This document shows, in pieces, positions 1 through 64,000 of a stretch of DNA of 64,000 bases. The DNA is from an uncultured Spirochaetaceae bacterium (GTDB lineage Bacteria; Spirochaetota; Spirochaetia; Sphaerochaetales; Sphaerochaetaceae): contig CALXYM010000001.1 of NCBI GenBank assembly GCA_944392965.1, positions 1 to 64,000 of the forward strand, given 5' to 3'. Under the pieces are notes generated by a model. The model was given only the letters and a program-made list of their open reading frames with translations. It was not told the DNA's origin and searched no databases. The position numbers and the translations under genes are program-made. Within the stretch, counting starts at the first letter, position 1. The number at the start of each line of letters is the position of its first letter.

Positions 1-131
1 GTCAGAAATGTTAAAACTTCGGCCAACTACCGTGGACAATTCCTCTTAATGCTAATTAACTTAATGGCATTGGGCTTCTCCTGAAGGTCGTTGACGAATA
101 GATCACAGGGAATAGTAATTTTAACTTGTAA

Positions 132-154
132 TTAAAACGGCCTCTTTCGAGGCC
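132..154 (-). terminator. Intrinsic terminator of carAB
   Basis: A perfect 6-bp stem (GGCCTC/GAGGCC, 139-144 and 149-154) with loop TTTC lies just beyond the carB stop. Read on the minus strand it is followed by a T-rich run (GTTTTAATTA). Positions 1-131 hold no coding sequence that I can see. Confidence 0.75.
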
Positions 155-162
155 ATAGAGTT

Positions 163-3100
163 TTATTTTTTGGGAAGTTCCCTTACCGTATACCTTCCCA
201 TCTGCAGGTATTTGATAGCCTCCACAGCGGCATTTGCTGCACTGGTGGTTGTTGTGTAAGGGATGTGGGCTCTTATCGTTTCTGTTCTAATGTCATCATC
301 ACTGCGACGTGCATGGAATCCCATTGGAGTGTTGATGATGAGATCGACTTTCTTCGCCCTTATGTAATCCACAATGTTCGGATGCCCTTCATGCACCTTT
401 AATACGACATCCGTGAGAATTCCAAGATTAAAGAGATCTCGTGCAGTTCCCTTTGTACAGAGGATTTCAAAACCCATTTCCTGAAGGGCTTTCGCAATGG
501 GGGCGATAGTGACTCTGTCCCGGTTGTTGACGCTTATTATCACGCGCCCTTTTGTTGGAAGGATGTTGTTCGCTCCTGCCTGACTCTTCGCATAGGCCTC
601 TCCGAACGACCTTCCCATTCCGACGACCTCTCCGGTGCTTCTCATCTCTGGTCCAAGTGCAGGATCAACGTTACTGAAACGATCGAAACTGAATACGGCC
701 TCCTTTATCGCCCATCCTGTGATGCATCGTCCTTCCCGGATATCTTCTCCTTCTTCAAGCAGTCCCTGTTTTACAAGATCTTCTCCTTCGAATATTCTTA
801 CTGCGACATCGATAAGGTTGACACCGCTTGCTTTTGATATGAACGGAACTGTACGGCTTGCCCTTGGATTGACCTCGATTATGTAGAGCTTGCCATCCTT
901 CTCTGCGAACTGTATGTTCATCAGTCCCTTTACTTTTAGTTCTTTCGCAAGTTTGAGTGTCCACCTTCTCATCTCATTGAGTATCTCGGGTTTTGCCTTG
1001 TAGGGAGGAAATACTGCTGCACTGTCTCCTGAGTGGATTCCAGCTGCTTCTATGTGCTGCAGGATGCCTCCGATGTAGATCCTCTCTCCATCTGAAACGG
1101 CATCAAGATCATATTCAAACGCATCTTCAAGGAACTGATCTACGAGAATTGGGTGACTTTTAGACACCTGCACATTCATCTTCGTGAAGAATTCATCCAG
1201 GCTCTCCTCATCATAGGCGATGAACATGCTCCGGCCTCCGAGGACGAACGAAGGGCGGAGCAGGACAGGAAAACCTATCTCATTTGCCTTCTCAAATACC
1301 TCTTCTCTGCTATGACCCATCCTGTTTTCTGGCTGACGGAGTCCGAGCTCCCTTACAAGGTTTGAAAAGAGTTCTCTGTCTTCGGTTCTGTTGATGGAAT
1401 CGAGGCTTGTTCCGATGATGTTCGCTCCCGCCTTCTCAAGTGTCTCTGCCATGTTAAGAGGTGTCTGCCCTCCAAGTTGGACCACGACATCCTTAGTCTT
1501 TTCCTTCCTCATTATCTCAAGTACAGATTCCGGAGATAAAGGTTCCACGTAGAGTCTGTCTGAGGTGTTGTAATCTGTAGAGACGGTCTCGGGATTGCTG
1601 TTGACCATTATCGTTTTTCTTCCAAGACGCCGGTATGCCTGACTTGAAAGGGTGCAGCAGGTGTCGAACTCAAGTCCTTGCCCGATCCTGTTCGGGCCGG
1701 AGGCAAGGATGATGACAGCCTTTTCTCCAAGCGCCGCACCCTCATCCTCCTCTCCATATGTGAGGTAGCAGTAGGGGGTCTTGGCTTTTGTCTCTCCTGC
1801 ACAGGTATCTACATAGTGTGAGACTGCGTTCATGTGGTAGGGTAGAGGTGTGACACCAGAAAGTGTTGAGATCCTTCTGTCACTCATGCCGTTCATCTTG
1901 GCTTTCTGGTAGATCTCCTCGTCTAGCTGTCCCTCAATCTGCCTATCAAGTTCCGCCTGTTCTTTCAGTGCTTCAAGGAAATAGATATCATATCCCGTTT
2001 CCTCACTCAGTTTCTCTAGGTCTTTGTATCCCTCTTTTATAAGGGTATAAAGTGCGAGATAGCGCATGGGGTGTGCGCTCTTTGCGAGAAGTTCGACATC
2101 GTATTTATTTCTGTTAAGTTCCTCAATTCCCTCAAGTTTCTGTTCTGATGACCTGAATGCCTTGTTCAATGCTTCATTGAGTGTTCTTCCTAAAGCCAGT
2201 GCCTCTCCGACACTTCTCATCTGTGTACCGAGTGCGGAGGCAGGAAGAGGAAATTTCTCAAGCTCGAAGCGGGGAACTTTTACCGCCACATAATCCAGAG
2301 CCGGTTCAAAACAGCTTACACTTTCTCCTGTAATTTCATTGAGTATCTCACTGAGGGTATAGCCTACGGCAAGTTTTGCACTGATTCTCGCAATCGGATA
2401 GCCTGTGGCCTTGGAGGCTAGGGCAGAAGAGCGGGAGACGCGGGGATTCATCTCGATGACTATCATCCTCTTGTGGTCAGGAGAGATTGCGAACTGCACG
2501 TTCGATCCTCCGCAGTCCACGCCAACGGCCCTTAGAATGTCTATCGAAGCAGTTCTTATCTTCTGGTATTCCGCATCGCTGAGGGTTTGGATGGGTGCAA
2601 CCGTTATGCTGTCTCCCGTATGTACCCCCATGGGGTCTATGTTCTCAATGGAGCAGACGATGATCGCGTTGTCATCCCTGTCCCTCATGACCTCCATCTC
2701 AAACTCCCTCCATCCGATGAGAGATTCCTCGAGAAGGATTTCTCGGACAGGACTTATATCGAGGGCATTTTCAACAAGGGGGATGAACTCCTCTTCGGTC
2801 TTTGCAATCGCTCCACCCATTCCACCGAGTGTGAATGATGGCCTGATGATGAGAGGCAGTCCTATCTCCTTTTTTACCTTCAGAGCCTCGTCTATTGAGT
2901 GGGCGATTCCGCTTTTAGCACTCTCAAGTCCGAGGGAGGTCATTATCTCTTTGAATTTGCCTCTGTCCTCAGCTCTTTCGATGGCCTCTGCACTTGCTCC
3001 GATGACTTTGACTCCATATTTTCCAAGGATGCCTCTCCTCTCAAGATCCATGGTCAGATTAAGTGCCGTCTGCCCTCCCATCGTAGAGAGGATCGCATCA

Positions 3101-3345
3101 GGACCTGCCTGTTCAAATATCTTTTCTATATATTCCGGGGTGAGAGGTTCCATGAATATGTGGTCTGCCAGCCCCGGGGTGGTCATGACCGTTGCCGGAT
3201 TCGGGTTTATAAGGGACACCTCGTATCCCTCTTCCTTAAGAGCTCTTACCGCCTGTACTCCCGAGTAGTCGAACTCGCATGCCTGCCCGATTACGATAGG
3301 GCCGCTTCCTATCACAAGTATGTGCTTTATATCATCTCTTCTCAT
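163..3345 (-). CDS. carB: Carbamoyl-phosphate synthase large subunit
   Basis: Makes carbamoyl phosphate from bicarbonate, ATP and the ammonia delivered by CarA, for pyrimidine and arginine synthesis in the cytoplasm. The 1060-residue length is typical. Both halves carry an ATP-grasp unit: the N-terminal signature [14 protein letters not shown], then [11 protein letters not shown] in the first half and [11 protein letters not shown] in the second. The C-terminal 130 or so residues form the MGS-like allosteric domain ([12 protein letters not shown], then [13 protein letters not shown]). I chose the ATG at 3345 because it overlaps the carA stop (TAATG) with an AGAGGG-type ribosome site; a start 12 codons further up at 3381 lies inside carA and adds residues foreign to the family. 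Confidence 0.97.
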
Positions 3346-4442
3346 TAGTTCGCCCTCTCTTTGAAGTAATCGAATATCCATAAAGCATCCTCCGGTCCTG
3401 GAGCTGCCTCTGGATGGAATTGCACCGAATAGACCCTCTTCTTCTCGTCATAAAGACCTTCAACCGTGTTGTCGTTGGCATTCCTCATCCAGATCCTAAC
3501 ATCATCTGGAAGGCTCTCCTCATCACTCATGAATCCATGGTTCTGTGCCGTCACGAACACCTTTCCCGTATCCATGTCCTTTACCGGCTGATTAGATCCG
3601 TGATGTCCGAATTTCATCTTCCGTGTCTTTCCTCCGAGGGCAAGTGTTATTATCTGATGACCCAGGCAGATTCCCTCTACAGGGATCTTTCCTATACATC
3701 CTTTTGCGAGTGCGACAGCATCGGTAAGGAGTGACGGGTCTCCCGGACCGTTTGAAAGAAAGAGACAGTCTGGCTTCAGTGATAGCACCTCATCTGCCTT
3801 CGTCGTCGCTTTCATGAGTGTTACTGCAATGTTCCTCTTATAGAAATTTTCTATTATGGACTTTTTCAAACCGTAATCCACGAGGACGAAGTGTTTGTCC
3901 GGATTCTCTGGAGGATCTACCCTTCCTTCTCCAAGAGAGGGATTGTATGTGTTCTCTTTCACTGTCACCTGATCTATCAGATCTATCTGGGTGATCTCTG
4001 GATAGTTTTTCAGCTTCTCTTCAGCTTCTCTTCTGTCCTCTTCATAGAAGAGTATGCCGTTCTGGCTTCCATTTTCTCTAAGGTGGATCGTAAGAGCCCT
4101 CGTATCAACGCCTTCAAGGGCGGGGATTCCCTCTTTCCTCAGATATTCATCCAAGGAAAGTCGTCCATCCATCACTTTCCCTCCATAAAGCTTTTTTATA
4201 ATAAGAGCAGTAGATTTAACACCACTGCTCTCTCCATCAACAACTGTAATTCCATAATTTCCTACCATGGGAGTGGTAAGAACCACGATCTGCCCTGAGT
4301 AGGAGGGATCTGTTAATATCTCCTCATAGCCGGGTGTTCCCGTATTGAATACGACTTCTGAACAGTTTAAGCTGATCGGAGCACCGAATGCGATACCTTT
4401 GAATTCTTTTCCATCTTTGAGTTTCAATATTGCTTTTTTCAT
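3345..4442 (-). CDS. carA: Carbamoyl-phosphate synthase small subunit (glutaminase)
   Basis: Hydrolyses glutamine and channels the ammonia to CarB. The N-terminal half is the small-chain domain ([20 protein letters not shown]). The C-terminal half is a class I glutamine amidotransferase, with nucleophile Cys in EGICLGHQ (about residue 260) and the His/Glu pair in [11 protein letters not shown] near the end. At 365 residues it is full length. It is the first gene of the carA-carB operon and shares one base with carB. The ribosome site upstream of the ATG is weak. Its promoter lies in the palindrome-rich region shared with the divergent flavoprotein gene. Confidence 0.96.
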
Positions 4443-4480
4443 AGGTCCAAACTGCTAGAAGTTTATGGAAATCCCCTGTC

Positions 4481-4533
4481 TGTTGCAACACGGTTGATGA
4501 AAATACATCAATTTGCAACAAAAATGTTGCAAA
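4481..4533. promoter_or_regulatory. Cluster of three palindromes in the carA / flavoprotein divergent region
   Basis: Three inverted repeats follow each other: TGTTGCAACA (4481-4490); TTGATG-N6-CATCAA (4494-4511); and TTTGCAACA-AAAA-TGTTGCAAA with perfect 9-bp arms (4512-4533). The first and third share the half-site TGTTGCAA, which suggests two operators for one dimeric regulator. I cannot name the regulator. Either or both divergent genes could be controlled. Confidence 0.55.
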
Positions 4534-4588
4534 TTCCGATATGGACGAAAGATGATGTTAATTCTATCTTTTAGAAAGGAGGGAGCAT

Positions 4589-5206
4589 ATGAAAGTTATT
4601 CTCGTAAATGGCAGCAGCCATAAGGATGGGGCGACGGCAAGCCTCTTAAAAGAAGTCGCTACAGCATTGAATGAGGAAGGTATAGAGACTGAGGATTATT
4701 TCATCGGAAATGAACCAATTACAGACTGTATCGGATGTGGAGGGTGCAGGAAAGAAGGCAAGTGCGTATTCTCTGATAAAGTGAACGAGTTCGTGGAGAT
4801 GGCAAAAGGGGCTGATGGCTTTGTCTTCGGATCTCCCGTATATTATGCACATCCATCTGGACGTCTTCTTTCCTTCATGGACAGAGCTTTCTATTCCGGT
4901 TCCTCTGCATTCTTCCATAAGCCTGCTGCTGCAGTCCTCTCTGCTCGCAGGGCAGGGTGCGTTGCCTCATATGATGTCATAAACAAGTATTTCGGTATCA
5001 CATCAATGCCGATAGTCACCTCTACGTATTGGAATCAGGGATTCGGCAACAATAAGAATGAGAGTGAGAGGGATGTGGAAGGTCATGGTACCATGAGGAA
5101 CATAGGGCTTAATATGGCATGGCTTTTGAAATGTATCGACTGTGGAAAAAAGCTCGGGATAGAAGCTCCTGAGAATAAGAAACTGTCCATGAACTTCATC
5201 AGATAA
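4589..5206 (+). CDS. Iron-sulfur flavoprotein-like NAD(P)H-dependent oxidoreductase
   Basis: A flavodoxin-like FMN reductase fold of 205 residues. The N-terminal VILVNGSSHKDGATASLL is the FMN phosphate loop. A compact cysteine motif CIGCGGCRKEGKC (CX2CX2CX4C, about residues 47-59) matches the cluster-binding pattern of Isf-type iron-sulfur flavoproteins, and FGSPVYYAHPSG is the second flavin-contact loop. It has a strong AAAGGAGGG ribosome site. A paralogue lies at 14474-15109. The substrate is unknown; a role in quinone, nitro-compound or oxidant reduction in an anaerobe is inference. It is transcribed alone, divergent from carAB and convergent with the ferredoxin-nitroreductase. Confidence 0.85.
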   Translation: MKVILVNGSSHKDGATASLLKEVATALNEEGIETEDYFIGNEPITDCIGCGGCRKEGKCVFSDKVNEFVEMAKGADGFVFGSPVYYAHPSGRLLSFMDRAFYSGSSAFFHKPAAAVLSARRAGCVASYDVINKYFGITSMPIVTSTYWNQGFGNNKNESERDVEGHGTMRNIGLNMAWLLKCIDCGKKLGIEAPENKKLSMNFIR

Positions 5207-5226
5207 GAGGCTATATCATAATGTAA

Positions 5227-5254
5227 GCCGCTTTGTTTTCTCTGGAAAAGCGGC
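5227..5254. terminator. Hairpin between convergent genes
   Basis: An 8-bp stem GCCGCTTT/AAAGCGGC sits between the converging flavoprotein and nitroreductase genes. There is no convincing T-run on either side, so terminator function is likely from position only. Confidence 0.4.
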
Positions 5255-5270
5255 CAGCATATTCCTGATT

Positions 5271-6149
5271 CTAATTGTTCTGAATCTCTCTTCCCCCTAA
5301 GTGATGAATTTTAAGAGCGTCCGATCTGGATACCCCACGTTTGAATGTATACTCTGGATAACCAAATCCCATGGGAACTGTGATGTAATGGTTTTCAGGG
5401 ATACAGAGGAATGCTTTCGCTTTCGGACAGATGTCTAAAGCCGCTCCCGGAGTTGAGACGTAGATAGTTCCGATTCCGTATGACTCCATGATCAGTTCAA
5501 CATAGGTTAGGGCGATCTGCGTGTCATACACCCATTCACCTTTTCCGATAGGTGCATGAACAAAGAGCGCGTGAGGAGCACCTCTGAACATGAAACTCTC
5601 TCCCGCTTCGCATTTAGTACGAAAGAATGCTATGTCTTCCTTTGTAAAACGTCCTGGATAAATTCCCCTGTCAGCAGCATCGAATAGTTCTTTATGGAAC
5701 AGCTCTGCGAACTCCTTCATCGTGTCCTTGTCATTGATAACGGTGTATTCAACCAGTTGATTGCAGCTACCGGTAGGGGAATTGCCTGCTATATGCAGGA
5801 TGTGGTCTATAAGTGTTTTATCTACATTCTGATCCTTGTATGATCGGCAGCTTCTCCTATTCGTTATAAGAGCCTCAATAGCTTCTGGTTTTGCTATCAT
5901 GGATCGTGGCATGCAGTCATCAGCAGTCTTTCCAAGGATCGATAATGCTCCTGTAGGACAGACTGCGAGGCATCTCTGGCACTCCCAGCACATGTTCCAT
6001 TCATCTGTGATTTCTGTTATGTTCATCTCTGGTATTCTGTCCTTTCCGAGCTTGAGGGCTCCATTTCAGCACGTTTTCTCACATAGCCCGCAGTGGATGC
6101 ATTTCTCTTTATCGATTATTAAGTGTTTATCAAGTATGTTGTTTTTCAT
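5271..6149 (-). CDS. Ferredoxin-nitroreductase fusion interrupted by an in-frame UGA
   Basis: The family pairs an N-terminal 2[4Fe-4S] ferredoxin with a flavin nitroreductase. The natural start is the ATG at 6149, preceded by AGGAGG. Read from there, the first cluster motif CIHCGLCEKTC is followed directly by TGA at codon 28 (6066-6068), then the frame continues NGALKLGKDRIPEM into the second cluster motif (CWECQRCLAVCPTGAL). The intact downstream frame (5271-6026, 251 residues from an internal ATG) holds the nitroreductase domain (ITNRRSCRSYKDQNVD; SPTGSCNQ). So either this is a recent nonsense mutation with perhaps a shortened product, or a sequence error; selenocysteine is possible but I see no convincing SECIS hairpin. 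TGA is a normal stop in neighbouring genes. Confidence 0.8.
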
Positions 6150-6159
6150 TTCTTTCCTC

Positions 6160-7551
6160 CTAAATAGTAAAACCAAGTATTGTAAAAGCTATCAAAGCCA
6201 TAAGAAGTGCAATGAGCGTATAAGGCAGCTCCGTTCTGACATGATCGATTATCTTTGTTCCCGTCATTGAGGAAGATAGTATCACGCTGTCTGATATCGG
6301 GGAGCTTTGGTCACCGAAGACCGCTCCGGATATTATTACGCCGATCATGTACTCAAGAGGGATGCCAGAGGCATAAGCGACAGGAATCATGATCGGGATA
6401 AGCAGGCTGACAGTCCCTCCGCTTGTACCGGTTGCATAGGAAATGACAGCTGCTGCCAGAAGGGATGCTGGAAGGAGGAACGCTCCCTGAAGATATGCTG
6501 TGAATGAAGCGATGTATGAAGCGGTTCCCAGTATGGAAAGCATTGAGCTGAACGAGTATGCAAGAACAAGTATCATCGTCAGGGGGAACATGCCTGTCAT
6601 CCCATCAATGCACCATGAGATATATTTATCGATAGTACAGAGTCCTTGTACACGGTAAAGAATACCTGCAAAGAGCAGTGTCAGCACGCCTGCTGAGAAT
6701 ACGGATGAGGATCCATCTCCATCTGCGATGTTTCCATTTCCGCTTATCAGCAGAAGAGTGAAGATTGATGCAACAAGAAAAAGAAGAGGAATGATCATAT
6801 TTCTTGCAAGGGGCTTTTTATCAGCAGGAATGTCTTTCTCATAGACATCTACAATACTATCCTCATCGGATTCTGTGTCGGTTCTTTTCATTGGCCCGAT
6901 ATCTTTTCCCGTGATGACTGTCGTAAAGAGGACGATCATCAGGGCTATTGCAAAGAACTGGAAGGGTACAGCTCTGAGCACGATGGAAAATGGATTATCG
7001 GAAATGCCAAGATCTGTCATGACTGGGGTGAGAAAGGAGACGAGGACTGCTGCGGCACTTCCGAAAGGGACGAACCATGCAACTGCAGAGCCTGTGGAGT
7101 TTGCAATGAATGCGAGTCGTTCTTTCGGTATTCCAAACTTGTGGAAGAATGGCTTTCCTGACATTGATGTGACTGTAATTGAGCTTGTCCCGTCAGCAAA
7201 GAGAAGAAGTCCGAGAACCGATGGTTGCATTTCCGCTCTTCGCCTTGTCGTTATGATCCTCTTTCTCTCTGTGGCATATCTGACCAGCCCTTCGACGCCT
7301 CCAGATCTCGATGCTGCCGTCATTATGCCTCCCATGATGAGAACGAAGAAGGTTGTAGCGGCGGTGCCTGACGATGTAAAAACATTCGCTATCGCATTGA
7401 TGCTGGAAAGAAAGTCTCCTGTGACGGCCCCGACAACAACGGATGAAGCCGCAAGTCCTGCAGCAAGTGCCAGAAACACATTTCTCTTGTAGAATGCAAT
7501 GATGAGGACAATAATCATCGGGATGATTGATAAGAATCTATATTCATTCAT
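6160..7551 (-). CDS. NhaC-family Na+/H+ antiporter
   Basis: An integral membrane antiporter of 463 residues with about 10-12 hydrophobic segments. The family signature GDQSSPISDSVILSSSMTG lies near the C-terminus, and GTSGGTVSLLIPIMIPVAYA is the preceding conserved transmembrane stretch. A charged cytoplasmic loop (TDTESDEDSIVDVYEKD) separates the two halves. I chose the ATG at 7551 because GGAGG lies 6 bases upstream; an ATG 18 bases further up lacks a site. The substrate could be Na+ or an organic ion, since NhaC-type carriers vary. The gene is in the same direction as the nitroreductase just downstream, 10 bases apart, so they may be co-transcribed. Its 5' end abuts a truncated HxlR gene. 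Confidence 0.88.
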   Translation of the reverse strand: MNEYRFLSIIPMIIVLIIAFYKRNVFLALAAGLAASSVVVGAVTGDFLSSINAIANVFTSSGTAATTFFVLIMGGIMTAASRSGGVEGLVRYATERKRIITTRRRAEMQPSVLGLLLFADGTSSITVTSMSGKPFFHKFGIPKERLAFIANSTGSAVAWFVPFGSAAAVLVSFLTPVMTDLGISDNPFSIVLRAVPFQFFAIALMIVLFTTVITGKDIGPMKRTDTESDEDSIVDVYEKDIPADKKPLARNMIIPLLFLVASIFTLLLISGNGNIADGDGSSSVFSAGVLTLLFAGILYRVQGLCTIDKYISWCIDGMTGMFPLTMILVLAYSFSSMLSILGTASYIASFTAYLQGAFLLPASLLAAAVISYATGTSGGTVSLLIPIMIPVAYASGIPLEYMIGVIISGAVFGDQSSPISDSVILSSSMTGTKIIDHVRTELPYTLIALLMALIAFTILGFTI

Positions 7552-7558
7552 TTTTAGC

Positions 7559-7723
7559 CTCCGTTCCATGGAGGAAGATGGAATTGTAATCAGGACTGTT
7601 TTCCCAGAAGTTCCCCCTCACGTAGAGTATTCTCTTTCCGAACTGGGGGAGAGCATGAGACCGATCATCGCCTCTATGGAGGCTTGGGGAAAAATTTACA
7701 AGGAAAGAGTGGAAAGGAAATAA
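7559..7723 (+). pseudogene. HxlR-family regulator, C-terminal fragment
   Basis: The frame reads LRSMEEDGIVIRTVFPEVPP then HVEYSLSELGESMRPIIASM and EAWGKIY. This is the recognition-helix end, wing and last helix of an HxlR (winged helix) regulator. The first half, including the LIGDKWKLLIL-type start, is missing: the frame upstream is the antisense of nhaC. Compare the complete HxlR at 39158-39490, whose matching part reads MESDGLLSRKVYAEVPPRVE. The break lies within about 10 bases of the nhaC start codon, so a deletion or rearrangement fused the two. Confidence 0.8.
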
Positions 7724-8058
7724 GAAACTGTCAAATGTTTAGATGAAATGAGACTGTGATTTTCAAAATCAAATGAATAGATTACTAAGAATAATCATGG
7801 AATCTAAACGGAGTGGAATATTCTTTCTACTTTATATATGAAGCAGAATTCTACATGTTTAAATGATTTTTCCTTTCCATAGATAAACATATCATTTACG
7901 AATCTTTTTCTCTCTTCTTATTCAGATGATGTTTTCCTGTGGATTCAGGTTCAAATAAGAATTGGCTCTTAATTTTAATCTTTGAAGAGATATTTGGCTT
8001 TTGTGGTATTGTGATATTCGGAATTCCTACTTCCGTTTATCATGATAATCGGAAGTTT

Positions 8059-8163
8059 AAGAATAACCCTCTTGCCTCTATAGTCTGATAGCTTCCTTGT
8101 GCCTCCATCCTGATCAGGAAGGGAGAAATCTGGAAACATTGAGCCAATTTTTATATATTTCAT
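8059..8163 (-). pseudogene. Truncated copy of bcp (first ~35 codons)
   Basis: The minus-strand frame reads [20 protein letters not shown] then [10 protein letters not shown], nearly identical to residues 4-33 of the intact Bcp at 9504-9971, and then falls apart before the catalytic cysteine. The DNA match covers about 90 bases (8069-8150 against 9883-9965). The copy lies in the same orientation as the intact gene, on the other side of the ATPase gene. The rest of the 7724-8228 stretch is AT-rich and holds nothing else that I can identify. Confidence 0.8.
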
Positions 8164-8228
8164 ACAAATTTAAAGTTGAACTTGAAAAATGTATAACTTT
8201 TATTAAAATAATCATAGAGGATATGATA

Positions 8229-9449
8229 ATGCCGGAAAAGATAATTGAGAGGTTATTAGCACCAGAAGTGAAGCGGCTTTCTGCTACATATAAGGTATTA
8301 ACCGTATTTGGGCCGAGGCAGACAGGTAAATCCACCTTAGTGAAAAATGTTTTTCCTGACTACGATTTTGTTAACCTTGAGGATTCATCATTGCAGCGGG
8401 AGGCGGAAGAGGATCCTAAAGGGTTTCTTATAAATCATGCCTCGCCCCTTATTATTGATGAGATTCAGCGAGTACCGGCTCTGGTAAGTCAGATACAGGC
8501 TAATGTTGATGAAAAAGACAGTAAGGGGCAATACATATTAACCGGCAGTTATCAGAAAAAAGTGAAAAAGACTGTAGCCCAGTCTCTTGCGACACGAACT
8601 GCGACTGTACATCTGTTACCTTTTTCGTTTGTGGAATTAGAGAATGCAGGCCTCTCCCTTCCTCGGAATGAGCAGATGTTTACAGGTTTTATGCCTAATA
8701 TCTACAGCACACAGGGAATTGTTCCTAGTGAATACTATTCATATTATCGATCTGTTCATCTTGATAAGGATATAAGGGAAGAAAAAAGTTTTGCCGATGT
8801 GAGACTCTTTCATACTTTTCTGGAAGTCCTTGCGGGGAGAGCAGCTCAAACGTTAGTTAATACGGCGATAGCAGGAGATGTCGGGGTAAGTTCTATGACG
8901 ATAAAAGAATGGTTATCTCTGCTTGAAAATGCTTATATTATTTATTTCCTTCCTCCTTGGAGTAAGAATTTGACGAGCAGGGCCGTAAAATCTCCAAAGA
9001 TGTATTTCATTGAAACCGGACTCCTCGTATCGATGGCTAGGATATCATCACCTAAAGAGATAGGTATAACATCCTTAACCGGTGCCATTTTTGAGAACAT
9101 GGTTGTAATGGAAGCTTTAAAAGCAAGATATAATTCATGCTCTGAGCCGAATCTTTATTTTTATCGGGATAATAACGGTGCGGAAGTGGATTTGATTTTA
9201 GAGAAAGGAATACGGGAAGTTGAACTGTTTGAAATAAAAGCGGCATATTCGGTCTCAAAGGATTTTGCGAGAAACCTGAACAGATTTGAAAATCTTCATC
9301 CGGGATATAAGGTAGGGAAAAACATTATTTATTCTGGCGAGACGCTTTTAGAGCCTGTTCATGGTGTGCGTTATATCAACTATAAGGATATTGCACCTTT
9401 CTTTGCAGAAAAAGAGAAATACATTCCTGCTTTCAATATGAAAGAATGA
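8229..9449 (+). CDS. Orphan AAA ATPase, DUF4143 type
   Basis: 406 residues. The Walker A is TVFGPRQTGKSTLVKN (about residues 24-39) and the Walker B PLIIDEIQRVP. A sensor-like YILTGS follows, and the C-terminal DUF4143 region carries the nuclease-like core EVDLILEKGIREVELFEIKA (PD-(D/E)XK-like ExK). These proteins are widespread in host-associated bacteria; their function is unknown. I chose the ATG at 8229, 8 bases after GAGG, rather than 8223 or upstream codons. It is flanked by the broken and intact bcp copies, which suggests it arrived by insertion or duplication. Confidence 0.85.
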   Translation: MPEKIIERLLAPEVKRLSATYKVLTVFGPRQTGKSTLVKNVFPDYDFVNLEDSSLQREAEEDPKGFLINHASPLIIDEIQRVPALVSQIQANVDEKDSKGQYILTGSYQKKVKKTVAQSLATRTATVHLLPFSFVELENAGLSLPRNEQMFTGFMPNIYSTQGIVPSEYYSYYRSVHLDKDIREEKSFADVRLFHTFLEVLAGRAAQTLVNTAIAGDVGVSSMTIKEWLSLLENAYIIYFLPPWSKNLTSRAVKSPKMYFIETGLLVSMARISSPKEIGITSLTGAIFENMVVMEALKARYNSCSEPNLYFYRDNNGAEVDLILEKGIREVELFEIKAAYSVSKDFARNLNRFENLHPGYKVGKNIIYSGETLLEPVHGVRYINYKDIAPFFAEKEKYIPAFNMKE

Positions 9450-9461
9450 TATTCAATGCGA

Positions 9462-9492
9462 TAAGTCCTATTGAATTTCATCAGAGGACTTA
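9462..9492. terminator. Hairpin between ATPase and bcp
   Basis: An 8-bp perfect stem TAAGTCCT/AGGACTTA lies between the convergent ATPase and bcp genes. There is no strong T-run. Its terminator role is inferred from location. Confidence 0.35.
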
Positions 9493-9503
9493 CCGCTTTT
9501 GAA

Positions 9504-9971
9504 TTATTTGTTGAGGCTGTCGAAATACTTCCTTATCTGCTCCCCATGGGTGGCGGTGATAACCTTTGGGAATGTTTTCTCTATTATTCCTTCGGGATTT
9601 ATGATGTATGTACATCTGATCACTCCCAGAGTGGTTTTACCATACATTTTCTTCTCTCCCCAGGCTCCGTACTGCTCCATGACGCTGTGATCAGAATCTG
9701 AGAGCAGGGTGAAATTCAGGTTCTGATTCTTTATGAATCTCTGATGGGATTCTGCACTGTCCCTGCTTACTCCAATGATTACCGCGTTGATTCCCTCGAA
9801 ATTCTCTTTCTCATCCCTTAGAGAGCATGCTTCTTTCGTACATCCCGGGGTATTGTCTTTCGGGTAGAAATAGAGAATCACCCTCTTGCCTCTATAGTCT
9901 GACAGCTTCCTCGTAACTCCATCCTGATCAGGAAGGGAGAAATCTGGAGCCATTGATCCAACTTCCAGCAT
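9504..9971 (-). CDS. bcp: Thioredoxin-dependent peroxiredoxin (Bcp/PrxQ)
   Basis: Reduces hydrogen peroxide and organic hydroperoxides in the cytoplasm. It is a full-length 155-residue protein. The peroxidatic Cys lies in [14 protein letters not shown], where the second Cys five residues later is the resolving residue typical of PrxQ. The strand [11 protein letters not shown] and the later [13 protein letters not shown] are conserved. The AAGGAG ribosome site is well placed. A broken copy of its first 35 codons lies 1.8 kb away at 8059-8163. Confidence 0.95.
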
Positions 9972-10044
9972 TTTCTTCTCCTTAATTTTTTCTTATTGTA
10001 GCAGAGGTGGGGAGTATGTTCCATAAGCTGTTTTGTATGAAAAA

Positions 10045-10070
10045 GCCGGAACCAGGGCTTAGGTTCCGGT
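10045..10070 (-). terminator. Intrinsic terminator of the esterase/flavodoxin operon
   Basis: An 8-bp perfect stem CCGGAACC/GGTTCCGG (10046-10053 and 10062-10069). On the minus strand the stem is followed by CTTTTTC. It lies just past the stop of the flavodoxin gene at 10093. Confidence 0.8.
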
Positions 10071-10092
10071 TTTGAAGTATTAATCGATTTGA

Positions 10093-10626
10093 CTAAAGAT
10101 TCAGGTCATCAAGCCATGATGTTACCGTATTCTCATTTGCCCTGCTTCTGAATCTCATTCCTTCCAGCCATGTGGCACTCCAAGGGGCAGCCTCTTCAAG
10201 ATTCTCCGCGCTATTCCCGAGGGGAGAGGATGAGGATGTTGCGAATGGGATTATCGTCTTTCCCGAAAGATCCGAGTTCTCGATAAACGTGTATACGATA
10301 TGAGGTGCTTCTCCCCACCATAGTGGATAACCGAGGAAAACGGTGTCATAAGCAGAGAGGTCCGGGCTTGATGCAAGCTCCGGTCTGAATGATGGATCGT
10401 TGTGCTCCTCATTTACCCTGCTTCCCTCATCTCTCCAGTTAAGATCACTGGAAGAGTAGGGCTCTGCGGGAAGGAGTTCAAAAAGGTCTGCCCTCAGTTC
10501 ATCCGCAATTACATTTGCAACCCTCTCCGTGTTTCCTGTCGCGGAGAAGTATACGACTGCCGTATCCGCATAGACGGCGCTTACTGCTAATAACAGTATT
10601 GTCAGTATTGTTAAAGTTTTTCTCAT
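10093..10626 (-). CDS. Exported flavodoxin
   Basis: A flavodoxin-fold protein of 177 residues with an N-terminal signal peptide (MRKTLTILTILLLAVSAVYA, cleavage probably after YA). The FMN phosphate loop VVYFSATGNTERVA follows at once. GYPLWWGEAPHIVYTF is the next flavin loop, and SSSSPLGNSAENLEEAAP is the third. Flavodoxins are normally cytoplasmic; an exported one suggests electron transfer outside the inner membrane. The start at 10626 overlaps the upstream stop as ATGA and has AAAGGAG. It is the last gene of the operon 15109-10093. Confidence 0.85.
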   Translation of the reverse strand: MRKTLTILTILLLAVSAVYADTAVVYFSATGNTERVANVIADELRADLFELLPAEPYSSSDLNWRDEGSRVNEEHNDPSFRPELASSPDLSAYDTVFLGYPLWWGEAPHIVYTFIENSDLSGKTIIPFATSSSSPLGNSAENLEEAAPWSATWLEGMRFRSRANENTVTSWLDDLNL

Positions 10627-11660
10627 AATGTCTCCTTTATCCATGACTCAACGTGCATGGCTATCTCCTCGTTGTTCAGATCCTGGAACATGAAGTGATC
10701 GTTTCCATAGATTCCGATCTTCGGCAGATCGATTACCGTTGCTCCGTCATATGCTTCGGCAAACGCATATGCAGAACTTCTCATACCTTGCCATGCTGCA
10801 GTTGCTCCGATTGCGGGATCTCCGTTATCTATATAATCTCCATAGTAGAAAATGACAGGAATGTTCTTTTCCGTGATTGCATTATATTCATCACTTCCTA
10901 CAGCAGGAGCCGCACCTGGTTCTATGGCTACTATCGCAGCGATGTTGTCGGTGTAGAGGACTGCCGTCCATCCTGGCATGCCACCCTGCGAGTGAGTTAC
11001 AACGATGCTCTTTTCTCCCGTCATCTCATATACCCTGTCTACTGTTGCTGCAAGTGCACGTGCAACCGTGTCGTTATCGAAGTCAGAACCCATGTCCGAT
11101 CGCATTCCAGTATCCGGCGTCATCTGGCGGAAGAACTGATCCACTGATTCTGGATCGTTTGGAAACTGCGATCCCTCGTTTGGGACGCTTTCCCCGTTTA
11201 TCCATCTTCCAATCCTGAACTGCGTGTACCATCTCTGATCAAGTGTCTTCGTGCTTATTATTCCCGCAACAGACGTGCTTCCTGCCTCTCCACGTCTTGG
11301 TTCATCAATCAGGAATACTGGATGTCCTGATGAGAGGAAGATATCTGACCATCCATCCCTTCCATCAGGTGTCGTCATCCAGCCCATTCTGGACTGTCCA
11401 TATCCGTGGAGGAACACCATTGGCAATCCCTTCACCTCATATGGTATCTGATAAAGTACGTTGGCATGATCAACATGTGCCGTCTGGCCTGCTCCTGTTT
11501 CCTCCCAGTGGTTCTCAGGATCGAATACTCCATCGGAGGTTACCGTGATGCCTCCGGCGGAGAATATTCCCTGATCAGAAAGCATTATTGGTGCCTTTTC
11601 GGCCGTGATGGTGAAAATGGTGATTAGGAGGATGAATACAAGTGTCGTAATCCTTTTCAT
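10623..11660 (-). CDS. Secreted alpha/beta hydrolase
   Basis: 345 residues with a signal peptide (MKRITTLVFILLITIFTITA). It has an alpha/beta-hydrolase core: MVFLHGYGQSRMGW is the oxyanion-hole strand, VVTHSQGGMPGW the nucleophile elbow (Ser in HSQGG), and IGIYGNDHFMFQDLNNEE supplies the likely catalytic His. DYIDNGDPAIG may hold the acid. The substrate is unknown; esters or lipids are plausible. It starts directly after the carboxylesterase stop with no gap, and its own stop overlaps the flavodoxin start. Confidence 0.85.
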   Translation of the reverse strand: MKRITTLVFILLITIFTITAEKAPIMLSDQGIFSAGGITVTSDGVFDPENHWEETGAGQTAHVDHANVLYQIPYEVKGLPMVFLHGYGQSRMGWMTTPDGRDGWSDIFLSSGHPVFLIDEPRRGEAGSTSVAGIISTKTLDQRWYTQFRIGRWINGESVPNEGSQFPNDPESVDQFFRQMTPDTGMRSDMGSDFDNDTVARALAATVDRVYEMTGEKSIVVTHSQGGMPGWTAVLYTDNIAAIVAIEPGAAPAVGSDEYNAITEKNIPVIFYYGDYIDNGDPAIGATAAWQGMRSSAYAFAEAYDGATVIDLPKIGIYGNDHFMFQDLNNEEIAMHVESWIKETL

Positions 11661-13283
11661 TTAATTTTCCTCCGCGCTCAGTAAGAGTTCCATGAGTCTC
11701 TGGTCATGGTGATAACCCATGCTGTCAGTACTGTCAAAGATCTTCGTTGCACCATCCTCAAGAGTGTACTCCTCCCATCCAGGATTTCCTGTACGGGCAT
11801 AGTTTATCCATGCCTGGCTCATTCTCTTTTCCAGCGCTGCTGCATCCTCACCACCTCCGATCGTCGTGTCTGCTTTTTCTATATTGCTGAATACGAATGG
11901 AATCTCTGATGTATGGTAGGATGTATATATTCCGTTCATCACGGGTGAGGTCCAGGCAAAGACATATGCGTATACAGGTACGTTTGCGTTCTTTACTTTC
12001 GCGTTCATGATCTCAAGCATCGGAATTCTTATCGTGGAAGAGTCAATGAATGATGCATCTTTTTTCTCCTTTCCCGGATATGCTCTCAGAAATTCTGAGA
12101 CAACCTCATCTGCCAGATCCCCGTACATGGTTTTCAGGTGCGCATCAAGCTCCTCTTCAGTCCATGTGTTCGGGTTATCAGACTGAGTTTCTGTTATATT
12201 CCCCAGAAGGGATATCGCGGACCATTCGGTAAGATTAGACCCTATGAGAAGGCCATAATCCTCCGCACCTTCTGCAAATCCATCCTCTGTCACAGGATCG
12301 GTAGGAAGGAAATCCCCATCGACTACAGGTTCCCAAGAGAGCCCGTATCCACCACCGAGTGCAGCAGGGATTTTAAACTCATTCACAGTGGCTGTAAGAG
12401 CTCTGTCGGAGGCTGCTGAAAGATCATCATATGGAATGGTCTCAAGTTCCTTTGGATCTGTAACGCCGAGGTATTCCATCGTTAGTTCCGCGACACGGGC
12501 TGCGACATCTTTATCCATGAAGTGCACCCCCATCATTTCTGTAGCTCCGCTTTCAACAATCCCTCTCTCAAATAGACCTGAAGCATAAGGGCTCGTCATG
12601 AGTGCAAGTATTTTCGCTCCTCCTCCGCTCTCTCCGAACAGCGTGATATTCTCCGGATCTCCTCCAAATGATTCTATGTTCTCATGGATCCATTCCAGAG
12701 CATCGATGAGGTCCACGATTCCAATGTTTCCTGAGTATTTGTATTCCTCTCCATATGCGGAGAGATCAAGGTGTGCAAGAACATTGAGACGGTGATTCAC
12801 GGATACGACTACGACATCTCCTTCCCTGGCAAGGGATGCTCCGTCATAGACTGCTGTCTCCTGCGCTGATCCTGTACTGAATCCACCTCCGTGAAGCCAT
12901 ACCATCACAGGTCTTTTCGCCCCGTCATCAAGGCCTTTTGTCCAGATATTCAGATTCAGAGGACTTTCACTTGTCGCATAGATTCTGGCAGGTTCTTCCC
13001 AGCTTGAACCTGTACCTCCGATGTTCTGAGCCTGTTCAGATATCGGGCCATAAGCGTTCGCAAGAAATATGCCATCCCATGGCTCAACCTCCCTTGCGGG
13101 CATGAATCTCTCTTCTACTATGCCATATGGAATACCATGGAATGTATAGACTCCATCCCTTATATAGCCTTGGACGACTCCTGATGATATCTCCGTTGTC
13201 GCGATTCCCGGTCCGGCCTCAACAGTGGCAAAAAGGGAAAATGCCACAATCAGGCATGTAAGTAATGATAGTATCTTTTTCAT
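11661..13283 (-). CDS. Secreted carboxylesterase type B
   Basis: 540 residues with a signal peptide (MKKILSLLTCLIVAFSLFAT). Type B carboxylesterase signatures are FHGIPYG, VMVWLHGGGFSTGSAQE (oxyanion hole) and ITLFGESGGG with the nucleophile Ser. SPLNLNIW replaces the usual EDCLyLNIW, without the Cys. The late motif SYHTSEIPFVF places the catalytic His. It hydrolyses carboxylic esters outside the inner membrane. Its ATG overlaps the alcohol dehydrogenase stop as TGATG. Confidence 0.9.
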   Translation of the reverse strand: MKKILSLLTCLIVAFSLFATVEAGPGIATTEISSGVVQGYIRDGVYTFHGIPYGIVEERFMPAREVEPWDGIFLANAYGPISEQAQNIGGTGSSWEEPARIYATSESPLNLNIWTKGLDDGAKRPVMVWLHGGGFSTGSAQETAVYDGASLAREGDVVVVSVNHRLNVLAHLDLSAYGEEYKYSGNIGIVDLIDALEWIHENIESFGGDPENITLFGESGGGAKILALMTSPYASGLFERGIVESGATEMMGVHFMDKDVAARVAELTMEYLGVTDPKELETIPYDDLSAASDRALTATVNEFKIPAALGGGYGLSWEPVVDGDFLPTDPVTEDGFAEGAEDYGLLIGSNLTEWSAISLLGNITETQSDNPNTWTEEELDAHLKTMYGDLADEVVSEFLRAYPGKEKKDASFIDSSTIRIPMLEIMNAKVKNANVPVYAYVFAWTSPVMNGIYTSYHTSEIPFVFSNIEKADTTIGGGEDAAALEKRMSQAWINYARTGNPGWEEYTLEDGATKIFDSTDSMGYHHDQRLMELLLSAEEN

Positions 13284-14461
13284 CAGATCGCCTCCTTGAA
13301 AATCTCAAGAACCTCTTCGTGTGTAAGTGCTTTCGCTCCACTTTTAATAAGAATGGTACTCTCTGCTATCTTCTTGAGATTCTCTTCAGTGATTAGCTTG
13401 CTTGGCTCATCCTTCATCCTGAGTTCCATCAGGTGTGTAGGCAGATCCATTCTTTTAATAAGATCCTCAAGAGCGTTCAGTCCCGCTTTTGCGGTCTCTT
13501 CATCATTTTTTTCTTCTACATTGAATACGAACTTTGAGAAGCGTACCATCTTTTCTAGTACATTCTCATATACGTGTCTCATATAGATCGGCTGGAGGAC
13601 TGCAAGTCCCTCTCCGTGGTTGCAATCGGTATAGGCTCCAAGCTGATGTTCCATCATATGAACCTGGAAATCCGTCTTTCTTCCTATTTTCAGAATTCCA
13701 TTCTCAGCCATTGCTGAATCCCATGCAAGGTTACTTCTTGCCTCCTTATCAAGGTAGTCATTGATGACCACGTTTATGTTATCCACGGTGTTCCTCATCA
13801 CAGAAAGTGCGATGTCATCCGATGGGTTAAGTGTGGAAGATGTGCCAAAATATGTTTCCATCGCATGGGAGAGCGTATCGAATGCGCCTGAGAGAACCTG
13901 TTTTCTTGGAAGTGTCTTTATGATGTCATAATCGAGGAATGCAAAGGATGGTGCAGATACGAAAAGCCCGTTTTTCTGCTTTGTCTCCTCATTTGTTATT
14001 ACTGCGCCTCCGTTCATCTCACTTCCTGTGCCCGTAGCTGTGACGATGGCTCCCAAGGGTAGGGGAGCTACGCTTGAAACACCTCTTTTATTTATCTCAA
14101 GATCCCATATGTCCTCATCCGTTCTGGCCTGTAATGCGATTATCTTCGATGCATCGATTACAGATCCTCCTCCGACGGCGATGATGGCATCGACCTTCTC
14201 CTCCTTTGCCTTTCTTGCACCTTCTTTTACCTTCTCCCATGTAGGATTGGGCATTATTCCAGAGAAGAGTACGACCTCTTTCCCCTCTTCTTTTAAAATG
14301 GATGTGACTATGCTCAGGGTTCCTGTCTTGACGACGGAGCCTCCGCCATATGTGACCATGATCTTTTTATTGAATGTTTTTATCGCATCTTTCAGGTGTG
14401 CTTTCACACATCCCTTACCGCTGAATACCTTTGTCGGGTATGAATAGATGAAATTCTCCAT
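13283..14461 (-). CDS. Iron-containing alcohol dehydrogenase (YqhD/butanol-dehydrogenase type)
   Basis: 392 residues; reduces aldehydes to alcohols with NAD(P)H. The nucleotide-binding region is YGGGSV and AIIAVGGGSVIDASKIIA. Metal ligands of group III alcohol dehydrogenases are visible: Asp and His in GAFDTLSHAMETYF and the two His in MEHQLGAYTDCNHGEGLAV. It is the second gene of the operon, 12 bases after the flavoprotein. In this setting it may clear aldehydes, or use alcohols released by the exported esterases; that is inference. Confidence 0.93.
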   Translation of the reverse strand: MENFIYSYPTKVFSGKGCVKAHLKDAIKTFNKKIMVTYGGGSVVKTGTLSIVTSILKEEGKEVVLFSGIMPNPTWEKVKEGARKAKEEKVDAIIAVGGGSVIDASKIIALQARTDEDIWDLEINKRGVSSVAPLPLGAIVTATGTGSEMNGGAVITNEETKQKNGLFVSAPSFAFLDYDIIKTLPRKQVLSGAFDTLSHAMETYFGTSSTLNPSDDIALSVMRNTVDNINVVINDYLDKEARSNLAWDSAMAENGILKIGRKTDFQVHMMEHQLGAYTDCNHGEGLAVLQPIYMRHVYENVLEKMVRFSKFVFNVEEKNDEETAKAGLNALEDLIKRMDLPTHLMELRMKDEPSKLITEENLKKIAESTILIKSGAKALTHEEVLEIFKEAI

Positions 14462-14473
14462 TTTTCTCTCTCC

Positions 14474-15109
14474 TTATCTGATGAAGTTTGTAAATTCTGT
14501 CTTTTCTTCCTGCCGAGGAAGTTCTATTTTCGCTTTTCTTCCCGCCTCAAGGCATTTGAGCATGTATGTCATGTTACGGCCGAGAATTCTCATCGTCTGC
14601 ATGCCCTCCCCATCCTGTAAGACTTCCTCTGGTTTAGCACCGAATACTATCGGCCAGTATCTGGAGGTGACGATCGGCATCTGCATGAGGGTTAAGAATC
14701 TGTTGATCTGATCAAAAGTGGATACTGACCCTGCACGACGCGCGGAGATCACAGCCGATGCCGGTTTGTATGTGAATCTTCCGCTTCCCGCGTTCAGATC
14801 CGCATAGAACGCTCTTCCTAAGAATGATGTAAGAGCTCCATCTGCACCTCCCCAGTGTACGGGAGATCCGAAAAGGAAGCCGTCATAGGATCCTGCGATA
14901 TCAAGGAATTCATTGACCCTGTCGGAGAAAACACATTTCCCCGTCTCTCTGCACTTCTTGCAGGCAATGCAGCTGTTCAGGGCTTTGTTCCCGACCCAGA
15001 AATAATCGGTTCCGATTTCTTCTTCATTGAGGGTTTTCGCACATTCCATCAGTGCCGTATAGGTGCATCCCTCCTTATGAGGACTTGCATTTACTAAAAG
15101 GACTTTCAT
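14474..15109 (-). CDS. Iron-sulfur flavoprotein-like NAD(P)H-dependent oxidoreductase
   Basis: 211 residues, a paralogue of the protein at 4589-5206. VLLVNASPHKEGCTYTAL is the FMN loop. CIACKKCRETGKC repeats the CX2CX2CX4C motif. FGSPVHWGGADG is the second loop, and both proteins share SARRAGSVSTFDQINRF-type text near residue 135 and end in NFIR. It is the first gene of the operon running to 10093. The upstream region (15110-15231) contains AAGTTATAACTT (15203-15214) and a motif also found at 15740-15772. Confidence 0.87.
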   Translation of the reverse strand: MKVLLVNASPHKEGCTYTALMECAKTLNEEEIGTDYFWVGNKALNSCIACKKCRETGKCVFSDRVNEFLDIAGSYDGFLFGSPVHWGGADGALTSFLGRAFYADLNAGSGRFTYKPASAVISARRAGSVSTFDQINRFLTLMQMPIVTSRYWPIVFGAKPEEVLQDGEGMQTMRILGRNMTYMLKCLEAGRKAKIELPRQEEKTEFTNFIR

Positions 15110-15170
15110 GTCTTCTTACACTCCTTTCTTCTTACTAAGCAAAAATATATAACAGCAGAAGTAGGTGAAG

Positions 15171-15214
15171 AAGTCTTACTTTTTCAGGGACTTATTACCT
15201 GAAGTTATAACTTA
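15171..15214. promoter_or_regulatory. Candidate operator region, repeated at 15740-15772
   Basis: AGTCTTACTTTTTCA followed after 17 bases by GTTATAACTT (a 12-bp palindrome AAGTTATAACTT at 15203-15214). A near copy, AGTCTCACTTTTTCA then GTTATAACTT, lies at 15740-15772 at the 5' end of the broken aldo/keto reductase, in the same orientation. Both lie upstream of minus-strand genes, so a shared regulator is possible. The neighbouring LysR gene is one candidate. Confidence 0.4.
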
Positions 15215-15231
15215 AGAAACATGAAAATAAA

Positions 15232-15262
15232 AACCAGACGGTGTTTCCATCTCCGTCTGGTT
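15232..15262 (-). terminator. Intrinsic terminator
   Basis: A 10-bp stem AACCAGACGG/CCGTCTGGTT with an 11-base loop. On the minus strand it is followed by TTTTATTTTC. It would end transcripts from the broken aldo/keto reductase before the flavoprotein operon. Confidence 0.75.
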
Positions 15263-15316
15263 ACTCCTACCTTTGTGGATTTATAGTCCTCTTCTCTTAT
15301 ATTCTTATAATAGCAC

Positions 15317-15328
15317 GGGGGGGGGGGG
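15317..15328. repeat. Run of 12 G
   Basis: An uninterrupted G12 tract between the terminator at 15232 and the broken aldo/keto reductase. Long G runs are slippage-prone and can mediate phase variation, or can be miscalled in sequencing. No intact gene spans it here. Confidence 0.9.
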
Positions 15329-15372
15329 CAAGCTGTAAACCCTTTGTATTGTGCTTCCAGGTATATTTTTGA

Positions 15373-15747
15373 TTATTGTCTGGAACCGTGTCCTTTGAAC
15401 ACGATGAATGTCATTAAGGAGAGGGCATTGTCAATCTTATCAATTTCATCTTTCGTAAGTTTTACATCCGCGGCGTTGGCATTTTCTCTCATCCTTTCAG
15501 GCTCTCTTGTCCCTGGAATCGGTACGATATATGGTCTCTTGCTCATCATCCATGCAAGGGAGAGCTGCGGAATGGTGATTCTCCTTTCTCTGCTCATCGT
15601 GGTTAACAGCTCCAGCAGCACCCTTCCACTTTCGTATCCTTCCTTCGTGAACTGAGGAAGATTGTTACGATAGTCCCTGTCATCCTGGGTGTTCTTGTGA
15701 ATCAGTCCTGTGAGGAACCCATTTGCAAGAGGGGAGGGAAGTCTCAC
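15373..15747 (-). pseudogene. Aldo/keto reductase, C-terminal fragment
   Basis: The frame opens with LPSPLANGFLTG, the strand of an aldo/keto reductase barrel normally found near residue 210, and continues through LSLAWMMSKRPYIVPIPGT and ADVKLTKDEIDKIDNAL to a plausible C-terminus. The N-terminal two thirds, with the catalytic Tyr and Lys, is absent. The only start is a GTG, and an in-frame TAA lies just upstream. So it is a 5'-truncated remnant of about 120 residues. Confidence 0.8.
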
Positions 15748-15809
15748 TTTTTCATCTAGTTATAACTTTTGATTATAGGTAGGTGAAAAAACAAGACTTC
15801 TTAAATGCT

Positions 15810-15902
15810 ATGAGTATTGCTATCTTTAAAGCTGGAGGAAGAGAAGTGCTTGCATATAAGAAGCGTGACCCCAGAATAGTCGCGGCTCAGATCAATTCAT
15901 AA
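15810..15902 (+). other. 30-codon ORF of unknown nature
   Basis: A short open frame on the plus strand (ATG at 15810, TAA at 15900) encoding a basic peptide that contains FKAGGREVLAYKKRDPR. I do not recognise it. It has a fair GGAGG only inside the frame, not before the start. It is followed at 15932 by a strong plus-strand terminator, which suggests a plus-strand transcript or the tail of a lost gene. Confidence 0.25.
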
Positions 15903-15931
15903 CGCTCATATGCTCTCACGTCTTTTCTTTC

Positions 15932-16000
15932 GGGAGGGGCGGCTATACTCTTTTCTGTTTTCTTACATATCTATTTCTTGTGCCCGCTCCTCCCTTTTTT
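15932..16000 (+). terminator. Strong plus-strand terminator
   Basis: An 11-bp stem with one G-U pair (15932-15942 with 15984-15994, GGGAGG/CCTCCC at its base), a loop of about 40 bases, then TTTTTT. The T-run follows only on the plus strand, so it does not serve the converging LysR gene. Confidence 0.6.
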
Positions 16001-16913
16001 AGGGATTTTCAAAGATGGTTGAATCCGGCTTCAAGCCTCTCAGAGCATCCAGAAGCCTGACTATCATATCACTAGGGTCTGTGGAATAAAGTATTCCATA
16101 GGGAATGGAGAAGTCCCATTCCACGGGCAGAACTTTCAACAGGGGATGGACAGCCTTCCACATTCCCGTCGCCAGAAGGATATCATCACTCTCACTTGTA
16201 CGGTTGAATATGTCAACATCATAGAAATCGAAATCCACGATATGTATCTCAGGGTGCTCAGCGACGAGGAAATCACGGAGCTTGTCGACATATGAGCTCC
16301 AATTACGGTGCATCAGTAGAAGATTCTCTCCATTTAAATCTTCTATCGTTATCTTGTCTTTCTCTGCGAGGCGGTGCTTTATCGAAACCGCGACTGAGAG
16401 GGGAAGATAATCCACGATAAGCCCTTTGCATTTACGTAAATTGAGCATCGCCTCGTCGAAAATACCGAATATCACGTCTATGTTCTGTCCCAGGTTTGCA
16501 AGAATCTCTGAAGCGTTCTCAGGTGTGTTTGAGAATGGAACCAGTCTGAATTTCAAAGACGGAAATGCCTCATGTATCCTTGGCCAGAGGGAGAGAAGAG
16601 CCTCTGGCGGTGTGAGAGGGGAGGTTCCGATTCTTATCACGCTCTCTTCCTCACCCTGAGCTTTTTGCGCCCTTTCTATGGAATCCTTCGAGTACTGGAT
16701 TATGTATTTCGCGTCCTTGTAGAGGGATTCTCCCGCTTTCGTGAGTTTCAGTCCCCTATGTGTCCTTACAAAGAGAGGAACACCCACATCGTCTTCCAGA
16801 AGGTTCATCTGTTTTATCACGGCAGTGCTCGTTATATAGCCTACTTCCGCAGCCTTGTTGAAGCTTCCAGTGTCTGCAACTCGTATGAATGTTTCAAGTC
16901 TTGGGGAATACAT
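15999..16913 (-). CDS. LysR-family transcriptional regulator
   Basis: 304 residues. The N-terminal winged helix-turn-helix is RLETFIRVADTGSFNKAAEV with LTKAGESLYKDAKYI after it. The effector domain starts near residue 90 (VIRIGTSPLTPPEALL). It resembles small-molecule-responsive LysR proteins; the effector is unknown. It is transcribed alone. Targets may be the nearby flavoprotein operon or the aldo/keto reductase remnant, but that is position-based inference. Confidence 0.9.
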   Translation of the reverse strand: MYSPRLETFIRVADTGSFNKAAEVGYITSTAVIKQMNLLEDDVGVPLFVRTHRGLKLTKAGESLYKDAKYIIQYSKDSIERAQKAQGEEESVIRIGTSPLTPPEALLSLWPRIHEAFPSLKFRLVPFSNTPENASEILANLGQNIDVIFGIFDEAMLNLRKCKGLIVDYLPLSVAVSIKHRLAEKDKITIEDLNGENLLLMHRNWSSYVDKLRDFLVAEHPEIHIVDFDFYDVDIFNRTSESDDILLATGMWKAVHPLLKVLPVEWDFSIPYGILYSTDPSDMIVRLLDALRGLKPDSTIFENP

Positions 16914-16995
16914 ACATATAGAATATATCGTAAAGATTGTTGGAAAACTAGAAAAAAACAGGCAGAAAACGTTGTTTTTCGGTGTTTTTACCTTC

Positions 16996-17838
16996 CTATG
17001 GAATTTTTACCGTTACAAGATTTCCTTTGATGAGAGCATTTACGCCAAACTCATCCTTTCCTTCAAAATGAGAGAGGAATACAGAGGTTCCATCCATAAT
17101 AATTGCTCCTGGACTTTCTGTGTTGATTTCTCTTATCCCGTTCTCCGTCTCAAGGTAAATCACCCCATCTGAATAGGCATCAAGATCTCTTATATTCCCT
17201 CCGAGAAGGTTTACATCCTCTTTTCCTGATAAGATGGATAGATTCTCGAAACTGCTTTCCGCACTTGTTATTACGCCCCGGCTTTCTATAAGGCCATACC
17301 GGATGGATGAATTGCTTATAAGGGCATCTCCTTCATTGCTGATTTTCAGCTTATCCGTCATCAAGCCTTCAATGCTGAGTGTGCCTCCGTTCTCTATTTT
17401 TAATTCATCCAGAGAGAAAGGAGATATGTCGATGGAGCTGTTTTCTGCTTCGATGTTTAGACTGCGTATCTTAGGCGGAATGTTTACTATCAAGACTCCA
17501 TATGGAACTATCATACTCATTTCAGAATCTCTTTTCTCGCTTTTCATGTCATTGCTACGGGTAAGCGAATATGTGATCGTATCCCCGTCCCCTTGACTGA
17601 CATATATGCTTGCATCTGTTGAATAGATGTTGAGTCTTGTACTTTCTATGGGGATGGAGCCGTTTTTTCCTCTGCTGTTCAAATAGAGGTTAATACAGAA
17701 ATAGGCGCCAGATACGATGATTATTATCGTAATCAGTGCCGTAAGAATCGTCCTGTTATTCAGATGGGATCTTTCCTCTCCTTCTCGATGGAAGCGGGAG
17801 AACCATCCTCCATCATTCCTCTTTTCTGAATCGCTCAT
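16996..17838 (-). CDS. Membrane-anchored DUF4097-like protein of the psp operon
   Basis: 280 residues from the ATG at 17838 (AAGGA ahead). A charged cytoplasmic N-terminus (about 30 residues) precedes one transmembrane helix (ILTALITIIIIVSGAYFCIN). The rest is a repetitive beta-strand domain outside the membrane, with short turns such as IENGGTLSIEGL and ISNEGDALISNSS, like the right-handed beta-helix domains of DUF4097 (putative adhesin) proteins. Family members often sit with pspC. It is the last gene of the pspA operon and overlaps pspC by 26 bases. A sensor or scaffold role in envelope stress is inference. Confidence 0.65.
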   Translation of the reverse strand: MSDSEKRNDGGWFSRFHREGEERSHLNNRTILTALITIIIIVSGAYFCINLYLNSRGKNGSIPIESTRLNIYSTDASIYVSQGDGDTITYSLTRSNDMKSEKRDSEMSMIVPYGVLIVNIPPKIRSLNIEAENSSIDISPFSLDELKIENGGTLSIEGLMTDKLKISNEGDALISNSSIRYGLIESRGVITSAESSFENLSILSGKEDVNLLGGNIRDLDAYSDGVIYLETENGIREINTESPGAIIMDGTSVFLSHFEGKDEFGVNALIKGNLVTVKIP

Positions 17839-18214
17839 CCCAGTCCTTTTCTTTGTCGAACATCTCGCTTTCCATCTCTTCAACCTTTTTCTTGAGATCC
17901 TCGTATTCTTTTTTCAGGTCCTCGGTGCTCTTCTCACTCCACGTCGCATCCTCCGCATTGCGGTATTTTCTCTTCTCCCTGCGTTCTGAGAATGACTTCG
18001 GCTCATATGGAGAACTTACATCCTCCGCACTCTGCATCGGAAGGATGAGCGCCAGGAGAAGGTAGACTATGAGGCCGGGGAAGATGGATGTGAATAATAT
18101 TATGAGGAATACTATGAGCCTTGTCTCTTTTACTGGCAGATCCCTCCATTCAGCAAAGCCTGCTACGACACCGAAAATCTCTCCTCTTGGTGATCTTGTC
18201 CATCTCCTAGTCAT
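17813..18214 (-). CDS. pspC: PspC-domain membrane protein
   Basis: 133 residues. The PspC domain spans residues 1-60 (RSPRGEIFGVVAGFAEWRDL, then a transmembrane segment FPGLIVYLLLALILPM). A long charged coiled coil follows (TEDLKKEYEDLKKKVEEMES). PspC proteins sense inner-membrane stress and interact with PspA and PspB in enterobacteria. It overlaps the upstream gene by 8 bases. Confidence 0.88.
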   Translation of the reverse strand: MTRRWTRSPRGEIFGVVAGFAEWRDLPVKETRLIVFLIILFTSIFPGLIVYLLLALILPMQSAEDVSSPYEPKSFSERREKRKYRNAEDATWSEKSTEDLKKEYEDLKKKVEEMESEMFDKEKDWDERFRKEE

Positions 18215-18563
18215 TGCCTCCCTCCCTCTTTCTGTTCTTTTCCTTCATTATCAGATCTATGTTCTCTATCCTTTTTTCAAGATCTCTTATTCCTTTCTCG
18301 AGTTCTTCTCTCTCTTCTCTTTCACTTTTAAACGCCGCTCCGTCGTCTCCACTTTTCTTCCTTCTTTTCATCTCCTTCTGGAATTCCTTATAGGACTGTC
18401 TGGAAGAGAAGGTCCTTGAATATGTCCCTGGGGCATATCCCCTGTCCATCTCTGCCTCCCGGAGAGCTGCTTCTATTTTCATCTTCTTCATCCTCTCATC
18501 ATGGATGTTGCTGATTACTATGATGATGGTTACAAAGAAGAATACAATCGCTATGACACCCAT
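18207..18563 (-). CDS. PspB-like membrane/coiled-coil protein
   Basis: 118 residues. A single N-terminal membrane helix (VIAIVFFFVTIIIVISNI) precedes a charged stretch and a C-terminal coiled coil (ELEKGIRDLEKRIENIDLIM). PspB has the same plan (a helix, then a leucine zipper) but is shorter (about 75 residues), so this is an analogue or a distant relative. It lies between pspA (2-base gap) and pspC (8-base overlap), the place of pspB in the enterobacterial operon. Function inferred from context. Confidence 0.6.
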   Translation of the reverse strand: MGVIAIVFFFVTIIIVISNIHDERMKKMKIEAALREAEMDRGYAPGTYSRTFSSRQSYKEFQKEMKRRKKSGDDGAAFKSEREEREELEKGIRDLEKRIENIDLIMKEKNRKREGGND

Positions 18564-18565
18564 TA

Positions 18566-19207
18566 TTATTTTTCCATCCTCTTTTTAAGCTCTGCAAGTT
18601 CTCTTTCTATCTCATCATCCTTTTCAAATTCCTTGAACTTATCCTCAGTCGATTTCTCCTTTCTGTTCAAATCATTCCAGCTTGTCATCCGATCAATCCG
18701 TTCTTCCATGGCGTCGAAATGCGCATTAACGTTTCCCCTCATCGCATCGTTCGCCTTTCTCTCCATCTCCGCTCTTTCTTTCTTCTCCTTGAGAATGGAG
18801 AGCTTTTCCTTCGTTTCCTTCAGCTTCGCTTCCAGTGTCTCCATCTCCGTTTTCGACTCTTCCACTGCCTTGATGTTATCCTTCAACTGTTCTTTCAAGC
18901 TGTCGATCTCACTTTGGACGCTCCTCTTCTCGACAAGAGCCTCCCTTGCAAGATCTTCCCTTCCTTTTTCAAGTGCGAGAACGGCTCTGTTCTCCCATCT
19001 GGTAAGGGTCTTCTTCACTTCTTCAAGTTTTTTTTCTTTTCGTATACCCTCCGCCATCATTGATGCGCAGTTGCTTTTCAGTTCTATCAGGGTATCCTCC
19101 ATCTCCTGTACCATCAGGCGCAGCATCTTCTCCGGATCCTCAGCCTTGTCCAGAAGGGTGTTTATATTTGCATTGACGATATCTTTGAATCTTGAAAATA
19201 TTCCCAT
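18566..19207 (-). CDS. pspA: Phage shock protein A (PspA/IM30 family)
   Basis: 213 residues. Typical start MGIFSRFKDIVNANINTLLD, then the conserved AEDPEKMLRLMVQEMEDTL, then an almost unbroken coiled coil to the C-terminus. PspA binds stressed inner membrane and inhibits PspF when not engaged. The GAGG ribosome site is 7-8 bases ahead. It is the first gene of the operon pspA-pspB-like-pspC-DUF4097-like, under the sigma-54 promoter at 19229-19244. A second paralogue lies at 20834-21511. Confidence 0.93.
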   Translation of the reverse strand: MGIFSRFKDIVNANINTLLDKAEDPEKMLRLMVQEMEDTLIELKSNCASMMAEGIRKEKKLEEVKKTLTRWENRAVLALEKGREDLAREALVEKRSVQSEIDSLKEQLKDNIKAVEESKTEMETLEAKLKETKEKLSILKEKKERAEMERKANDAMRGNVNAHFDAMEERIDRMTSWNDLNRKEKSTEDKFKEFEKDDEIERELAELKKRMEK

Positions 19208-19228
19208 GTCTTACCTCAATCATGATTA

Positions 19229-19244
19229 AGCAAAGAATGTGCCA
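19229..19244 (-). promoter_or_regulatory. Sigma-54 promoter of the pspA operon
   Basis: On the minus strand: TGGCAC-ATTCT-TTGCT, matching the -24/-12 consensus TGGCAC-N5-TTGCW exactly. It lies about 22 bases upstream of the pspA ATG, giving a short leader. The activator gene pspF starts divergently 160 bases away. Confidence 0.92.
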
Positions 19245-19404
19245 ACTTTAATACAGTTTATAATTTCTTCCAAGGACTGAAAATATATTTCACCAATGAA
19301 TTCATGTATTCTCTCGCCTTTGGTAAATAAAACCAGAAATGGTCGAAATTACCTATCCCCTCTCTGGTTTTTGCTTCCACAATACGGTATTATTTTCTTG
19401 TCAT

Positions 19405-20415
19405 ATGGGCAATACTTTAGAAACGGGTAACAGTGGAATAGGGGAGTCGGTTGAGTATCTTGATTTCCTTAGCAGGCTCAGCAGGGTCGCGAAGATAGAT
19501 AGACATGTCCTCATAATCGGAGAGAGGGGGACGGGTAAGGAGATAAGTGCACGTAGAATCCATTATCTCTCTGAGAGGTGGAAAGGGCCTCTCGTGGCGG
19601 TAAACTGTGCATCTCTTCCCTCTTTCCTGATAGAAACGGAACTTTTCGGGTATGAGAAAGGAGCTTTCACAGGAGCGAATCAGACCAGGAAAGGACGTTT
19701 CGAGGAGGCCGAAGGTGGAACTCTCTTTCTCGATGAGATCGGATTTATTCCGATGGAGGTACAGGAGAAGATTCTTCGTGTGGTTGAATATGGCACGTAT
19801 GAGCGCGTGGGGTCCTCTGTCACTCATGAGGTGGATGTCCGCATCGTGGGAGCCACGAATGTCGATCTGCCGGAGCTTTGCCGTAAAGGGGTGTTCAAGG
19901 AGGATCTGCTCGATAGGCTTTCTTTTGAAGTCCTGTTCCTTCCTCCTCTGAGGAAAAGGGAAGGTGATGTCATGCTTCTTGCATCCTTTTTCGCCTCGAA
20001 GATGGCATTTGAATGCGGATGGACGGAAACACCTACATTCACTGATGATGTGGTAAGGGAACTTGAAAGTTATTCATGGCCGGGAAATGTTAGGGAGTTG
20101 AAAAACGTCATAGAACGTGCTGTATACCGCTCGGATTCATCTGTAATAAGCAAGGTTGATTTCAATCCATTTAAGAATCCATATAAGGATGATATCGTTG
20201 AAAAAGAGAGAGGGGACGATAGAAAGTCCGGGCTGAGGGAGTTTGAATATGACTTGAAGGATTTTGCAAAAGCTCATGAGGATCTGGACATCTCTTACCT
20301 TTCTCGCGCCTTGGACTCCTCCGGTGGTAATCAACGTCTTGCAGCTCAGAGCCTTGATCTTACCTACGATCAGTTCAGAGGTCTTTACCGGAAATATAAG
20401 GATCGGCTGAAATAG
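19405..20415 (+). CDS. pspF: PspF-type sigma-54 activator
   Basis: 336 residues from the ATG at 19405. It has a AAA+ domain and no N-terminal receiver, as in PspF: Walker A IIGERGTGKEISARRIHY, the sigma-54 loop GAFTGA (in GYEKGAFTGANQTRKGRFEE), Walker B GGTLFLDEIGF, arginine-finger region FKEDLLDRLSFEVL, and WPGNVRELKNVIERAV. A Fis-like helix-turn-helix ends the protein (GGNQRLAAQSLDLTYDQFRG). It drives the two pspA promoters and should be held back by PspA. No clear ribosome site precedes 19405; an alternative start at 19339 adds 22 unrelated residues. Confidence 0.92.
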   Translation: MGNTLETGNSGIGESVEYLDFLSRLSRVAKIDRHVLIIGERGTGKEISARRIHYLSERWKGPLVAVNCASLPSFLIETELFGYEKGAFTGANQTRKGRFEEAEGGTLFLDEIGFIPMEVQEKILRVVEYGTYERVGSSVTHEVDVRIVGATNVDLPELCRKGVFKEDLLDRLSFEVLFLPPLRKREGDVMLLASFFASKMAFECGWTETPTFTDDVVRELESYSWPGNVRELKNVIERAVYRSDSSVISKVDFNPFKNPYKDDIVEKERGDDRKSGLREFEYDLKDFAKAHEDLDISYLSRALDSSGGNQRLAAQSLDLTYDQFRGLYRKYKDRLK

Positions 20416-20566
20416 ATATTGGATCTTGCTGGTTTATTTCACATAATCATATACAACATATGTAATAATTTTCTTATATTCGTTGCCTCTCCACTTCTGT
20501 TTGTGTCTTGAGGATTCTGATGTTAATGTTTAATTGTTATACATAACCCCCTTTCATTTTATTTGT

Positions 20567-20606
20567 ACCCCTCGGATTTTGGTTTCTGTAGATTTTGCCG
20601 AGGGGT
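20567..20606. terminator. Hairpin downstream of pspF
   Basis: A 9-bp perfect stem ACCCCTCGG/CCGAGGGGT with a 22-base loop, about 150 bases after the pspF stop. There is no T-run. It may be a weak terminator or an RNA stability element. The rest of 20416-20566 is AT-rich with no coding frame. Confidence 0.35.
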
Positions 20607-20632
20607 GCATTATTTGAACAGGGTATGGAAAA

Positions 20633-20665
20633 GTCCGTCCTTGCTTGTCACAGCATCGGACGGTC
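20633..20665 (-). terminator. Terminator after the second pspA-pspC pair
   Basis: A stem CCGTCC/GGACGG (20635-20640 and 20658-20663) extended by flanking pairs. On the minus strand it is followed by ACTTTTCC; on the plus strand by TCTTTTCTT, so it can act both ways. Confidence 0.75.
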
Positions 20666-20673
20666 TTTTCTTA

Positions 20674-20853
20674 TTAGTTTGTTTCAAGGATAAGTGCAAG
20701 TAATATGTAGATTACCGCAGTCGGGAAAAATCCTGTCATGATGAACGCCATCAGGGTAAGTATTCTCACGAAGGTAACCCCCACGCCGAGGCTCTGTGCA
20801 ATACCCTTGCATACTCCAAAGATCAAGCCATCTTTACTCCGTCTTAGTGTCAT
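20674..20853 (-). CDS. Small PspC-domain protein
   Basis: A 59-codon gene read directly from the minus strand (ATG at 20853, TAA at 20674-20676). It is almost only a PspC domain: MTLRRSKDGLIFGVCKGIAQ, then SLGVGVTFVRILTLMAFIMT and GFFPTAVIYILLALILETN. The RxxxDGxIFGVCxGIAxxLGV pattern is the family hallmark. It overlaps the end of the second pspA gene by 20 bases in another frame, so it is translated from the same mRNA. It lacks the coiled coil of the PspC at 17813. Confidence 0.88.
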   Translation of the reverse strand: MTLRRSKDGLIFGVCKGIAQSLGVGVTFVRILTLMAFIMTGFFPTAVIYILLALILETN

Positions 20854-21511
20854 TATCTTTCTTTTCCTTCTTCAATGCCTCAAGTTCCTTTTCTATCTCA
20901 TTTTCTTTCTCAAGATCTTCAAATGACGGCCTCTCTTCTCTTTTCATGTCGGCATGTGAGATGTTGGCTATGCTTTCCCATTTCTCGATTTTAAGTTTCA
21001 GTTCTTCAATCCTTCTCGCATAACTTGAGTTTTCCTTCTCTTTTGCCGCCTTGTTCACTTCCATCCTGTCCTTTGCAAGGCGTGCACGGGCCTTCAGTGT
21101 GGCTGATGTCATCTTCATCTCACTCAGTTTTTCTTCCGCATCCCTGATGTTCTCCTCCGTTACCAGCAACAGATGGGAGAGCGTTTCTTTCGTTTCCTCT
21201 GCAAGACTCAGCTTTTCCTTTAATCCCCTTTTTTCCAAGAGGGCCTCTCTCGCCATGTCATCTTCACCTTTTTCCGCCGCAAGCCGTGCTCTCTCCGTCC
21301 ATCTTTCAATTCCGCTCTTAAGTTCTCTGATTAAATCATCATTATTCGCTGTTTCCGCCTTTTTCTCCCTGAGGTTCGCCCTCATCTTCACAATCGCATC
21401 CTCAAGTTCTCTTATCGAGAGATCTATCATCTTCTCAGGATCCTCCATTCTGTCCAGAGCGGAGTTCACATTCGCCTCTATTATGTCTGATAGTCTTTTA
21501 AAAACATTCAT
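20834..21511 (-). CDS. Second PspA/IM30 family protein
   Basis: 225 residues. MNVFKRLSDIIEANVNSALD and RMEDPEKMIDLSIRELEDAI match PspA region by region, followed by a long coiled coil and an acidic end (ENEIEKELEALKKEKKDND). It is diverged from the paralogue at 18566. It has its own sigma-54 promoter at 21555-21570 and is followed by a 59-residue PspC. It sits on the far side of pspF, so one activator is flanked by two pspA-pspC units. Confidence 0.9.
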   Translation of the reverse strand: MNVFKRLSDIIEANVNSALDRMEDPEKMIDLSIRELEDAIVKMRANLREKKAETANNDDLIRELKSGIERWTERARLAAEKGEDDMAREALLEKRGLKEKLSLAEETKETLSHLLLVTEENIRDAEEKLSEMKMTSATLKARARLAKDRMEVNKAAKEKENSSYARRIEELKLKIEKWESIANISHADMKREERPSFEDLEKENEIEKELEALKKEKKDNDTKTE

Positions 21512-21554
21512 TCTTTTTTCTCCTTAGTAGTTTGTGGTTCCACACTAGATAATT

Positions 21555-21570
21555 AGCAAAAGGCATGCCA
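21555..21570 (-). promoter_or_regulatory. Sigma-54 promoter of the second pspA
   Basis: On the minus strand: TGGCAT-GCCTT-TTGCT, one base off the -24 consensus and a perfect -12. It lies 44 bases upstream of the ATG at 21511. The spacing of five matches. Confidence 0.88.
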
Positions 21571-21684
21571 AGTTTGAAAATGCCATGTTTTTCACATGTT
21601 TTTAGTTATTTTTACCTCGATTATGGTAATTTTCGCCAATTGTCTTATCTTTCATTTGTCCTCTTTTCTGTATAGACTATAACC

Positions 21685-22392
21685 ATGAGCAGGCTTTACA
21701 TCGTTGCAACTCCGATAGGGAACATGGAAGATATGACACTGAGGGCTCTCAGGATCTTGAGAGAAGTGGATGTAATCGCATGTGAGGACACGAGGCATAC
21801 GAGCATGCTTTTGAATCATTATGAGATTAAGAAGCGCCTCATTGCGACACATTCGTATAATGAGAGGGAGAGTAGCAGAGGTATTCTTTCTCTTCTGGAT
21901 GAGGGGAAGGATATCGCATACTGCTCTGATGCCGGTACTCCCGGGATAAGTGATCCTGGGGAGCTCCTCGTGGATTATATAAGGGAGAATTCTGATCATG
22001 AGATCATTCCCGTTCCCGGGCCGTCGGCAGCGATCACCCTTATAAGTGTGGCTGGAAGGGTGGGGCGTAGCTTTACCTTTGAGGGGTTTCTCTCACCGAA
22101 GAGTGGTAGGAGAAAAAAAAGGCTTACAGAGCTTATAGCCCGGAATGAACCGTTCCTCATATATGAGTCTCCATTCAGGGTGATTAAGACGCTTAAGGAG
22201 GCTTTCGAGATAGAAAGGGATCTTTATGCTGTCATGGGCAGGGAACTGACGAAGCAGTTTGAAGAGATAAAGAAGATGCCTCTTGCAGAGCTCATCAGGT
22301 ATTTAGAGGGCAAGAGTACGGTAAAAGGGGAGTTTGCAATTCTCCTTTATAAGGATTTCCATGATAAGACTGAAGAAGATCAAGAGTCTTAA
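21685..22392 (+). CDS. rsmI: 16S rRNA (cytidine-1402 2'-O) methyltransferase
   Basis: 235 residues. Signature start LYIVATPIGNMEDMTLRAL, then VIACEDTRHTSMLL, SDAGTPGISDPGELLV and VPGPSAAITLISVAG (the SAM-binding regions of the tetrapyrrole-methylase fold). It methylates the ribose of C1402 in the decoding centre. The family is usually 270-290 residues; the C-terminal extension is short here. The next methyltransferase starts inside its end. Confidence 0.95.
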   Translation: MSRLYIVATPIGNMEDMTLRALRILREVDVIACEDTRHTSMLLNHYEIKKRLIATHSYNERESSRGILSLLDEGKDIAYCSDAGTPGISDPGELLVDYIRENSDHEIIPVPGPSAAITLISVAGRVGRSFTFEGFLSPKSGRRKKRLTELIARNEPFLIYESPFRVIKTLKEAFEIERDLYAVMGRELTKQFEEIKKMPLAELIRYLEGKSTVKGEFAILLYKDFHDKTEEDQES

Positions 22393-23110
22393 AGAGAGGG
22401 TACAGCTTAGAAAGTGCGGAGAGGTTTTCCATCTGATTTCAAAAGGTGCGGAATGCGATGAGATGGATGGTATTTTTTCCTACCTCTTAACACTTTTGAA
22501 TGATGAAGAGGGGAAAAAGGCTGAGTATTTTTACTCACGAGGCCGGTATGATGATATTTATTATCTGACGATAAATGCTCTGGGAGAGAGCCCTGCGGAC
22601 TGGGATCTTGTTGATGAGAGTGGGGATATAGACTTCTCAAAAAGGATGGTTTTTCCCCATCAGCTTTATCTGGATTCCCTGAGAAGTCCGTTCAATGTCG
22701 GCTCTATTTTCCGTTCTGCAGAGGCCTTTGGTGTAGAGAGGATAATCCTCCGTCCCGGCTCTGCCGACCCAAGGCATAGCCGATCACTGAAAAGCAGTAA
22801 GGGGTGTGTAGATGCCATTCCATATTGCTTTGAGGAACTTGAGGAAATAGATCTAGATCTTCCCGTCTTTGCCCTCGAGGTCGGAGGCGTGGATATAAGG
22901 GATTTCGATTTCCCTGAGAAGGGTATATGCATAATCGGAAATGAGGAGTCAGGGATAAGCCCCGGTGCCCTTAAAATAGCGGATGACAGTCTTGGCAGGG
23001 TGTCTATAAGACAGTATGGGGCGAAGGGGAGCATAAACGTCGCCTCCGCCACTGCAATAATGCTCTCCTACTGGGCTAATTCTTCTGAGATGAGGCATAG
23101 AGGCGTTTAA
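22361..23110 (+). CDS. TrmH/SpoU-family RNA 2'-O-methyltransferase
   Basis: 249 residues from the ATG at 22361, overlapping rsmI by 32 bases. The SPOUT domain begins near residue 100: LDSLRSPFNVGSIFRSAEAF (motif 1), then ICIIGNEESGISPGALKIAD (motif 2) and SIRQYGAKGSINVASATAIM (motif 3), which form the SAM knot. The target could be a tRNA or 23S rRNA and is not determined. The preceding 100 residues are unlike the standard substrate-binding domain. Confidence 0.85.
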   Translation: MIRLKKIKSLKERVQLRKCGEVFHLISKGAECDEMDGIFSYLLTLLNDEEGKKAEYFYSRGRYDDIYYLTINALGESPADWDLVDESGDIDFSKRMVFPHQLYLDSLRSPFNVGSIFRSAEAFGVERIILRPGSADPRHSRSLKSSKGCVDAIPYCFEELEEIDLDLPVFALEVGGVDIRDFDFPEKGICIIGNEESGISPGALKIADDSLGRVSIRQYGAKGSINVASATAIMLSYWANSSEMRHRGV

Positions 23111-24965
23111 GACCATCCTCAACGGCTCTGTTCACTGAGCCCTGCGGAAAGAGACCTTTAGCACCTCTTTCTCCTGCTTTCCTATCAGAAAGGAGTTCCA
23201 TGCCCTCATCTATGGAGGAAATCGCATAGATATGGAAGAGCCCCTCTTTTATTTTCTCCTCAATCTCATATGGAAGAATGAGACTTTGTATGTTCTGTAC
23301 AGGGATTATGACACCCTGTCTTCCTGTCAGCCCTGATGTCTTGCAGGCATTATAGAAGCCTTCAATCTTCTCGTTTATTGCCCCTACAGGTTGAAGTTTT
23401 CCCATCTGATTCACTGACCCTGTTACTGCGATGTCCTGTCTTAAGGGTATTTCTCCTATCGCAGAGAGGAGGGCAAAGAGCTCAGCCGAGCTTGCTGAAT
23501 CCCCGTCAACTTCCCCGTAACTCTGTTCAAAGCAGATTCCTGCATAGAGACTTAATGGAAAAGATCGGGCATACCGGTGCCTTAGATACCCTTCGAGTAT
23601 TAAAAGTCCTTTATCGTGTATGCCTCCTGAGAGTCCCGCCTCATGCTCGATGTTTATTATTCCCTCGTTTCCTGGGGCGGCGGTGGCACTTATTACCGTA
23701 GGTGTCCCGAAGGAGGCAAGCCCCCTGTCGATTACTGCAAGACCGTTGAGTGTTCCGACAAGCATTCCCTCCAAGGATATTAGGATCTCTCCGTCCTTTA
23801 TCTCACGGTTTATCCTGTCCTCGGTGAGGCTTGCAAGTTCTCCTCTCTTCTCAATTGCCTCTTTTACCGCTTCTCCGTCTATCTCGCTTTTTCCCATTCT
23901 CCTTGCACTGATGTCGGCTTCTTTCTCAAGATCGCCGAGAATGGAAAGCTGCGTCGTCAGCATTCTCCTGTTCTCACTGTACCAGGAGGAGTAACGGAGT
24001 ATCTCCTGATATGCGGAGTTCGTAAGAGGCAGAAGGTCCTTTCCATTCCTTTTCAAATATGCGACGGTCCCTTTTATGTTCTTCTCGTTCCTTTCCATCT
24101 GGTAATCGAACTCGGGACATATCTTGAAGAGACGAAGAAACTGCTCATCCTTCTCTGCGAGCATATCGTATGTCTCATCGCTTCCAATCAGGATCACCTT
24201 CGTTCTCCGGGCTATTGGGTAGGGCCTGATGGATCCTATGAGCTCTCCTTGGACAGCCGATGATGTCATTGCATCCTCGCTCATGTTCATGTAGCGCTTT
24301 AGTGTTGTCCATAATCCTTTTTCTGCAAGAAGCTCCTCTGCATTGAGAACCAGGAACCCTCCTGCCGCCATCTGATAACTTCCGATATTGTATGCCAGAT
24401 GTGCATCCTTCTCATCCTTTTCTGCAAAACCGAAGAGGGCATCATGGGAAGGATGTGATTCTATCACGAGGGGTCTGCGCTTGGCATCCTTTCTGTTCAA
24501 GACTATGTTTATCCGGTAAGCGCTCTCCTTCTTCTCTTTTGAAGGCAGATTGTCGATGAAATGTTTCACTTTAGGGTATGGAAAGGCTTCTTTCAGCTCC
24601 TCTTTTGTAATCTCTCCATTTCCCAGTCTTATGAGTTCCCTCTGGAAGGCATCAACCTCGCCCATTGGAAAGGTAAGACATATCGGGCATTTCGGATTTG
24701 TCACGTTGAATACGTATGCGGCGTCAAAAAGGGACTTCGTGTCTCCTTCTATCTTCGCAATCTCCCGTCTTACGGCACTCATCCTTGCTGTCGCCTCGTC
24801 ACCGGAGACGTATATGTTGTATCCCTTGCGGTCTATTGTGAAGCCCAGGCGCAATGCTTCAAGCGCCCTCTCCTGTCCGACTATCTCATCAGGTTCATCT
24901 ATGCTCTTATAATCGAGGTCCTCAAATTCAAGCTGCAGATCCTCTCTTCGTATCTCTTTAACCAT
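23076..24965 (-). CDS. Lon-like protease (LonB/AAA_32 type)
   Basis: 629 residues from the ATG at 24965. The C-terminal domain is a Lon (S16) protease: catalytic Ser in VDGDSASSAELFAL and Lys in VGAINEKIEGFYNACK, with AVTGSVNQMGKLQPVG between. The N-terminal AAA region has a degenerate Walker A (GYNIYVSGDEATARMSAV), where GxxGTGKT is expected after the strand. So ATP hydrolysis at that site looks lost or altered. These stand-alone Lon-like proteins differ from classical Lon. The gene converges with the TrmH-type gene and overlaps it by 35 bases. Confidence 0.8.
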   Translation of the reverse strand: MVKEIRREDLQLEFEDLDYKSIDEPDEIVGQERALEALRLGFTIDRKGYNIYVSGDEATARMSAVRREIAKIEGDTKSLFDAAYVFNVTNPKCPICLTFPMGEVDAFQRELIRLGNGEITKEELKEAFPYPKVKHFIDNLPSKEKKESAYRINIVLNRKDAKRRPLVIESHPSHDALFGFAEKDEKDAHLAYNIGSYQMAAGGFLVLNAEELLAEKGLWTTLKRYMNMSEDAMTSSAVQGELIGSIRPYPIARRTKVILIGSDETYDMLAEKDEQFLRLFKICPEFDYQMERNEKNIKGTVAYLKRNGKDLLPLTNSAYQEILRYSSWYSENRRMLTTQLSILGDLEKEADISARRMGKSEIDGEAVKEAIEKRGELASLTEDRINREIKDGEILISLEGMLVGTLNGLAVIDRGLASFGTPTVISATAAPGNEGIINIEHEAGLSGGIHDKGLLILEGYLRHRYARSFPLSLYAGICFEQSYGEVDGDSASSAELFALLSAIGEIPLRQDIAVTGSVNQMGKLQPVGAINEKIEGFYNACKTSGLTGRQGVIIPVQNIQSLILPYEIEEKIKEGLFHIYAISSIDEGMELLSDRKAGERGAKGLFPQGSVNRAVEDGLKRLYASSQKN

Positions 24966-25020
24966 GACAAATAATGTAAGTTGTGGATTATTATCTGTCA
25001 ACGCTATATAATCTGAAGCT

Positions 25021-25776
25021 ATGACTAGAGATGAACTGGTAAAGCATTATTCTGATTTATTAGACATGTCGTCTTTTGATGATATCTCCCTTAACGGACT
25101 GCAGATTGCAATGAGTAACAAGGAGGTCAAGAAGGTCGCTTTCGCAGTTGATGCCTCAATGGACTCAATTACGATAGCTTCTGATGAGAAGGCTGATCTT
25201 CTTTTCGTACATCATGGCCTTTTCTGGGGTGCCCCCATCGCCATTAACGGGATGCATTACCACAGGGTGAAGAAAGCACTTGATGCAGACATGGGGCTCT
25301 TTGCCTGTCATATTCCTCTTGATGCACATCCTTTATATGGGAATAACGCCCAGATGGCGCTCCGGCTTGGAATGACAGCTTTCGATCCATTCGGGACCTT
25401 CCGTGGACGGACTGTCGGTTATAAGGGTAGGCTTCCATTTCCCATGACGGCAGCGGAGATATCCAGGATTCTGGGCTTCGATGAGGAGCATGGACTAAGA
25501 ACGGTCTGTTTTGGAAAGGACATGATTGAGAGTGTGGGCATAATAAGCGGTGGTGCCTCCGGGGATGTGAGGGATGCCATCGCCGAGGATCTTGACTGCT
25601 ATATAACGGGAGAGATTGAACATTCTGATTTCCATCTTGTGAAAGAGAGTAATATGAACGTGATCGCTGGAGGACACTATCGTAGTGAGGTCTTCGGGGT
25701 AAAGGCGATGATGAGATATACGGAGAAGGAACTTGGCATTGAGAGTTTCTTCATTGATGCCGAGACTCTTTTATGA
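25021..25776 (+). CDS. Nif3-like dinuclear metal centre protein
   Basis: 251 residues. Metal ligands typical of the Nif3/YbgI family are present: His pair in LLFVHHGLFWG, Asp in HIPLDAHPLYGNN, and the C-terminal HSDFHLVKESNMNVIAGGHY. The family forms hexameric rings with two metals; its role is unsettled (often annotated GTP cyclohydrolase I type 2 homologue). It overlaps lspA as ATGA. Confidence 0.9.
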   Translation: MTRDELVKHYSDLLDMSSFDDISLNGLQIAMSNKEVKKVAFAVDASMDSITIASDEKADLLFVHHGLFWGAPIAINGMHYHRVKKALDADMGLFACHIPLDAHPLYGNNAQMALRLGMTAFDPFGTFRGRTVGYKGRLPFPMTAAEISRILGFDEEHGLRTVCFGKDMIESVGIISGGASGDVRDAIAEDLDCYITGEIEHSDFHLVKESNMNVIAGGHYRSEVFGVKAMMRYTEKELGIESFFIDAETLL

Positions 25777-26282
25777 GTAGAAGATTTAAACCTTTCATAT
25801 TGTCCCTGATAATAGTCATAATCGATCAGGTTACCAAGGCTCTTATCGTGGCGTATATACCGGAGAATACTGTCGGCTTTTCATTCTTCAACGATTTCCT
25901 GCGCATAGTACATGTGCGTAATACCGCGGTAGCCTTCTCTCTGGGAGAGGATTTCGCGATGCCGTTGAAAATCATACTGTTCATCATAGTTCCGATTATT
26001 CTCATTGCCGCGGTATCATATTACATTATTAAGGATGAGAAGGAGTTCTCCATCTTCGAGAAATACATGCTTGCAGGCTTTGTCGGGGGTGGATGTGGTA
26101 ATCTCATAGACAGGATATTCCGTGGCATGAGTGTCGTGGATTTCATAAGTACGAACAACTATGGGCTTTTGGGCATGGAGAGGTTTCCTACCTATAACAT
26201 AGCCGATGCCTCCGTGGTCATCTGTATGATCCTGCTTCTGATTTCCATGCTCTTTTTCAAGAAGGGAAAAAACAATGAGTAA
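25773..26282 (+). CDS. lspA: Lipoprotein signal peptidase
   Basis: 169 residues with four hydrophobic segments. Removes signal peptides from diacylated prolipoproteins in the inner membrane. The aspartyl dyad is visible in GGCGNLIDRIFRGMSVVDFI and FPTYNIADASVVICM; the early VRNTAVAFSL matches the conserved NxGxAF region. It starts inside the previous stop. Confidence 0.95.
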   Translation: MSRRFKPFILSLIIVIIDQVTKALIVAYIPENTVGFSFFNDFLRIVHVRNTAVAFSLGEDFAMPLKIILFIIVPIILIAAVSYYIIKDEKEFSIFEKYMLAGFVGGGCGNLIDRIFRGMSVVDFISTNNYGLLGMERFPTYNIADASVVICMILLLISMLFFKKGKNNE

Positions 26283-26565
26283 GAAAACTAATTCACTTAT
26301 CTTCATGGCGGTCGCAACACTTGTGAACCTCGTTTTGCTGTTTGTAACTCTTGTTGCAGGGATAGTGATCCTCTCCCTGCTTCCAATAAGCGATAGTCCG
26401 AATGCCTATGCAATTGGGATATTCGTCGTATTCCTGCTTGGAATAGTGATTTCATTCACCATTTATTCAAAGCTTGTTAAATGGGCAACAGTAAAATTCA
26501 ACTTGGAAGATAAACTTGATCCACTTCTCACTCCAAAAAGGAACAGACGGGATAAGAGGGACTGA
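26275..26565 (+). CDS. Small two-helix membrane protein, unknown function
   Basis: 96 residues. Two transmembrane segments (residues about 8-37 and 45-68), then a charged tail ending in PKRNRRDKRD. I do not recognise the family. It overlaps lspA by 8 bases and its stop overlaps the next start as TGATG, so it is part of a tightly coupled run from 25021 to 28035. Confidence 0.75.
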   Translation: MSKKTNSLIFMAVATLVNLVLLFVTLVAGIVILSLLPISDSPNAYAIGIFVVFLLGIVISFTIYSKLVKWATVKFNLEDKLDPLLTPKRNRRDKRD

Positions 26566-27551
26566 TGAGGTACTATCCTTCCTCTCTTTTAGAGAGTGCA
26601 TCTTGGTATTCCTTCAATGATACCTATGTCGAGCGGAGCAAATGGTATCTTCCCCGACTCAGTGACCCGAGCATTCTTCTGCCTTCAGAAAGTCCTGATG
26701 GAAAATGGCATCTCTTCTGTCATACATGGCTTGGGATACATCACTACGTGTCTTTCAGTGGACTCAACTGGGAGGATACGGGTAAGGTCCTTTTTCTGCG
26801 CTCTCATTCTCCTTTCATCTATAGGGAAGGGGGAAGATATTATATGCTCTTTGAGCGTCATAGTCTTAATAAGAAGGAGAAGGATGTCACCAAGAATGCC
26901 AGCAGGATATTCATCTCATCCTCTGATGATCTTTTTTCCTGGTCAGAGGAGAAGGTGATACTCGATTCTACGAGAATTTCTGCCTCCTCATACAGAATGG
27001 GACCATGTAGGGTATCGCGTCCACAGCTGATCTCTTGGCAGGGGAAGTTCATCCTCTATTTCGGAGCTGGAGAAGGAAGGATGTTCGATACTCATCAGAA
27101 GACCTCTGTCCGTTTCATGTATGCTGAATCAGACTTCCTCGAAGGTCCGTATAAGGTCCGTAACAAGCCCGTTCTTGAGATAGAACCGGATGGAGAGTAC
27201 AGGAGTCTTGCCGCTGGTTCACTCAGGGTCTATCCCTGTTCTGATGCTGTCTGTGCTATCGAGTGTGCATACGTATATGATAAGGATAATAACCGCTCCC
27301 GATCTATAATGCTGCTTTTAAAGAGTACGGACGGAATAATGTTCGAGCCTGTGAAAGTGATGCATACCCAGAGTGAAGAAGGCTTTGCAAGCAGGGCGAT
27401 AACCAGCTCGGATCTCAAATACATGGAGAGTGAGAACACCTGGTACTGTTATTACAGTGCGAATAACAGGGAAAGGTATTATCCTTTCGTCAGAGAGGCT
27501 CTTGGCCTGCTATTAGGAAGGAGCGGGGTAGAGGAGGTTTCTCATGAATAA
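26565..27551 (+). CDS. Probable beta-propeller protein, glycosidase-43/62-like
   Basis: 328 residues. Repeated motifs of the five-bladed propeller of GH43/GH62/GH130-like proteins appear: WYLPRLSDPSILLPSE, GKWHLFCHT, SHSPFIYREGGRYYMLFERH, GKFILYFGAGEG, RFMYAESDFLEGPYKV. There is no signal peptide. The catalytic triad is not certain, so it may be a cytoplasmic hydrolase, a phosphorylase-like enzyme or an inactive propeller. It is coupled to the small membrane protein and to the acetyltransferase. Confidence 0.55.
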   Translation: MRYYPSSLLESASWYSFNDTYVERSKWYLPRLSDPSILLPSESPDGKWHLFCHTWLGIHHYVSFSGLNWEDTGKVLFLRSHSPFIYREGGRYYMLFERHSLNKKEKDVTKNASRIFISSSDDLFSWSEEKVILDSTRISASSYRMGPCRVSRPQLISWQGKFILYFGAGEGRMFDTHQKTSVRFMYAESDFLEGPYKVRNKPVLEIEPDGEYRSLAAGSLRVYPCSDAVCAIECAYVYDKDNNRSRSIMLLLKSTDGIMFEPVKVMHTQSEEGFASRAITSSDLKYMESENTWYCYYSANNRERYYPFVREALGLLLGRSGVEEVSHE

Positions 27552-28035
27552 TGTTGATACTCTGTCGTTTAGAAGTGCCAAGTCCTCAGATGCAGCTCTC
27601 ATACTTACTTTCATCAAAGAACTAGCTGAATATGAGAAAATGTCTGATAAGGTGGAGGCAAGCAAAGAAGATATTGAGAAGAATGTGTTTGAGAAAGAGT
27701 ATGCCAAGGTCCTGTTTCCTCTTTTAAACGGCAAGGAGATAGGATTTGCCTTGTTTTTCTTCAATTATTCTACATGGCTGGGAAAACCTGGCCTTTATAT
27801 AGAAGACCTGTATATCCGTCCCGAGTACAGGCACAGAGGATATGGAAAAAGGACGATGAAAGAGCTCTCTCGTATCGCTCTTGAGAATGGATGTGGAAGG
27901 CTGGAGTGGTGGTGTCTGGATGAAAATACCCCGGCTGTTGCCTTCTATGAGGAAGGTCTTAAAGCCGAGGCGATGAGAGATTGGACCACATTCCGTCTGG
28001 AGAAGGATTCTATAAAGAATCTTCTCAAGACCTGA
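27544..28035 (+). CDS. GNAT acetyltransferase, spermidine/spermine acetyltransferase-like
   Basis: 163 residues. GNAT fold with GLYIEDLYIRPEYRHRGYGK (strands 4-5 and the acetyl-CoA loop R/Q-x-x-G-x-G/A as RHRGYGK) and RLEWWCLDENTPAVAFYEE. This layout is close to the SSAT/thialysine acetyltransferase subgroup. The substrate, probably a polyamine or amine, is inferred. It overlaps the preceding gene by 8 bases. Confidence 0.85.
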   Translation: MNNVDTLSFRSAKSSDAALILTFIKELAEYEKMSDKVEASKEDIEKNVFEKEYAKVLFPLLNGKEIGFALFFFNYSTWLGKPGLYIEDLYIRPEYRHRGYGKRTMKELSRIALENGCGRLEWWCLDENTPAVAFYEEGLKAEAMRDWTTFRLEKDSIKNLLKT

Positions 28036-28043
28036 TCCTTATA

Positions 28044-29357
28044 TTACTCCATGTCCAGGAATGCGAGATAGCACTGCTTCGCAGTCTCGATGTCGAATGT
28101 GGATGTGATTTCAAACGGTGCATGCATGCTCAATACCGACACGCCGGAGTCTATCACGCTCATTCCGTACCATGCGGCGAACTTAGCAATCGTTCCACCT
28201 CCACCTACATCAACTTTAGCCATATCAGCCATCTGGAATGCGACTTTATTATCATCCATGGCTTTTCTCAGTTTTGCGATGTATTCTGCATTCGCATCAC
28301 TTGCCCCGCTCTTTCCCCGGGATCCAGTGTATTTGTTGAATACGATACCTCCTCCGAGTTTCGAGGAGTTTGCCTCGTCATACAGATCCATGTTGAGAGG
28401 GTCCAATGCACTGTTCACATCGCTTGAGAGCATGTAGGAGTTTTTCAGAGTCCTGCGTATCCTTGTCATCTCATCACATCCTCCGAATCTGGTAAGAACT
28501 TCTGAAAGCGCGTTCTCGAGAAGAAGGCTGTCCATGCCGGTTGCTCCAACAGAACCTATCTCCTCCTTGTCTACGAGAATACAGCAGCATGTTCTTTTTG
28601 CTTTCTTATGCTCCAGTACAGCCTCTAAACTCGTGTATGCACACACCCTGTCATCCTGTCCATAGCCAATAATCATGTCCTTTCTCAGTCCGAGGTATTT
28701 CGCTCTTCCTGCAGGTACTACCTCCAGCTCCGCAGAGAGGAAATCATCCTCACTTATTCCGTATTTTTCTTTAAGTACGGAGAGAACGGCATTTTTGCCT
28801 GCATCCTTCTCCTCTTCTCTGTTAAGTCCGATCACGAGATCCAGACTCTCTCCTGGAATGAACTCACTTGCACTTTTTTTCATCTGTTCCTGTGCGATAT
28901 GCGGTAGGATGTCAGAGATGGCGAATGTGTAGTCATCATCCTCTTCTCCCATTCTTACTTCCACCACCTCGCCGTTCTTTTTTGCAATGACCCCGTGTAT
29001 TGCAAGGGGCATCGTCACCCACTGGTATTTCTTTATTCCCCCATAGTAATGCGTATTGAGATATACGATGCCGTTCTTCTCGTAAAGCGGTTTCATCTTA
29101 AGATCCAGCCTTGGAGAGTCTATATGTGCACAGAGGATGTTCATGCCCTCTTCTATGGGATTCGTTCCTATCTCAAAAAGCACGATCGCTTTCCCATATA
29201 CGGTCGTATATACCTTGTCTGCCGCAGTAAGGGTCTCAAACTCCTCGATGTTCCTGTATCCGGCTTTTTCTGCCATGCGTATAGCGCTTTTAACGCACTC
29301 ACGTTCTGTTTTATTTTCAGAAATGAATTTGATATAGTTCTTTACAGTATCAGACAT
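28044..29357 (-). CDS. apeA: M18-family aminopeptidase
   Basis: 437 residues. Zinc ligands of M18 peptidases are visible: His in LCAHIDSPRLDLK, Asp in GYGQDDRVCAYTS, Glu-Glu in LVDKEEIGSVGATGM, Asp in MLSSDVNSALDP, and His near the end in SMHAPFEI. A cytosolic enzyme that removes N-terminal residues, often acidic or hydrophobic. It is convergent with the acetyltransferase. The symbol follows spirochaete and clostridial usage and is not critical. Confidence 0.92.
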   Translation of the reverse strand: MSDTVKNYIKFISENKTERECVKSAIRMAEKAGYRNIEEFETLTAADKVYTTVYGKAIVLFEIGTNPIEEGMNILCAHIDSPRLDLKMKPLYEKNGIVYLNTHYYGGIKKYQWVTMPLAIHGVIAKKNGEVVEVRMGEEDDDYTFAISDILPHIAQEQMKKSASEFIPGESLDLVIGLNREEEKDAGKNAVLSVLKEKYGISEDDFLSAELEVVPAGRAKYLGLRKDMIIGYGQDDRVCAYTSLEAVLEHKKAKRTCCCILVDKEEIGSVGATGMDSLLLENALSEVLTRFGGCDEMTRIRRTLKNSYMLSSDVNSALDPLNMDLYDEANSSKLGGGIVFNKYTGSRGKSGASDANAEYIAKLRKAMDDNKVAFQMADMAKVDVGGGGTIAKFAAWYGMSVIDSGVSVLSMHAPFEITSTFDIETAKQCYLAFLDME

Positions 29358-29461
29358 TTCCAGTCCTCCTTAGATAGTTGATGATTATATTGTATTTCCA
29401 TAACTCTTAATAGTACGGTTTCTAGTGGAAAAACAAAGATGAATAATGTATCTTAAAATTT

Positions 29462-30304
29462 ATGTCAGAAAAAAAGAAGGGAAAAAACAACAAAATAACT
29501 AATAGGGAAGAAGCTCTTGCCGCACGGAAAGCCAGAATGAAGAAGGAGCCTGTTCTTGTAACGGTATATTTTCTTCTTCGACTCATCGTCATTGCCGTTT
29601 TGGTCTTACAGTTCTTTAATGGCAATTATTATAATGTCTTTCTATGTATACTTACCCTCATATTGTTGATGGGACCTAGTATTATAGAGCATCGCTTCAA
29701 AATAGATATCCCGAACACGCTGGAAATCATAGTCCTTATAATGATCTTCTCTGCGGAGATCCTTGGAGAGATCAACGCATACTACACGAGATATCCCGGA
29801 TGGGATACTGCGCTTCATACTCTGACTGGATTTCTTACCGCTGCGGTAGGGTTCTCGATCGTTGAGCTTATGAACCGCAGTTCTAGCAGGGTCAACCTTT
29901 CCCCGTTTTTTGTGTGTTTCTTCTCTTTCTGTTTCTCGATGACGATAGGCGCCCTCTGGGAATTCTTCGAATTTGGCATGGATTACTTCTTCCTTACTGA
30001 TATGCAGAAGGATACGATACTCCATTCGCTCCATTCGGTATCGCTGGATCCTGAGAACCATAATCAGGTAATGCATTTGTGGAATATAAGTGATGTTTCT
30101 GTGAACGGTATGTCCCTGGGGATTGGCGGCTATCTGGATATTGGATTATATGATACTATAAAAGATATGGCGGTCACTTTTGTTGGGTCCGTGACATATT
30201 CCTTTTTTGGATTCTTCTATCTTATCGGAAAATCCAAGGGATCCTTCTTGAGAAGGTTCATCCTGACGTGGAAAGATGATAAGAAGGACGAGGAGGAAAA
30301 ATGA
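29462..30304 (+). CDS. YjdF/DUF2238-like membrane protein
   Basis: 280 residues with about seven membrane segments. GWDTALHTLTGFLTAAVGFS and MTIGALWEFFEFGMDYFF are typical of the YjdF family. A 30-residue charged N-terminus precedes the membrane domain. Function unknown. Its stop overlaps the start of the barrel protein (ATGA). Confidence 0.75.
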   Translation: MSEKKKGKNNKITNREEALAARKARMKKEPVLVTVYFLLRLIVIAVLVLQFFNGNYYNVFLCILTLILLMGPSIIEHRFKIDIPNTLEIIVLIMIFSAEILGEINAYYTRYPGWDTALHTLTGFLTAAVGFSIVELMNRSSSRVNLSPFFVCFFSFCFSMTIGALWEFFEFGMDYFFLTDMQKDTILHSLHSVSLDPENHNQVMHLWNISDVSVNGMSLGIGGYLDIGLYDTIKDMAVTFVGSVTYSFFGFFYLIGKSKGSFLRRFILTWKDDKKDEEEK

Positions 30305-31164
30305 AGAGATTAGCGGGAGTATTCATATTATTTTTCACAGTATTCTCCCTTTTCAGTGCCACTACATGGACATGGTCCAGTCCGTACAGGAACACGCACG
30401 GGTTCAGATATCAGCTCAATACAGATACGGAGGATAATTGGACCTATGTAAGTTCCGATGTCACCAGTCTGACTCTTGAGAACGTTCCTGATAACACGAC
30501 ACTTTATGTACAGCTCTCCCTTGATGGCATTAACTGGAGCCCCTCAGGAGTTGCCACATACGTACCAGAGAGGAATGATGATGTGAGTACGCCACCTGCT
30601 CGGCCTACCATTACAAGTGCGGAGGATATGAGGAGAAACAGGAACTTCGAGTTTTCAATGGATATCGATCTGGGATTCGATACCTTCTACTCGGATCATC
30701 TGAACGTTGCCCCGTATCTGGGAGGTGTTCTTGATTTCAAAAACATCTATTCTCCCACCTACTGGTTCGGTCTTGGTTTGAGGGTCAGAGGGGGGGCATC
30801 CTTTACGCCGACAAACGGGAATATAATAACGGTATTCACACAGGGTAATGGTTTTGCTGACCTCGATAAAGGTATCTATCTTGATGCATCGCTTGCATTG
30901 AGCTTCATAGTTGCAGATTCCGTTGATCTTACGGTTGCCGCAGGCGGTGGGCTTACGATGCTAAATGACAGTCTGCCATCCCTCTTTTCAATCGGTTCAT
31001 ATGGTTTTGGAACCTATGTCCAGGCGGGAGCGAGTCTGGATAGATATTTTGGACAGATGTTCCATATTGGAATCTCCTATTATTTCAAACATTTCTTCTC
31101 TTCTGGCGGAGTAGACTCTTTGAATGTCCATGATATTGGTTTGCATTTAGGGCTTACCTTCTAA
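30301..31164 (+). CDS. Exported beta-barrel-like outer-membrane protein
   Basis: 287 residues. Signal peptide MKRLAGVFILFFTVFSLFSA, then an Fn3-like region (FRYQLNTDTEDNWTYVSSDV and LDGINWSPSG), a linker, and a C-terminal part rich in alternating strands that ends ...GLHLGLTF with terminal Phe, a barrel-assembly signal. It implies an outer membrane. Coupled to the YjdF-like protein and followed by a strong terminator. Confidence 0.7.
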   Translation: MKRLAGVFILFFTVFSLFSATTWTWSSPYRNTHGFRYQLNTDTEDNWTYVSSDVTSLTLENVPDNTTLYVQLSLDGINWSPSGVATYVPERNDDVSTPPARPTITSAEDMRRNRNFEFSMDIDLGFDTFYSDHLNVAPYLGGVLDFKNIYSPTYWFGLGLRVRGGASFTPTNGNIITVFTQGNGFADLDKGIYLDASLALSFIVADSVDLTVAAGGGLTMLNDSLPSLFSIGSYGFGTYVQAGASLDRYFGQMFHIGISYYFKHFFSSGGVDSLNVHDIGLHLGLTF

Positions 31165-31184
31165 AGGAGTGATTTTTTTTGAGA

Positions 31185-31207
31185 GGACGGGAAACCGTCC
31201 TTTTTTT
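31185..31207 (+). terminator. Intrinsic terminator
   Basis: Stem GGACGG/CCGTCC (31185-31190, 31195-31200), GAAA tetraloop, then TTTTTTT. It ends the operon of the barrel protein. Confidence 0.93.
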
Positions 31208-31208
31208 A

Positions 31209-31270
31209 GTCCAATACGCCGAATAAAAATCGTCCAATACGCCGAATAAAAATCGTCCAATACGCCGAAT
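31209..31270. repeat. 23-bp tandem repeat, 2.7 copies
   Basis: GTCCAATACGCCGAATAAAA plus ATC repeats exactly at 31209-31231 and 31232-31254, with a 16-base partial third copy to 31270. It lies between the terminator and the ATPase gene at 31329, about 60 bases from its start. It may be a set of operator sites for that gene or a slippage expansion. Confidence 0.95.
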
Positions 31271-31328
31271 GTTTTTTATTTTGTTGAATAATTCATTTTT
31301 ATATGTATAATTAAATTCAGAGTACCTG

Positions 31329-32618
31329 ATGGAAGATTTAACTAATTTTAATTATAAAAAAAGAATTATCGATACATATCTAGAAGAAGAGCTTGAAGGG
31401 GCAGGGGCAGTCCTTATTAGGGGTCCTAAATGGTGTGGAAAGACTACGACTGCAGAACAAGTGGCAAAAAGCGTCATCTATATGGATAAGCCTGATGAAA
31501 TTGAAAACAATATTTTGACGGCTTCCATCAATCCCTCTCTTCTTTTAGAAGGACCTGTGCCTCGCCTTATTGACGAATGGCAGGTTGCTCCCAAACTCTG
31601 GGATGCGGTTCGCTATACGGTCGATAGGCGCAAACTTGATGGTCAATTCATTTTAACAGGATCTTCTGTTCCTCTTAATTTTGATAAAACGATACATTCT
31701 GGAACAGGAAGAATAAGTCGTATAACCATGCGCCCCATGAGTCTCTGGGAAGCTGGAGAATCTTCTGGAACTGTCAGTCTTTCTAGTCTTTTTAATGGAA
31801 TAGAAAAGATTGAGGGTTATAGTGATAAGTCGATAGAAGATGTTGCTTATTACATTTGTCGTGGAGGTTGGCCGAGGTCAATCACACAATCTCCGAAAAT
31901 TGCACTGCGAAGGGCATACGAATACATAAAAGCGGTCGTGGAAGCTGATATCAGCAAGGTTGATGGAATACAGAAGAGTCCTGCACGGACACGTTTGCTT
32001 ATGCGTTCATATGCCAGACTTCAAGGTGCACAGGCTCCTTTGACAACAATCCGGGATGATATGAAATCAAATGATTCCTCTTCTCTTAGTGAAGATACGA
32101 TAGCCGTATATGTTGATGCCTTGAAGAAACTTTTTGTCATAGAGGATATGCCTGCATGGAATCCTAATTTAAGATCAAAAACAGCAATACGTACTAGCGA
32201 TACCCGCTATTTTGTCGATCCTTCGCTAGCTGCTGCTTCACTTGGAGTCGGTCCAGACGTTCTTATCAAGGATCTTAATACTATGGGGCTTCTTTTTGAA
32301 ACGATGTGTATCAGGGATCTTCGTGTATATGTTACTCCTCTTGGAGGGGAGGTTTTTCATTATCGGGATAAGACGGGGTTGGAATGCGATGCTGTCGTAT
32401 GCCTGAATGATGGTTCGTATGGACTTATTGAAATTAAATTGGGAGGCGAAAAACTAATAAAAGAGGGTGCTGAGAATCTAAAAAAACTTGCATCGAGGAT
32501 CGATACTGATGTAATGGGTACACCTTCTTTCCTTCTGGTCCTTACAGCAACAGGGAAATATGCTGTTCGAAGAGAGGATGGGGTTGCTGTTGTACCGTTA
32601 TGTTGTCTGAAAGACTAA
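31329..32618 (+). CDS. Orphan AAA ATPase, DUF4143 type
   Basis: 429 residues. Walker A LIRGPKWCGKTTTAEQ, Walker B RLIDEWQVAP (DE), FILTGSSVPLNFDKT as sensor, and a C-terminal PD-(D/E)XK-like core (GLECDAVVCLNDGSYGLIEI followed by KLGG). It differs from the ATPase at 8229 and is a separate lineage of the same broad group. Function unknown. The 23-bp repeats lie just upstream. Confidence 0.85.
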   Translation: MEDLTNFNYKKRIIDTYLEEELEGAGAVLIRGPKWCGKTTTAEQVAKSVIYMDKPDEIENNILTASINPSLLLEGPVPRLIDEWQVAPKLWDAVRYTVDRRKLDGQFILTGSSVPLNFDKTIHSGTGRISRITMRPMSLWEAGESSGTVSLSSLFNGIEKIEGYSDKSIEDVAYYICRGGWPRSITQSPKIALRRAYEYIKAVVEADISKVDGIQKSPARTRLLMRSYARLQGAQAPLTTIRDDMKSNDSSSLSEDTIAVYVDALKKLFVIEDMPAWNPNLRSKTAIRTSDTRYFVDPSLAAASLGVGPDVLIKDLNTMGLLFETMCIRDLRVYVTPLGGEVFHYRDKTGLECDAVVCLNDGSYGLIEIKLGGEKLIKEGAENLKKLASRIDTDVMGTPSFLLVLTATGKYAVRREDGVAVVPLCCLKD

Positions 32619-32652
32619 AAAGAGGACTGTTGCCAGTCCCCTTATCTGTGAT

Positions 32653-33804
32653 TTAAAAAAGTTTTTTTAGATCTTCTATGAAGCTATCATCGACCTTTTC
32701 CCATGTGTAGTCTTCTATGCCGAAGTGTCCGTATTTTGCGGTTCTCAGGTACTGCGGTTTTTTCAGTTCAAAGCGATTGATGATCGAATCGGGGCGCAGA
32801 TCGTAATGCTTTTCAACGACCTTGAGGATCTTATCCTCATCTACCTTTCCTGTTCCGAACGTATCCAGCTCAAGTGATACCGGCTTTGCAACTCCGATGG
32901 CGTATGCAACCTGCAGCTCCGCCTCTTTCGCAATTCCGCTTCTGACTATGGATTTCGCAATGTTGCGCAATGCATAGGCCGCACTCCTATCTACTTTCGA
33001 AGGATCCTTGCCGGAGAAGGCGCCTCCTCCATGGTGTGCCTTGCTTCCGTAGGTATCCACTATGAGTTTCCTTCCTGTGAGCCCTGTATCCGCAGCAGGT
33101 CCGCCGAATACAAAGCGTCCTGTCGGGTTGATGTAGAACTTCGTATTTTCATCAATAAGTTCTTTTGGCAGTGTCGCGAGAATCACCTTCTCCTTGATAT
33201 CTGACCTGAGCTGTTCCATGCTCACGTTCTCATCATGCTGTGCAGAGACTACCACGGCCTCAATCCTCGTGACAGTCCTTCCGTCATATTCGACCGTGAC
33301 CTGGCTCTTGCCGTCCGGCCTCAAATAGCTTAGTTCTCCTGATTCCCTCTTTTCGGTAAGTGCATAGGTCAGTTTTCTTGCAAGCATGAGTGCCAGTGGC
33401 ATCTCCTCTGGGCTTTCATCGATCGCATAACCGAACATTATACCCTGATCGCCTGCGCCGCTTGAGTCCTTCTCATCGTAAGAGGAATCAACACCCATGG
33501 AAATATCCGGACTCTGTTTGTGTATGGTTGAGGTGATCTCGCATTTGTCTGTGAATCCAAGTGCTTCATCGGTATATCCGATTTCCCTTATGACTTCTCT
33601 TGCTATCGCCTTATAATCAACAGTTGCCTTGCTCGTAATCTCTCCCATGATATGGACGCGTCCAGGCTCTGCGGTCACTTCACAGGCTACACGGGAATCG
33701 GGATCTTCTTTTAGGAGGGCATCTAGAATCGCATCGGCGATCTGGTCACATACTTTATCTGGATGGCCTTTTGAGACCGATTCTGATGTAAATAGTTTTT
33801 TCAT
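32653..33804 (-). CDS. metK: S-adenosylmethionine synthetase
   Basis: 383 residues from the ATG at 33804 (AAGGA ahead). Makes SAM from methionine and ATP. Signatures FTSESVSKGHPDKVCDQIAD, GDQGIMFGYA and GGGAFSGKDPSKVDRSAAY are all present. The longer frame adds 18 residues unlike the family. I see no SAM riboswitch-like structure ahead of it. Transcribed alone, divergent from threonine dehydratase. Confidence 0.97.
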   Translation of the reverse strand: MKKLFTSESVSKGHPDKVCDQIADAILDALLKEDPDSRVACEVTAEPGRVHIMGEITSKATVDYKAIAREVIREIGYTDEALGFTDKCEITSTIHKQSPDISMGVDSSYDEKDSSGAGDQGIMFGYAIDESPEEMPLALMLARKLTYALTEKRESGELSYLRPDGKSQVTVEYDGRTVTRIEAVVVSAQHDENVSMEQLRSDIKEKVILATLPKELIDENTKFYINPTGRFVFGGPAADTGLTGRKLIVDTYGSKAHHGGGAFSGKDPSKVDRSAAYALRNIAKSIVRSGIAKEAELQVAYAIGVAKPVSLELDTFGTGKVDEDKILKVVEKHYDLRPDSIINRFELKKPQYLRTAKYGHFGIEDYTWEKVDDSFIEDLKKLF

Positions 33805-33951
33805 ACTTTTTTCCTTATCGATAAGAAAATACTCTATTCCATGACAAAAAGCAAACACATTGTTTTTTCATGAGACAAAAGCTGTTCCTGTGTACAAAAA
33901 AGGGATTGTACGTTGATTGATTATCTTAATTCATGGGAGTATTATTTTCCT

Positions 33952-35157
33952 ATGCTTACATTGGATACTGTTTACCAGGCCGCGTTCACTCTCAAACAGG
34001 TGGCGCGTTGTACGGATTTAATCAGGGCACCTAAGATGTTCCCTGATAGCGAAGTATATTTAAAGACAGAGAACCTGCAGGTGACGGGTTCATTCAAGCT
34101 CCGTGGTGCTTATTATAAGATGAGCCGCTTAACTGAGGAGCAGAAGAAAAAGGGTGTTGTGGCTTGCAGTGCGGGAAATCATGCCCAGGGAGTTGCACTT
34201 GCAGCATCCCGTCTGGGAATAGAGGCAATAATCTGCATCCCCGAAGGTGCACCGATTTCCAAGGTTGAGGCTACGCGGAGTCTTGGGGCTACGGTTGAAC
34301 TTGTGAAAGGTGTATATGATGATGCCTATGTCAGGGCACATCAGATCTGTGAGGAAACCGGGCGTACGATGATCCATCCTTTTGATGATGAGGATGTGAT
34401 AGCAGGACAGGGGACTCTTGGACTTGAGATACTTGATCAGCTTCCTGATGTCGATGTTGTAATCGTTCCTGTCGGAGGCGGCGGCCTCATCTCCGGTGTC
34501 GCTTATGTTCTGAAAATGCTGCGGCCAGAGTTGAAGGTCTATGGTGTCCAGGCTGCAGGAGCACCGAGTATGGTCTACTCCCTTGAGCATCATAAGATTG
34601 AAACACTTGCCAGCGTTTCGACCGTATCTGATGGCATTGCCGTGAAGTGTCCGGGAGAATTGACTTATAAATATGTGGAGCAATATGTCGATAAGGTTGT
34701 AACCGTTACCGATGATGAGGTGGCATGTGCGATTCTTGATCTGATGGAGAAGCAGAAACTTGTCGCCGAAGGGGCAGGAGCTGTCGCTGTCGCAGCTGCC
34801 ATGTTCAATAAGGTGGATATAAAGGGTAAGAAAACAGTCTGTCTCGTTTCTGGAGGAAATATCGACGTAACCATCCTCTCTCGAGTCATAAACAGGGCCC
34901 TTTTAAGAGAGGGCAGATATGCGGATTTCACAATCGCTCTCCAGGATAAGCCGGGGCAGCTCGCAGAGATTTCCTCCATCGTGGCAAGGCATGGTGCGAA
35001 CGTGGTCGGGGTATTCCATGAGAAAGGTGGAAGTGGGACTGATCTCAATTCCTGTACGCTTCGTCTTACCATAGAAACGAGGGATCATAAGCATGTTACT
35101 GAGATCAAGGATGCCGTCAAGGCTGCGGGCTATCAGATTATAGCGGAGCTTGAATAG
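33952..35157 (+). CDS. ilvA: Threonine ammonia-lyase with ACT domain
   Basis: 401 residues from the ATG at 33952. A PLP enzyme that deaminates threonine to 2-oxobutyrate. The PLP lysine lies in ENLQVTGSFKLRGAYYK; CSAGNHAQGVALAA and VPVGGGGLISGVA bind the cofactor. An ACT-like domain follows from about residue 325 (FTIALQDKPGQLAEISSIVA). The size and single ACT domain fit the TdcB/IlvA short form, so a biosynthetic or catabolic role cannot be fixed. An upstream TTG at 33913 is less likely. Its stop overlaps the next start (TAGTG). Confidence 0.9.
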   Translation: MLTLDTVYQAAFTLKQVARCTDLIRAPKMFPDSEVYLKTENLQVTGSFKLRGAYYKMSRLTEEQKKKGVVACSAGNHAQGVALAASRLGIEAIICIPEGAPISKVEATRSLGATVELVKGVYDDAYVRAHQICEETGRTMIHPFDDEDVIAGQGTLGLEILDQLPDVDVVIVPVGGGGLISGVAYVLKMLRPELKVYGVQAAGAPSMVYSLEHHKIETLASVSTVSDGIAVKCPGELTYKYVEQYVDKVVTVTDDEVACAILDLMEKQKLVAEGAGAVAVAAAMFNKVDIKGKKTVCLVSGGNIDVTILSRVINRALLREGRYADFTIALQDKPGQLAEISSIVARHGANVVGVFHEKGGSGTDLNSCTLRLTIETRDHKHVTEIKDAVKAAGYQIIAELE

Positions 35158-36017
35158 TGGGAAAGTATTTCTTTTTCGATGTGGATGGTACCCTTCTTCC
35201 TTTCGGAAAACCCATGCCGGATAGTGCGGTCTATGCGATAAAGGCCGCTCAGGCCTTGGGGTCAAGATGTTTTATCGCAACTGGCCGCAGCAAGGCGGAA
35301 CTTCCGAGATTTGAGCGTCTGGAGTTCGATGGTTATATCTGTTCGGCAGGAGCTACGATAGAGATTGATGGAGAGCGCATATACAGTGCACATATTGAGC
35401 GTCCCCTTTTCAACGATTTATTTAATTATCTTAGTAAGAGGGGATTTTATGTCCTGACTCAGACGGATAGCGCGACTTACTTGACGCAGGAAGCAGGAGA
35501 TATGTTTAAAAGGCAGCTCATGATTCATATCGGACGTGTCGTGGAGCTCAATGGTCTTGTAATCTCCTCATCTGTTCCTGAAAATGAAGATGTGAAAAAG
35601 CTGCTTATCCTCTCTTCCCGTGACAGCCTTAGTGTAAGAAGTGTGATAAAAGATCTTGATCCATCTTTCACTCTTGTGAACAACACCGTGGGGCTTCCAG
35701 AGGATCTGATGGCGGAAATTGTTCTCAGTGACATAAGTAAGGCTACGGGAATTGAGAAGGTTCTTTCTTACTATGGTGCATCAAGAGAGGATTCCGTTGC
35801 AATCGGGGATGGCTCAAATGATATCGAGATGGTAGAATATGCTAATATAGGTATTGCTATGGGTAATGCAAGTGCCGACCTGATCGCGGTTGCTGATTAT
35901 GTCACCACGGATATCGAGAAGGACGGTATAAAGAACGCCATATTCTATGCACTTCAAGGGGGCAATAATGGACGAGGTGAGGAAGAAGGTAGAGTACAGG
36001 AGTTCGCTAAGAAGTAA
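35157..36017 (+). CDS. HAD-superfamily (Cof-type) phosphatase
   Basis: 286 residues starting with GTG at 35157 inside the previous stop. HAD motif I FFFDVDGTLLPFGKPM, motif II-like IATGRSK, and motif IV AIGDGSNDIEMVEYANIGIA. Cof-type enzymes dephosphorylate sugar phosphates, FMN or pyridoxal phosphate. The last 17 residues are encoded within the start of the TetR gene, so the C-terminus is overprinted. Confidence 0.9.
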   Translation: MGKYFFFDVDGTLLPFGKPMPDSAVYAIKAAQALGSRCFIATGRSKAELPRFERLEFDGYICSAGATIEIDGERIYSAHIERPLFNDLFNYLSKRGFYVLTQTDSATYLTQEAGDMFKRQLMIHIGRVVELNGLVISSSVPENEDVKKLLILSSRDSLSVRSVIKDLDPSFTLVNNTVGLPEDLMAEIVLSDISKATGIEKVLSYYGASREDSVAIGDGSNDIEMVEYANIGIAMGNASADLIAVADYVTTDIEKDGIKNAIFYALQGGNNGRGEEEGRVQEFAKK

Positions 36018-36585
36018 AGCCTTGATAAAAAGGGCACTTCTTGAGCTCATGCAGGAGAAAGCTTTTGAGAAAATCTCCGTCTCTGACATCGTAAGAAAGG
36101 CTGACATCAACAGGGGAACGTTCTATGCCCATTTCAGAGATCCTCATGATGTCCTTTTAAAGATACAGGACGACATGTTTTCTGAGCTTACCACCGTTTT
36201 GAATGAGTATACACCCGATGACGTGATGCTGGATCCTGTTCCCGTTTTTAAACAGGTCTCAGAATTTCTCATCTCCGATATCGCATATTACAGGATGCTT
36301 TTTAAAGTTGCGGGAATTGCTGAATATCTCTCGGAAAACAAGGGTAGGATTTTCAATTATTTCCTCAATAGTGATGTTGCAAGATCCCTTGAAGGAAAGA
36401 CGGAGAAGAGGGAATTCATAGCCTTGCTCGATTTCTGGGTAAGTGGGGTATTCAATGTATTCTATGATGTAGTACTTGAGAAAATCCCCCTCCGCCTTGA
36501 TGAGGTTCCATCCTTCTGCTCCAAAATGGTCTCGATGAGTACCACGAACGGGGCAACCGAGTTTCTTAAGATACTTATGAGCTAG
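35968..36585 (+). CDS. TetR-family transcriptional regulator
   Basis: 205 residues from the ATG at 35968 with AAGGGGG ahead. N-terminal helix-turn-helix: ALIKRALLELMQEKAFEKIS and SDIVRKADINRGTFYAHF. The C-terminal domain (FMN/dhaS-type TetR_C_33-like) ends in LKILMS. It overlaps the HAD gene by 50 bases and converges on the J-domain gene (4-base overlap). The ligand and targets are unknown. Confidence 0.9.
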   Translation: MDEVRKKVEYRSSLRSKALIKRALLELMQEKAFEKISVSDIVRKADINRGTFYAHFRDPHDVLLKIQDDMFSELTTVLNEYTPDDVMLDPVPVFKQVSEFLISDIAYYRMLFKVAGIAEYLSENKGRIFNYFLNSDVARSLEGKTEKREFIALLDFWVSGVFNVFYDVVLEKIPLRLDEVPSFCSKMVSMSTTNGATEFLKILMS

Positions 36586-37256
36586 ACAATGCAGCAGCAG
36601 AATCGGAAGAAAAGCAGAGAAAGACAGCATTCGATGAAACTCGATGTCGGGCCATAGAAGCTCCTCTGACTCTGATACTGAGCACTCCTATCATTGAAAT
36701 AGTCACGGTATCTTCTGTATTCAGCGTTGCCTGGATCCATTTCACATGCCCTGTTTATATCTTCTTTTGCCGCGGCATTGCTTCCTGTGCTCCTTTTGGC
36801 AAGTGATGATATGAAGTACCATTCTGCATTTCTCTGCTCTGCTGGGATTCTGTTCAGTTCCTGCAGACATCTTCCGAATTCTCTCATGTTATATAAGGCA
36901 CGGGCTCTTGTTATGGAAGGTCCCATCCCATACTGACGGGAGAAGCTGTTCTCATCAAATCCATAGTTGAACCCCTGGGAACCGAAGCCTGAGTACCATT
37001 CAAAAGGACCTCTCTGAGAATATCCATTCTGATAACTCGACGAGGATGAGGAATATGAGGAAGAAGAGTAGGTGTTCTTGTGGTTGATGAGTATGTCATA
37101 CGCCTCATTGATCTTCTTCATCATTTCCGCAGCCTCAGGGCTGTTGCCATGAAGATCGGGATGGTACTTCTTCGCCATCTCCTTATAGGCTTTCTTTATC
37201 TCATCATCCGTAGCTCCCGGCTTTAACCCCAGGATCTTGTATGGATCATCAGTCAT
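36582..37256 (-). CDS. J-domain protein with membrane-like cysteine-rich tail
   Basis: 224 residues. DnaJ domain in residues 1-60 (DPYKILGLKPGATDDEIKKA with HPD in KYHPDLHG). A Ser/Tyr-rich linker (residues 63-78), a Gly/Phe-rich stretch, then a TPR-like part (YNMREFGRCLQELNRIP). The end is hydrophobic with five Cys (CCLSLLFFRFCCC), perhaps a membrane or palmitoyl-like anchor. It is the last of three co-oriented genes with DUF5685 and a zinc-ribbon membrane protein, with 8-base overlap, hinting at one complex with Hsp70. Confidence 0.82.
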   Translation of the reverse strand: MTDDPYKILGLKPGATDDEIKKAYKEMAKKYHPDLHGNSPEAAEMMKKINEAYDILINHKNTYSSSSYSSSSSSYQNGYSQRGPFEWYSGFGSQGFNYGFDENSFSRQYGMGPSITRARALYNMREFGRCLQELNRIPAEQRNAEWYFISSLAKRSTGSNAAAKEDINRACEMDPGNAEYRRYRDYFNDRSAQYQSQRSFYGPTSSFIECCLSLLFFRFCCCIV

Positions 37257-38055
37257 CTTTCTTTTCCTTATCGTAGTTCTTCCAGATGCCAGAATAGATT
37301 ATGTTTCTAAGAATGGCAAGGTTGTCATCAAGGGCAAGGGACTCAAAAGCGACGCTTGCATCTGTCGCCGCATTCATCAGCATTCCTTCTATGTGCTCAT
37401 CATCGAATCCAACGAGTGGGTTATATACGCCTTTTTTCTCATCTTTCTTCCTGTCTACGAACGCATCCATCAGGTAGGTGAACCTTCCAATTGCGGTTCC
37501 CAGATCCAGAAGATGGGGAGAAAAGAAGTCGTTTTCAATGGGATTGAACACCTCGCTGAGAGTGGAACCAAAGATATAAGACATCTTTACAGCATCCTCC
37601 TGTCCTTCCGCCTCCTCTTTTGATAGAAGAGAAAGTCCCTCTCTGAGTGTCTTGGTCTGCCTCGGATATTTTTCCTCAATTCTGCTCATGTAAGAGGAGA
37701 GTGCCTTGAGTTTCTTGCTGTCTGCACCCTCATCCTTATCTGTGACCTTATCAAGTTCCGAGTAGTAGCTGAGGAGCATCTGCATATCCGCTGCATATTC
37801 GGAATACTGGCTTGTGATATATTTATGTTCTTTCAATGGTTTTGCCACACAGCGCTCAAAACCACCTGAGATGTTCACGTTGTAGAGATCTGTCAGAAGA
37901 AGGGTGAGAAACACCATGTCATAGCTGAGAACGGAGATTCCATCCTTACCATATCCCTTTTTCAGTTCATGGCACAGCCCACAGTAATAGGCCTTGTATT
38001 TTTCTATCTCAGATTTTGAGAGATTGCTTTTTGTTGGTGTGATGAATCCGAACAT
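37249..38055 (-). CDS. DUF5685 family protein
   Basis: 268 residues. N-terminus MFGFITPTKSNLSKSEIEKY and AYYCGLCHELKKGYG (CxxC), typical of DUF5685 proteins; mostly helical, with ERCVAKPLKEHKY and a Asp-rich later part. Cys residues at the start may bind metal. Function unknown. These genes are commonly found beside a J-domain protein, as here. Confidence 0.75.
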   Translation of the reverse strand: MFGFITPTKSNLSKSEIEKYKAYYCGLCHELKKGYGKDGISVLSYDMVFLTLLLTDLYNVNISGGFERCVAKPLKEHKYITSQYSEYAADMQMLLSYYSELDKVTDKDEGADSKKLKALSSYMSRIEEKYPRQTKTLREGLSLLSKEEAEGQEDAVKMSYIFGSTLSEVFNPIENDFFSPHLLDLGTAIGRFTYLMDAFVDRKKDEKKGVYNPLVGFDDEHIEGMLMNAATDASVAFESLALDDNLAILRNIIYSGIWKNYDKEKKDD

Positions 38056-38058
38056 GGC

Positions 38059-38400
38059 TTACGTCCTTTTTACAAACTCATGCCCGCAGGAAGGGCAGTG
38101 GATCTTTATTTTTCCTTTATGCCGGGGTACTCTACACAGTGTTTTACACTTAGGACACTTGAAACGTTTATACGGATCCTTCTTAAATAGGGAGGAGAAT
38201 TTCTCCGCTTCATAACGCCTTTTCCCGACATTCGTACTTAACACCCTGAAGATGGTGTAAGCTATGAATGCTACCGCAATCACAGCAGGAATCATGGCAT
38301 AAAGCTGGTTCTCTATCACACTGGCAAGGACGGCAGATACTATTGCCAGGATAAGTGTTGTAAATGAGAGTGCATCAAAACCTGTTCTTCCATTCAGCAT
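38059..38400 (-). CDS. Membrane protein with C-terminal zinc ribbon
   Basis: 113 residues. Two hydrophobic helices (residues about 10-50), then a basic segment and a zinc ribbon CPKCKTLCRV...HCPSCGHEF (two CxxC knuckles). Its stop lies 3 bases before the DUF5685 start, so they form an operon with the J-domain gene. Function unknown. Confidence 0.75.
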   Translation of the reverse strand: MLNGRTGFDALSFTTLILAIVSAVLASVIENQLYAMIPAVIAVAFIAYTIFRVLSTNVGKRRYEAEKFSSLFKKDPYKRFKCPKCKTLCRVPRHKGKIKIHCPSCGHEFVKRT

Positions 38401-38457
38401 AATTTAAATATCAGGAGAAAACGACGTTTAGTCAAATGGATTTCCCCTCTTTTGGCA

Positions 38458-39069
38458 CTAAACAACCCTTTCTATCGCATTTGCAGGGCATATTGAGAGA
38501 CAGGAACCGCAGTTAAGACAGTGCTGTTCTTCTATATATGCTTTTCCTTTCTTCATCTTTATTATTCTCTGCGGACAGTATTGTATACATCTCTCGCACC
38601 CGATGCACTTTTCCGTGACATGATATCCCATATGCTTTCCCTTTCCGAATACCTCTCTGAATATGGGATTTGCTGAAAGGTCGAAGAACTCTCCTTCTCT
38701 AACTTCAATCTTGAAAACCGTCAGAGTTCCTCGTGATTCCTTCGTTTTGTATATCTCATACATGTATTGATTCTTTTCAAAAAGGAGGGAAAGCGGTTCC
38801 TCTCCCATCTCAACGGCCACTCCCCTTATGCTTATCGCCTTTGAGTTCAGGCTTTTTTCTCCTTTCCAGGATGAAAGTGCGATATGCCCGTCAGCTTTCA
38901 GTCTCTTATATAGCCCCTTGCCCTTTGCGGTGAGGAAATAGAGGTCATCCCCGTCCGTATACATCATGTCTATTACGGCCGTTACTGGCTTTCCCTCCTC
39001 ATCCACGGTGGCAAGAACGGTCGTATGCATCTCTTCAACCAGATAGTTCAAATAATATTCTTTTTCCAT
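38458..39069 (-). CDS. PNPOx-fold flavoprotein fused to a 2[4Fe-4S] ferredoxin
   Basis: 203 residues. The first 140 residues are a split-barrel flavin-binding domain of the pyridoxamine-phosphate oxidase type (TTVLATVDEEGKPVTAVIDM, LYFLTAKGKGLYKRLKADG). The C-terminus is a ferredoxin with CIGCERCIQYCPQRI and CLNCGSCLSICPANAI. A redox enzyme of unknown substrate. Divergent from an HxlR regulator across a short region with a palindrome, which suggests the regulator controls it. Confidence 0.87.
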   Translation of the reverse strand: MEKEYYLNYLVEEMHTTVLATVDEEGKPVTAVIDMMYTDGDDLYFLTAKGKGLYKRLKADGHIALSSWKGEKSLNSKAISIRGVAVEMGEEPLSLLFEKNQYMYEIYKTKESRGTLTVFKIEVREGEFFDLSANPIFREVFGKGKHMGYHVTEKCIGCERCIQYCPQRIIKMKKGKAYIEEQHCLNCGSCLSICPANAIERVV

Positions 39070-39102
39070 TACGCAGTCAGATTACTTTCTTCCCTTATCT
39101 TT

Positions 39103-39120
39103 GAAAAGTAACAACTTTTC
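39103..39120. promoter_or_regulatory. Palindrome between the ferredoxin fusion and HxlR genes
   Basis: GAAAAGT-AACA-ACTTTTC, 7-bp perfect arms. It lies in the 88-base divergent region, the usual place of an HxlR operator. Confidence 0.5.
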
Positions 39121-39157
39121 AGTAACATGGTATACAATAGAAACCAAGGAGGATAGA

Positions 39158-39490
39158 ATGACTGTGGACGATCTTCCTTCCTGCCCGGTTGAGACGACAC
39201 TTTCTTTAATCGGGGATAAATGGAAGGTCCTTATACTTCGCGATCTTCTTCCCGGAACCAAGAGATTCGGAGAACTCAGGAAGGCCATAGGGCGTATATC
39301 GCAGAAGGTGCTTACTGAGAATTTGAGACAGATGGAGAGTGATGGATTACTCTCTAGAAAGGTATATGCGGAAGTACCTCCGCGTGTGGAGTATACCCTT
39401 ACCGATTTAGGCATGAGCCTAAAACCGGTTTTAGATGCGATGAAGGAGTGGGGTGATGACTATAAGAGAGCAATCAGCGCCGATGAATGA
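39158..39490 (+). CDS. HxlR-family transcriptional regulator
   Basis: 110 residues from the ATG at 39158 (AAGGAGG ahead). CPVETTLSLIGDKWKVLILR is the family start, with Cys near residue 8 that often senses oxidants or electrophiles. KRFGELRKAIGRISQKVLTE and MESDGLLSRKVYAEVPPRVE form the winged helix. It has the full layout of which 7559-7723 is a broken tail. Probably represses or activates the divergent PNPOx-ferredoxin gene. Confidence 0.93.
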   Translation: MTVDDLPSCPVETTLSLIGDKWKVLILRDLLPGTKRFGELRKAIGRISQKVLTENLRQMESDGLLSRKVYAEVPPRVEYTLTDLGMSLKPVLDAMKEWGDDYKRAISADE

Positions 39491-39542
39491 GCAGTTTTCT
39501 CCATCTCAGAAGATGTATAATGAATGCCGTGGAGATGAGAAG

Positions 39543-40271
39543 ATGGTAAAAATCTATGCACATAGGGGATTTTCGGGACGTTATCCAGAGAATACCATGC
39601 TTGCATTTGAGAAGGCTGTCGAACTTGGGTGTGACGGTATAGAGCTTGATATCCATTATTCAAAAGACGGGGAAATCATGATCCAGCACGATGAGGCGAT
39701 GAGGCGCACTACCGGCATGGATGGTTTCATCTTCGACTATACGAGGAGTGAGCTGGAGAAGATCAACGCCGGAAAAAGTAAGAACTACGAGTTTGGTTTC
39801 ACCCCCGTTCCTTCTTTTGAGGAATATCTTGATTATATGAAAGACAGGAAGATGATTACCAATATAGAGTTGAAGACGGCACCTGTCTATTATGAAGGGA
39901 TTGAATATAAGGTCATAGACATGATTTACAAGGCAGGGGTTGAAAAGAAGGTGATTTTCTCTTCCTTCAACTGGCTTAGTATCGTAAGAGCAAAGGAGAT
40001 CGCACCGGAGATTCCATCCGGTCTGCTCATAGAACCGAAGCTTTTTAAGATGGGCTCCCTTATCGGAAAATCCGGAATAAGGTACTTCCATCCCTGGTTC
40101 AAGACCGTAGATCTTGAGATGGTCAAGGATATGCACGCAAATGGGGTGGGAATGAATGTCTGGACCGTAGATGAGGAAGCAGATATCATGTCGATGATCT
40201 CCTTGAAAGTTGATGGCATCATTACGAATTATCCTGATAGGGCGAAAGATGTGTTGAAGGAAAAGGAATGA
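39543..40271 (+). CDS. Glycerophosphodiester phosphodiesterase
   Basis: 242 residues from the ATG at 39543 (GGAG ahead). TIM-barrel GDPD: YAHRGFSGRYPENTMLAFEK with catalytic His, then GIELDIHYSKDGEIMIQHDE (metal Glu-Asp and second His), and later NIELKT and NVWTVDEEADI. It cleaves glycerophosphodiesters to glycerol-3-phosphate. There is no signal peptide, so it is probably cytoplasmic. It is co-directional with HxlR, 52 bases apart. Confidence 0.93.
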   Translation: MVKIYAHRGFSGRYPENTMLAFEKAVELGCDGIELDIHYSKDGEIMIQHDEAMRRTTGMDGFIFDYTRSELEKINAGKSKNYEFGFTPVPSFEEYLDYMKDRKMITNIELKTAPVYYEGIEYKVIDMIYKAGVEKKVIFSSFNWLSIVRAKEIAPEIPSGLLIEPKLFKMGSLIGKSGIRYFHPWFKTVDLEMVKDMHANGVGMNVWTVDEEADIMSMISLKVDGIITNYPDRAKDVLKEKE

Positions 40272-40482
40272 CGGAAGCTGTAAGAGCCGTGAATTTTCAG
40301 AGAAGAAGAAAGGTTCTATAAGGTGTGTTGAGCAGTTTTTCTGTAATCTGTAAGATTTTCAATATGTTATTATAAAAACACGCGTGATTGGACGACGGGC
40401 AATATCTATCTGATTGTTATACAGTGTGGAAACCTTTGCCATGTGTTGATGATACACACTGTACTATTTGTGCTTAGTATAC

Positions 40483-40830
40483 TCATTTTTCTTCAAGAAA
40501 CCTTGTGAGAAGGAAGGCTAAGAAATGTGGAAAAATATAGAACTTCGAGTTGTATCCGACATTGCCGTTTATAAGCTTTATGTTTATGCCGAACTTGATC
40601 TCTTTGTATGTATCGCTGTCTATCAATGTTTTTAATGACTTTGAATTACCATTAGTTGCCTTTACCTCAATAGGTACCACACTATCTTTTGTTCATAGGA
40701 AGAAATCCTCTTCAAGAGTCGAGTTGTCTTTCTTGAAGCAATAGAGATTCCTTCCTGATTTATATATAGCCTCTGCTGCAAAGTCTACCTTTGTATATGC
40801 CAAAGTTCCTGTTTGTTCTGAAATCTTGTT
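40483..40830 (-). pseudogene. C-terminal remnant of a DUF4143 AAA ATPase
   Basis: Reading the minus strand upstream of the open frame gives GTLAYTKVDFAAEAIYKSGR then NLYCFKKDNSTLEEDFFL, an in-frame TGA (40690 region), and on through VVPIEVKATNGNSKSLKTLI to the end FLAFLLTRFLEEK. This is the nuclease-like tail of a DUF4143 ATPase (ED...VPIEVKA). The ATPase part is gone. The stretch 40272-40989 holds this remnant, an 8-bp inverted repeat ACAGTGTG/CACACTGT (40421-40462), and otherwise nothing I recognise. Confidence 0.75.
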
Positions 40831-40989
40831 GTGATTCCTTCTCCAGCAGGGATAAAAGCAATCCTGTATTATGAGGAGTTTACTTCTTTCTTTGTTCTTT
40901 TACAGTAAAATATCAAATTATGATTTATTAAATCGTAATTTAATTAATCGTAACTTTACAAATCTATGTATCTGGTTTAGATTTTGCAT

Positions 40990-42384
40990 ATGAATGAAAG
41001 ATTTATCGGAAGAGAAGATGAGGTAAGAAGGCTTGAGTACGCTTGGAATAGCGGAGAGTTTGAATTTGTTGTCGTTTATGGGAGAAGAAGGGTTGGTAAA
41101 TCCTTTCTTATTGAGAATTTCATAAAAGATAAACAGGGAGTATATTTTGAAGCTGTTCAGAAATCTAATGTAAACAATCTGATTTTACTTTCCCGTGCTG
41201 TCTCTGCTTCTCTTTATGGTAATGATTCTTTAAGTTATTCGTCCTTCATCGATATTTTTGATGATATTGCGAAGAGGGCAGAAAAGGAACGTTTCTATTT
41301 CGTTTTAGACGAGATAGCATATTTAAGTGAATCTTTTCCTGATATAATCGGTCTTTTACAGCATTATGTTGATATTGTTTTCAGAAAAACAAAGCTGATG
41401 CTGATTCTATCCGGTTCATCAAGAAGATTTATTGAGGAGAAGATATTGAGTTCCGAAAGTCCGTTATATGATAGACGGACGCTTTTGATAAAACTTCTTC
41501 CTTTCTCTACTTTTGAAACGGCAAAGATGTTTCCCTCATGGTCTATAAAGGATATTTCAATAGCTCATGTGATAACAGGAGGAATCCCATATTACCAAAA
41601 TTTCCTAAAGCGGCATAAGAACATAAATGATGCTATTTATAGCGAGTTTTTCCTTCCCGGCAGTAGTTTATTTACAGAAGCCAGATTATTTCTCATGAGT
41701 GAGTACCGGTCGGTAGGAGCTTATGAAGCCGTTCTTTCCCAACTTGCTGATGGTGTAACTGATGTCTCGAAGATTCGGGATAAGACAGGATATTCTGATT
41801 CTAATGTCAGCCAGATGCTCTCATCCCTTTCATATCAGGGGATTACAGAGAAGAGGCATAAGATTCTGAATCGTGGTAATAATAAAGGCTGGAAGATCAG
41901 GGATGGTTATTTCGCATTTTTCTATCATTTTATTTTTCCGTATGCCTCTCTAATTGAGAGAAATAAAGGTTTGGCTCCGTTTAATAAGGCCATTTCTTCT
42001 ATGGATGCTTTCATTGGAAAGCAGATGGAGAATTCTTTTCAGGATTATGTCCTGACTAATTCTGGGCTTTTGATTACAGATATCGGTTCTATAGATTTTG
42101 CGAATCCATTGACGAGGCAGAATGAGGAGGTTGATTTATTCGGAAAAGCTGGAGATACATACATTCTAGGGGAGTGCAAATGGTTGAATGAAAAGGTGTC
42201 CTCAAGTGTTTTCTACCGTTTGGAGGATAGAGCCGGACAGCTTATAGGAAAAGAGGAAAAGGTAAAATATTTCATCCTCTCCCTTTCTGGATTTGAAGAA
42301 GAACTGCTAAAGCTCTTTGAGAAACGCTCTGATTTGACCTTGATTACGGGATCCTCGCTTTTTGGTCACTCTGAAAGGGCATAG
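40990..42384 (+). CDS. AAA ATPase, DUF234 type
   Basis: 464 residues from the ATG at 40990. FIGREDEVRRLEYAW then Walker A VVYGRRRVGKSFLIENF, Walker B FYFVLDEIAYL, sensor LILSGSSRRFIEE. A winged helix (LADGVTDVSKIRDKTGYSDS) follows, and a C-terminal DUF234-like nuclease core (EEVDLFGKAGDTYILGECKW, with ExK). Widely distributed, unknown function; third kind of orphan ATPase in the window. Confidence 0.88.
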   Translation: MNERFIGREDEVRRLEYAWNSGEFEFVVVYGRRRVGKSFLIENFIKDKQGVYFEAVQKSNVNNLILLSRAVSASLYGNDSLSYSSFIDIFDDIAKRAEKERFYFVLDEIAYLSESFPDIIGLLQHYVDIVFRKTKLMLILSGSSRRFIEEKILSSESPLYDRRTLLIKLLPFSTFETAKMFPSWSIKDISIAHVITGGIPYYQNFLKRHKNINDAIYSEFFLPGSSLFTEARLFLMSEYRSVGAYEAVLSQLADGVTDVSKIRDKTGYSDSNVSQMLSSLSYQGITEKRHKILNRGNNKGWKIRDGYFAFFYHFIFPYASLIERNKGLAPFNKAISSMDAFIGKQMENSFQDYVLTNSGLLITDIGSIDFANPLTRQNEEVDLFGKAGDTYILGECKWLNEKVSSSVFYRLEDRAGQLIGKEEKVKYFILSLSGFEEELLKLFEKRSDLTLITGSSLFGHSERA

Positions 42385-42435
42385 TATGATTTCCTTTCAA
42401 AAGTTTCTAAAACCGCTGAGAGGGGAGAGCTTAGT

Positions 42436-42482
42436 GAGACATATAGTGTTTGTATGGGAGTACGTAACACACCATATGTCTC
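42436..42482. terminator. Long inverted repeat between convergent genes
   Basis: GAGACATAT (42436-42444) pairs with ATATGTCTC (42474-42482), and inner GTGT/ACAC can extend it. No T-run. It lies between the ATPase and the convergent nitroreductase; possibly a bidirectional terminator. Confidence 0.35.
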
Positions 42483-42505
42483 GTATGATTGTGAGAATAA
42501 AGGGT

Positions 42506-43294
42506 TCAATTTCCCTCGACCCATCGTTTTAGAAATACTTCTGTCGAGCGGTTCATCTCCTTCATGAATGCGGAAGTATATTTCCTGTTGTAATAGTAGT
42601 CTGCGATAGTTCCATTGTTATCATAAGGGAGTGTTTTGTGTTCCCTCAGGAAATCCTCCTGATCCTTATACATCTTCTCCAATTCCTCAAGATGGGGCTC
42701 GGCATAGCTGTTCTCCATGAATATGCTCTCCTTGGGGGGCCTTCTCTGCATCGGGGATGTCGGACGCTTGGGATAACCCATTATCAGGCAGCAGGCGGGA
42801 GCTGCAAGGGGAGGCAGATCCAGAAGAGCCTGTAATTGCTCATAATTTTCTATGATATCTCCAATATAACAGCTTCCCAGTCCCAGTGCTTCTGCTGCGA
42901 GAACCGTGGTCTGGGCAGCAATCACCGTATCCTGCATTGCAAGGTGGAAGTCTCCGATTCCCGGTCTTCTGACATCGATACCTGATTTTTCCTTGCATCC
43001 AGATTCCATGAAATAGTTGACCCATTTCTGCATGTCCGCAAGATATACCCATACGATGGGGGCTTTTTCGATCATTATCTGATTGTCACAGATCTTTGCA
43101 AGACACTCCTTCTTTTGCCGATCATTTACTTCCACGATGGAGTACATGACCATGTTCCCTCCGCTTGGGGCTCGTAAGGTGAGCTCCTTTAGCTTATCCA
43201 GAATCTCCTTTTCCACCGGACGGTTTTCAAAACTTCTTATACTTCTTCTCTGTTCTATTACGCTGATAAATTCTCTATTCTCCATGTTTTTCAT
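42506..43294 (-). CDS. Nitroreductase family protein
   Basis: 262 residues. FMN-binding N-terminus FISVIEQRRSIRSFENRPVE and LRAPSGGNMVMYSIVEV, then MQDTVIAAQTTVLAAEALGL with GSCYIGDI, and GYPKRPTSPMQRRPP (NfsA/FRP-like). The substrate is unknown. No good ribosome site, and an in-frame second ATG three codons on is an alternative start. Confidence 0.9.
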   Translation of the reverse strand: MKNMENREFISVIEQRRSIRSFENRPVEKEILDKLKELTLRAPSGGNMVMYSIVEVNDRQKKECLAKICDNQIMIEKAPIVWVYLADMQKWVNYFMESGCKEKSGIDVRRPGIGDFHLAMQDTVIAAQTTVLAAEALGLGSCYIGDIIENYEQLQALLDLPPLAAPACCLIMGYPKRPTSPMQRRPPKESIFMENSYAEPHLEELEKMYKDQEDFLREHKTLPYDNNGTIADYYYNRKYTSAFMKEMNRSTEVFLKRWVEGN

Positions 43295-43429
43295 TATTAC
43301 GGAAAAATTCTTTTGCTACAATTAAAAAGAAATGTATAAAATCTTTAATTTAGATATTCATTAGGCCTTAATACACATTAATTTTTGTGGTAATAGTTTG
43401 ATGAGAAACTAACTTAGGAGGAAAAAACT

Positions 43430-46081
43430 GTGAAACCGTATCTGGAGAAAGTTTCCAGTGTTTTGAGTGAGTTCGGAACTACAGAAAAAGGATTAAGTCA
43501 GGAAGAAGCGAAGAAGAGGCTTGCATCTGATGGTCCGAACAAACTTGCAGAGGGAAAAAAAGAATCATTATTCAAGAAGTTCCTGCATGAGTTGAGCGAG
43601 CCGATGCTCATCATCCTCATGGTGGCAGCGGTGCTTTCTGTTGGAACATCATATCTTTCGGGAGAGCCTGAATGGGCGGATGCGATCATCATCCTGATCG
43701 TTGTGCTTATCAATGCTGTCCTTGGTGTGGCTCAGGAGGCCAAGGCGGAGGCTGCAATTGCGGCTCTTCAGGAGATAGCAGCGGCCCAATCCAAGGTAAT
43801 GCGTGACGGATTTCAGCACACGATTCCATCAGAAGAGATCGTAAAAGGTGATATTGTCATCCTAGAAGCGGGAGACAGCGTTCCTGCTGATGCCCGTATC
43901 ATAGAGGAGGCTTCGCTGAAAGTAGAAGAGGCTGCTCTTACAGGAGAATCCGTTCCATCTGAGAAACAGTCGGCAGAGCTCAAGAGTGAATCCGATGTCC
44001 CTCTCGGAGATAGGAAGAACATGGTATACATGGGCTCTACTGTCGTGTATGGAAGAGCTACTGTCTGTGTATGCGATACAGGAATGAACACCGAGATGGG
44101 TAAGATCGCTACAGCCCTTGAGACTGCAGAGAAGGAGGAGACTCCTTTACAGATAAAGCTCAATCAGCTTTCAAAGATCCTTACATATCTCGTACTGGGT
44201 ATCTGTGCTGTCATCTTCGCAATAGATATCATAAGAAATGCGATTACCGATGTCGTTACGTTCCAGAGTATTCTTGATACGTTCATGATTGCAATCAGCC
44301 TTGCTGTTGCTGCAATTCCTGAAGGTCTTGCGGCTGTTGTAACCATTGTGCTCTCAATCGGTGTTACGAAGATGAGTAAGAACAAGGCAATCATCCGAAA
44401 ACTTACGGCAGTTGAGACTCTCGGTTGTACCGAGGTGATCTGTTCTGATAAGACTGGAACACTTACTCAGAATAAGATGACTGTCGTTGACAGCTATTCT
44501 GATGATACCGCTCTTCTTGCAAAAGCGATGGCTCTTTGTTCGGATGCAAAACTTGATCAGAATTCAAACGCGGTCGGAGAACCTACCGAGTGCGCTCTTG
44601 TGAACTGGGCATATAAGCTTGGGTTCAACAAGAATGATGCAGAAGAGGGAGCAGATAAGAGGGTAGGAGAAGCTCCATTCGATTCATCTCGTAAGCTCAT
44701 GAGTACTGTCCACACAAGTGGAAACAGTTTCATCCAGTACACGAAAGGTGCTCCGGATGAACTTCTCAAGAAGTGCACGAGAATCCTTAAGAATGGAGAG
44801 GAATGTGATATCACGGATGCCGACAGAGAGGAAATCCTGAAGGCTAACAAGGGCTTTGCCGATAAGGCCCTCCGTGTTCTTGCCGCCGCATATCATAAAT
44901 ATGACAGCATGCCATCCAGCTGTAAGGCTGAGGATCTTGAGAAGGATCTCGTTTTCATAGGACTGGCAGGCATGATCGACCCTGTGCGCCCTGAGGTGAA
45001 GGCTGCCATCGAGGAGTGCCGTTCTGCGGGAATCCGCCCTGTGATGATCACAGGAGACCATAAGGATACGGCAATCGCGATTGCTAAGGAACTTGGCATC
45101 ATCACAGAGGCTTCTCAGGCAATCACAGGAAGTGAGCTCGATAAGTACAGCGATGAAGAGCTTGATAAGCTCATTGAAAACTACGGAGTATATGCCCGTG
45201 TACAGCCAGAGCATAAGGTAAAGATCGTTCAGGCATGGAAGAGGAAGGGTAAGGTTGTCGCAATGACCGGTGATGGCGTAAACGACGCTCCTTCTATTAA
45301 GAATGCCGATATCGGAGTCGGTATGGGTATCACGGGAACCGATGTCACGAAGAACGTTGCGGACATGGTTCTTGCCGATGATAACTTCGCAACGATCGTC
45401 GAGGCTGTTGCTGAAGGTAGGAGGATTTACGACAACATCCGTAAGGCCATCCAGTTCCTTCTTGCATCCAACTTCGCAGAGGTTCTTTCAATTTTCTTCT
45501 CATCCCTGATGGGCTTCACGATCCTGCGTCCTGCGCATCTTCTCTGGATCAACCTCATCACCGACTGTTTCCCTGCGATTGCCCTTGGTATGGAAGTAGG
45601 GGAAGAGGATATCATGAAGAGACCTCCTAGGAAGAAGAGCGAAGGGGTCTTTGCTGGTGGAATGGGATTTGATTGCGTGTTCCAAGGCGTTGTCACATCC
45701 GCTCTCACGCTTCTTTCCTATTTCATAGGCGAGTATATAGAGAATGGTGCTTTCCATATCGTGAACTCCGAAGATGGTATGACGATGGCATTCCTGACGC
45801 TCTCGATGATCGAGATCTTCCACTCATTCAACATGAGAAGTCTCGATAAGAGCCTCTTCAAGCTCAAAGGACATAACAAGTATCTTTACTGGTCACTTAT
45901 CGGAAGCTTCGTGGCTACTGTACTTGTTCTTTATGTACCGTTCCTGAGAAATGCTTTCAGCTTCCAGCACATCTCACTCTTTGAGTTTGCGATTGCTCTC
46001 ATCCTTGCGTTCATGATCATTCCTGTCGTTGAAATCCAGAAGATTTTCAAGCGTGCAGGAGAGAGGAAGAGAAACGTTTAA
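43430..46081 (+). CDS. P-type ATPase, probable Ca2+ exporter (P2A/P2B)
   Basis: 883 residues, start GTG with TAGGAGGAAA ahead. N-terminal EAKKRLASDGPNKLAE, actuator loop ALTGESVPSEKQ (TGES), PEGLAAVVTIVLSIG in M4 (the cation site; PEGL as in Ca2+ pumps), phosphorylation motif ICSDKTGTLTQNKMTV, nucleotide region with KGAPDELL, and hinge MTGDGVNDAPSIKNADIGV. About ten membrane helices. It pumps Ca2+ (or another cation) out. It is transcribed alone and closed by a strong terminator. Confidence 0.92.
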   Translation: MKPYLEKVSSVLSEFGTTEKGLSQEEAKKRLASDGPNKLAEGKKESLFKKFLHELSEPMLIILMVAAVLSVGTSYLSGEPEWADAIIILIVVLINAVLGVAQEAKAEAAIAALQEIAAAQSKVMRDGFQHTIPSEEIVKGDIVILEAGDSVPADARIIEEASLKVEEAALTGESVPSEKQSAELKSESDVPLGDRKNMVYMGSTVVYGRATVCVCDTGMNTEMGKIATALETAEKEETPLQIKLNQLSKILTYLVLGICAVIFAIDIIRNAITDVVTFQSILDTFMIAISLAVAAIPEGLAAVVTIVLSIGVTKMSKNKAIIRKLTAVETLGCTEVICSDKTGTLTQNKMTVVDSYSDDTALLAKAMALCSDAKLDQNSNAVGEPTECALVNWAYKLGFNKNDAEEGADKRVGEAPFDSSRKLMSTVHTSGNSFIQYTKGAPDELLKKCTRILKNGEECDITDADREEILKANKGFADKALRVLAAAYHKYDSMPSSCKAEDLEKDLVFIGLAGMIDPVRPEVKAAIEECRSAGIRPVMITGDHKDTAIAIAKELGIITEASQAITGSELDKYSDEELDKLIENYGVYARVQPEHKVKIVQAWKRKGKVVAMTGDGVNDAPSIKNADIGVGMGITGTDVTKNVADMVLADDNFATIVEAVAEGRRIYDNIRKAIQFLLASNFAEVLSIFFSSLMGFTILRPAHLLWINLITDCFPAIALGMEVGEEDIMKRPPRKKSEGVFAGGMGFDCVFQGVVTSALTLLSYFIGEYIENGAFHIVNSEDGMTMAFLTLSMIEIFHSFNMRSLDKSLFKLKGHNKYLYWSLIGSFVATVLVLYVPFLRNAFSFQHISLFEFAIALILAFMIIPVVEIQKIFKRAGERKRNV

Positions 46082-46093
46082 TAGATATTTTAT

Positions 46094-46118
46094 AGCCCGG
46101 CTTTGCCCGGGCTTTTTT
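46094..46118 (+). terminator. Intrinsic terminator of the P-type ATPase gene
   Basis: Stem AGCCCGG/CCGGGCT (46094-46100, 46107-46113), then TTTTTT. Confidence 0.93.
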
Positions 46119-46192
46119 CTTGCTTTGACATAATCTCCATAATTATTTCTTGCCTCAACTTTTTTTTCTTTTTACCTTAAAGGCAGGAGCAG

Positions 46193-48100
46193 ATGATGCA
46201 GGAAATAAAAGAACCTAATAATAATGAGAATAACAGGCAACCTAAGAAATCGTTGCTTTACTACTATTTAATAGCAATGTGTATCCTCCTTCTCTTAAAT
46301 GCGGTTTTCTTCCCTTCAATAAACAGGGGAGGAGTCACAGAAGTAGGATATAACCAGTTTCTGGATATGATAGATGCCGGTAAGGTCGTACAGGTGGCTT
46401 ATGATGAGGCGAACAGCCAATATGCCTTTATTGCGAATGAGAACGGCACTCCCGGGGTATATGTCACCGGTGTCTGGCCTAATGATGGGGAGAGACTTCT
46501 TGAACAGCTGAGAAACAATCCAGATATAACATTCAGCGCCTCAATCCCTACTCAGGCCAATCCTATCATGGAATTCCTCACAAACTGGGTTCTGCCTATC
46601 ATAATTTTCATAGTAATTGGCAATCTCCTTTCGCGGTATATGATGAAACGGATGGGAGGAGGTGGAATGGGTGCCTTCGGCAATGCCATGCAGTTTGGTA
46701 AATCGGGGGCAAAGGTCTATGTCGAGGATGCCCAGACAGGGGTACACTTCTCAGATGTCGCAGGCCAAGATGAGGCTAAGGAGTCTTTGAAGGAGGTCGT
46801 ACAGTTCCTCCATGAGCCGGAGAAATATGCAAAGATAGGTGCGAAACTCCCAAAGGGTGTTCTCCTTGTGGGTCCTCCCGGAACCGGTAAGACCCTTCTT
46901 GCAAAAGCTGTAGCTGGAGAGGCAGGAGTACCGTTCTTCTCAATCAGCGGCAGTGAGTTCGTCGAGATGTTCGTGGGAATGGGAGCTGCGAAGGTGCGTG
47001 ATCTCTTTAAACAGGCGAATGAGAAGGCTCCCTGCATAGTATTCATCGATGAGATCGATGCCATAGGAAAGAAGAGGGACACCTCCGGTTTCTCCTCAAA
47101 TGATGAGAGGGAGCAGACTCTTAATCAGCTTCTTGCGGAGATGGATGGATTTGATGGCAGGAAAGGTGTTGTCCTTCTTGCCGCTACGAACCGTCCAGAG
47201 AGCCTTGATCCGGCACTTTTGAGGCCAGGACGCTTTGACCGTCGTGTTCCTGTAGAGCTGCCTGATCTTCTGGGAAGAAAAGCGATTCTTCTTGTTCATG
47301 CGAAGGATGTGAAGATGGAAGGTCCGATAGACTGGGATATCATCGCACGTGCCACAGCCGGTGCAAGTGGCGCAGAGCTTGCGAATATAATAAATGAAGC
47401 AGCTCTTACTGCTGTCAGAAGAGGTCGTGATACCGTTATCCAGAAGGATATCGAGGACAGTGTTGAGACCGTGATTGCGGGAGCAGAGAGGAAGAGTGCC
47501 GTTGTAAGCGAGAGCGATAAGAGGATCGTCTCCTACCATGAGATAGGACATGCTCTTGTTGCGGCAAAACAGAACAACAGCGCTCCTGTCACGAAGATAA
47601 CCATAGTTCCGAGAACAGGTGGAGCCCTCGGATATACCATGCAGGTGGATGAGGGGGAGAAGCTTCTCATGAGCAAGGTCGAGATTCTTAATAAGATAGC
47701 GACCCTTACTGGGGGAAGAGCCGCAGAGGAGTTCATATTTGGAAAGGATAATATGACCACAGGAGCCAGCAATGACATCGAGCAGGCGACGAAACTTGCA
47801 AGAGCACTCGTTACCCGTTATGGTATGACCGATGATTTTGACATGGTCGCACTGGAGACACAGAACAACCAGTATCTGGGAGGGGATACGAGCCTCTCAT
47901 GCTCAGCAGACACTGCGGCGAAGATTGATGAGAAGGTATTCTCAATTGTAAAGGATGCTCATAAGAAGGCATCCGATATCATAAGGGACAATGAAAAGAA
48001 ACTTCATGAGCTCGCATCCTATCTTCTTGAGAAGGAGACGATAACAGGAGAGGAGTTCATGAACATTCTTAACAAGGATAATAAGGAAAAGAGTGTATGA
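46193..48100 (+). CDS. ftsH: ATP-dependent zinc metalloprotease FtsH
   Basis: 635 residues; membrane-bound AAA+ protease. Helix 1 ([20 protein letters not shown]), periplasmic part, helix 2 ([20 protein letters not shown]), Walker [21 protein letters not shown], Walker [19 protein letters not shown] region [20 protein letters not shown], zinc site HEIGHA, and a coiled C-terminus. A duplicate ATG at 46196 is an alternative start. Degrades damaged membrane proteins and regulators. Confidence 0.97.
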
Positions 48101-48182
48101 ATGCCACTTTAATCCGTATTTTCTGGGTTTGAGGTATATGGCTGCCGTCTGAGGTAAGTAATTCTTGGAGAAACAATGTTTT

Positions 48183-48203
48183 GGGCCTTGTGCGGGCCCT
48201 TTT
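48183..48203 (+). terminator. Terminator of ftsH
   Basis: Stem GGGCC/GGCCC (48183-48187, 48195-48199) then TTTT. Short stem, well placed 80 bases after the stop. Confidence 0.55.
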
Positions 48204-48257
48204 GTTGTGCTCGAATCATATTACCTAATTTAATGAATATGGATTATGACATAGAAA

Positions 48258-48780
48258 ACGGACTATGTCGATTCGTTCAAGAAGCCGCCAAGCACGGAAA
48301 TCAAGCTCATTAGCGGCAAGTAGTATCACTACCGGACAAGCTGCGAATATGACAGGAGACAAAGAGGTTGAGAAAGAAATATCCCAAGAGGAGAGCGAAT
48401 TTGCCTACCGCAGATATCGAGATCTAGGACAAGGAGGTAGGTACACCTCGTATTTCTACAATAGGGCACGTACCTCCTCCGTCAACTGCAGGTATATTTT
48501 CCGATTAATGAAAGGAGCTGTTTGCCATCGTAGTTATAAGAGCAGTCTACGAATCTCCACCCAAGAGGGATGCAGTCCGGTATGAATGTTCAATCCTGTC
48601 AGAAATCTATTTGGTACTGAGACTCTCGAATGATGACATTTCTCCACTTCTGCAGAGGGGCGACATGGACAGGAAGCACATCAGACTGTTCCTGAACCAC
48701 CTGTCAAGCCTGATAGCCTACGATGATTCCATTATATGACAAAGAGACAGCAACATGCTGAAAAACTCTTCTTCAAGGAT
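48258..48780 (+). pseudogene. Degenerate IS1634-type transposase, copy 1
   Basis: Several frames on the plus strand are recognisable. From 48261: DYVDSFKKPPSTEIKLISGK, then stops and shifts. From 48515: ELFAIVVIRAVYESPPKRDA followed by VRYECSILSEIYLVLRLSND and SSLIAYDDSII, then TGA at 48737. The SFKKPPxTEI start and the order resemble IS1634/IS4-like transposases as I recall them. It is broken by frameshifts and stops. The stretch 48781-48993 holds further fragments without an open frame. A second partial copy lies at 55795-55990. Confidence 0.65.
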
Positions 48781-48993
48781 TTCAGAGTAAAACTCTTGTC
48801 AACTGCCACATGCAAGAGCATAGGAGAGCGGAAAGTGTAGAAACTCACTGAGAAACGGAAGTCTTTTCTGGTCAAGTTCGATGTCGATATTTAGGGTATT
48901 CTGGAGGCCCTCAACACTTCAATTTGAGGCACTTCTTGATCCTTAAAACTCAGAAGGTATAGTTTTATTCAAACCAACATACTACTTGTATTG

Positions 48994-50292
48994 TCATAAA
49001 ACGATTGGAAAATGCTTTTTAATGCACCAAGGATCAGGATAATTGATATCCTTCCCGAAGAATAAATTGCGTGCCATACATCCTCCTCGACAAACATTGT
49101 AATAATTACAATTTAAGCAAGCTGCATTTCCCTCTAATTTTCTTAAACTCAGAAATTTAATGCCATTCTCCCATATATTCTTAATGCTTTTATTTCGCAA
49201 ATTATCATTTTCGGATTTTTTCAATTCATCTGGAAGAAAACCGCAAGTAAGGGCATTACCCTCAGCGTCAAACACTATATTCACTTTGCCTGCGAAACAT
49301 CCATAGCCTTCATATGGGTATACTATATCCAATGGAACTATGATATTATCGTCTGAATTATATACAAGTCGTGTATCTCCCCATGAAAAATCCAAAGTAA
49401 ATTTGTCCTTATATTTTTTATTCCAAATATTTTGAGCTTCTTTTATAAAAAAGATATATTGCTCTGCGGTAAGAAATACATCGCGATTTTTTATAACATT
49501 TCCTGCTGGTTTAACTGGTCGTACTTTAAGACGGTCAAATCCAAATTCATTGATTAAGGCAAGTAATTTCTCAGCAGTCTGAAAATTGTATGGATTAATT
49601 GTAATACTTGCTGCAATTGTAAATCTACAATACTGTTTCAACAATTTAAGATTATCTTTAATTAGAGAAAGTCCTTTTACACCCCGCACTCTTTCATACT
49701 CAGACTCGTCTGAGCCATCAATACTGATTGACAAGTATTTCAGATTCCATTTTGCCATACGTTGTACAAGTTTTTCATCAGTCAATAATAGACCATTCGT
49801 GAAAACCTTAGTTACAATATTGCGCTCTAAGCATGCTTCTACAAAATCAGGAAAAGTACTCTTTGTAAAAGGCTCACCTCCACCAATTAAAATTTCATTA
49901 ATACCTAATTCATACATCTGATCCAGCATATGAATTTTCTCTTCAAATGTCATTTCTGACGAAGATGAATCACTTTTAGAAAAACAGTGAGCACAATTCA
50001 AATTACACGATGAAGTGTAATAAAAATGAACACGCCCAGGAGCAGAAAGTGTATCGTTTGTAAATCCAGAATCAATTAGCCTATAATTGGGATGATAGTT
50101 AACTAAAAATTCTTCGTCTTCTAAGAATGAAGCATCTTCTTCTCCAATGGTCTGCAAAATTTTTGTATCTGGAATATTTTTTAAATACGCAAGTGCACTG
50201 TAAAATTCTTCGTCTATCAAAATATTTGTGTCTTCTTGGCGGTCATAGACCAACCCACCAAAAAACTCATGTCGCACAACATACCTTTCCAT
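48994..50292 (-). CDS. Radical SAM/SPASM-like enzyme with PqqD-like N-terminus
   Basis: 432 residues from the ATG at 50292 (GGAG 7 bases ahead). Residues 1-50 (MERYVVRHEFFGGLVYDRQE) resemble the PqqD/RRE peptide-binding domain. The radical SAM cluster motif is CNLNCAHC (CX3CX2C). The C-terminus has SPASM-like cysteines: YGCFAG, CGF, CLNCNYYNVCRGGC, CIKKHF. This layout is typical of enzymes that modify ribosomal peptides (PqqE/MftC-type, sactipeptide and related). It follows the 26-residue peptide gene by about 125 bases. It is the last gene of the AT-rich island. Confidence 0.88.
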   Translation of the reverse strand: MERYVVRHEFFGGLVYDRQEDTNILIDEEFYSALAYLKNIPDTKILQTIGEEDASFLEDEEFLVNYHPNYRLIDSGFTNDTLSAPGRVHFYYTSSCNLNCAHCFSKSDSSSSEMTFEEKIHMLDQMYELGINEILIGGGEPFTKSTFPDFVEACLERNIVTKVFTNGLLLTDEKLVQRMAKWNLKYLSISIDGSDESEYERVRGVKGLSLIKDNLKLLKQYCRFTIAASITINPYNFQTAEKLLALINEFGFDRLKVRPVKPAGNVIKNRDVFLTAEQYIFFIKEAQNIWNKKYKDKFTLDFSWGDTRLVYNSDDNIIVPLDIVYPYEGYGCFAGKVNIVFDAEGNALTCGFLPDELKKSENDNLRNKSIKNIWENGIKFLSLRKLEGNAACLNCNYYNVCRGGCMARNLFFGKDINYPDPWCIKKHFPIVL

Positions 50293-50418
50293 ACTAAACT
50301 CCATTCAATTATGTTGTTCTATTTAAGGCAGTATGTGAAAGATTAAAATCAGAATTAGGTTATAAACCCCATATACAGTACGATTGGTTAAATAAGTTTC
50401 AAATTTATATTTTAAATC

Positions 50419-50499
50419 TCAAGTACACCACTTAAAACGGATAACTTTTTTGCCTGACAATTTTGAAATAGAATTTGCAAAAATGTATTTCTTTTTCAT
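50419..50499 (-). CDS. 26-residue peptide, candidate RiPP precursor
   Basis: A tiny gene read by eye: AAGGAGGGGAT ahead of ATG at 50499, TGA at 50419-50421. The peptide begins MKKKYIFANSISKLSG and ends KKVIRFKWCT: basic, with Lys, Trp, Cys and Thr at the end as possible modification sites. It lies directly upstream of the PqqD-radical SAM gene and downstream of the methyltransferase, all on one strand. The strong ribosome site and position support it; the short length leaves real doubt. An in-frame ATG 11 codons upstream (50532) would add residues with Cys, but lacks its own ribosome site. Confidence 0.5.
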   Translation of the reverse strand: MKKKYIFANSISKLSGKKVIRFKWCT

Positions 50500-50555
50500 A
50501 TCCCCTCCTTTTTCGTAACCACATACTGCCATAAAGGCAACAACAAAACAAATGC

Positions 50556-51344
50556 CTATTTTTGCAATATTATAACATTGTGTTTAGAAGCCCCCAAGAT
50601 AAATCTTTCTGTTGATTTTTCATATAAATAGTCACAAAGGACATCTAATTGTTCTTGAGACAAAGATGCTACCTTATCATAAAAATAGCCCAGCTCTAAA
50701 TCTACAGCACAATGGGAAAGAATAGAGCAATTAAAATCTTTTGCAAGGCGTTCCATTTCTTCTGGAGAAGAGAAATATGTACACCCCCAGAACCCTCTTC
50801 GTTGGCCTGGCAGATAACCATGTTCAGCTAAATACATTACCTCTCCGAACGGAATTTTGTAAACAGAATTATTTAACAAATTCCACATAGCAAAATGCCG
50901 AGGCATATAGGCCAATATCAATACTCCATCATTTTTCAGAACCCGAAGACATTCTTCAATACATTTCGCATTAAGATCAGGTCTCAAATGATACATTGGA
51001 CCAAGACATAACACAACATCAAAAGATGAATCGACGTGACGTTTTAAATTCAGAGCATCATCCACATAAGCTTCAATTTTGTTTGGATACTTCTCTTCGA
51101 GTATTTTAATATTTCGAGGAGAAAGATCTGAGGCCACAATTCTGTTACATCCATTTCCCAAATAGAAGTCAATATATGCACCTGGACCAGAGGCACAATC
51201 TAACAAATCACAACCACGGTATATATATGGTTTGATGATTCTACATGTGTTGATATACTCAATCTTTTTGCGGGGATCAATGAATCTATTTTCTTCATCG
51301 TCATTTTCGTAATACTCTTGAACTCGTTTTACTTCATTATTCAT
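50556..51344 (-). CDS. SAM-dependent methyltransferase (class I)
   Basis: 262 residues. SAM-binding motif LLDCASGPGAYIDFYLGNGC, acidic strand end VASDLSPRNIKIL, and VVLCLGPMYHLRPDL (motif IV). The C-terminal part GFWGCTYFSSPEEMERL is less conserved. Methyltransf_11/25 type, with an unknown substrate, perhaps the peptide or a sugar in this cluster. It overlaps the GNAT gene by 8 bases and ends 56 bases before the peptide ATG. Confidence 0.87.
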   Translation of the reverse strand: MNNEVKRVQEYYENDDEENRFIDPRKKIEYINTCRIIKPYIYRGCDLLDCASGPGAYIDFYLGNGCNRIVASDLSPRNIKILEEKYPNKIEAYVDDALNLKRHVDSSFDVVLCLGPMYHLRPDLNAKCIEECLRVLKNDGVLILAYMPRHFAMWNLLNNSVYKIPFGEVMYLAEHGYLPGQRRGFWGCTYFSSPEEMERLAKDFNCSILSHCAVDLELGYFYDKVASLSQEQLDVLCDYLYEKSTERFILGASKHNVIILQK

Positions 51345-51810
51345 CTATACCATATTCTAAACTCATTTTCTGAAGACAAAAGCCATTTTTTACAAAAAAC
51401 TTTTCTGATTCATGATTAAATGCCCACACATTACTTTCAAGACGACTGCATCCAATTGACTTTGCGAAGTCTTTGACATATGCAAGCATCGAACTTCCAA
51501 CTTTATTTTTTCTAAAATTCAGATCAACACAAGTATCTTCGATACTAATTACTTTTGCATTTCGATACTTTATATCATCAGTGTATGTATGAATTGTGCA
51601 GAGGATAACGCCTATAATCTTTTCGCTATTAGTAGCAACAACAATTAAATGATTGGATGATAATATATTATATTCGAGTTTCTTGCGTGTAATGTGATAT
51701 GGATGTTCAACAAATATATCTGGCCGATTTTGCCCATGCTTATCGGCAACTAAATTTGTCAATTGTAAAATTTGATCGATATCTTTTGTGCTAGCTTGTC
51801 TAATAATCAT
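51337..51810 (-). CDS. GNAT-family acetyltransferase
   Basis: 157 residues. IIRQASTKDIDQILQLTNLV, then VISIEDTCVDLNFRKNKVGS with the acetyl-CoA loop (RKNKVGSSML), and WAFNHESEKFFVKNGF. Acetylates an amine; the substrate is unknown, possibly a sugar or peptide amine here. AAGGA precedes the ATG. Overlaps the methyltransferase. Confidence 0.85.
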   Translation of the reverse strand: MIIRQASTKDIDQILQLTNLVADKHGQNRPDIFVEHPYHITRKKLEYNILSSNHLIVVATNSEKIIGVILCTIHTYTDDIKYRNAKVISIEDTCVDLNFRKNKVGSSMLAYVKDFAKSIGCSRLESNVWAFNHESEKFFVKNGFCLQKMSLEYGIDE

Positions 51811-51822
51811 TTCAAATCCTTA

Positions 51823-51954
51823 TTAATCTAAACCCATACACTTGAATAATCTTACTTGGTTAGGGTATTTGTCTTTTCCGCATTCGCAACGAACATCAAG
51901 TGACACGTCAGATAGGAATAAATTTTTAATATAACCTAATGTATAGATTATCAT
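51823..51954 (-). CDS. 43-residue protein, unknown, Cys-containing
   Basis: A small gene found by reading the minus strand: ATG at 51954 overlaps the cytidylyltransferase stop (ATGA), TAA at 51823-51825. The sequence runs MIIYTLGYIKNLFLSDVSLD and VRCECGKDKYPNQV, then RLFKCMGLD, with three Cys (CEC...C). The spacing of CEC and the Gly-Leu end recalls the C-terminal ECDC...YRAIGLRCDC part of the radical SAM protein at 54065. It could be a precursor peptide, an accessory domain, or a remnant of a radical SAM end. The gene coupling favours translation. Confidence 0.5.
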   Translation of the reverse strand: MIIYTLGYIKNLFLSDVSLDVRCECGKDKYPNQVRLFKCMGLD

Positions 51955-52613
51955 ATTATTTCTCCCAATTTACGTTTAAAAAGGAAATCAGCAATCTCAA
52001 AATCTAACTCCGAATCAATATCGATAGCTTCCGTTTCATTTACAGGAAGAAATAGATGTTTGGGACAAATAATATTCTTATATTTTATCATATCTGTTTT
52101 AGATATAATATTTACTGCAAAATTCAGGGCATAAATGTTTGGTAAATCCTGACTTCGAGGCTGGCTCATTGGATTATAATTAATGGCAGATCCCTCAAGA
52201 TACATAAATTCCTTTATCAGATGTACTGTATTAACTGATACCTGGTTTTTTATATGCTCTTTGAACAATGATATTGCATTGTATATAGTAGTATCTTCTA
52301 TCAACGGATTTGTTACATTGCAATAAGCAATATAATCAGAAGGAAAATTCTCTGCCATATTTACGTATACATCATTCATCGAAATATAAGAAGTTGCATA
52401 TTTTTCATCTCTTTTGACAGTTTCACAATTTAATTTACGAGCTAAATCCAACATTGAAGAATCGTTGGAATTCACAACAATTCCATCTATACCGTTTATC
52501 CTAGATAATTGCCTAATTTTAATTTCTAGCAGAGAACTATTACCAAACCTTCGGATATTCTTATTTTTTACACGCTCTGAACCTGAGCGAACAGCAATTA
52601 AAGCTTTTAGCAT
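51951..52613 (-). CDS. CMP-sugar (acylneuraminate-like) cytidylyltransferase
   Basis: 220 residues from the ATG at 52613 (GGAG ahead). ALIAVRSGSERVKNKNIRRF is the RxGSxRxxxKN motif of NeuA/KdsB-type nucleotidyltransferases; NVTNPLIEDTTIYNA and TEAIDIDSELDFEIAD match later NeuA regions. Likely activates a sialic-acid-like nonulosonic sugar or related acid with CTP. Sits 1 base after the glycosyltransferase-like stop. I see no sugar-biosynthesis gene in the window. Confidence 0.8.
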   Translation of the reverse strand: MLKALIAVRSGSERVKNKNIRRFGNSSLLEIKIRQLSRINGIDGIVVNSNDSSMLDLARKLNCETVKRDEKYATSYISMNDVYVNMAENFPSDYIAYCNVTNPLIEDTTIYNAISLFKEHIKNQVSVNTVHLIKEFMYLEGSAINYNPMSQPRSQDLPNIYALNFAVNIISKTDMIKYKNIICPKHLFLPVNETEAIDIDSELDFEIADFLFKRKLGEII

Positions 52614-52614
52614 T

Positions 52615-53967
52615 TTAGCATTCTCCTTCATATTTTAGTATGATTTCTAAGCCAGAATGTAAAAGACAAAATGTTGTTTCGGCCTCTCTACATTCTGTCG
52701 AACTAATTTGGCCTGCAAGATACAAATTACTTCTACTGCAAAACAATACAGGGCTTTCAGAACTTTTTTTCATGATTATGCTATATTTATGTAAGCAAGA
52801 GCTGAACCAGATGGCTTCTTCATAATTAAGTGTAACAGCAAGGTCATTGGAGTTAAGATGTATTTTTTGATCAGTTATTACAACTCCTTTTTTTTCCCAA
52901 TGCTTGGAAAGAACATAAGCTATTTCTTTTATCCCTACAACATTAGAATAAAAATGAATAATATTATAATTTAAAAGAGTATTTTCTAACTTCAATGACA
53001 CATATAATGGAATAATATCAGAAATCCTTAGCATCCAATATCTAGAAGCAGCTATATTCTTTTCTACCAAATTGTAAATCTTATCTGATGCACTTGTTTC
53101 AATCGAAATTAATGTTTTTATCCTACAGCCAGGAATTAATTGTAAAAACTCAATTGGAAAAGTTTTATCCAGCAAAATTGATTGTGGAAAATATAAATCG
53201 AAAGAAAACACCCCATGCGGATGCGGTTTAATTATCAGGCGTTCAGAAGGGATTCCCAACAAATCTATCAAAAGTGTATAAGGGGCTATAATATCTTTTA
53301 CATATTTTCCATAAACCGCAAGGGCTCTTTTTGTAAGACTCTCAGAATTAGGGATAAGTAGTATTAAGACTTCACAACATTTCTTATAATCAATTGTCAG
53401 ATAAGATGTCAAAATTTTATCTTTTTTATCTTTGCTAAGGCTTGCGATATCAATTGGATCAAAGTAGCACATTTGCCCAGGAAGAGATCCATCCACATCA
53501 GACTCTGAATAATAAATATGATTCTTACAGCACCTATTATTTCCTATAACAGCCCCATAAGTGAAAACTAAATCACAATAAGAAGATGAAATTTCTTCGT
53601 ATTGATTGATTGATTTTAATAATCGTTTGCTGGCAAATTCATTTTTAGAAAACTCTACTAGAGAATACGGTACTTTCATTATGATAAGAAACAGTTCAAA
53701 CAAGCAGTATGCACCACTGTTAGAGACAAAAACCTCATCAACAGCATTTATATCAATTCCATTTTCGTCAAACAAAGAAACAAAATATTCCTTAATTCTT
53801 GAAGAAAGCAAAAAAGACGAAGTCTGTAAATTTGCTAAATACTTATAATCATAGAGAATAAGGCAGAATAAGCTGTTTCCTTCCATTCGTTTTAAACATT
53901 TTAACTGCTCTTCATCTGCAGGTGATATAAGAAAGAAAACTTTGTCAAAAGTTGATGTAATACTCAA
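52615..53967 (-). CDS. Probable glycosyltransferase (GT52/polysialyltransferase-like)
   Basis: 450 residues as an open frame from a TTG. KPHPHGVFSFDLYFPQSI resembles the KPHPR motif of GT52/polysialyltransferase-like and CDP-glycerol-type enzymes, with IPSERLIIKP before it and CRIKTLISIETSASDKIYNL after it. Next to a NeuA-like gene, a nonulosonic-acid transferase is likely. The reading frame continues upstream (IRVSLFCGDHFGCLSQCLSI) to an ATC at 54018 placed 6 bases after GGAGG, with an in-frame TAA just before it, so the true start may be non-canonical. Substrate unknown. Confidence 0.6.
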   Translation of the reverse strand: MSITSTFDKVFFLISPADEEQLKCLKRMEGNSLFCLILYDYKYLANLQTSSFLLSSRIKEYFVSLFDENGIDINAVDEVFVSNSGAYCLFELFLIIMKVPYSLVEFSKNEFASKRLLKSINQYEEISSSYCDLVFTYGAVIGNNRCCKNHIYYSESDVDGSLPGQMCYFDPIDIASLSKDKKDKILTSYLTIDYKKCCEVLILLIPNSESLTKRALAVYGKYVKDIIAPYTLLIDLLGIPSERLIIKPHPHGVFSFDLYFPQSILLDKTFPIEFLQLIPGCRIKTLISIETSASDKIYNLVEKNIAASRYWMLRISDIIPLYVSLKLENTLLNYNIIHFYSNVVGIKEIAYVLSKHWEKKGVVITDQKIHLNSNDLAVTLNYEEAIWFSSCLHKYSIIMKKSSESPVLFCSRSNLYLAGQISSTECREAETTFCLLHSGLEIILKYEGEC

Positions 53968-54064
53968 ACATTGAGATAAGCAACCAAAATGATCTCCACA
54001 AAATAACGAAACTCTGATTTTTTCCTCCTTTTCTTAAATGTCAACTCTTTGATGACAAAAATCG

Positions 54065-55030
54065 TTATTCTATTACATAAATCCCATCTGTTCTAAATAA
54101 CGCCTTATTCCTTGGAGATAATACGACAAGATTGAGAAAATCTTTATCGGCGGTTAAATAGTTACTTCCCTTATTAATTTTATCGTACCATTTATCTAAA
54201 ACACAGTCGCACCTTAATCCAATAGCCCTATAAACATCCTTCCAATAGGGCGAGCAATCACATTCAGGCAAAGTACTTTCTAACCTTATACTTTTTCCGG
54301 AGGAATCTATTGTATAATTGAATGCATTTTGTATCACAATGCATTTTGGAGTAATGGAAAAAGCCCATTCCAAGAATTCTGGGGTTTCTGAAATAGAGAT
54401 AGGAGAATTCAATAGTTTTACTCCCAAGTTTGTTTTCCCGGTTTTCTTTATGATTTCACAAAATCTTTTCGTCTTCTCTATATCCAACCCCATAATTGTT
54501 CTGTAACTAGAAGTAGAAAAACCATTGAATGAAATCATAATTGAATTACAGACTTCCGACACAAATTTCGCTTCTACTTCCCCTGCATTACCATTTGACT
54601 TTAAATGAATCCATGTATTTGGATTAGATGCACGATACTTACGCATAAAATCCATAGCTTCTTTTTGTATTAGAATTTCTCCTCCTGAGAAAAACACCCA
54701 ATAAGCCTCTAATCTTTCAAGAAAGGAAAGAAGATAATCATAGAATGCATATTTGTCATTTCGATGAGCATCATTCTGAAAACAGTATAGGCAGTTGGCT
54801 TGACAAACGCTGCTAACTTCGATTGTAATCATATTGAAAATACCTCTATCCATGGTGTCAAATGCCTGTTCATAAACAATAGCCGCAGCATTCTTTTCTG
54901 TAATATGACAAATTGGTCTCGTTTTATATGTTTTACAATCTGGATATATATTCCCATAACGATCAACATAAATTAGTTTTGGAGTTTTTACATAATAATT
55001 AGGATGATTTGCATACGTAAATCTATTCAT
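54065..55030 (-). CDS. Radical SAM protein of the island
   Basis: 321 residues. An N-terminal domain of about 70 residues (PKLIYVDRYGNIYPDCKTYK), then the radical SAM motif VCQANCLYCFQND (CX3CX2C), GGEI motif, and a barrel to about residue 240. The end has a CDC...CDC cluster (LPECDCSPYWKDVYRAIGLR), perhaps a site for a further cluster. It overlaps the Sel1 gene by 8 bases. Function unknown; probably modifies a peptide or small molecule. Confidence 0.82.
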   Translation of the reverse strand: MNRFTYANHPNYYVKTPKLIYVDRYGNIYPDCKTYKTRPICHITEKNAAAIVYEQAFDTMDRGIFNMITIEVSSVCQANCLYCFQNDAHRNDKYAFYDYLLSFLERLEAYWVFFSGGEILIQKEAMDFMRKYRASNPNTWIHLKSNGNAGEVEAKFVSEVCNSIMISFNGFSTSSYRTIMGLDIEKTKRFCEIIKKTGKTNLGVKLLNSPISISETPEFLEWAFSITPKCIVIQNAFNYTIDSSGKSIRLESTLPECDCSPYWKDVYRAIGLRCDCVLDKWYDKINKGSNYLTADKDFLNLVVLSPRNKALFRTDGIYVIE

Positions 55031-55574
55031 CTTCTTTGCTCCTCATTTCTCCTAGTTTTTCACATGCTTTGCAATTTCCTTGGGCAGCTGCTTTTACATA
55101 CCACTCATGTGCTAGATGTAAATCCAACGGAAATAAATTACCTGTTTCATAACAATGAGCTAAATTCATTTGTGCCTCTGCATCTTCATTCTCAGCTGCT
55201 AGCAACAACCATGTTTTTGCATCATCAAGGTTTTGAGGTACTCCACGGTTTCCAAATAGAAAATAGCAACTAATCATTCTTTGACTTACAGGATCTCCTA
55301 ATTTTGCTTGTTGATACAAATCTTCAAAGGCCTCGACAAATAATCTTTGAGCAATATTTTTGTTTAATCTTTTTTTTGATTTTGATAAAAGAATCGCTAG
55401 TCCATACATGCATTTTGCATTTTTGTTTTCTGTACCTTCTTTATATGTATTCTTGGCCTTTTCTAAATCCTTACTTACGCCATAACCAAACGAATAACAA
55501 ACGCCTTGGTAATATAGAGAATCTATTTCATCTTTCTCTAAAAATCCCTTTTGATAGATCATCTCTGAATTCAT
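55023..55574 (-). CDS. Sel1-repeat protein
   Basis: 183 residues from the ATG at 55574 (GGGAGG ahead). Contains Sel1-like helical repeats: YYQGVCYSFGYGVSKDLEKA, AKCMYGLAILL, AKLGDPVSQRMISCYFLF with GNRGVPQNLDDAKTWLLLAA, and AQMNLAHCYETGNLFPLDLH with WYVKAAAQGN. A scaffold type; probably binds a partner protein. It is the first gene of the island operon. Confidence 0.83.
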   Translation of the reverse strand: MNSEMIYQKGFLEKDEIDSLYYQGVCYSFGYGVSKDLEKAKNTYKEGTENKNAKCMYGLAILLSKSKKRLNKNIAQRLFVEAFEDLYQQAKLGDPVSQRMISCYFLFGNRGVPQNLDDAKTWLLLAAENEDAEAQMNLAHCYETGNLFPLDLHLAHEWYVKAAAQGNCKACEKLGEMRSKEDE

Positions 55575-55638
55575 GATCCCTCCCAAAAAAAATTTTGCCT
55601 AAAGTTGTTAAAAACAAGGAGAATAAGTAGTTTCTAAT

Positions 55639-55666
55639 ATTTTATATCAAGACTGTTATTTCTCAA
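55639..55666 (-). promoter_or_regulatory. Candidate sigma-70 promoter of the island operon
   Basis: On the minus strand TTGAGA (55661-55666) and TAAAAT (55639-55644) with a 16-base spacer, about 65 bases upstream of the Sel1 ATG. AT-rich surroundings make this tentative. Confidence 0.45.
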
Positions 55667-55794
55667 CTGAAATTTAGTTGCGTTACAGGGCTACTTCGTA
55701 ATTGTTGGCCAGCAATCGTAAATGGCTTAATATTCAGCATTGTGGATGCTCCTGCTGTTATTTTTTGCTTTCTTGCAGTTTGCTAAGAACTGTC

Positions 55795-55990
55795 CATGAA
55801 TTTCCAATCAAGAGGGTTATAAACTGGTATGAATGGTCAATCCTGTCAAAAATCTATCTGGGCTGAGACTTTCGAATGTTAGCAGTTCTCCTCTTCTACA
55901 GAGGGGCGACTGGAAGTATATCAGGCTGTTCCTGAATTACTTGTCAAGCCTGATAGCCTACGATACATAAGGTACAGCAACATACTGAAA
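55795..55990 (+). pseudogene. Degenerate IS1634-type transposase, copy 2
   Basis: A diverged direct copy of 48549-48772: GTATGAATGGTCAATCCTGT, AGAGGGGCGACTGGAAG and TTGTCAAGCCTGATAGCCTA recur in the same order with small deletions. It is in the same orientation as copy 1, so the two bracket the island. The rest of 55667-56098 is AT-rich with no gene that I can identify. Confidence 0.75.
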
Positions 55991-56098
55991 AAAATGACTT
56001 TAATAAAACTTTAACAATAGTTTAGTCTTTCCCAAATACAAGTTTGGTATATATAAAATCAAATAGTGACGCATACATAATTGCCTATGTTATCCCTG

Positions 56099-56128
56099 AG
56101 AGCCTGTCCTAAATGACAGGCTCTTTCC
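56099..56128 (+). terminator. Terminator-like hairpin
   Basis: Stem GAGCCTGTC/GACAGGCTC (56100-56108, 56115-56123), then TTTCCTT. It precedes mgtC on the plus strand and may insulate it. Confidence 0.6.
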
Positions 56129-56207
56129 TTAGTGAAAAAAAAAGATAATTTTATCTTTTCTTCTTAGAAATGTTGGAGTATCATAGTTGCTCAAATAGGA
56201 ATGGGCT

Positions 56208-56894
56208 ATGGACGAGACTATACTTACAGATTTCTACTATGTTATTCGCATCGTGCTTAGTGCGGTCTGTGCCTTCTTCATAGGATTGGAACGGGAAAAA
56301 AGGCTGAAGAACGCAGGAATAAGAACTCACATAATCGTTGCAGTCTCTGCATGTCTTATGATGATAGTGAGTAAATACGGCTTCTATGATGTTGTAGGAC
56401 ATGAAAGCATATCCGTAGATGCCTCCCGTATCGCCGCTGGAGTCGTTACGGCAATAGGCTTCCTCGGTGCTGGTGTCATATATGTGAGGAAAGAGAACAC
56501 TGTTGGATTGACTACCGCCGCAGGACTCTGGGCCACTGTCGGCATTGGAATCGCATTGGGTGCGGGCATGTATTTTGCGGGTATTGCGACGACAGTGCTT
56601 ATTCTTCTTATCCAGCTGATGCTTCATCATATGAAATTCAAATCCGTTGAGATGGTCTCTTCTCAGACCATAATCGATATGGACTCAACGGGAATGGATG
56701 CCGAGGAGATAAAGAATTACTTCATAAACAAGGATTTCATCATCAGGGGAGCAAGCATAAAGAGGGGAGAGGATGGAAGATTACACTTCTCATGTCTTCT
56801 TATCTTCCCTCGCCATAAGGGTATCGAAGAAGGAATTGCCGATATAGAGAAGATCGGGAAATTCAAGAGTATAGATATTCTTACTGTTCAATAA
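56208..56894 (+). CDS. MgtC/SapB family membrane protein
   Basis: 228 residues. About five membrane segments; the MgtC signature GLEREKRLKNAGIRTHIIVA and GVVTAIGFLGAGVIYVRKEN with GLTTAAGLWATVGIGIALG. C-terminal ACT-like domain (QTIIDMDSTGMDAEEIKNYF). In pathogens MgtC inhibits the F-ATPase and helps at low Mg2+. Here a magnesium or acid adaptation role is likely, not proven. No Mg2+-sensing leader is evident. Confidence 0.92.
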   Translation: MDETILTDFYYVIRIVLSAVCAFFIGLEREKRLKNAGIRTHIIVAVSACLMMIVSKYGFYDVVGHESISVDASRIAAGVVTAIGFLGAGVIYVRKENTVGLTTAAGLWATVGIGIALGAGMYFAGIATTVLILLIQLMLHHMKFKSVEMVSSQTIIDMDSTGMDAEEIKNYFINKDFIIRGASIKRGEDGRLHFSCLLIFPRHKGIEEGIADIEKIGKFKSIDILTVQ

Positions 56895-56916
56895 TATTTA
56901 TTTCTTATCCGCAGAA

Positions 56917-57443
56917 ATGCGGATAATTCTTCACCGGGACATACCGACCGGGTGGAGATTAAAGAATGCGACGGTCAAGGAGACTGCAAACGGGAAGTTC
57001 TTCATCTCCCTCACGTTCGACGTTGAGGAGGAGAAGAGGGAGACGAGGAAGGAGTTCGATAAGGTCGAAGCCTTCGACTACTCGATGCCGTCGCTTGTCG
57101 TCTCCGCATCCGGAGATAACGACATCTCGTCCGACGACATCCGCTGGTATCGCAGTCTTGAGGAGAAGATTGCGAAGGAGCAGCGGAAGCTCTCACGGAT
57201 GCAGTACGGCTCTGCCAGCTACTGGGAGCAGAAGCACAAGACAGGGAATGGACATGCAAGAGCTGCGGGACGTACCACGACCGGGACAAGAATGCGACAA
57301 GAAACCTGCTGGATGAGGGTAAGGACATCCTGAACCGCTGGGCTAGCGGGGATAGCTCGTTGATACTGGCTCCAACAGGGGTCTTGAGCGGGAAGAAGCT
57401 ACATCCTCAGGCTCACAGTAATGTGAGACAGGGTGGAGAGTAA
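56917..57443 (+). pseudogene. TnpB (IS200/IS605) remnant with internal deletion
   Basis: Frame one reads IILHRDIPTGWRLKNATVKE and KVEAFDYSMPSLVVSASGDN then WYRSLEEKIAKEQRKLSRMQ, which is the RuvC-I region of TnpB (FDYSMP where DxG/DLG is expected). It then jumps frame into the zinc ribbon REWTCKSCGTYHDRDKNATR and ends QAHSNVRQGGE. The N-terminal 150 or so residues and the RuvC-II to zinc-ribbon middle are missing. So it cannot cut, but shows former IS605 activity. Confidence 0.85.
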
Positions 57444-57447
57444 GTCA

Positions 57448-57615
57448 CTAATCAAAACTCATGCCTTCGGCTCTGCCCGCCCATTCGAAAGTGATATCAT
57501 CATCCGGGTCGTAAGCGGAGCCGTTGAAGTTCTCGTTATTATTCACCGTACCATCTTTTTCTTCCTGTTTTATCGTATTCAGATGGCTTTTCTCTGTAAG
57601 CGTTTTTTGATCCAT
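57448..57615 (-). CDS. Small acidic ORF, unknown function
   Basis: 55 codons on the minus strand (ATG at 57615, TAG at 57448-57450). Contains DQKTLTEKSHLNTIKQEEKD and SAYDPDDDITFEWAGRAEGM: hydrophilic and acidic, with protein-like composition. No clear ribosome site. It lies 5 bases from the TnpB remnant, converging. It may be an antitoxin-like or degraded gene. Confidence 0.35.
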   Translation of the reverse strand: MDQKTLTEKSHLNTIKQEEKDGTVNNNENFNGSAYDPDDDITFEWAGRAEGMSFD

Positions 57616-57693
57616 ATGTAGATTTTAACGCTGAAAAACATATCTTGAAAGAGAGAGGGAATAGGAATAATCTAATTTTTCAAGAGGTGTGTT

Positions 57694-59061
57694 ATGAAGA
57701 TAAGCCATACTGATTTTTCCAAGGGAAGCGTATCCAGTGCTGTCATGAAAGTGGCCCTTCCAATGATCATAGCAGAACTTGTTAACCTCCTTTACAGTAT
57801 GGTTGACCGCATCTATATCGGGCATATCCCGAATGAAGGAAGTATAGCTTTAACAGGGCTGGGCATATGCTTTCCAATAATATCACTTGTGAGTGCATTC
57901 GCACGTCTGTTCGGATTCAACGGAGGGGCTCCTCTTGCTTCAATGGCTCTTGGGGAGAAGAATGAGGAAGAAGCAAGGAAGGTCCTGTTCTCTTCTTTCA
58001 TGCTTTCCGTGATAACAGGTCTGGTTCTGACTCTTATAATAATCTTTTTCATCCGTCCGATTCTCTATGCCTTTGGTGCAAGTGATTCTACATACGGTTA
58101 TGCCAGGGATTACCTTATGATTTACGCCCTTGGTTCGATTCCCGTTCTCGTCACCCTTACGCTGAATGCTTTCATAAACAGCCAGGGTTTTGCGACAATC
58201 GGCATGTTTACTGTTCTGATAGGAGCCGTCATAAACATAATACTTGATCCTGTCCTCATATTCATCTTTGATATGGGCGTAAAAGGGGCTGCTATCGCAA
58301 CGGTGTTCTCCCAGACCTGTTCTGCTGCTTTTGCTTTCATGTTCCTGCGGGGTAGGAATGCTGTTTTGAAGATAGCTTTTAAGGGGATGCGTTTAGAAAA
58401 GGAAAGATGTCTCAAAATAGTGGGGCTTGGAACAAGTGGTTTCGTGATGGGAGCAACCAATTCAATCGTCCAGCTCGTATGCAATAAATGTGCATTTATC
58501 TGGGGTGGGGATTTATATGTTGGTGTCATGACAATTCTCAATTCCGTCCGAGAGATATTCTCAACTCCGATAAACGGACTTACAAGCGGTGCAAGCCCTG
58601 TCATGAGTTACAACTATGGGGCAAAAGAACCAGAGAGGGTTAAGAAGGCGAGTAATTTCGCACTATTTGCAACCCTTGTATTCTCTTCCTTCGTCTGGGC
58701 TGTCGTCGTACTCTTTCCTCGTCAAATATCCCTGTTGTTTACGACGGAAGAGGCTTTACTGAATGCCTCTGAGTCTGCTCTAAGGATTTATTTCTTCGGT
58801 TTCATATTCATGTCTTTCCAGACTGCGGGGCAGCAGACATTCGTAGCTCTTGGGAAGGCAAAACCTGCTATATTCTTCTCTCTTTTCAGAAAAGTCATAA
58901 TAGTCGTTCCTCTTACTATAGTCCTGCCGTATTTTCTTGGCATGAACGGGGTTCTCATAGCAGAACCGATAAGCAATGTCATAGGCGGTCTTGCCGCTTA
59001 CATCACGATGCATCATATCGTATTCAGAGAATTGAATCAGATGGAGAAGAGCCTTGCATAG
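57694..59061 (+). CDS. MATE-family efflux transporter
   Basis: 455 residues, twelve hydrophobic segments. MKVALPMIIAELVNLLYSMV with DRIYIGHI, and internal pseudo-repeat TSGFVMGATNSIVQLVCNKC. Exports cationic compounds using Na+ or H+. GAGGTG ahead of the ATG. It converges on glgA. Confidence 0.93.
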   Translation: MKISHTDFSKGSVSSAVMKVALPMIIAELVNLLYSMVDRIYIGHIPNEGSIALTGLGICFPIISLVSAFARLFGFNGGAPLASMALGEKNEEEARKVLFSSFMLSVITGLVLTLIIIFFIRPILYAFGASDSTYGYARDYLMIYALGSIPVLVTLTLNAFINSQGFATIGMFTVLIGAVINIILDPVLIFIFDMGVKGAAIATVFSQTCSAAFAFMFLRGRNAVLKIAFKGMRLEKERCLKIVGLGTSGFVMGATNSIVQLVCNKCAFIWGGDLYVGVMTILNSVREIFSTPINGLTSGASPVMSYNYGAKEPERVKKASNFALFATLVFSSFVWAVVVLFPRQISLLFTTEEALLNASESALRIYFFGFIFMSFQTAGQQTFVALGKAKPAIFFSLFRKVIIVVPLTIVLPYFLGMNGVLIAEPISNVIGGLAAYITMHHIVFRELNQMEKSLA

Positions 59062-59070
59062 AAAATTTGA

Positions 59071-59088
59071 CCTCCCTTTTCAGGGAGG
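59071..59088 (-). terminator. Terminator between the MATE and glgA genes
   Basis: Stem CCTCCCT/AGGGAGG (59071-59077, 59082-59088), 4-base loop. On the minus strand followed by TCAAATTTTC, so it mainly serves glgA, and it may stop both. Confidence 0.7.
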
Positions 59089-59097
59089 CCAGATTGC

Positions 59098-60555
59098 TTA
59101 CATCCTGCTGTATAGATCTTCATAGATCTTTGAGCTGTTCGTCCATGACCAGTCTTTCTCCATCCCGCGTTTCACGAGTTTCTGCCAGCTTTCGGGCCTG
59201 TCATAGTAAAGCCATGATGCATGGTTTATCCTGTCCATCAGTCCCCATGCGGTATATTCATTGAATGCGAATCCTGTTCCCGTCTCTTCGTATTCATTAT
59301 ACGGCTCGACGGTATCCTTCAGTCCTCCTACAGCATGTACGATTGGCACGGTCCCATATCTGAGGGATATGAGCTGAGTCAGGCCACATGGTTCGAATGC
59401 GGATGGTACGAGGAGGGCATCGACTCCTGCATAGATTTTATGAGCAAGATCATCTGAATACATTATCCTGGCCGCTACTTTTCCTGGATATTTGCTCTGA
59501 TAATAGCGGAACATGTTCTCATAGTTCTCACTTCCTGTTCCCAGTACTATGAGGTTTATTTCCCTCGTACAGAGCTCATCCATTATGATGTTTACAAGAT
59601 CAAGGCCTTTCTGATCGGTAAGACGGGAGATTATTCCAAGGGTCAGTATATCCGGATTCTCTGGAAGATTGAGCTCTTTCTGCAGATTCCTCTTATTCTC
59701 CTTCTTTCCGTTCTTCACCGTTCTCAGCGTATAATTCTTATGTATCTTCTTATCCTTACCCGGATTCCATTCATCATAATCTATACCATTTATTATTCCC
59801 CACAGCCTGTCTGCGCGCCAGCGGAGGATATCATCAAGACCATCCGAGAAATTGGGGGTTTTTATCTCTTCCGCATACGAGTTTGATACCGTAGTGATGT
59901 AATCTGAATAGACCAGGGCTCCCCTCATCATGGAACAGTTCCAGCTTGATTTTGGAATAGATGTATCCTGATAGGGGGATACTAGCCTTCCAGGTTCAAA
60001 GCATTCCCATGGAAGTCCTGATACCCATTGAATGTGACCAACATCCCATGTTCCCTGGAAACGGATGTTATGTATGGTGAATACCGTTCTTATTCCCCGG
60101 AAAAACGGATCCCCCTGGAATACCGTATTAAGATATACTGGAACTAAGGCACTCTGCCAGTCATGGCAGTGTATGATATCCGGTCTGAATCCGATAAGAG
60201 GAAGGGCAGAGAGTACCGCTTTTGAGAAATAGGCGAATCTCTCCAGGTCCTGAAACATGTCGTAATAGGGGACGAGACCTCCGAAATACATCTCATTGTC
60301 GACGAAATAGTATTGTATCCCATCCAGTTTCAATGTTTTAATTCCAACATAGATTCTGTTATCCATCTGGAAATAGTAGATGGTTTCCATCTGATTCCTG
60401 AAGTCTTCTTTTATGGCATGATAATTAGGCAGTATGACCCTTATATCATAATCCTCTTTATTAAATGCTTTAGGAAGGGAACCACATACATCAGCAAGAC
60501 CTCCTGTCTTGATGAAAGGGACGCATTCACTAGTGACGAAAAGAATCTTTTTCAT
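59098..60555 (-). CDS. glgA: Glycogen synthase (ADP-glucose type)
   Basis: 485 residues from the ATG at 60555, with GAGGAGG ahead. GT5 fold: ILFVTSECVPFIKTGGLADV (substrate lysine KTGGLADV), HCHDWQSALVPVYL, GIINGIDYDEWNPGKD, and VPSAFEPCGLTQLISLRYGT (the catalytic E-x7-E). Elongates alpha-1,4-glucan for energy storage. An upstream in-frame ATG (60579) adds 8 residues without a good site. No other glycogen gene is adjacent. Confidence 0.95.
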   Translation of the reverse strand: MKKILFVTSECVPFIKTGGLADVCGSLPKAFNKEDYDIRVILPNYHAIKEDFRNQMETIYYFQMDNRIYVGIKTLKLDGIQYYFVDNEMYFGGLVPYYDMFQDLERFAYFSKAVLSALPLIGFRPDIIHCHDWQSALVPVYLNTVFQGDPFFRGIRTVFTIHNIRFQGTWDVGHIQWVSGLPWECFEPGRLVSPYQDTSIPKSSWNCSMMRGALVYSDYITTVSNSYAEEIKTPNFSDGLDDILRWRADRLWGIINGIDYDEWNPGKDKKIHKNYTLRTVKNGKKENKRNLQKELNLPENPDILTLGIISRLTDQKGLDLVNIIMDELCTREINLIVLGTGSENYENMFRYYQSKYPGKVAARIMYSDDLAHKIYAGVDALLVPSAFEPCGLTQLISLRYGTVPIVHAVGGLKDTVEPYNEYEETGTGFAFNEYTAWGLMDRINHASWLYYDRPESWQKLVKRGMEKDWSWTNSSKIYEDLYSRM

Positions 60556-60814
60556 GCCTCTTTCCTCCTCTTTTTTCACTATATCAGCTCTTTTCAGATT
60601 TTCTAGTGCTAAATAGTCAGATAGTATTATTTTACCTTCCAGAGTACGAAAAAGAAAGAGAAAGATTTTATATTTCCGTGTTGGAAATTCATTTTTCTAT
60701 TATGAAAAATTACTCGTATATGAATTATCTTAGATTTTAATTTTTTTATGAACGAAATGCAGGGTTTCCTTCATTAATAGATGTAAGAATTTTTTGAGCA
60801 ATGGAGGAAAAAGG

Positions 60815-62440
60815 ATGATGTGCTATAATATGAGCATGGCGGAGATGCTGAGAAGGATAGCGATAGATACGAGTTCGCTGAGAGATATTGTTGAGACGGA
60901 ACGTATCTATGTGGATAAAACCAGATATCTTTTAGATATGATAAGGATGGGGAAGTATTTCTTCCTCTCCCGACCGAGGAGATTCGGGAAGAGCCTTATG
61001 GTTGATACCCTTGCGAACATCTTCTCAGGTAACAAGGAACTATTCAAGGATACTTACATCTATGACAAGTGCTCTTTTGAGAGTTATCCGGTGGTAAGGC
61101 TCAACATGAACATGGTCTCTACTTTGAGCGAAGAGGCATTACTTTACACTATGAAGAACAGTCTCCTTCTTCCGATAGCAAAAACGTATGGTGTAGAGTC
61201 TTCATTTCCTACGGATGCTCCATTTCCATCCGCATGGCTGAGCTATCTGATTACAGCTCTTTCTGAGAAATATGGAAAACAGGTCGTGGTCCTTGTTGAT
61301 GAGTATGATTATCCGCTGTTGGATTCTGTAGATGGGGAGCTTTATGGAAAGATGAAGATCCAGATGAATGACTTCTACAGTGTTTTGAAACCGATGGAGA
61401 ATGATATACGGTTCTGCTTCCTTACAGGGATAACAAGGTTCCCTCATGTTTCAATATTCTCAAAACTTAACAACCTGATAGACATAACGAATAGTCCCAG
61501 ATATGCCTCGATCTGCGGCTACACCGATGAGGAATTGGATAAATACTTCGGCCCATACATGGAGAAATACTTTGAAGATAAGGGGATCATGAAGGATGAA
61601 GAAAGGAAAACATTCCGCTCCCAGATAAAAGATTACTATGACGGTTACCGTTTCAGTGCAGAAAGTGAAGAGACGCTTTATAACCCCGTATCGATAGGCA
61701 AGTTCTTCATGGACGGCTGCTATTTCGAGAACTACTGGATAAGCACTGGAGCTCAGAGTTTAGTTGATAAGATAGTGTCTGATCACCCAGAATTTTTTAG
61801 AGAAGGGGTGGAGTTTTCAATATCCCCGGAAATGATGAAAATGTTCAAGGTGGAGGATATTTTCTCATCTTTCTCTGATGCAGAGGCAACATACTCATAT
61901 CTTCTGCAATCTGGTTATCTTACGATAAGGGATTACAGGAACGGCAGGTATGTACTTGATTATCCGAACATGGAAGTCAGGGAGACGATGAATGCGAAGG
62001 TTCTGAGAACATATGGGTTAAGAGTAGATTCCTCCAGCCTCGCATATCTGAGAACATCCATTTTAAGAGAGGATACGGAGAATATGGTATCCATATTCCA
62101 TGATGCGTTCGTGAACATCCCGTACGACATGTTCATAGAGAAGGAGAACAACTATCAGATAGCGTTCTACGCTGTACTGATGTTTCTGGGGTTTGAGAAG
62201 GTAGAAGCCGAAGAGCGGACGAACATAGGGAGGATGGATATAGCTGTAACCGTGAGGAAAGGTCTGATATACATAATCGAGCTGAAGCTGGATGATAGTG
62301 CGGATAAGGCGCTTAGGCAGATAAAGGAAAAGAAATATTACGAGAAATATAAAAAAGAAGGGAACAAGATACATCTTCTAGGAATAAACTTCTCCTCAAA
62401 GGAGAGGAACATTACCGAGTGGAAAGAAGATGTCATATAA
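60815..62440 (+). CDS. AAA-ATPase-like protein with PD-(D/E)XK nuclease domain
   Basis: 541 residues from the ATG at 60815 (GGAGG 7 bases ahead). The AAA-ATPase-like (PF09820-type) part opens with YVDKTRYLLDMIRMGKYFFL and Walker A FLSRPRRFGKSLMVD, with Walker B VVLVDEYDYPLLDS. A PD-(D/E)XK-like domain ends the protein (GRMDIAVTVRKGLIYIIELK: D...ELK). Common in gut bacteria, function unknown, sometimes proposed to act in DNA mobility or defence. It stands alone. Confidence 0.9.
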   Translation: MMCYNMSMAEMLRRIAIDTSSLRDIVETERIYVDKTRYLLDMIRMGKYFFLSRPRRFGKSLMVDTLANIFSGNKELFKDTYIYDKCSFESYPVVRLNMNMVSTLSEEALLYTMKNSLLLPIAKTYGVESSFPTDAPFPSAWLSYLITALSEKYGKQVVVLVDEYDYPLLDSVDGELYGKMKIQMNDFYSVLKPMENDIRFCFLTGITRFPHVSIFSKLNNLIDITNSPRYASICGYTDEELDKYFGPYMEKYFEDKGIMKDEERKTFRSQIKDYYDGYRFSAESEETLYNPVSIGKFFMDGCYFENYWISTGAQSLVDKIVSDHPEFFREGVEFSISPEMMKMFKVEDIFSSFSDAEATYSYLLQSGYLTIRDYRNGRYVLDYPNMEVRETMNAKVLRTYGLRVDSSSLAYLRTSILREDTENMVSIFHDAFVNIPYDMFIEKENNYQIAFYAVLMFLGFEKVEAEERTNIGRMDIAVTVRKGLIYIIELKLDDSADKALRQIKEKKYYEKYKKEGNKIHLLGINFSSKERNITEWKEDVI

Positions 62441-62441
62441 A

Positions 62442-62463
62442 ATGCGGCTATTTCTGACCGCAT
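62442..62463 (-). terminator. Terminator between the AAA gene and aldo/keto reductase
   Basis: Stem ATGCGG/CCGCAT with a 10-base loop. On the minus strand followed by TTTTATAT. It may act on both convergent genes. Confidence 0.6.
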
Positions 62464-62469
62464 CTGATC

Positions 62470-63315
62470 TTATTTCTGTTCATCAACAGGGGGAACCCTT
62501 TCCGCATATTTCTTAAGCATCTCGGGAGTACTTGTATAGTATCTTTTCTGTTTATCCATTGCAGAGATTCTCTTCATCTCGTCATCTGTGAGGGAGAAAT
62601 CAAAGAGATCAAAATTAGCCTTTATATGCTCAGGGTTCTTTGATCCCGGGATTACGATGTTCCCATCCTGAATATGCCAGCGGAGGATTATCTGGGCATT
62701 CGATTTCCCGTATTTCTTCCCAAGTTCTGAGAAGAGGGGTTCCTCTATCAGGGCCTTATCTCCATGTCCGAGTGGATACCAAGCCTGAATCACAATACCT
62801 TCCTTACTGAGGAATTTCTTCAACTCCTTTTCCTGTGAATAGGGATGGACCTCCGTCTGCAGAACCGCAGGCTTCACTTCACAGATGGAAAGTATCTCTT
62901 TTATACCGTCTTCCGTGAAATTTGAAAGGCCTATCGCCCTTACTTTTCCCTCTTTGTAGGCTTTTTCCATCTGGCGGTATCCCGCGATATAGTTTCCTGC
63001 CGGCTGGTGTATCAGAAGCAGGTCTATGTACTCTGTATCCAGCCTCTTAAGGGTTTTCTCAACTGCATCCTCGTCCTCATAGAATGAGGGCCAGAGCTTT
63101 GTCTCAAGAAAGATGTCCTCTCTCTTAACCCCAGATTTTCTCATGGCTCTGCCGACTGCCTTCTCATTCATATAGGCGTTTGCGGTATCGATAAGCCTGT
63201 AGCCGTTTTGAAGTGCGCTTAATACCGATGCTTCTGCCTCATCCGGGGTAAGAAGGAATGTTCCGATTCCTGCCATCGGCATCTTCACCCCATTATTTAA
63301 AACTGCATATTCCAT
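62470..63315 (-). CDS. Aldo/keto reductase
   Basis: 281 residues from the ATG at 63315 (AAAGGAG ahead). TIM barrel: MPMAGIGTFLLTPDEAEASV, then LIDTANAYMNEKAVGRAMRK (catalytic Asp and Tyr), ETKLWPSFYEDEDA (catalytic Lys), DLLLIHQPAGNY (His) and VIPGSKNPEHIKAN (NADPH). Reduces aldehydes and ketones. A longer frame to 63375 adds 20 residues not expected. Divergent from the zinc alcohol dehydrogenase. Confidence 0.94.
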   Translation of the reverse strand: MEYAVLNNGVKMPMAGIGTFLLTPDEAEASVLSALQNGYRLIDTANAYMNEKAVGRAMRKSGVKREDIFLETKLWPSFYEDEDAVEKTLKRLDTEYIDLLLIHQPAGNYIAGYRQMEKAYKEGKVRAIGLSNFTEDGIKEILSICEVKPAVLQTEVHPYSQEKELKKFLSKEGIVIQAWYPLGHGDKALIEEPLFSELGKKYGKSNAQIILRWHIQDGNIVIPGSKNPEHIKANFDLFDFSLTDDEMKRISAMDKQKRYYTSTPEMLKKYAERVPPVDEQK

Positions 63316-63473
63316 TATATTTTCTCCTTTCATAATAGAAATATAAGGATGATTTTCCTCTGGGAGAAGTTTCAATTAGTTCCTCTGTTATAACAATAAG
63401 TTTTAAGAAAGGAAAAAAGAAAAGGGTATCGTTTTTAGCACTTGATGATATAATCATCTTCAAAGGAGGATAA

Positions 63474-63515
63474 ATGAAGAGGATAAATGAAAGGTACGTT
63501 CTTCCTAGGCTCTGA
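63474..63515 (+). other. 13-codon leader ORF overlapping the alcohol dehydrogenase start
   Basis: The ATG at 63474 has the better ribosome site (AAAGGAGG), but its frame encodes only MKRINERYVLPRL before TGA at 63513. The dehydrogenase ATG lies 13 bases on, inside a near-duplicate of the first start region (GAGGATAAATGAA repeated). It could be a regulatory leader or an accidental duplication. Confidence 0.4.
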
Positions 63516-64000
63516 TAGCCCGAAAAAATTTGAAGTGCGGGAAATGAGGGATTTAGGTGCTTCTTTAGGCCCTCATGAGGTGTTAGTCAAGAATATGGCA
63601 GCAGGAATATGTGGAACTGATATCCACATCTATTTGGGAGAAAAAGGGTCTGCGGAAGTAACACCTCCTGTTGTCCTTGGACATGAATACTCGGGAATAG
63701 TTGAGAAGGTCGGTGCGGAAGTTGCTGTAGTGAAGGTAGGCGATCATGTGACGGTTGATCCCAACATTTACTGTGGACGGTGCATACCCTGCAGGATGGG
63801 ACATAAGCAGAACTGCGAGAACCTTTTTGCATTGGGAGTGAATGTCAACGGAGGGTTTGCTGAGTATTCCATATGTCCCGATACACAGTGTTTCAAACTT
63901 AATGCCGACATTCCTTTTGATTATGGGGCGATGGCAGAACCGCTTTCATGTATACTCCATGGAGTCGATCTTGCCGGTATAAGGAGTGGGGAAAGCGTGC
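63487..64000 (+). CDS. Zinc-dependent alcohol dehydrogenase, cut by window end
   Basis: 171 codons seen, frame open to the edge. Medium-chain dehydrogenase: catalytic zinc Cys in AAGICGTDIHIY, His in VVLGHEYSGIVEKVG, and the structural zinc cysteines CGRCIPCRMGHKQNC. FDYGAMAEPLSCILHGVDLA matches the sorbitol/threonine/2,3-butanediol branch. Start at 63487 follows GAGG; see the leader ORF. C-terminal Rossmann half lies outside. Confidence 0.9.
   Translation, partial: MKGTFFLGSDSPKKFEVREMRDLGASLGPHEVLVKNMAAGICGTDIHIYLGEKGSAEVTPPVVLGHEYSGIVEKVGAEVAVVKVGDHVTVDPNIYCGRCIPCRMGHKQNCENLFALGVNVNGGFAEYSICPDTQCFKLNADIPFDYGAMAEPLSCILHGVDLAGIRSGESV

Follow-up and report, generated by a model that had tools for sequence, protein, structure and literature searches.

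A possible orphan RiPP-type locus with an MftB/MftC-like fusion enzyme in an AT-rich island of an uncultured Spirochaetaceae bacterium

Introduction

Mycofactocin, a radical-SAM peptide, is glycosylated by MftF (PMC7491314). The mycofactocin system (MftA-MftB-MftC, MftF, MftM) is resembled by a gene island of an uncultured Spirochaetaceae bacterium, which encodes a putative MftB-like RRE, an MftC-like radical SAM/SPASM enzyme of 436 residues and, upstream, a short peptide frame. However, in the island the RRE is fused to the enzyme, the enzyme scores below the MftC cut-off, the candidate peptide lacks a C-terminal Val-Tyr, MftD and MftE are missing, and genes of the CMP-sugar type stand in place of MftF, whereas mycofactocin glycosylation uses a sugar donor of a different kind. 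The SuiB/streptide-type KxxxW maturases also join an N-terminal RRE to a radical SAM/SPASM part, as the 436-aa enzyme does, but the island peptide contains no KxxxW and the sequence identity is 16%.

The same RRE-radical SAM architecture is found twice in tandem on a plasmid of Rhizobium sp. T1473, with 28% identity to the island enzyme, although that locus has no NeuA, GT or GNAT gene. Beside its two tandem enzymes (positions 5632-11879 of L019) are genes for a TPR protein, a thymidylate-kinase-like protein and a MazG-like pyrophosphohydrolase. With the nonulosonic acid (sialic, pseudaminic, legionaminic) loci the island shares a NeuA/PseF-type CMP synthetase, a GNAT acetyltransferase and a methyltransferase; unlike them, it has no NeuB, NeuC or Pse genes and carries two radical SAM enzymes. 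No description of such a gene set was found in the literature. The island lies in a stretch of 64,000 nucleotides, which was analysed as a whole and is called the window here; the source genome (2.4 Mb in 38 contigs) is 95% complete.

Results

Gene content and insertion site

The preliminary description of this DNA as an AT-rich island of seven co-oriented, overlapping or closely spaced genes, with two tiny genes besides, holds (Table 1). Each of the seven reading frames is uninterrupted, all are encoded on the minus strand (48994-55574), and several share a few bases with a neighbour; the run from the Sel1 gene to the methyltransferase gene is tightly overlapping, and the 436-aa gene stands 251 bp apart. 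The GC content is 31-34% in the island (31-35% in its seven genes) versus mostly 40-49% (lowest 37%) in the remaining window, and GC3 is uniformly low, at 0.23-0.28 in all seven genes, compared with 0.47 ± 0.05 in 28 other window genes. By its composition the island is foreign, and it is probably a horizontally acquired locus.

Table 1. Features of the island and its surroundings, in window coordinates.
Feature	Position	Strand	Evidence or remark
Sel1-repeat protein, 183 aa	55023..55574	-	Pfam Sel1 1.2e-18; corrected start ATG 55574, preceded by GGAGG
Radical SAM protein, 321 aa	54065..55030	-	Pfam Radical_SAM 1.2e-9; CX3CX2C; C-terminal CxC pairs
Glycosyltransferase-like (GT-like) protein	52615..54018	-	Possible ATC start at 54018
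NeuA/PseF-type CMP-sugar synthetase	51951..52613	-	ATG 52613; CTP_transf_3 2e-15
43-codon frame	51823..51954	-	4-nt overlap with NeuA end
GNAT acetyltransferase	51337..51810	-	Pfam 9e-12
Class I SAM-dependent methyltransferase	50556..51344	-	Pfam Methyltransf_11 3e-13
26-codon frame MKKKYIFANSISKLSGKKVIRFKWCT, candidate precursor peptide	50419..50499	-	AAGGAGGGGAT then ATG
Inverted repeat, 24/29 complementary	arms 50309-50337 and 50520-50548		Encloses the 26-codon frame
Putative MftB-like RRE + MftC-like radical SAM/SPASM fusion, 436 aa	48994..50292	-	Radical_SAM 3e-20, SPASM 7e-5
Insert (island and boundary sequence)	48101..56010		Flanked by ftsH (to 48100) and mgtC (from 56208)
Degenerate direct repeat, left	48537..48724		About 80% identical to 55784-55964
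Degenerate direct repeat, right	55784..55964		Partner of 48537-48724

The Sel1, radical SAM, NeuA-like, GNAT, methyltransferase and radical SAM/SPASM assignments made earlier are likewise backed by Pfam matches of 1e-9 or better (7e-5 for SPASM). Neither a SPASM nor an RRE was recognised in the 321-aa radical SAM protein. For the radical SAM/SPASM gene ATG 50292 is the more likely start, giving the same beginning as in the relatives. The 43-codon frame had no family match in Pfam or NCBIfam, and its reading as a truncated DUF488 was dropped for want of profile support. No peptidase, exporter or immunity gene is present in the island, the promoter and terminator scans gave site numbers not above those in shuffles, and the Rfam search returned no match.

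The distance between the FtsH and MgtC genes ranges from 210 to 1905 bp among seven sister species and reaches 8.1 kb in the window. Window positions from about 56011 on align with the sister sequence that comes after ftsH, so the insert of some 7.9 kb spans about 48101-56010, directly after ftsH. The interval is variable in the genus: it may be empty or hold the present island, a MATE transporter or, judging by eye from translations, an Lnt-like or a glycosyltransferase-like gene. The degenerate direct repeats near the insert ends exist in two copies only, genome-wide. The remnant of an IS605-type TnpB gene lies just outside the insert, at 56917-57333.

The 436-aa enzyme

The catalytic part of this enzyme contains the CX3CX2C radical SAM motif (C100, C104 and C107) and a complete SPASM with seven cysteines (C336, C354, C396, C399, C405, C409 and C427). 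The top-ranking NCBIfam model is that of the mycofactocin maturase MftC (5e-42), with an equivalog score of 144 bits, below the cut-off of 265. The solved structures closest to its AlphaFold model are SuiB with peptide, SkfB, ChlB with leader and anSME (Z 26-28), of which SuiB is the top match (Z 28); viperins match at Z 25. An identity as an antiviral prokaryotic viperin was rejected, as the score of 74 bits falls short of the cut-off (180) and the SPASM is complete. In sequence and predicted structure, the catalytic part thus resembles peptide maturases, MftC being the closest in sequence.

Pfam has no family for the N-terminal 85 residues, and when searched alone they matched only MftB in NCBIfam (E 0.08). 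A bridge is provided by the G513 fusion protein, found when 393 genomes of the phylum were searched with MftB (TIGR03967): its N-terminus covers 80 of the 85 MftB model positions (E 2e-5), also matches the KxxxW maturase model TIGR04080 weakly, and is 37% identical to the window N-terminus over 67 residues (E 1e-7, pairwise search). Since the window N-terminus resembles G513 and G513 resembles MftB, the window N-terminus is MftB-like by two steps; without the bridge, the profile comparison with MftB is weak (P 0.003). An MftB/PqqD-type RRE at this end of the enzyme is therefore supported by transitive homology, and the PqqD-like fold proposed earlier would more exactly be of the MftB type. RRE-like domains occur outside RiPP pathways too. 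In the AlphaFold model residues 1-85 mostly have a pLDDT below 60 and confidence begins mainly at residue 90; few of the 24 sequences in the underlying alignment cover the N-terminus.

A three-row alignment of the window enzyme and the two tandem enzymes of the Rhizobium plasmid, run against 395 genomes of the class, retrieved a further pair of proteins that share this N-terminus and come from a single genome. The genome scan with this alignment gave generic radical SAM enzymes because one of its patterns is the common CX3CX2C motif, and the RRE motif, used as a DNA pattern, had no match in viral contigs.

The candidate precursor peptide

The 251 bp that precede the 436-aa gene contain the 26-codon frame, which has AAGGAGGGG close before its ATG and whose peptide ends in KWCT. 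When the intergenic stretch was shuffled 3000 times, a frame of at least 20 codons preceded by AAGGAGG at a functional distance never arose, and one shuffle gave such a frame when six-base cores were allowed; the start site of the frame is non-random. The frame would be a credible peptide gene and is the best precursor candidate. Relatives of the peptide were not found in the searched genomes. On the Rhizobium plasmid, a 45-codon frame with AAGGAG is located upstream of both tandem enzymes, in a position like that of the 26-codon frame; the two peptides share a faint KKxIxFK only, which we have not counted as evidence.

The inverted repeat around the frame (24/29) exceeds the best of each of 12 island shuffles (20-22) and is present in a single copy in the genome; a repeated MITE was accordingly rejected for this unit. 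Elsewhere, in G267 (L179 5230-7566), a peptide ending ...DACCACTACSACSACK comes directly before two tandem radical SAM genes, an arrangement suggestive of a distinct RiPP locus.

The sugar genes

The NeuA-like protein matches the CMP-NeuAc synthetase 1eyr at 6e-11, with its QDLP-type and IDIDxELD motifs kept, and PseF at 6e-17, below the cut-off. A NeuB was not found in the 95% complete genome, in which the sole match is a DAHP-synthase-like protein; either the cell would need to import the acid, or the enzyme would use a different one. The decoration with a nonulosonic-like sugar that was suggested earlier fares poorly against this absence.

For the GT-like protein (450 aa), there was no Pfam match even at E 10 (GT52 and GT38 included) and no NCBIfam match, and AlphaFold from the single sequence reached a mean pLDDT of 34. 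Its KPHP...PIEFL...SIETSAS presumably resembles motifs of GT-B enzymes that use CMP-sugars. The frame is open upstream to ATC 54018, which follows GGAGG, a strong ribosome-binding site, by 5 nt, and TTG 53967 has no ribosome-binding site; the ATC may be a weak start or may stand for an ATG that was lost or misassembled. Together, the NeuA-like and GT-like genes suggest a CMP-sugar step. On plasmids, the NeuA relatives whose surroundings were inspected belong to polysaccharide-type loci; NeuB accompanies several of them, and none has radical SAM genes beside it. In enterobacterial plasmids (L021 5212-9917, L023 5161-9896) a trio of NeuA-like, inositol-monophosphatase-like and NeuB-like genes is found beside a large protein without a Pfam family.

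Distribution of the gene set

A homologous cluster was found neither in relatives, nor in the 395 class genomes, nor in a scan of 85,000 species that covers close relatives only, so that the conserved cluster with short peptides beside the radical SAM genes, named earlier as the support to look for, did not appear. Searches with the 321-aa radical SAM protein in 197 relatives, the 395 class genomes, viral contigs, phages, plasmids and the same 85,000-species scan, which again covers close relatives only, gave nothing close, and the GT-like protein likewise had no close relative in relatives, phages or viral contigs. Homologues of the radical SAM proteins in unrelated contexts had been named as a sign against a peptide pathway: those of the 436-aa protein do sit in other contexts, and for the 321-aa protein no close relatives were found. 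One protein with the same kind of N-terminus occurs in G235 (L162 7514-11473), where three radical SAM proteins are encoded beside PKS/NRPS-type genes.

Discussion

We propose, with about even confidence, that the island is a horizontally acquired, orphan RiPP-type locus built on an RRE-radical-SAM enzyme, with a possible CMP-sugar branch. The 26-residue peptide would be the likely substrate: the N-terminal MftB-like RRE of the 436-aa enzyme would hold its leader and, if mycofactocin and streptide are a guide, the radical SAM cluster would abstract a hydrogen from the peptide core; the radical SAM/SPASM part may introduce a crosslink or a decarboxylation-type change. Tailoring of the product or its carrier would then fall to the 321-aa radical SAM enzyme, the methyl- and acetyltransferases and the NeuA-like and GT-like branch. 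That a ribosomal peptide is modified by radical SAM chemistry, as suggested earlier, is favoured by the RRE homology, the maturase-like catalytic part and the candidate precursor with its non-random ribosome-binding site; the small frame before the Rhizobium enzymes and the close packing and common composition of the island genes also speak for the proposal. Against it stand the lack of relatives of the cluster or the peptide in the searches and of a peptidase, exporter or immunity gene in the island, and, for the sugar branch, the missing NeuB and the possibly damaged start of the GT-like gene.

How far the other genes belong to this chemistry is judged from gene order, by which we infer that all island genes may act on one product and that the sugar branch may share it with the peptide enzyme. 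The full sequence of events, in which the fused MftB-MftC-like enzyme changes a ribosomal peptide and a CMP-activated sugar acid then decorates it, is quite improbable in our view; we know of no precedent for such a donor in RiPP tailoring. The island could instead be a surface-glycan cassette, in which the NeuA-like and GT-like proteins decorate a polymer of the cell surface with a CMP-activated sugar acid while the radical SAM enzymes, GNAT and methyltransferase modify the sugar and the 26-codon frame serves as a regulatory leader. The conserved motifs of the NeuA-type synthetase, the GT-like motifs, which we take to resemble those of CMP-sugar GT-B enzymes, and the inverted repeat around the frame all fit such a cassette, as does the frequency of GNAT and methyltransferase genes in surface-glycan loci. 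However, the genome has no NeuB, the island has no flippase or polymerase, and an MftB-like domain is of the peptide-binding type, and we consider the cassette unlikely.

Alternatively, at least two unrelated cargo modules, one comprising the peptide maturase and its peptide and another, at the opposite end, for the sugar, may have gathered on a decaying mobile segment without a joint product. The flanking degenerate repeats, the TnpB remnant and the variable site would be expected of such a segment, and the 251-bp gap between the 436-aa gene and the rest and the ATC start in the GT gene point the same way; yet GC3 is uniform across all seven genes, which share one strand, and the overlaps from Sel1 to methyltransferase are tight, so that this origin too appears doubtful.

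The RiPP-type reading is checkable with two genes only, those for the 26-mer and one enzyme. If it is true, the MftB/MftC architecture would serve not only redox cofactors but also an orphan peptide system that has moved laterally, and if the sugar branch joins in, CMP-sugar chemistry would be linked to RiPPs.
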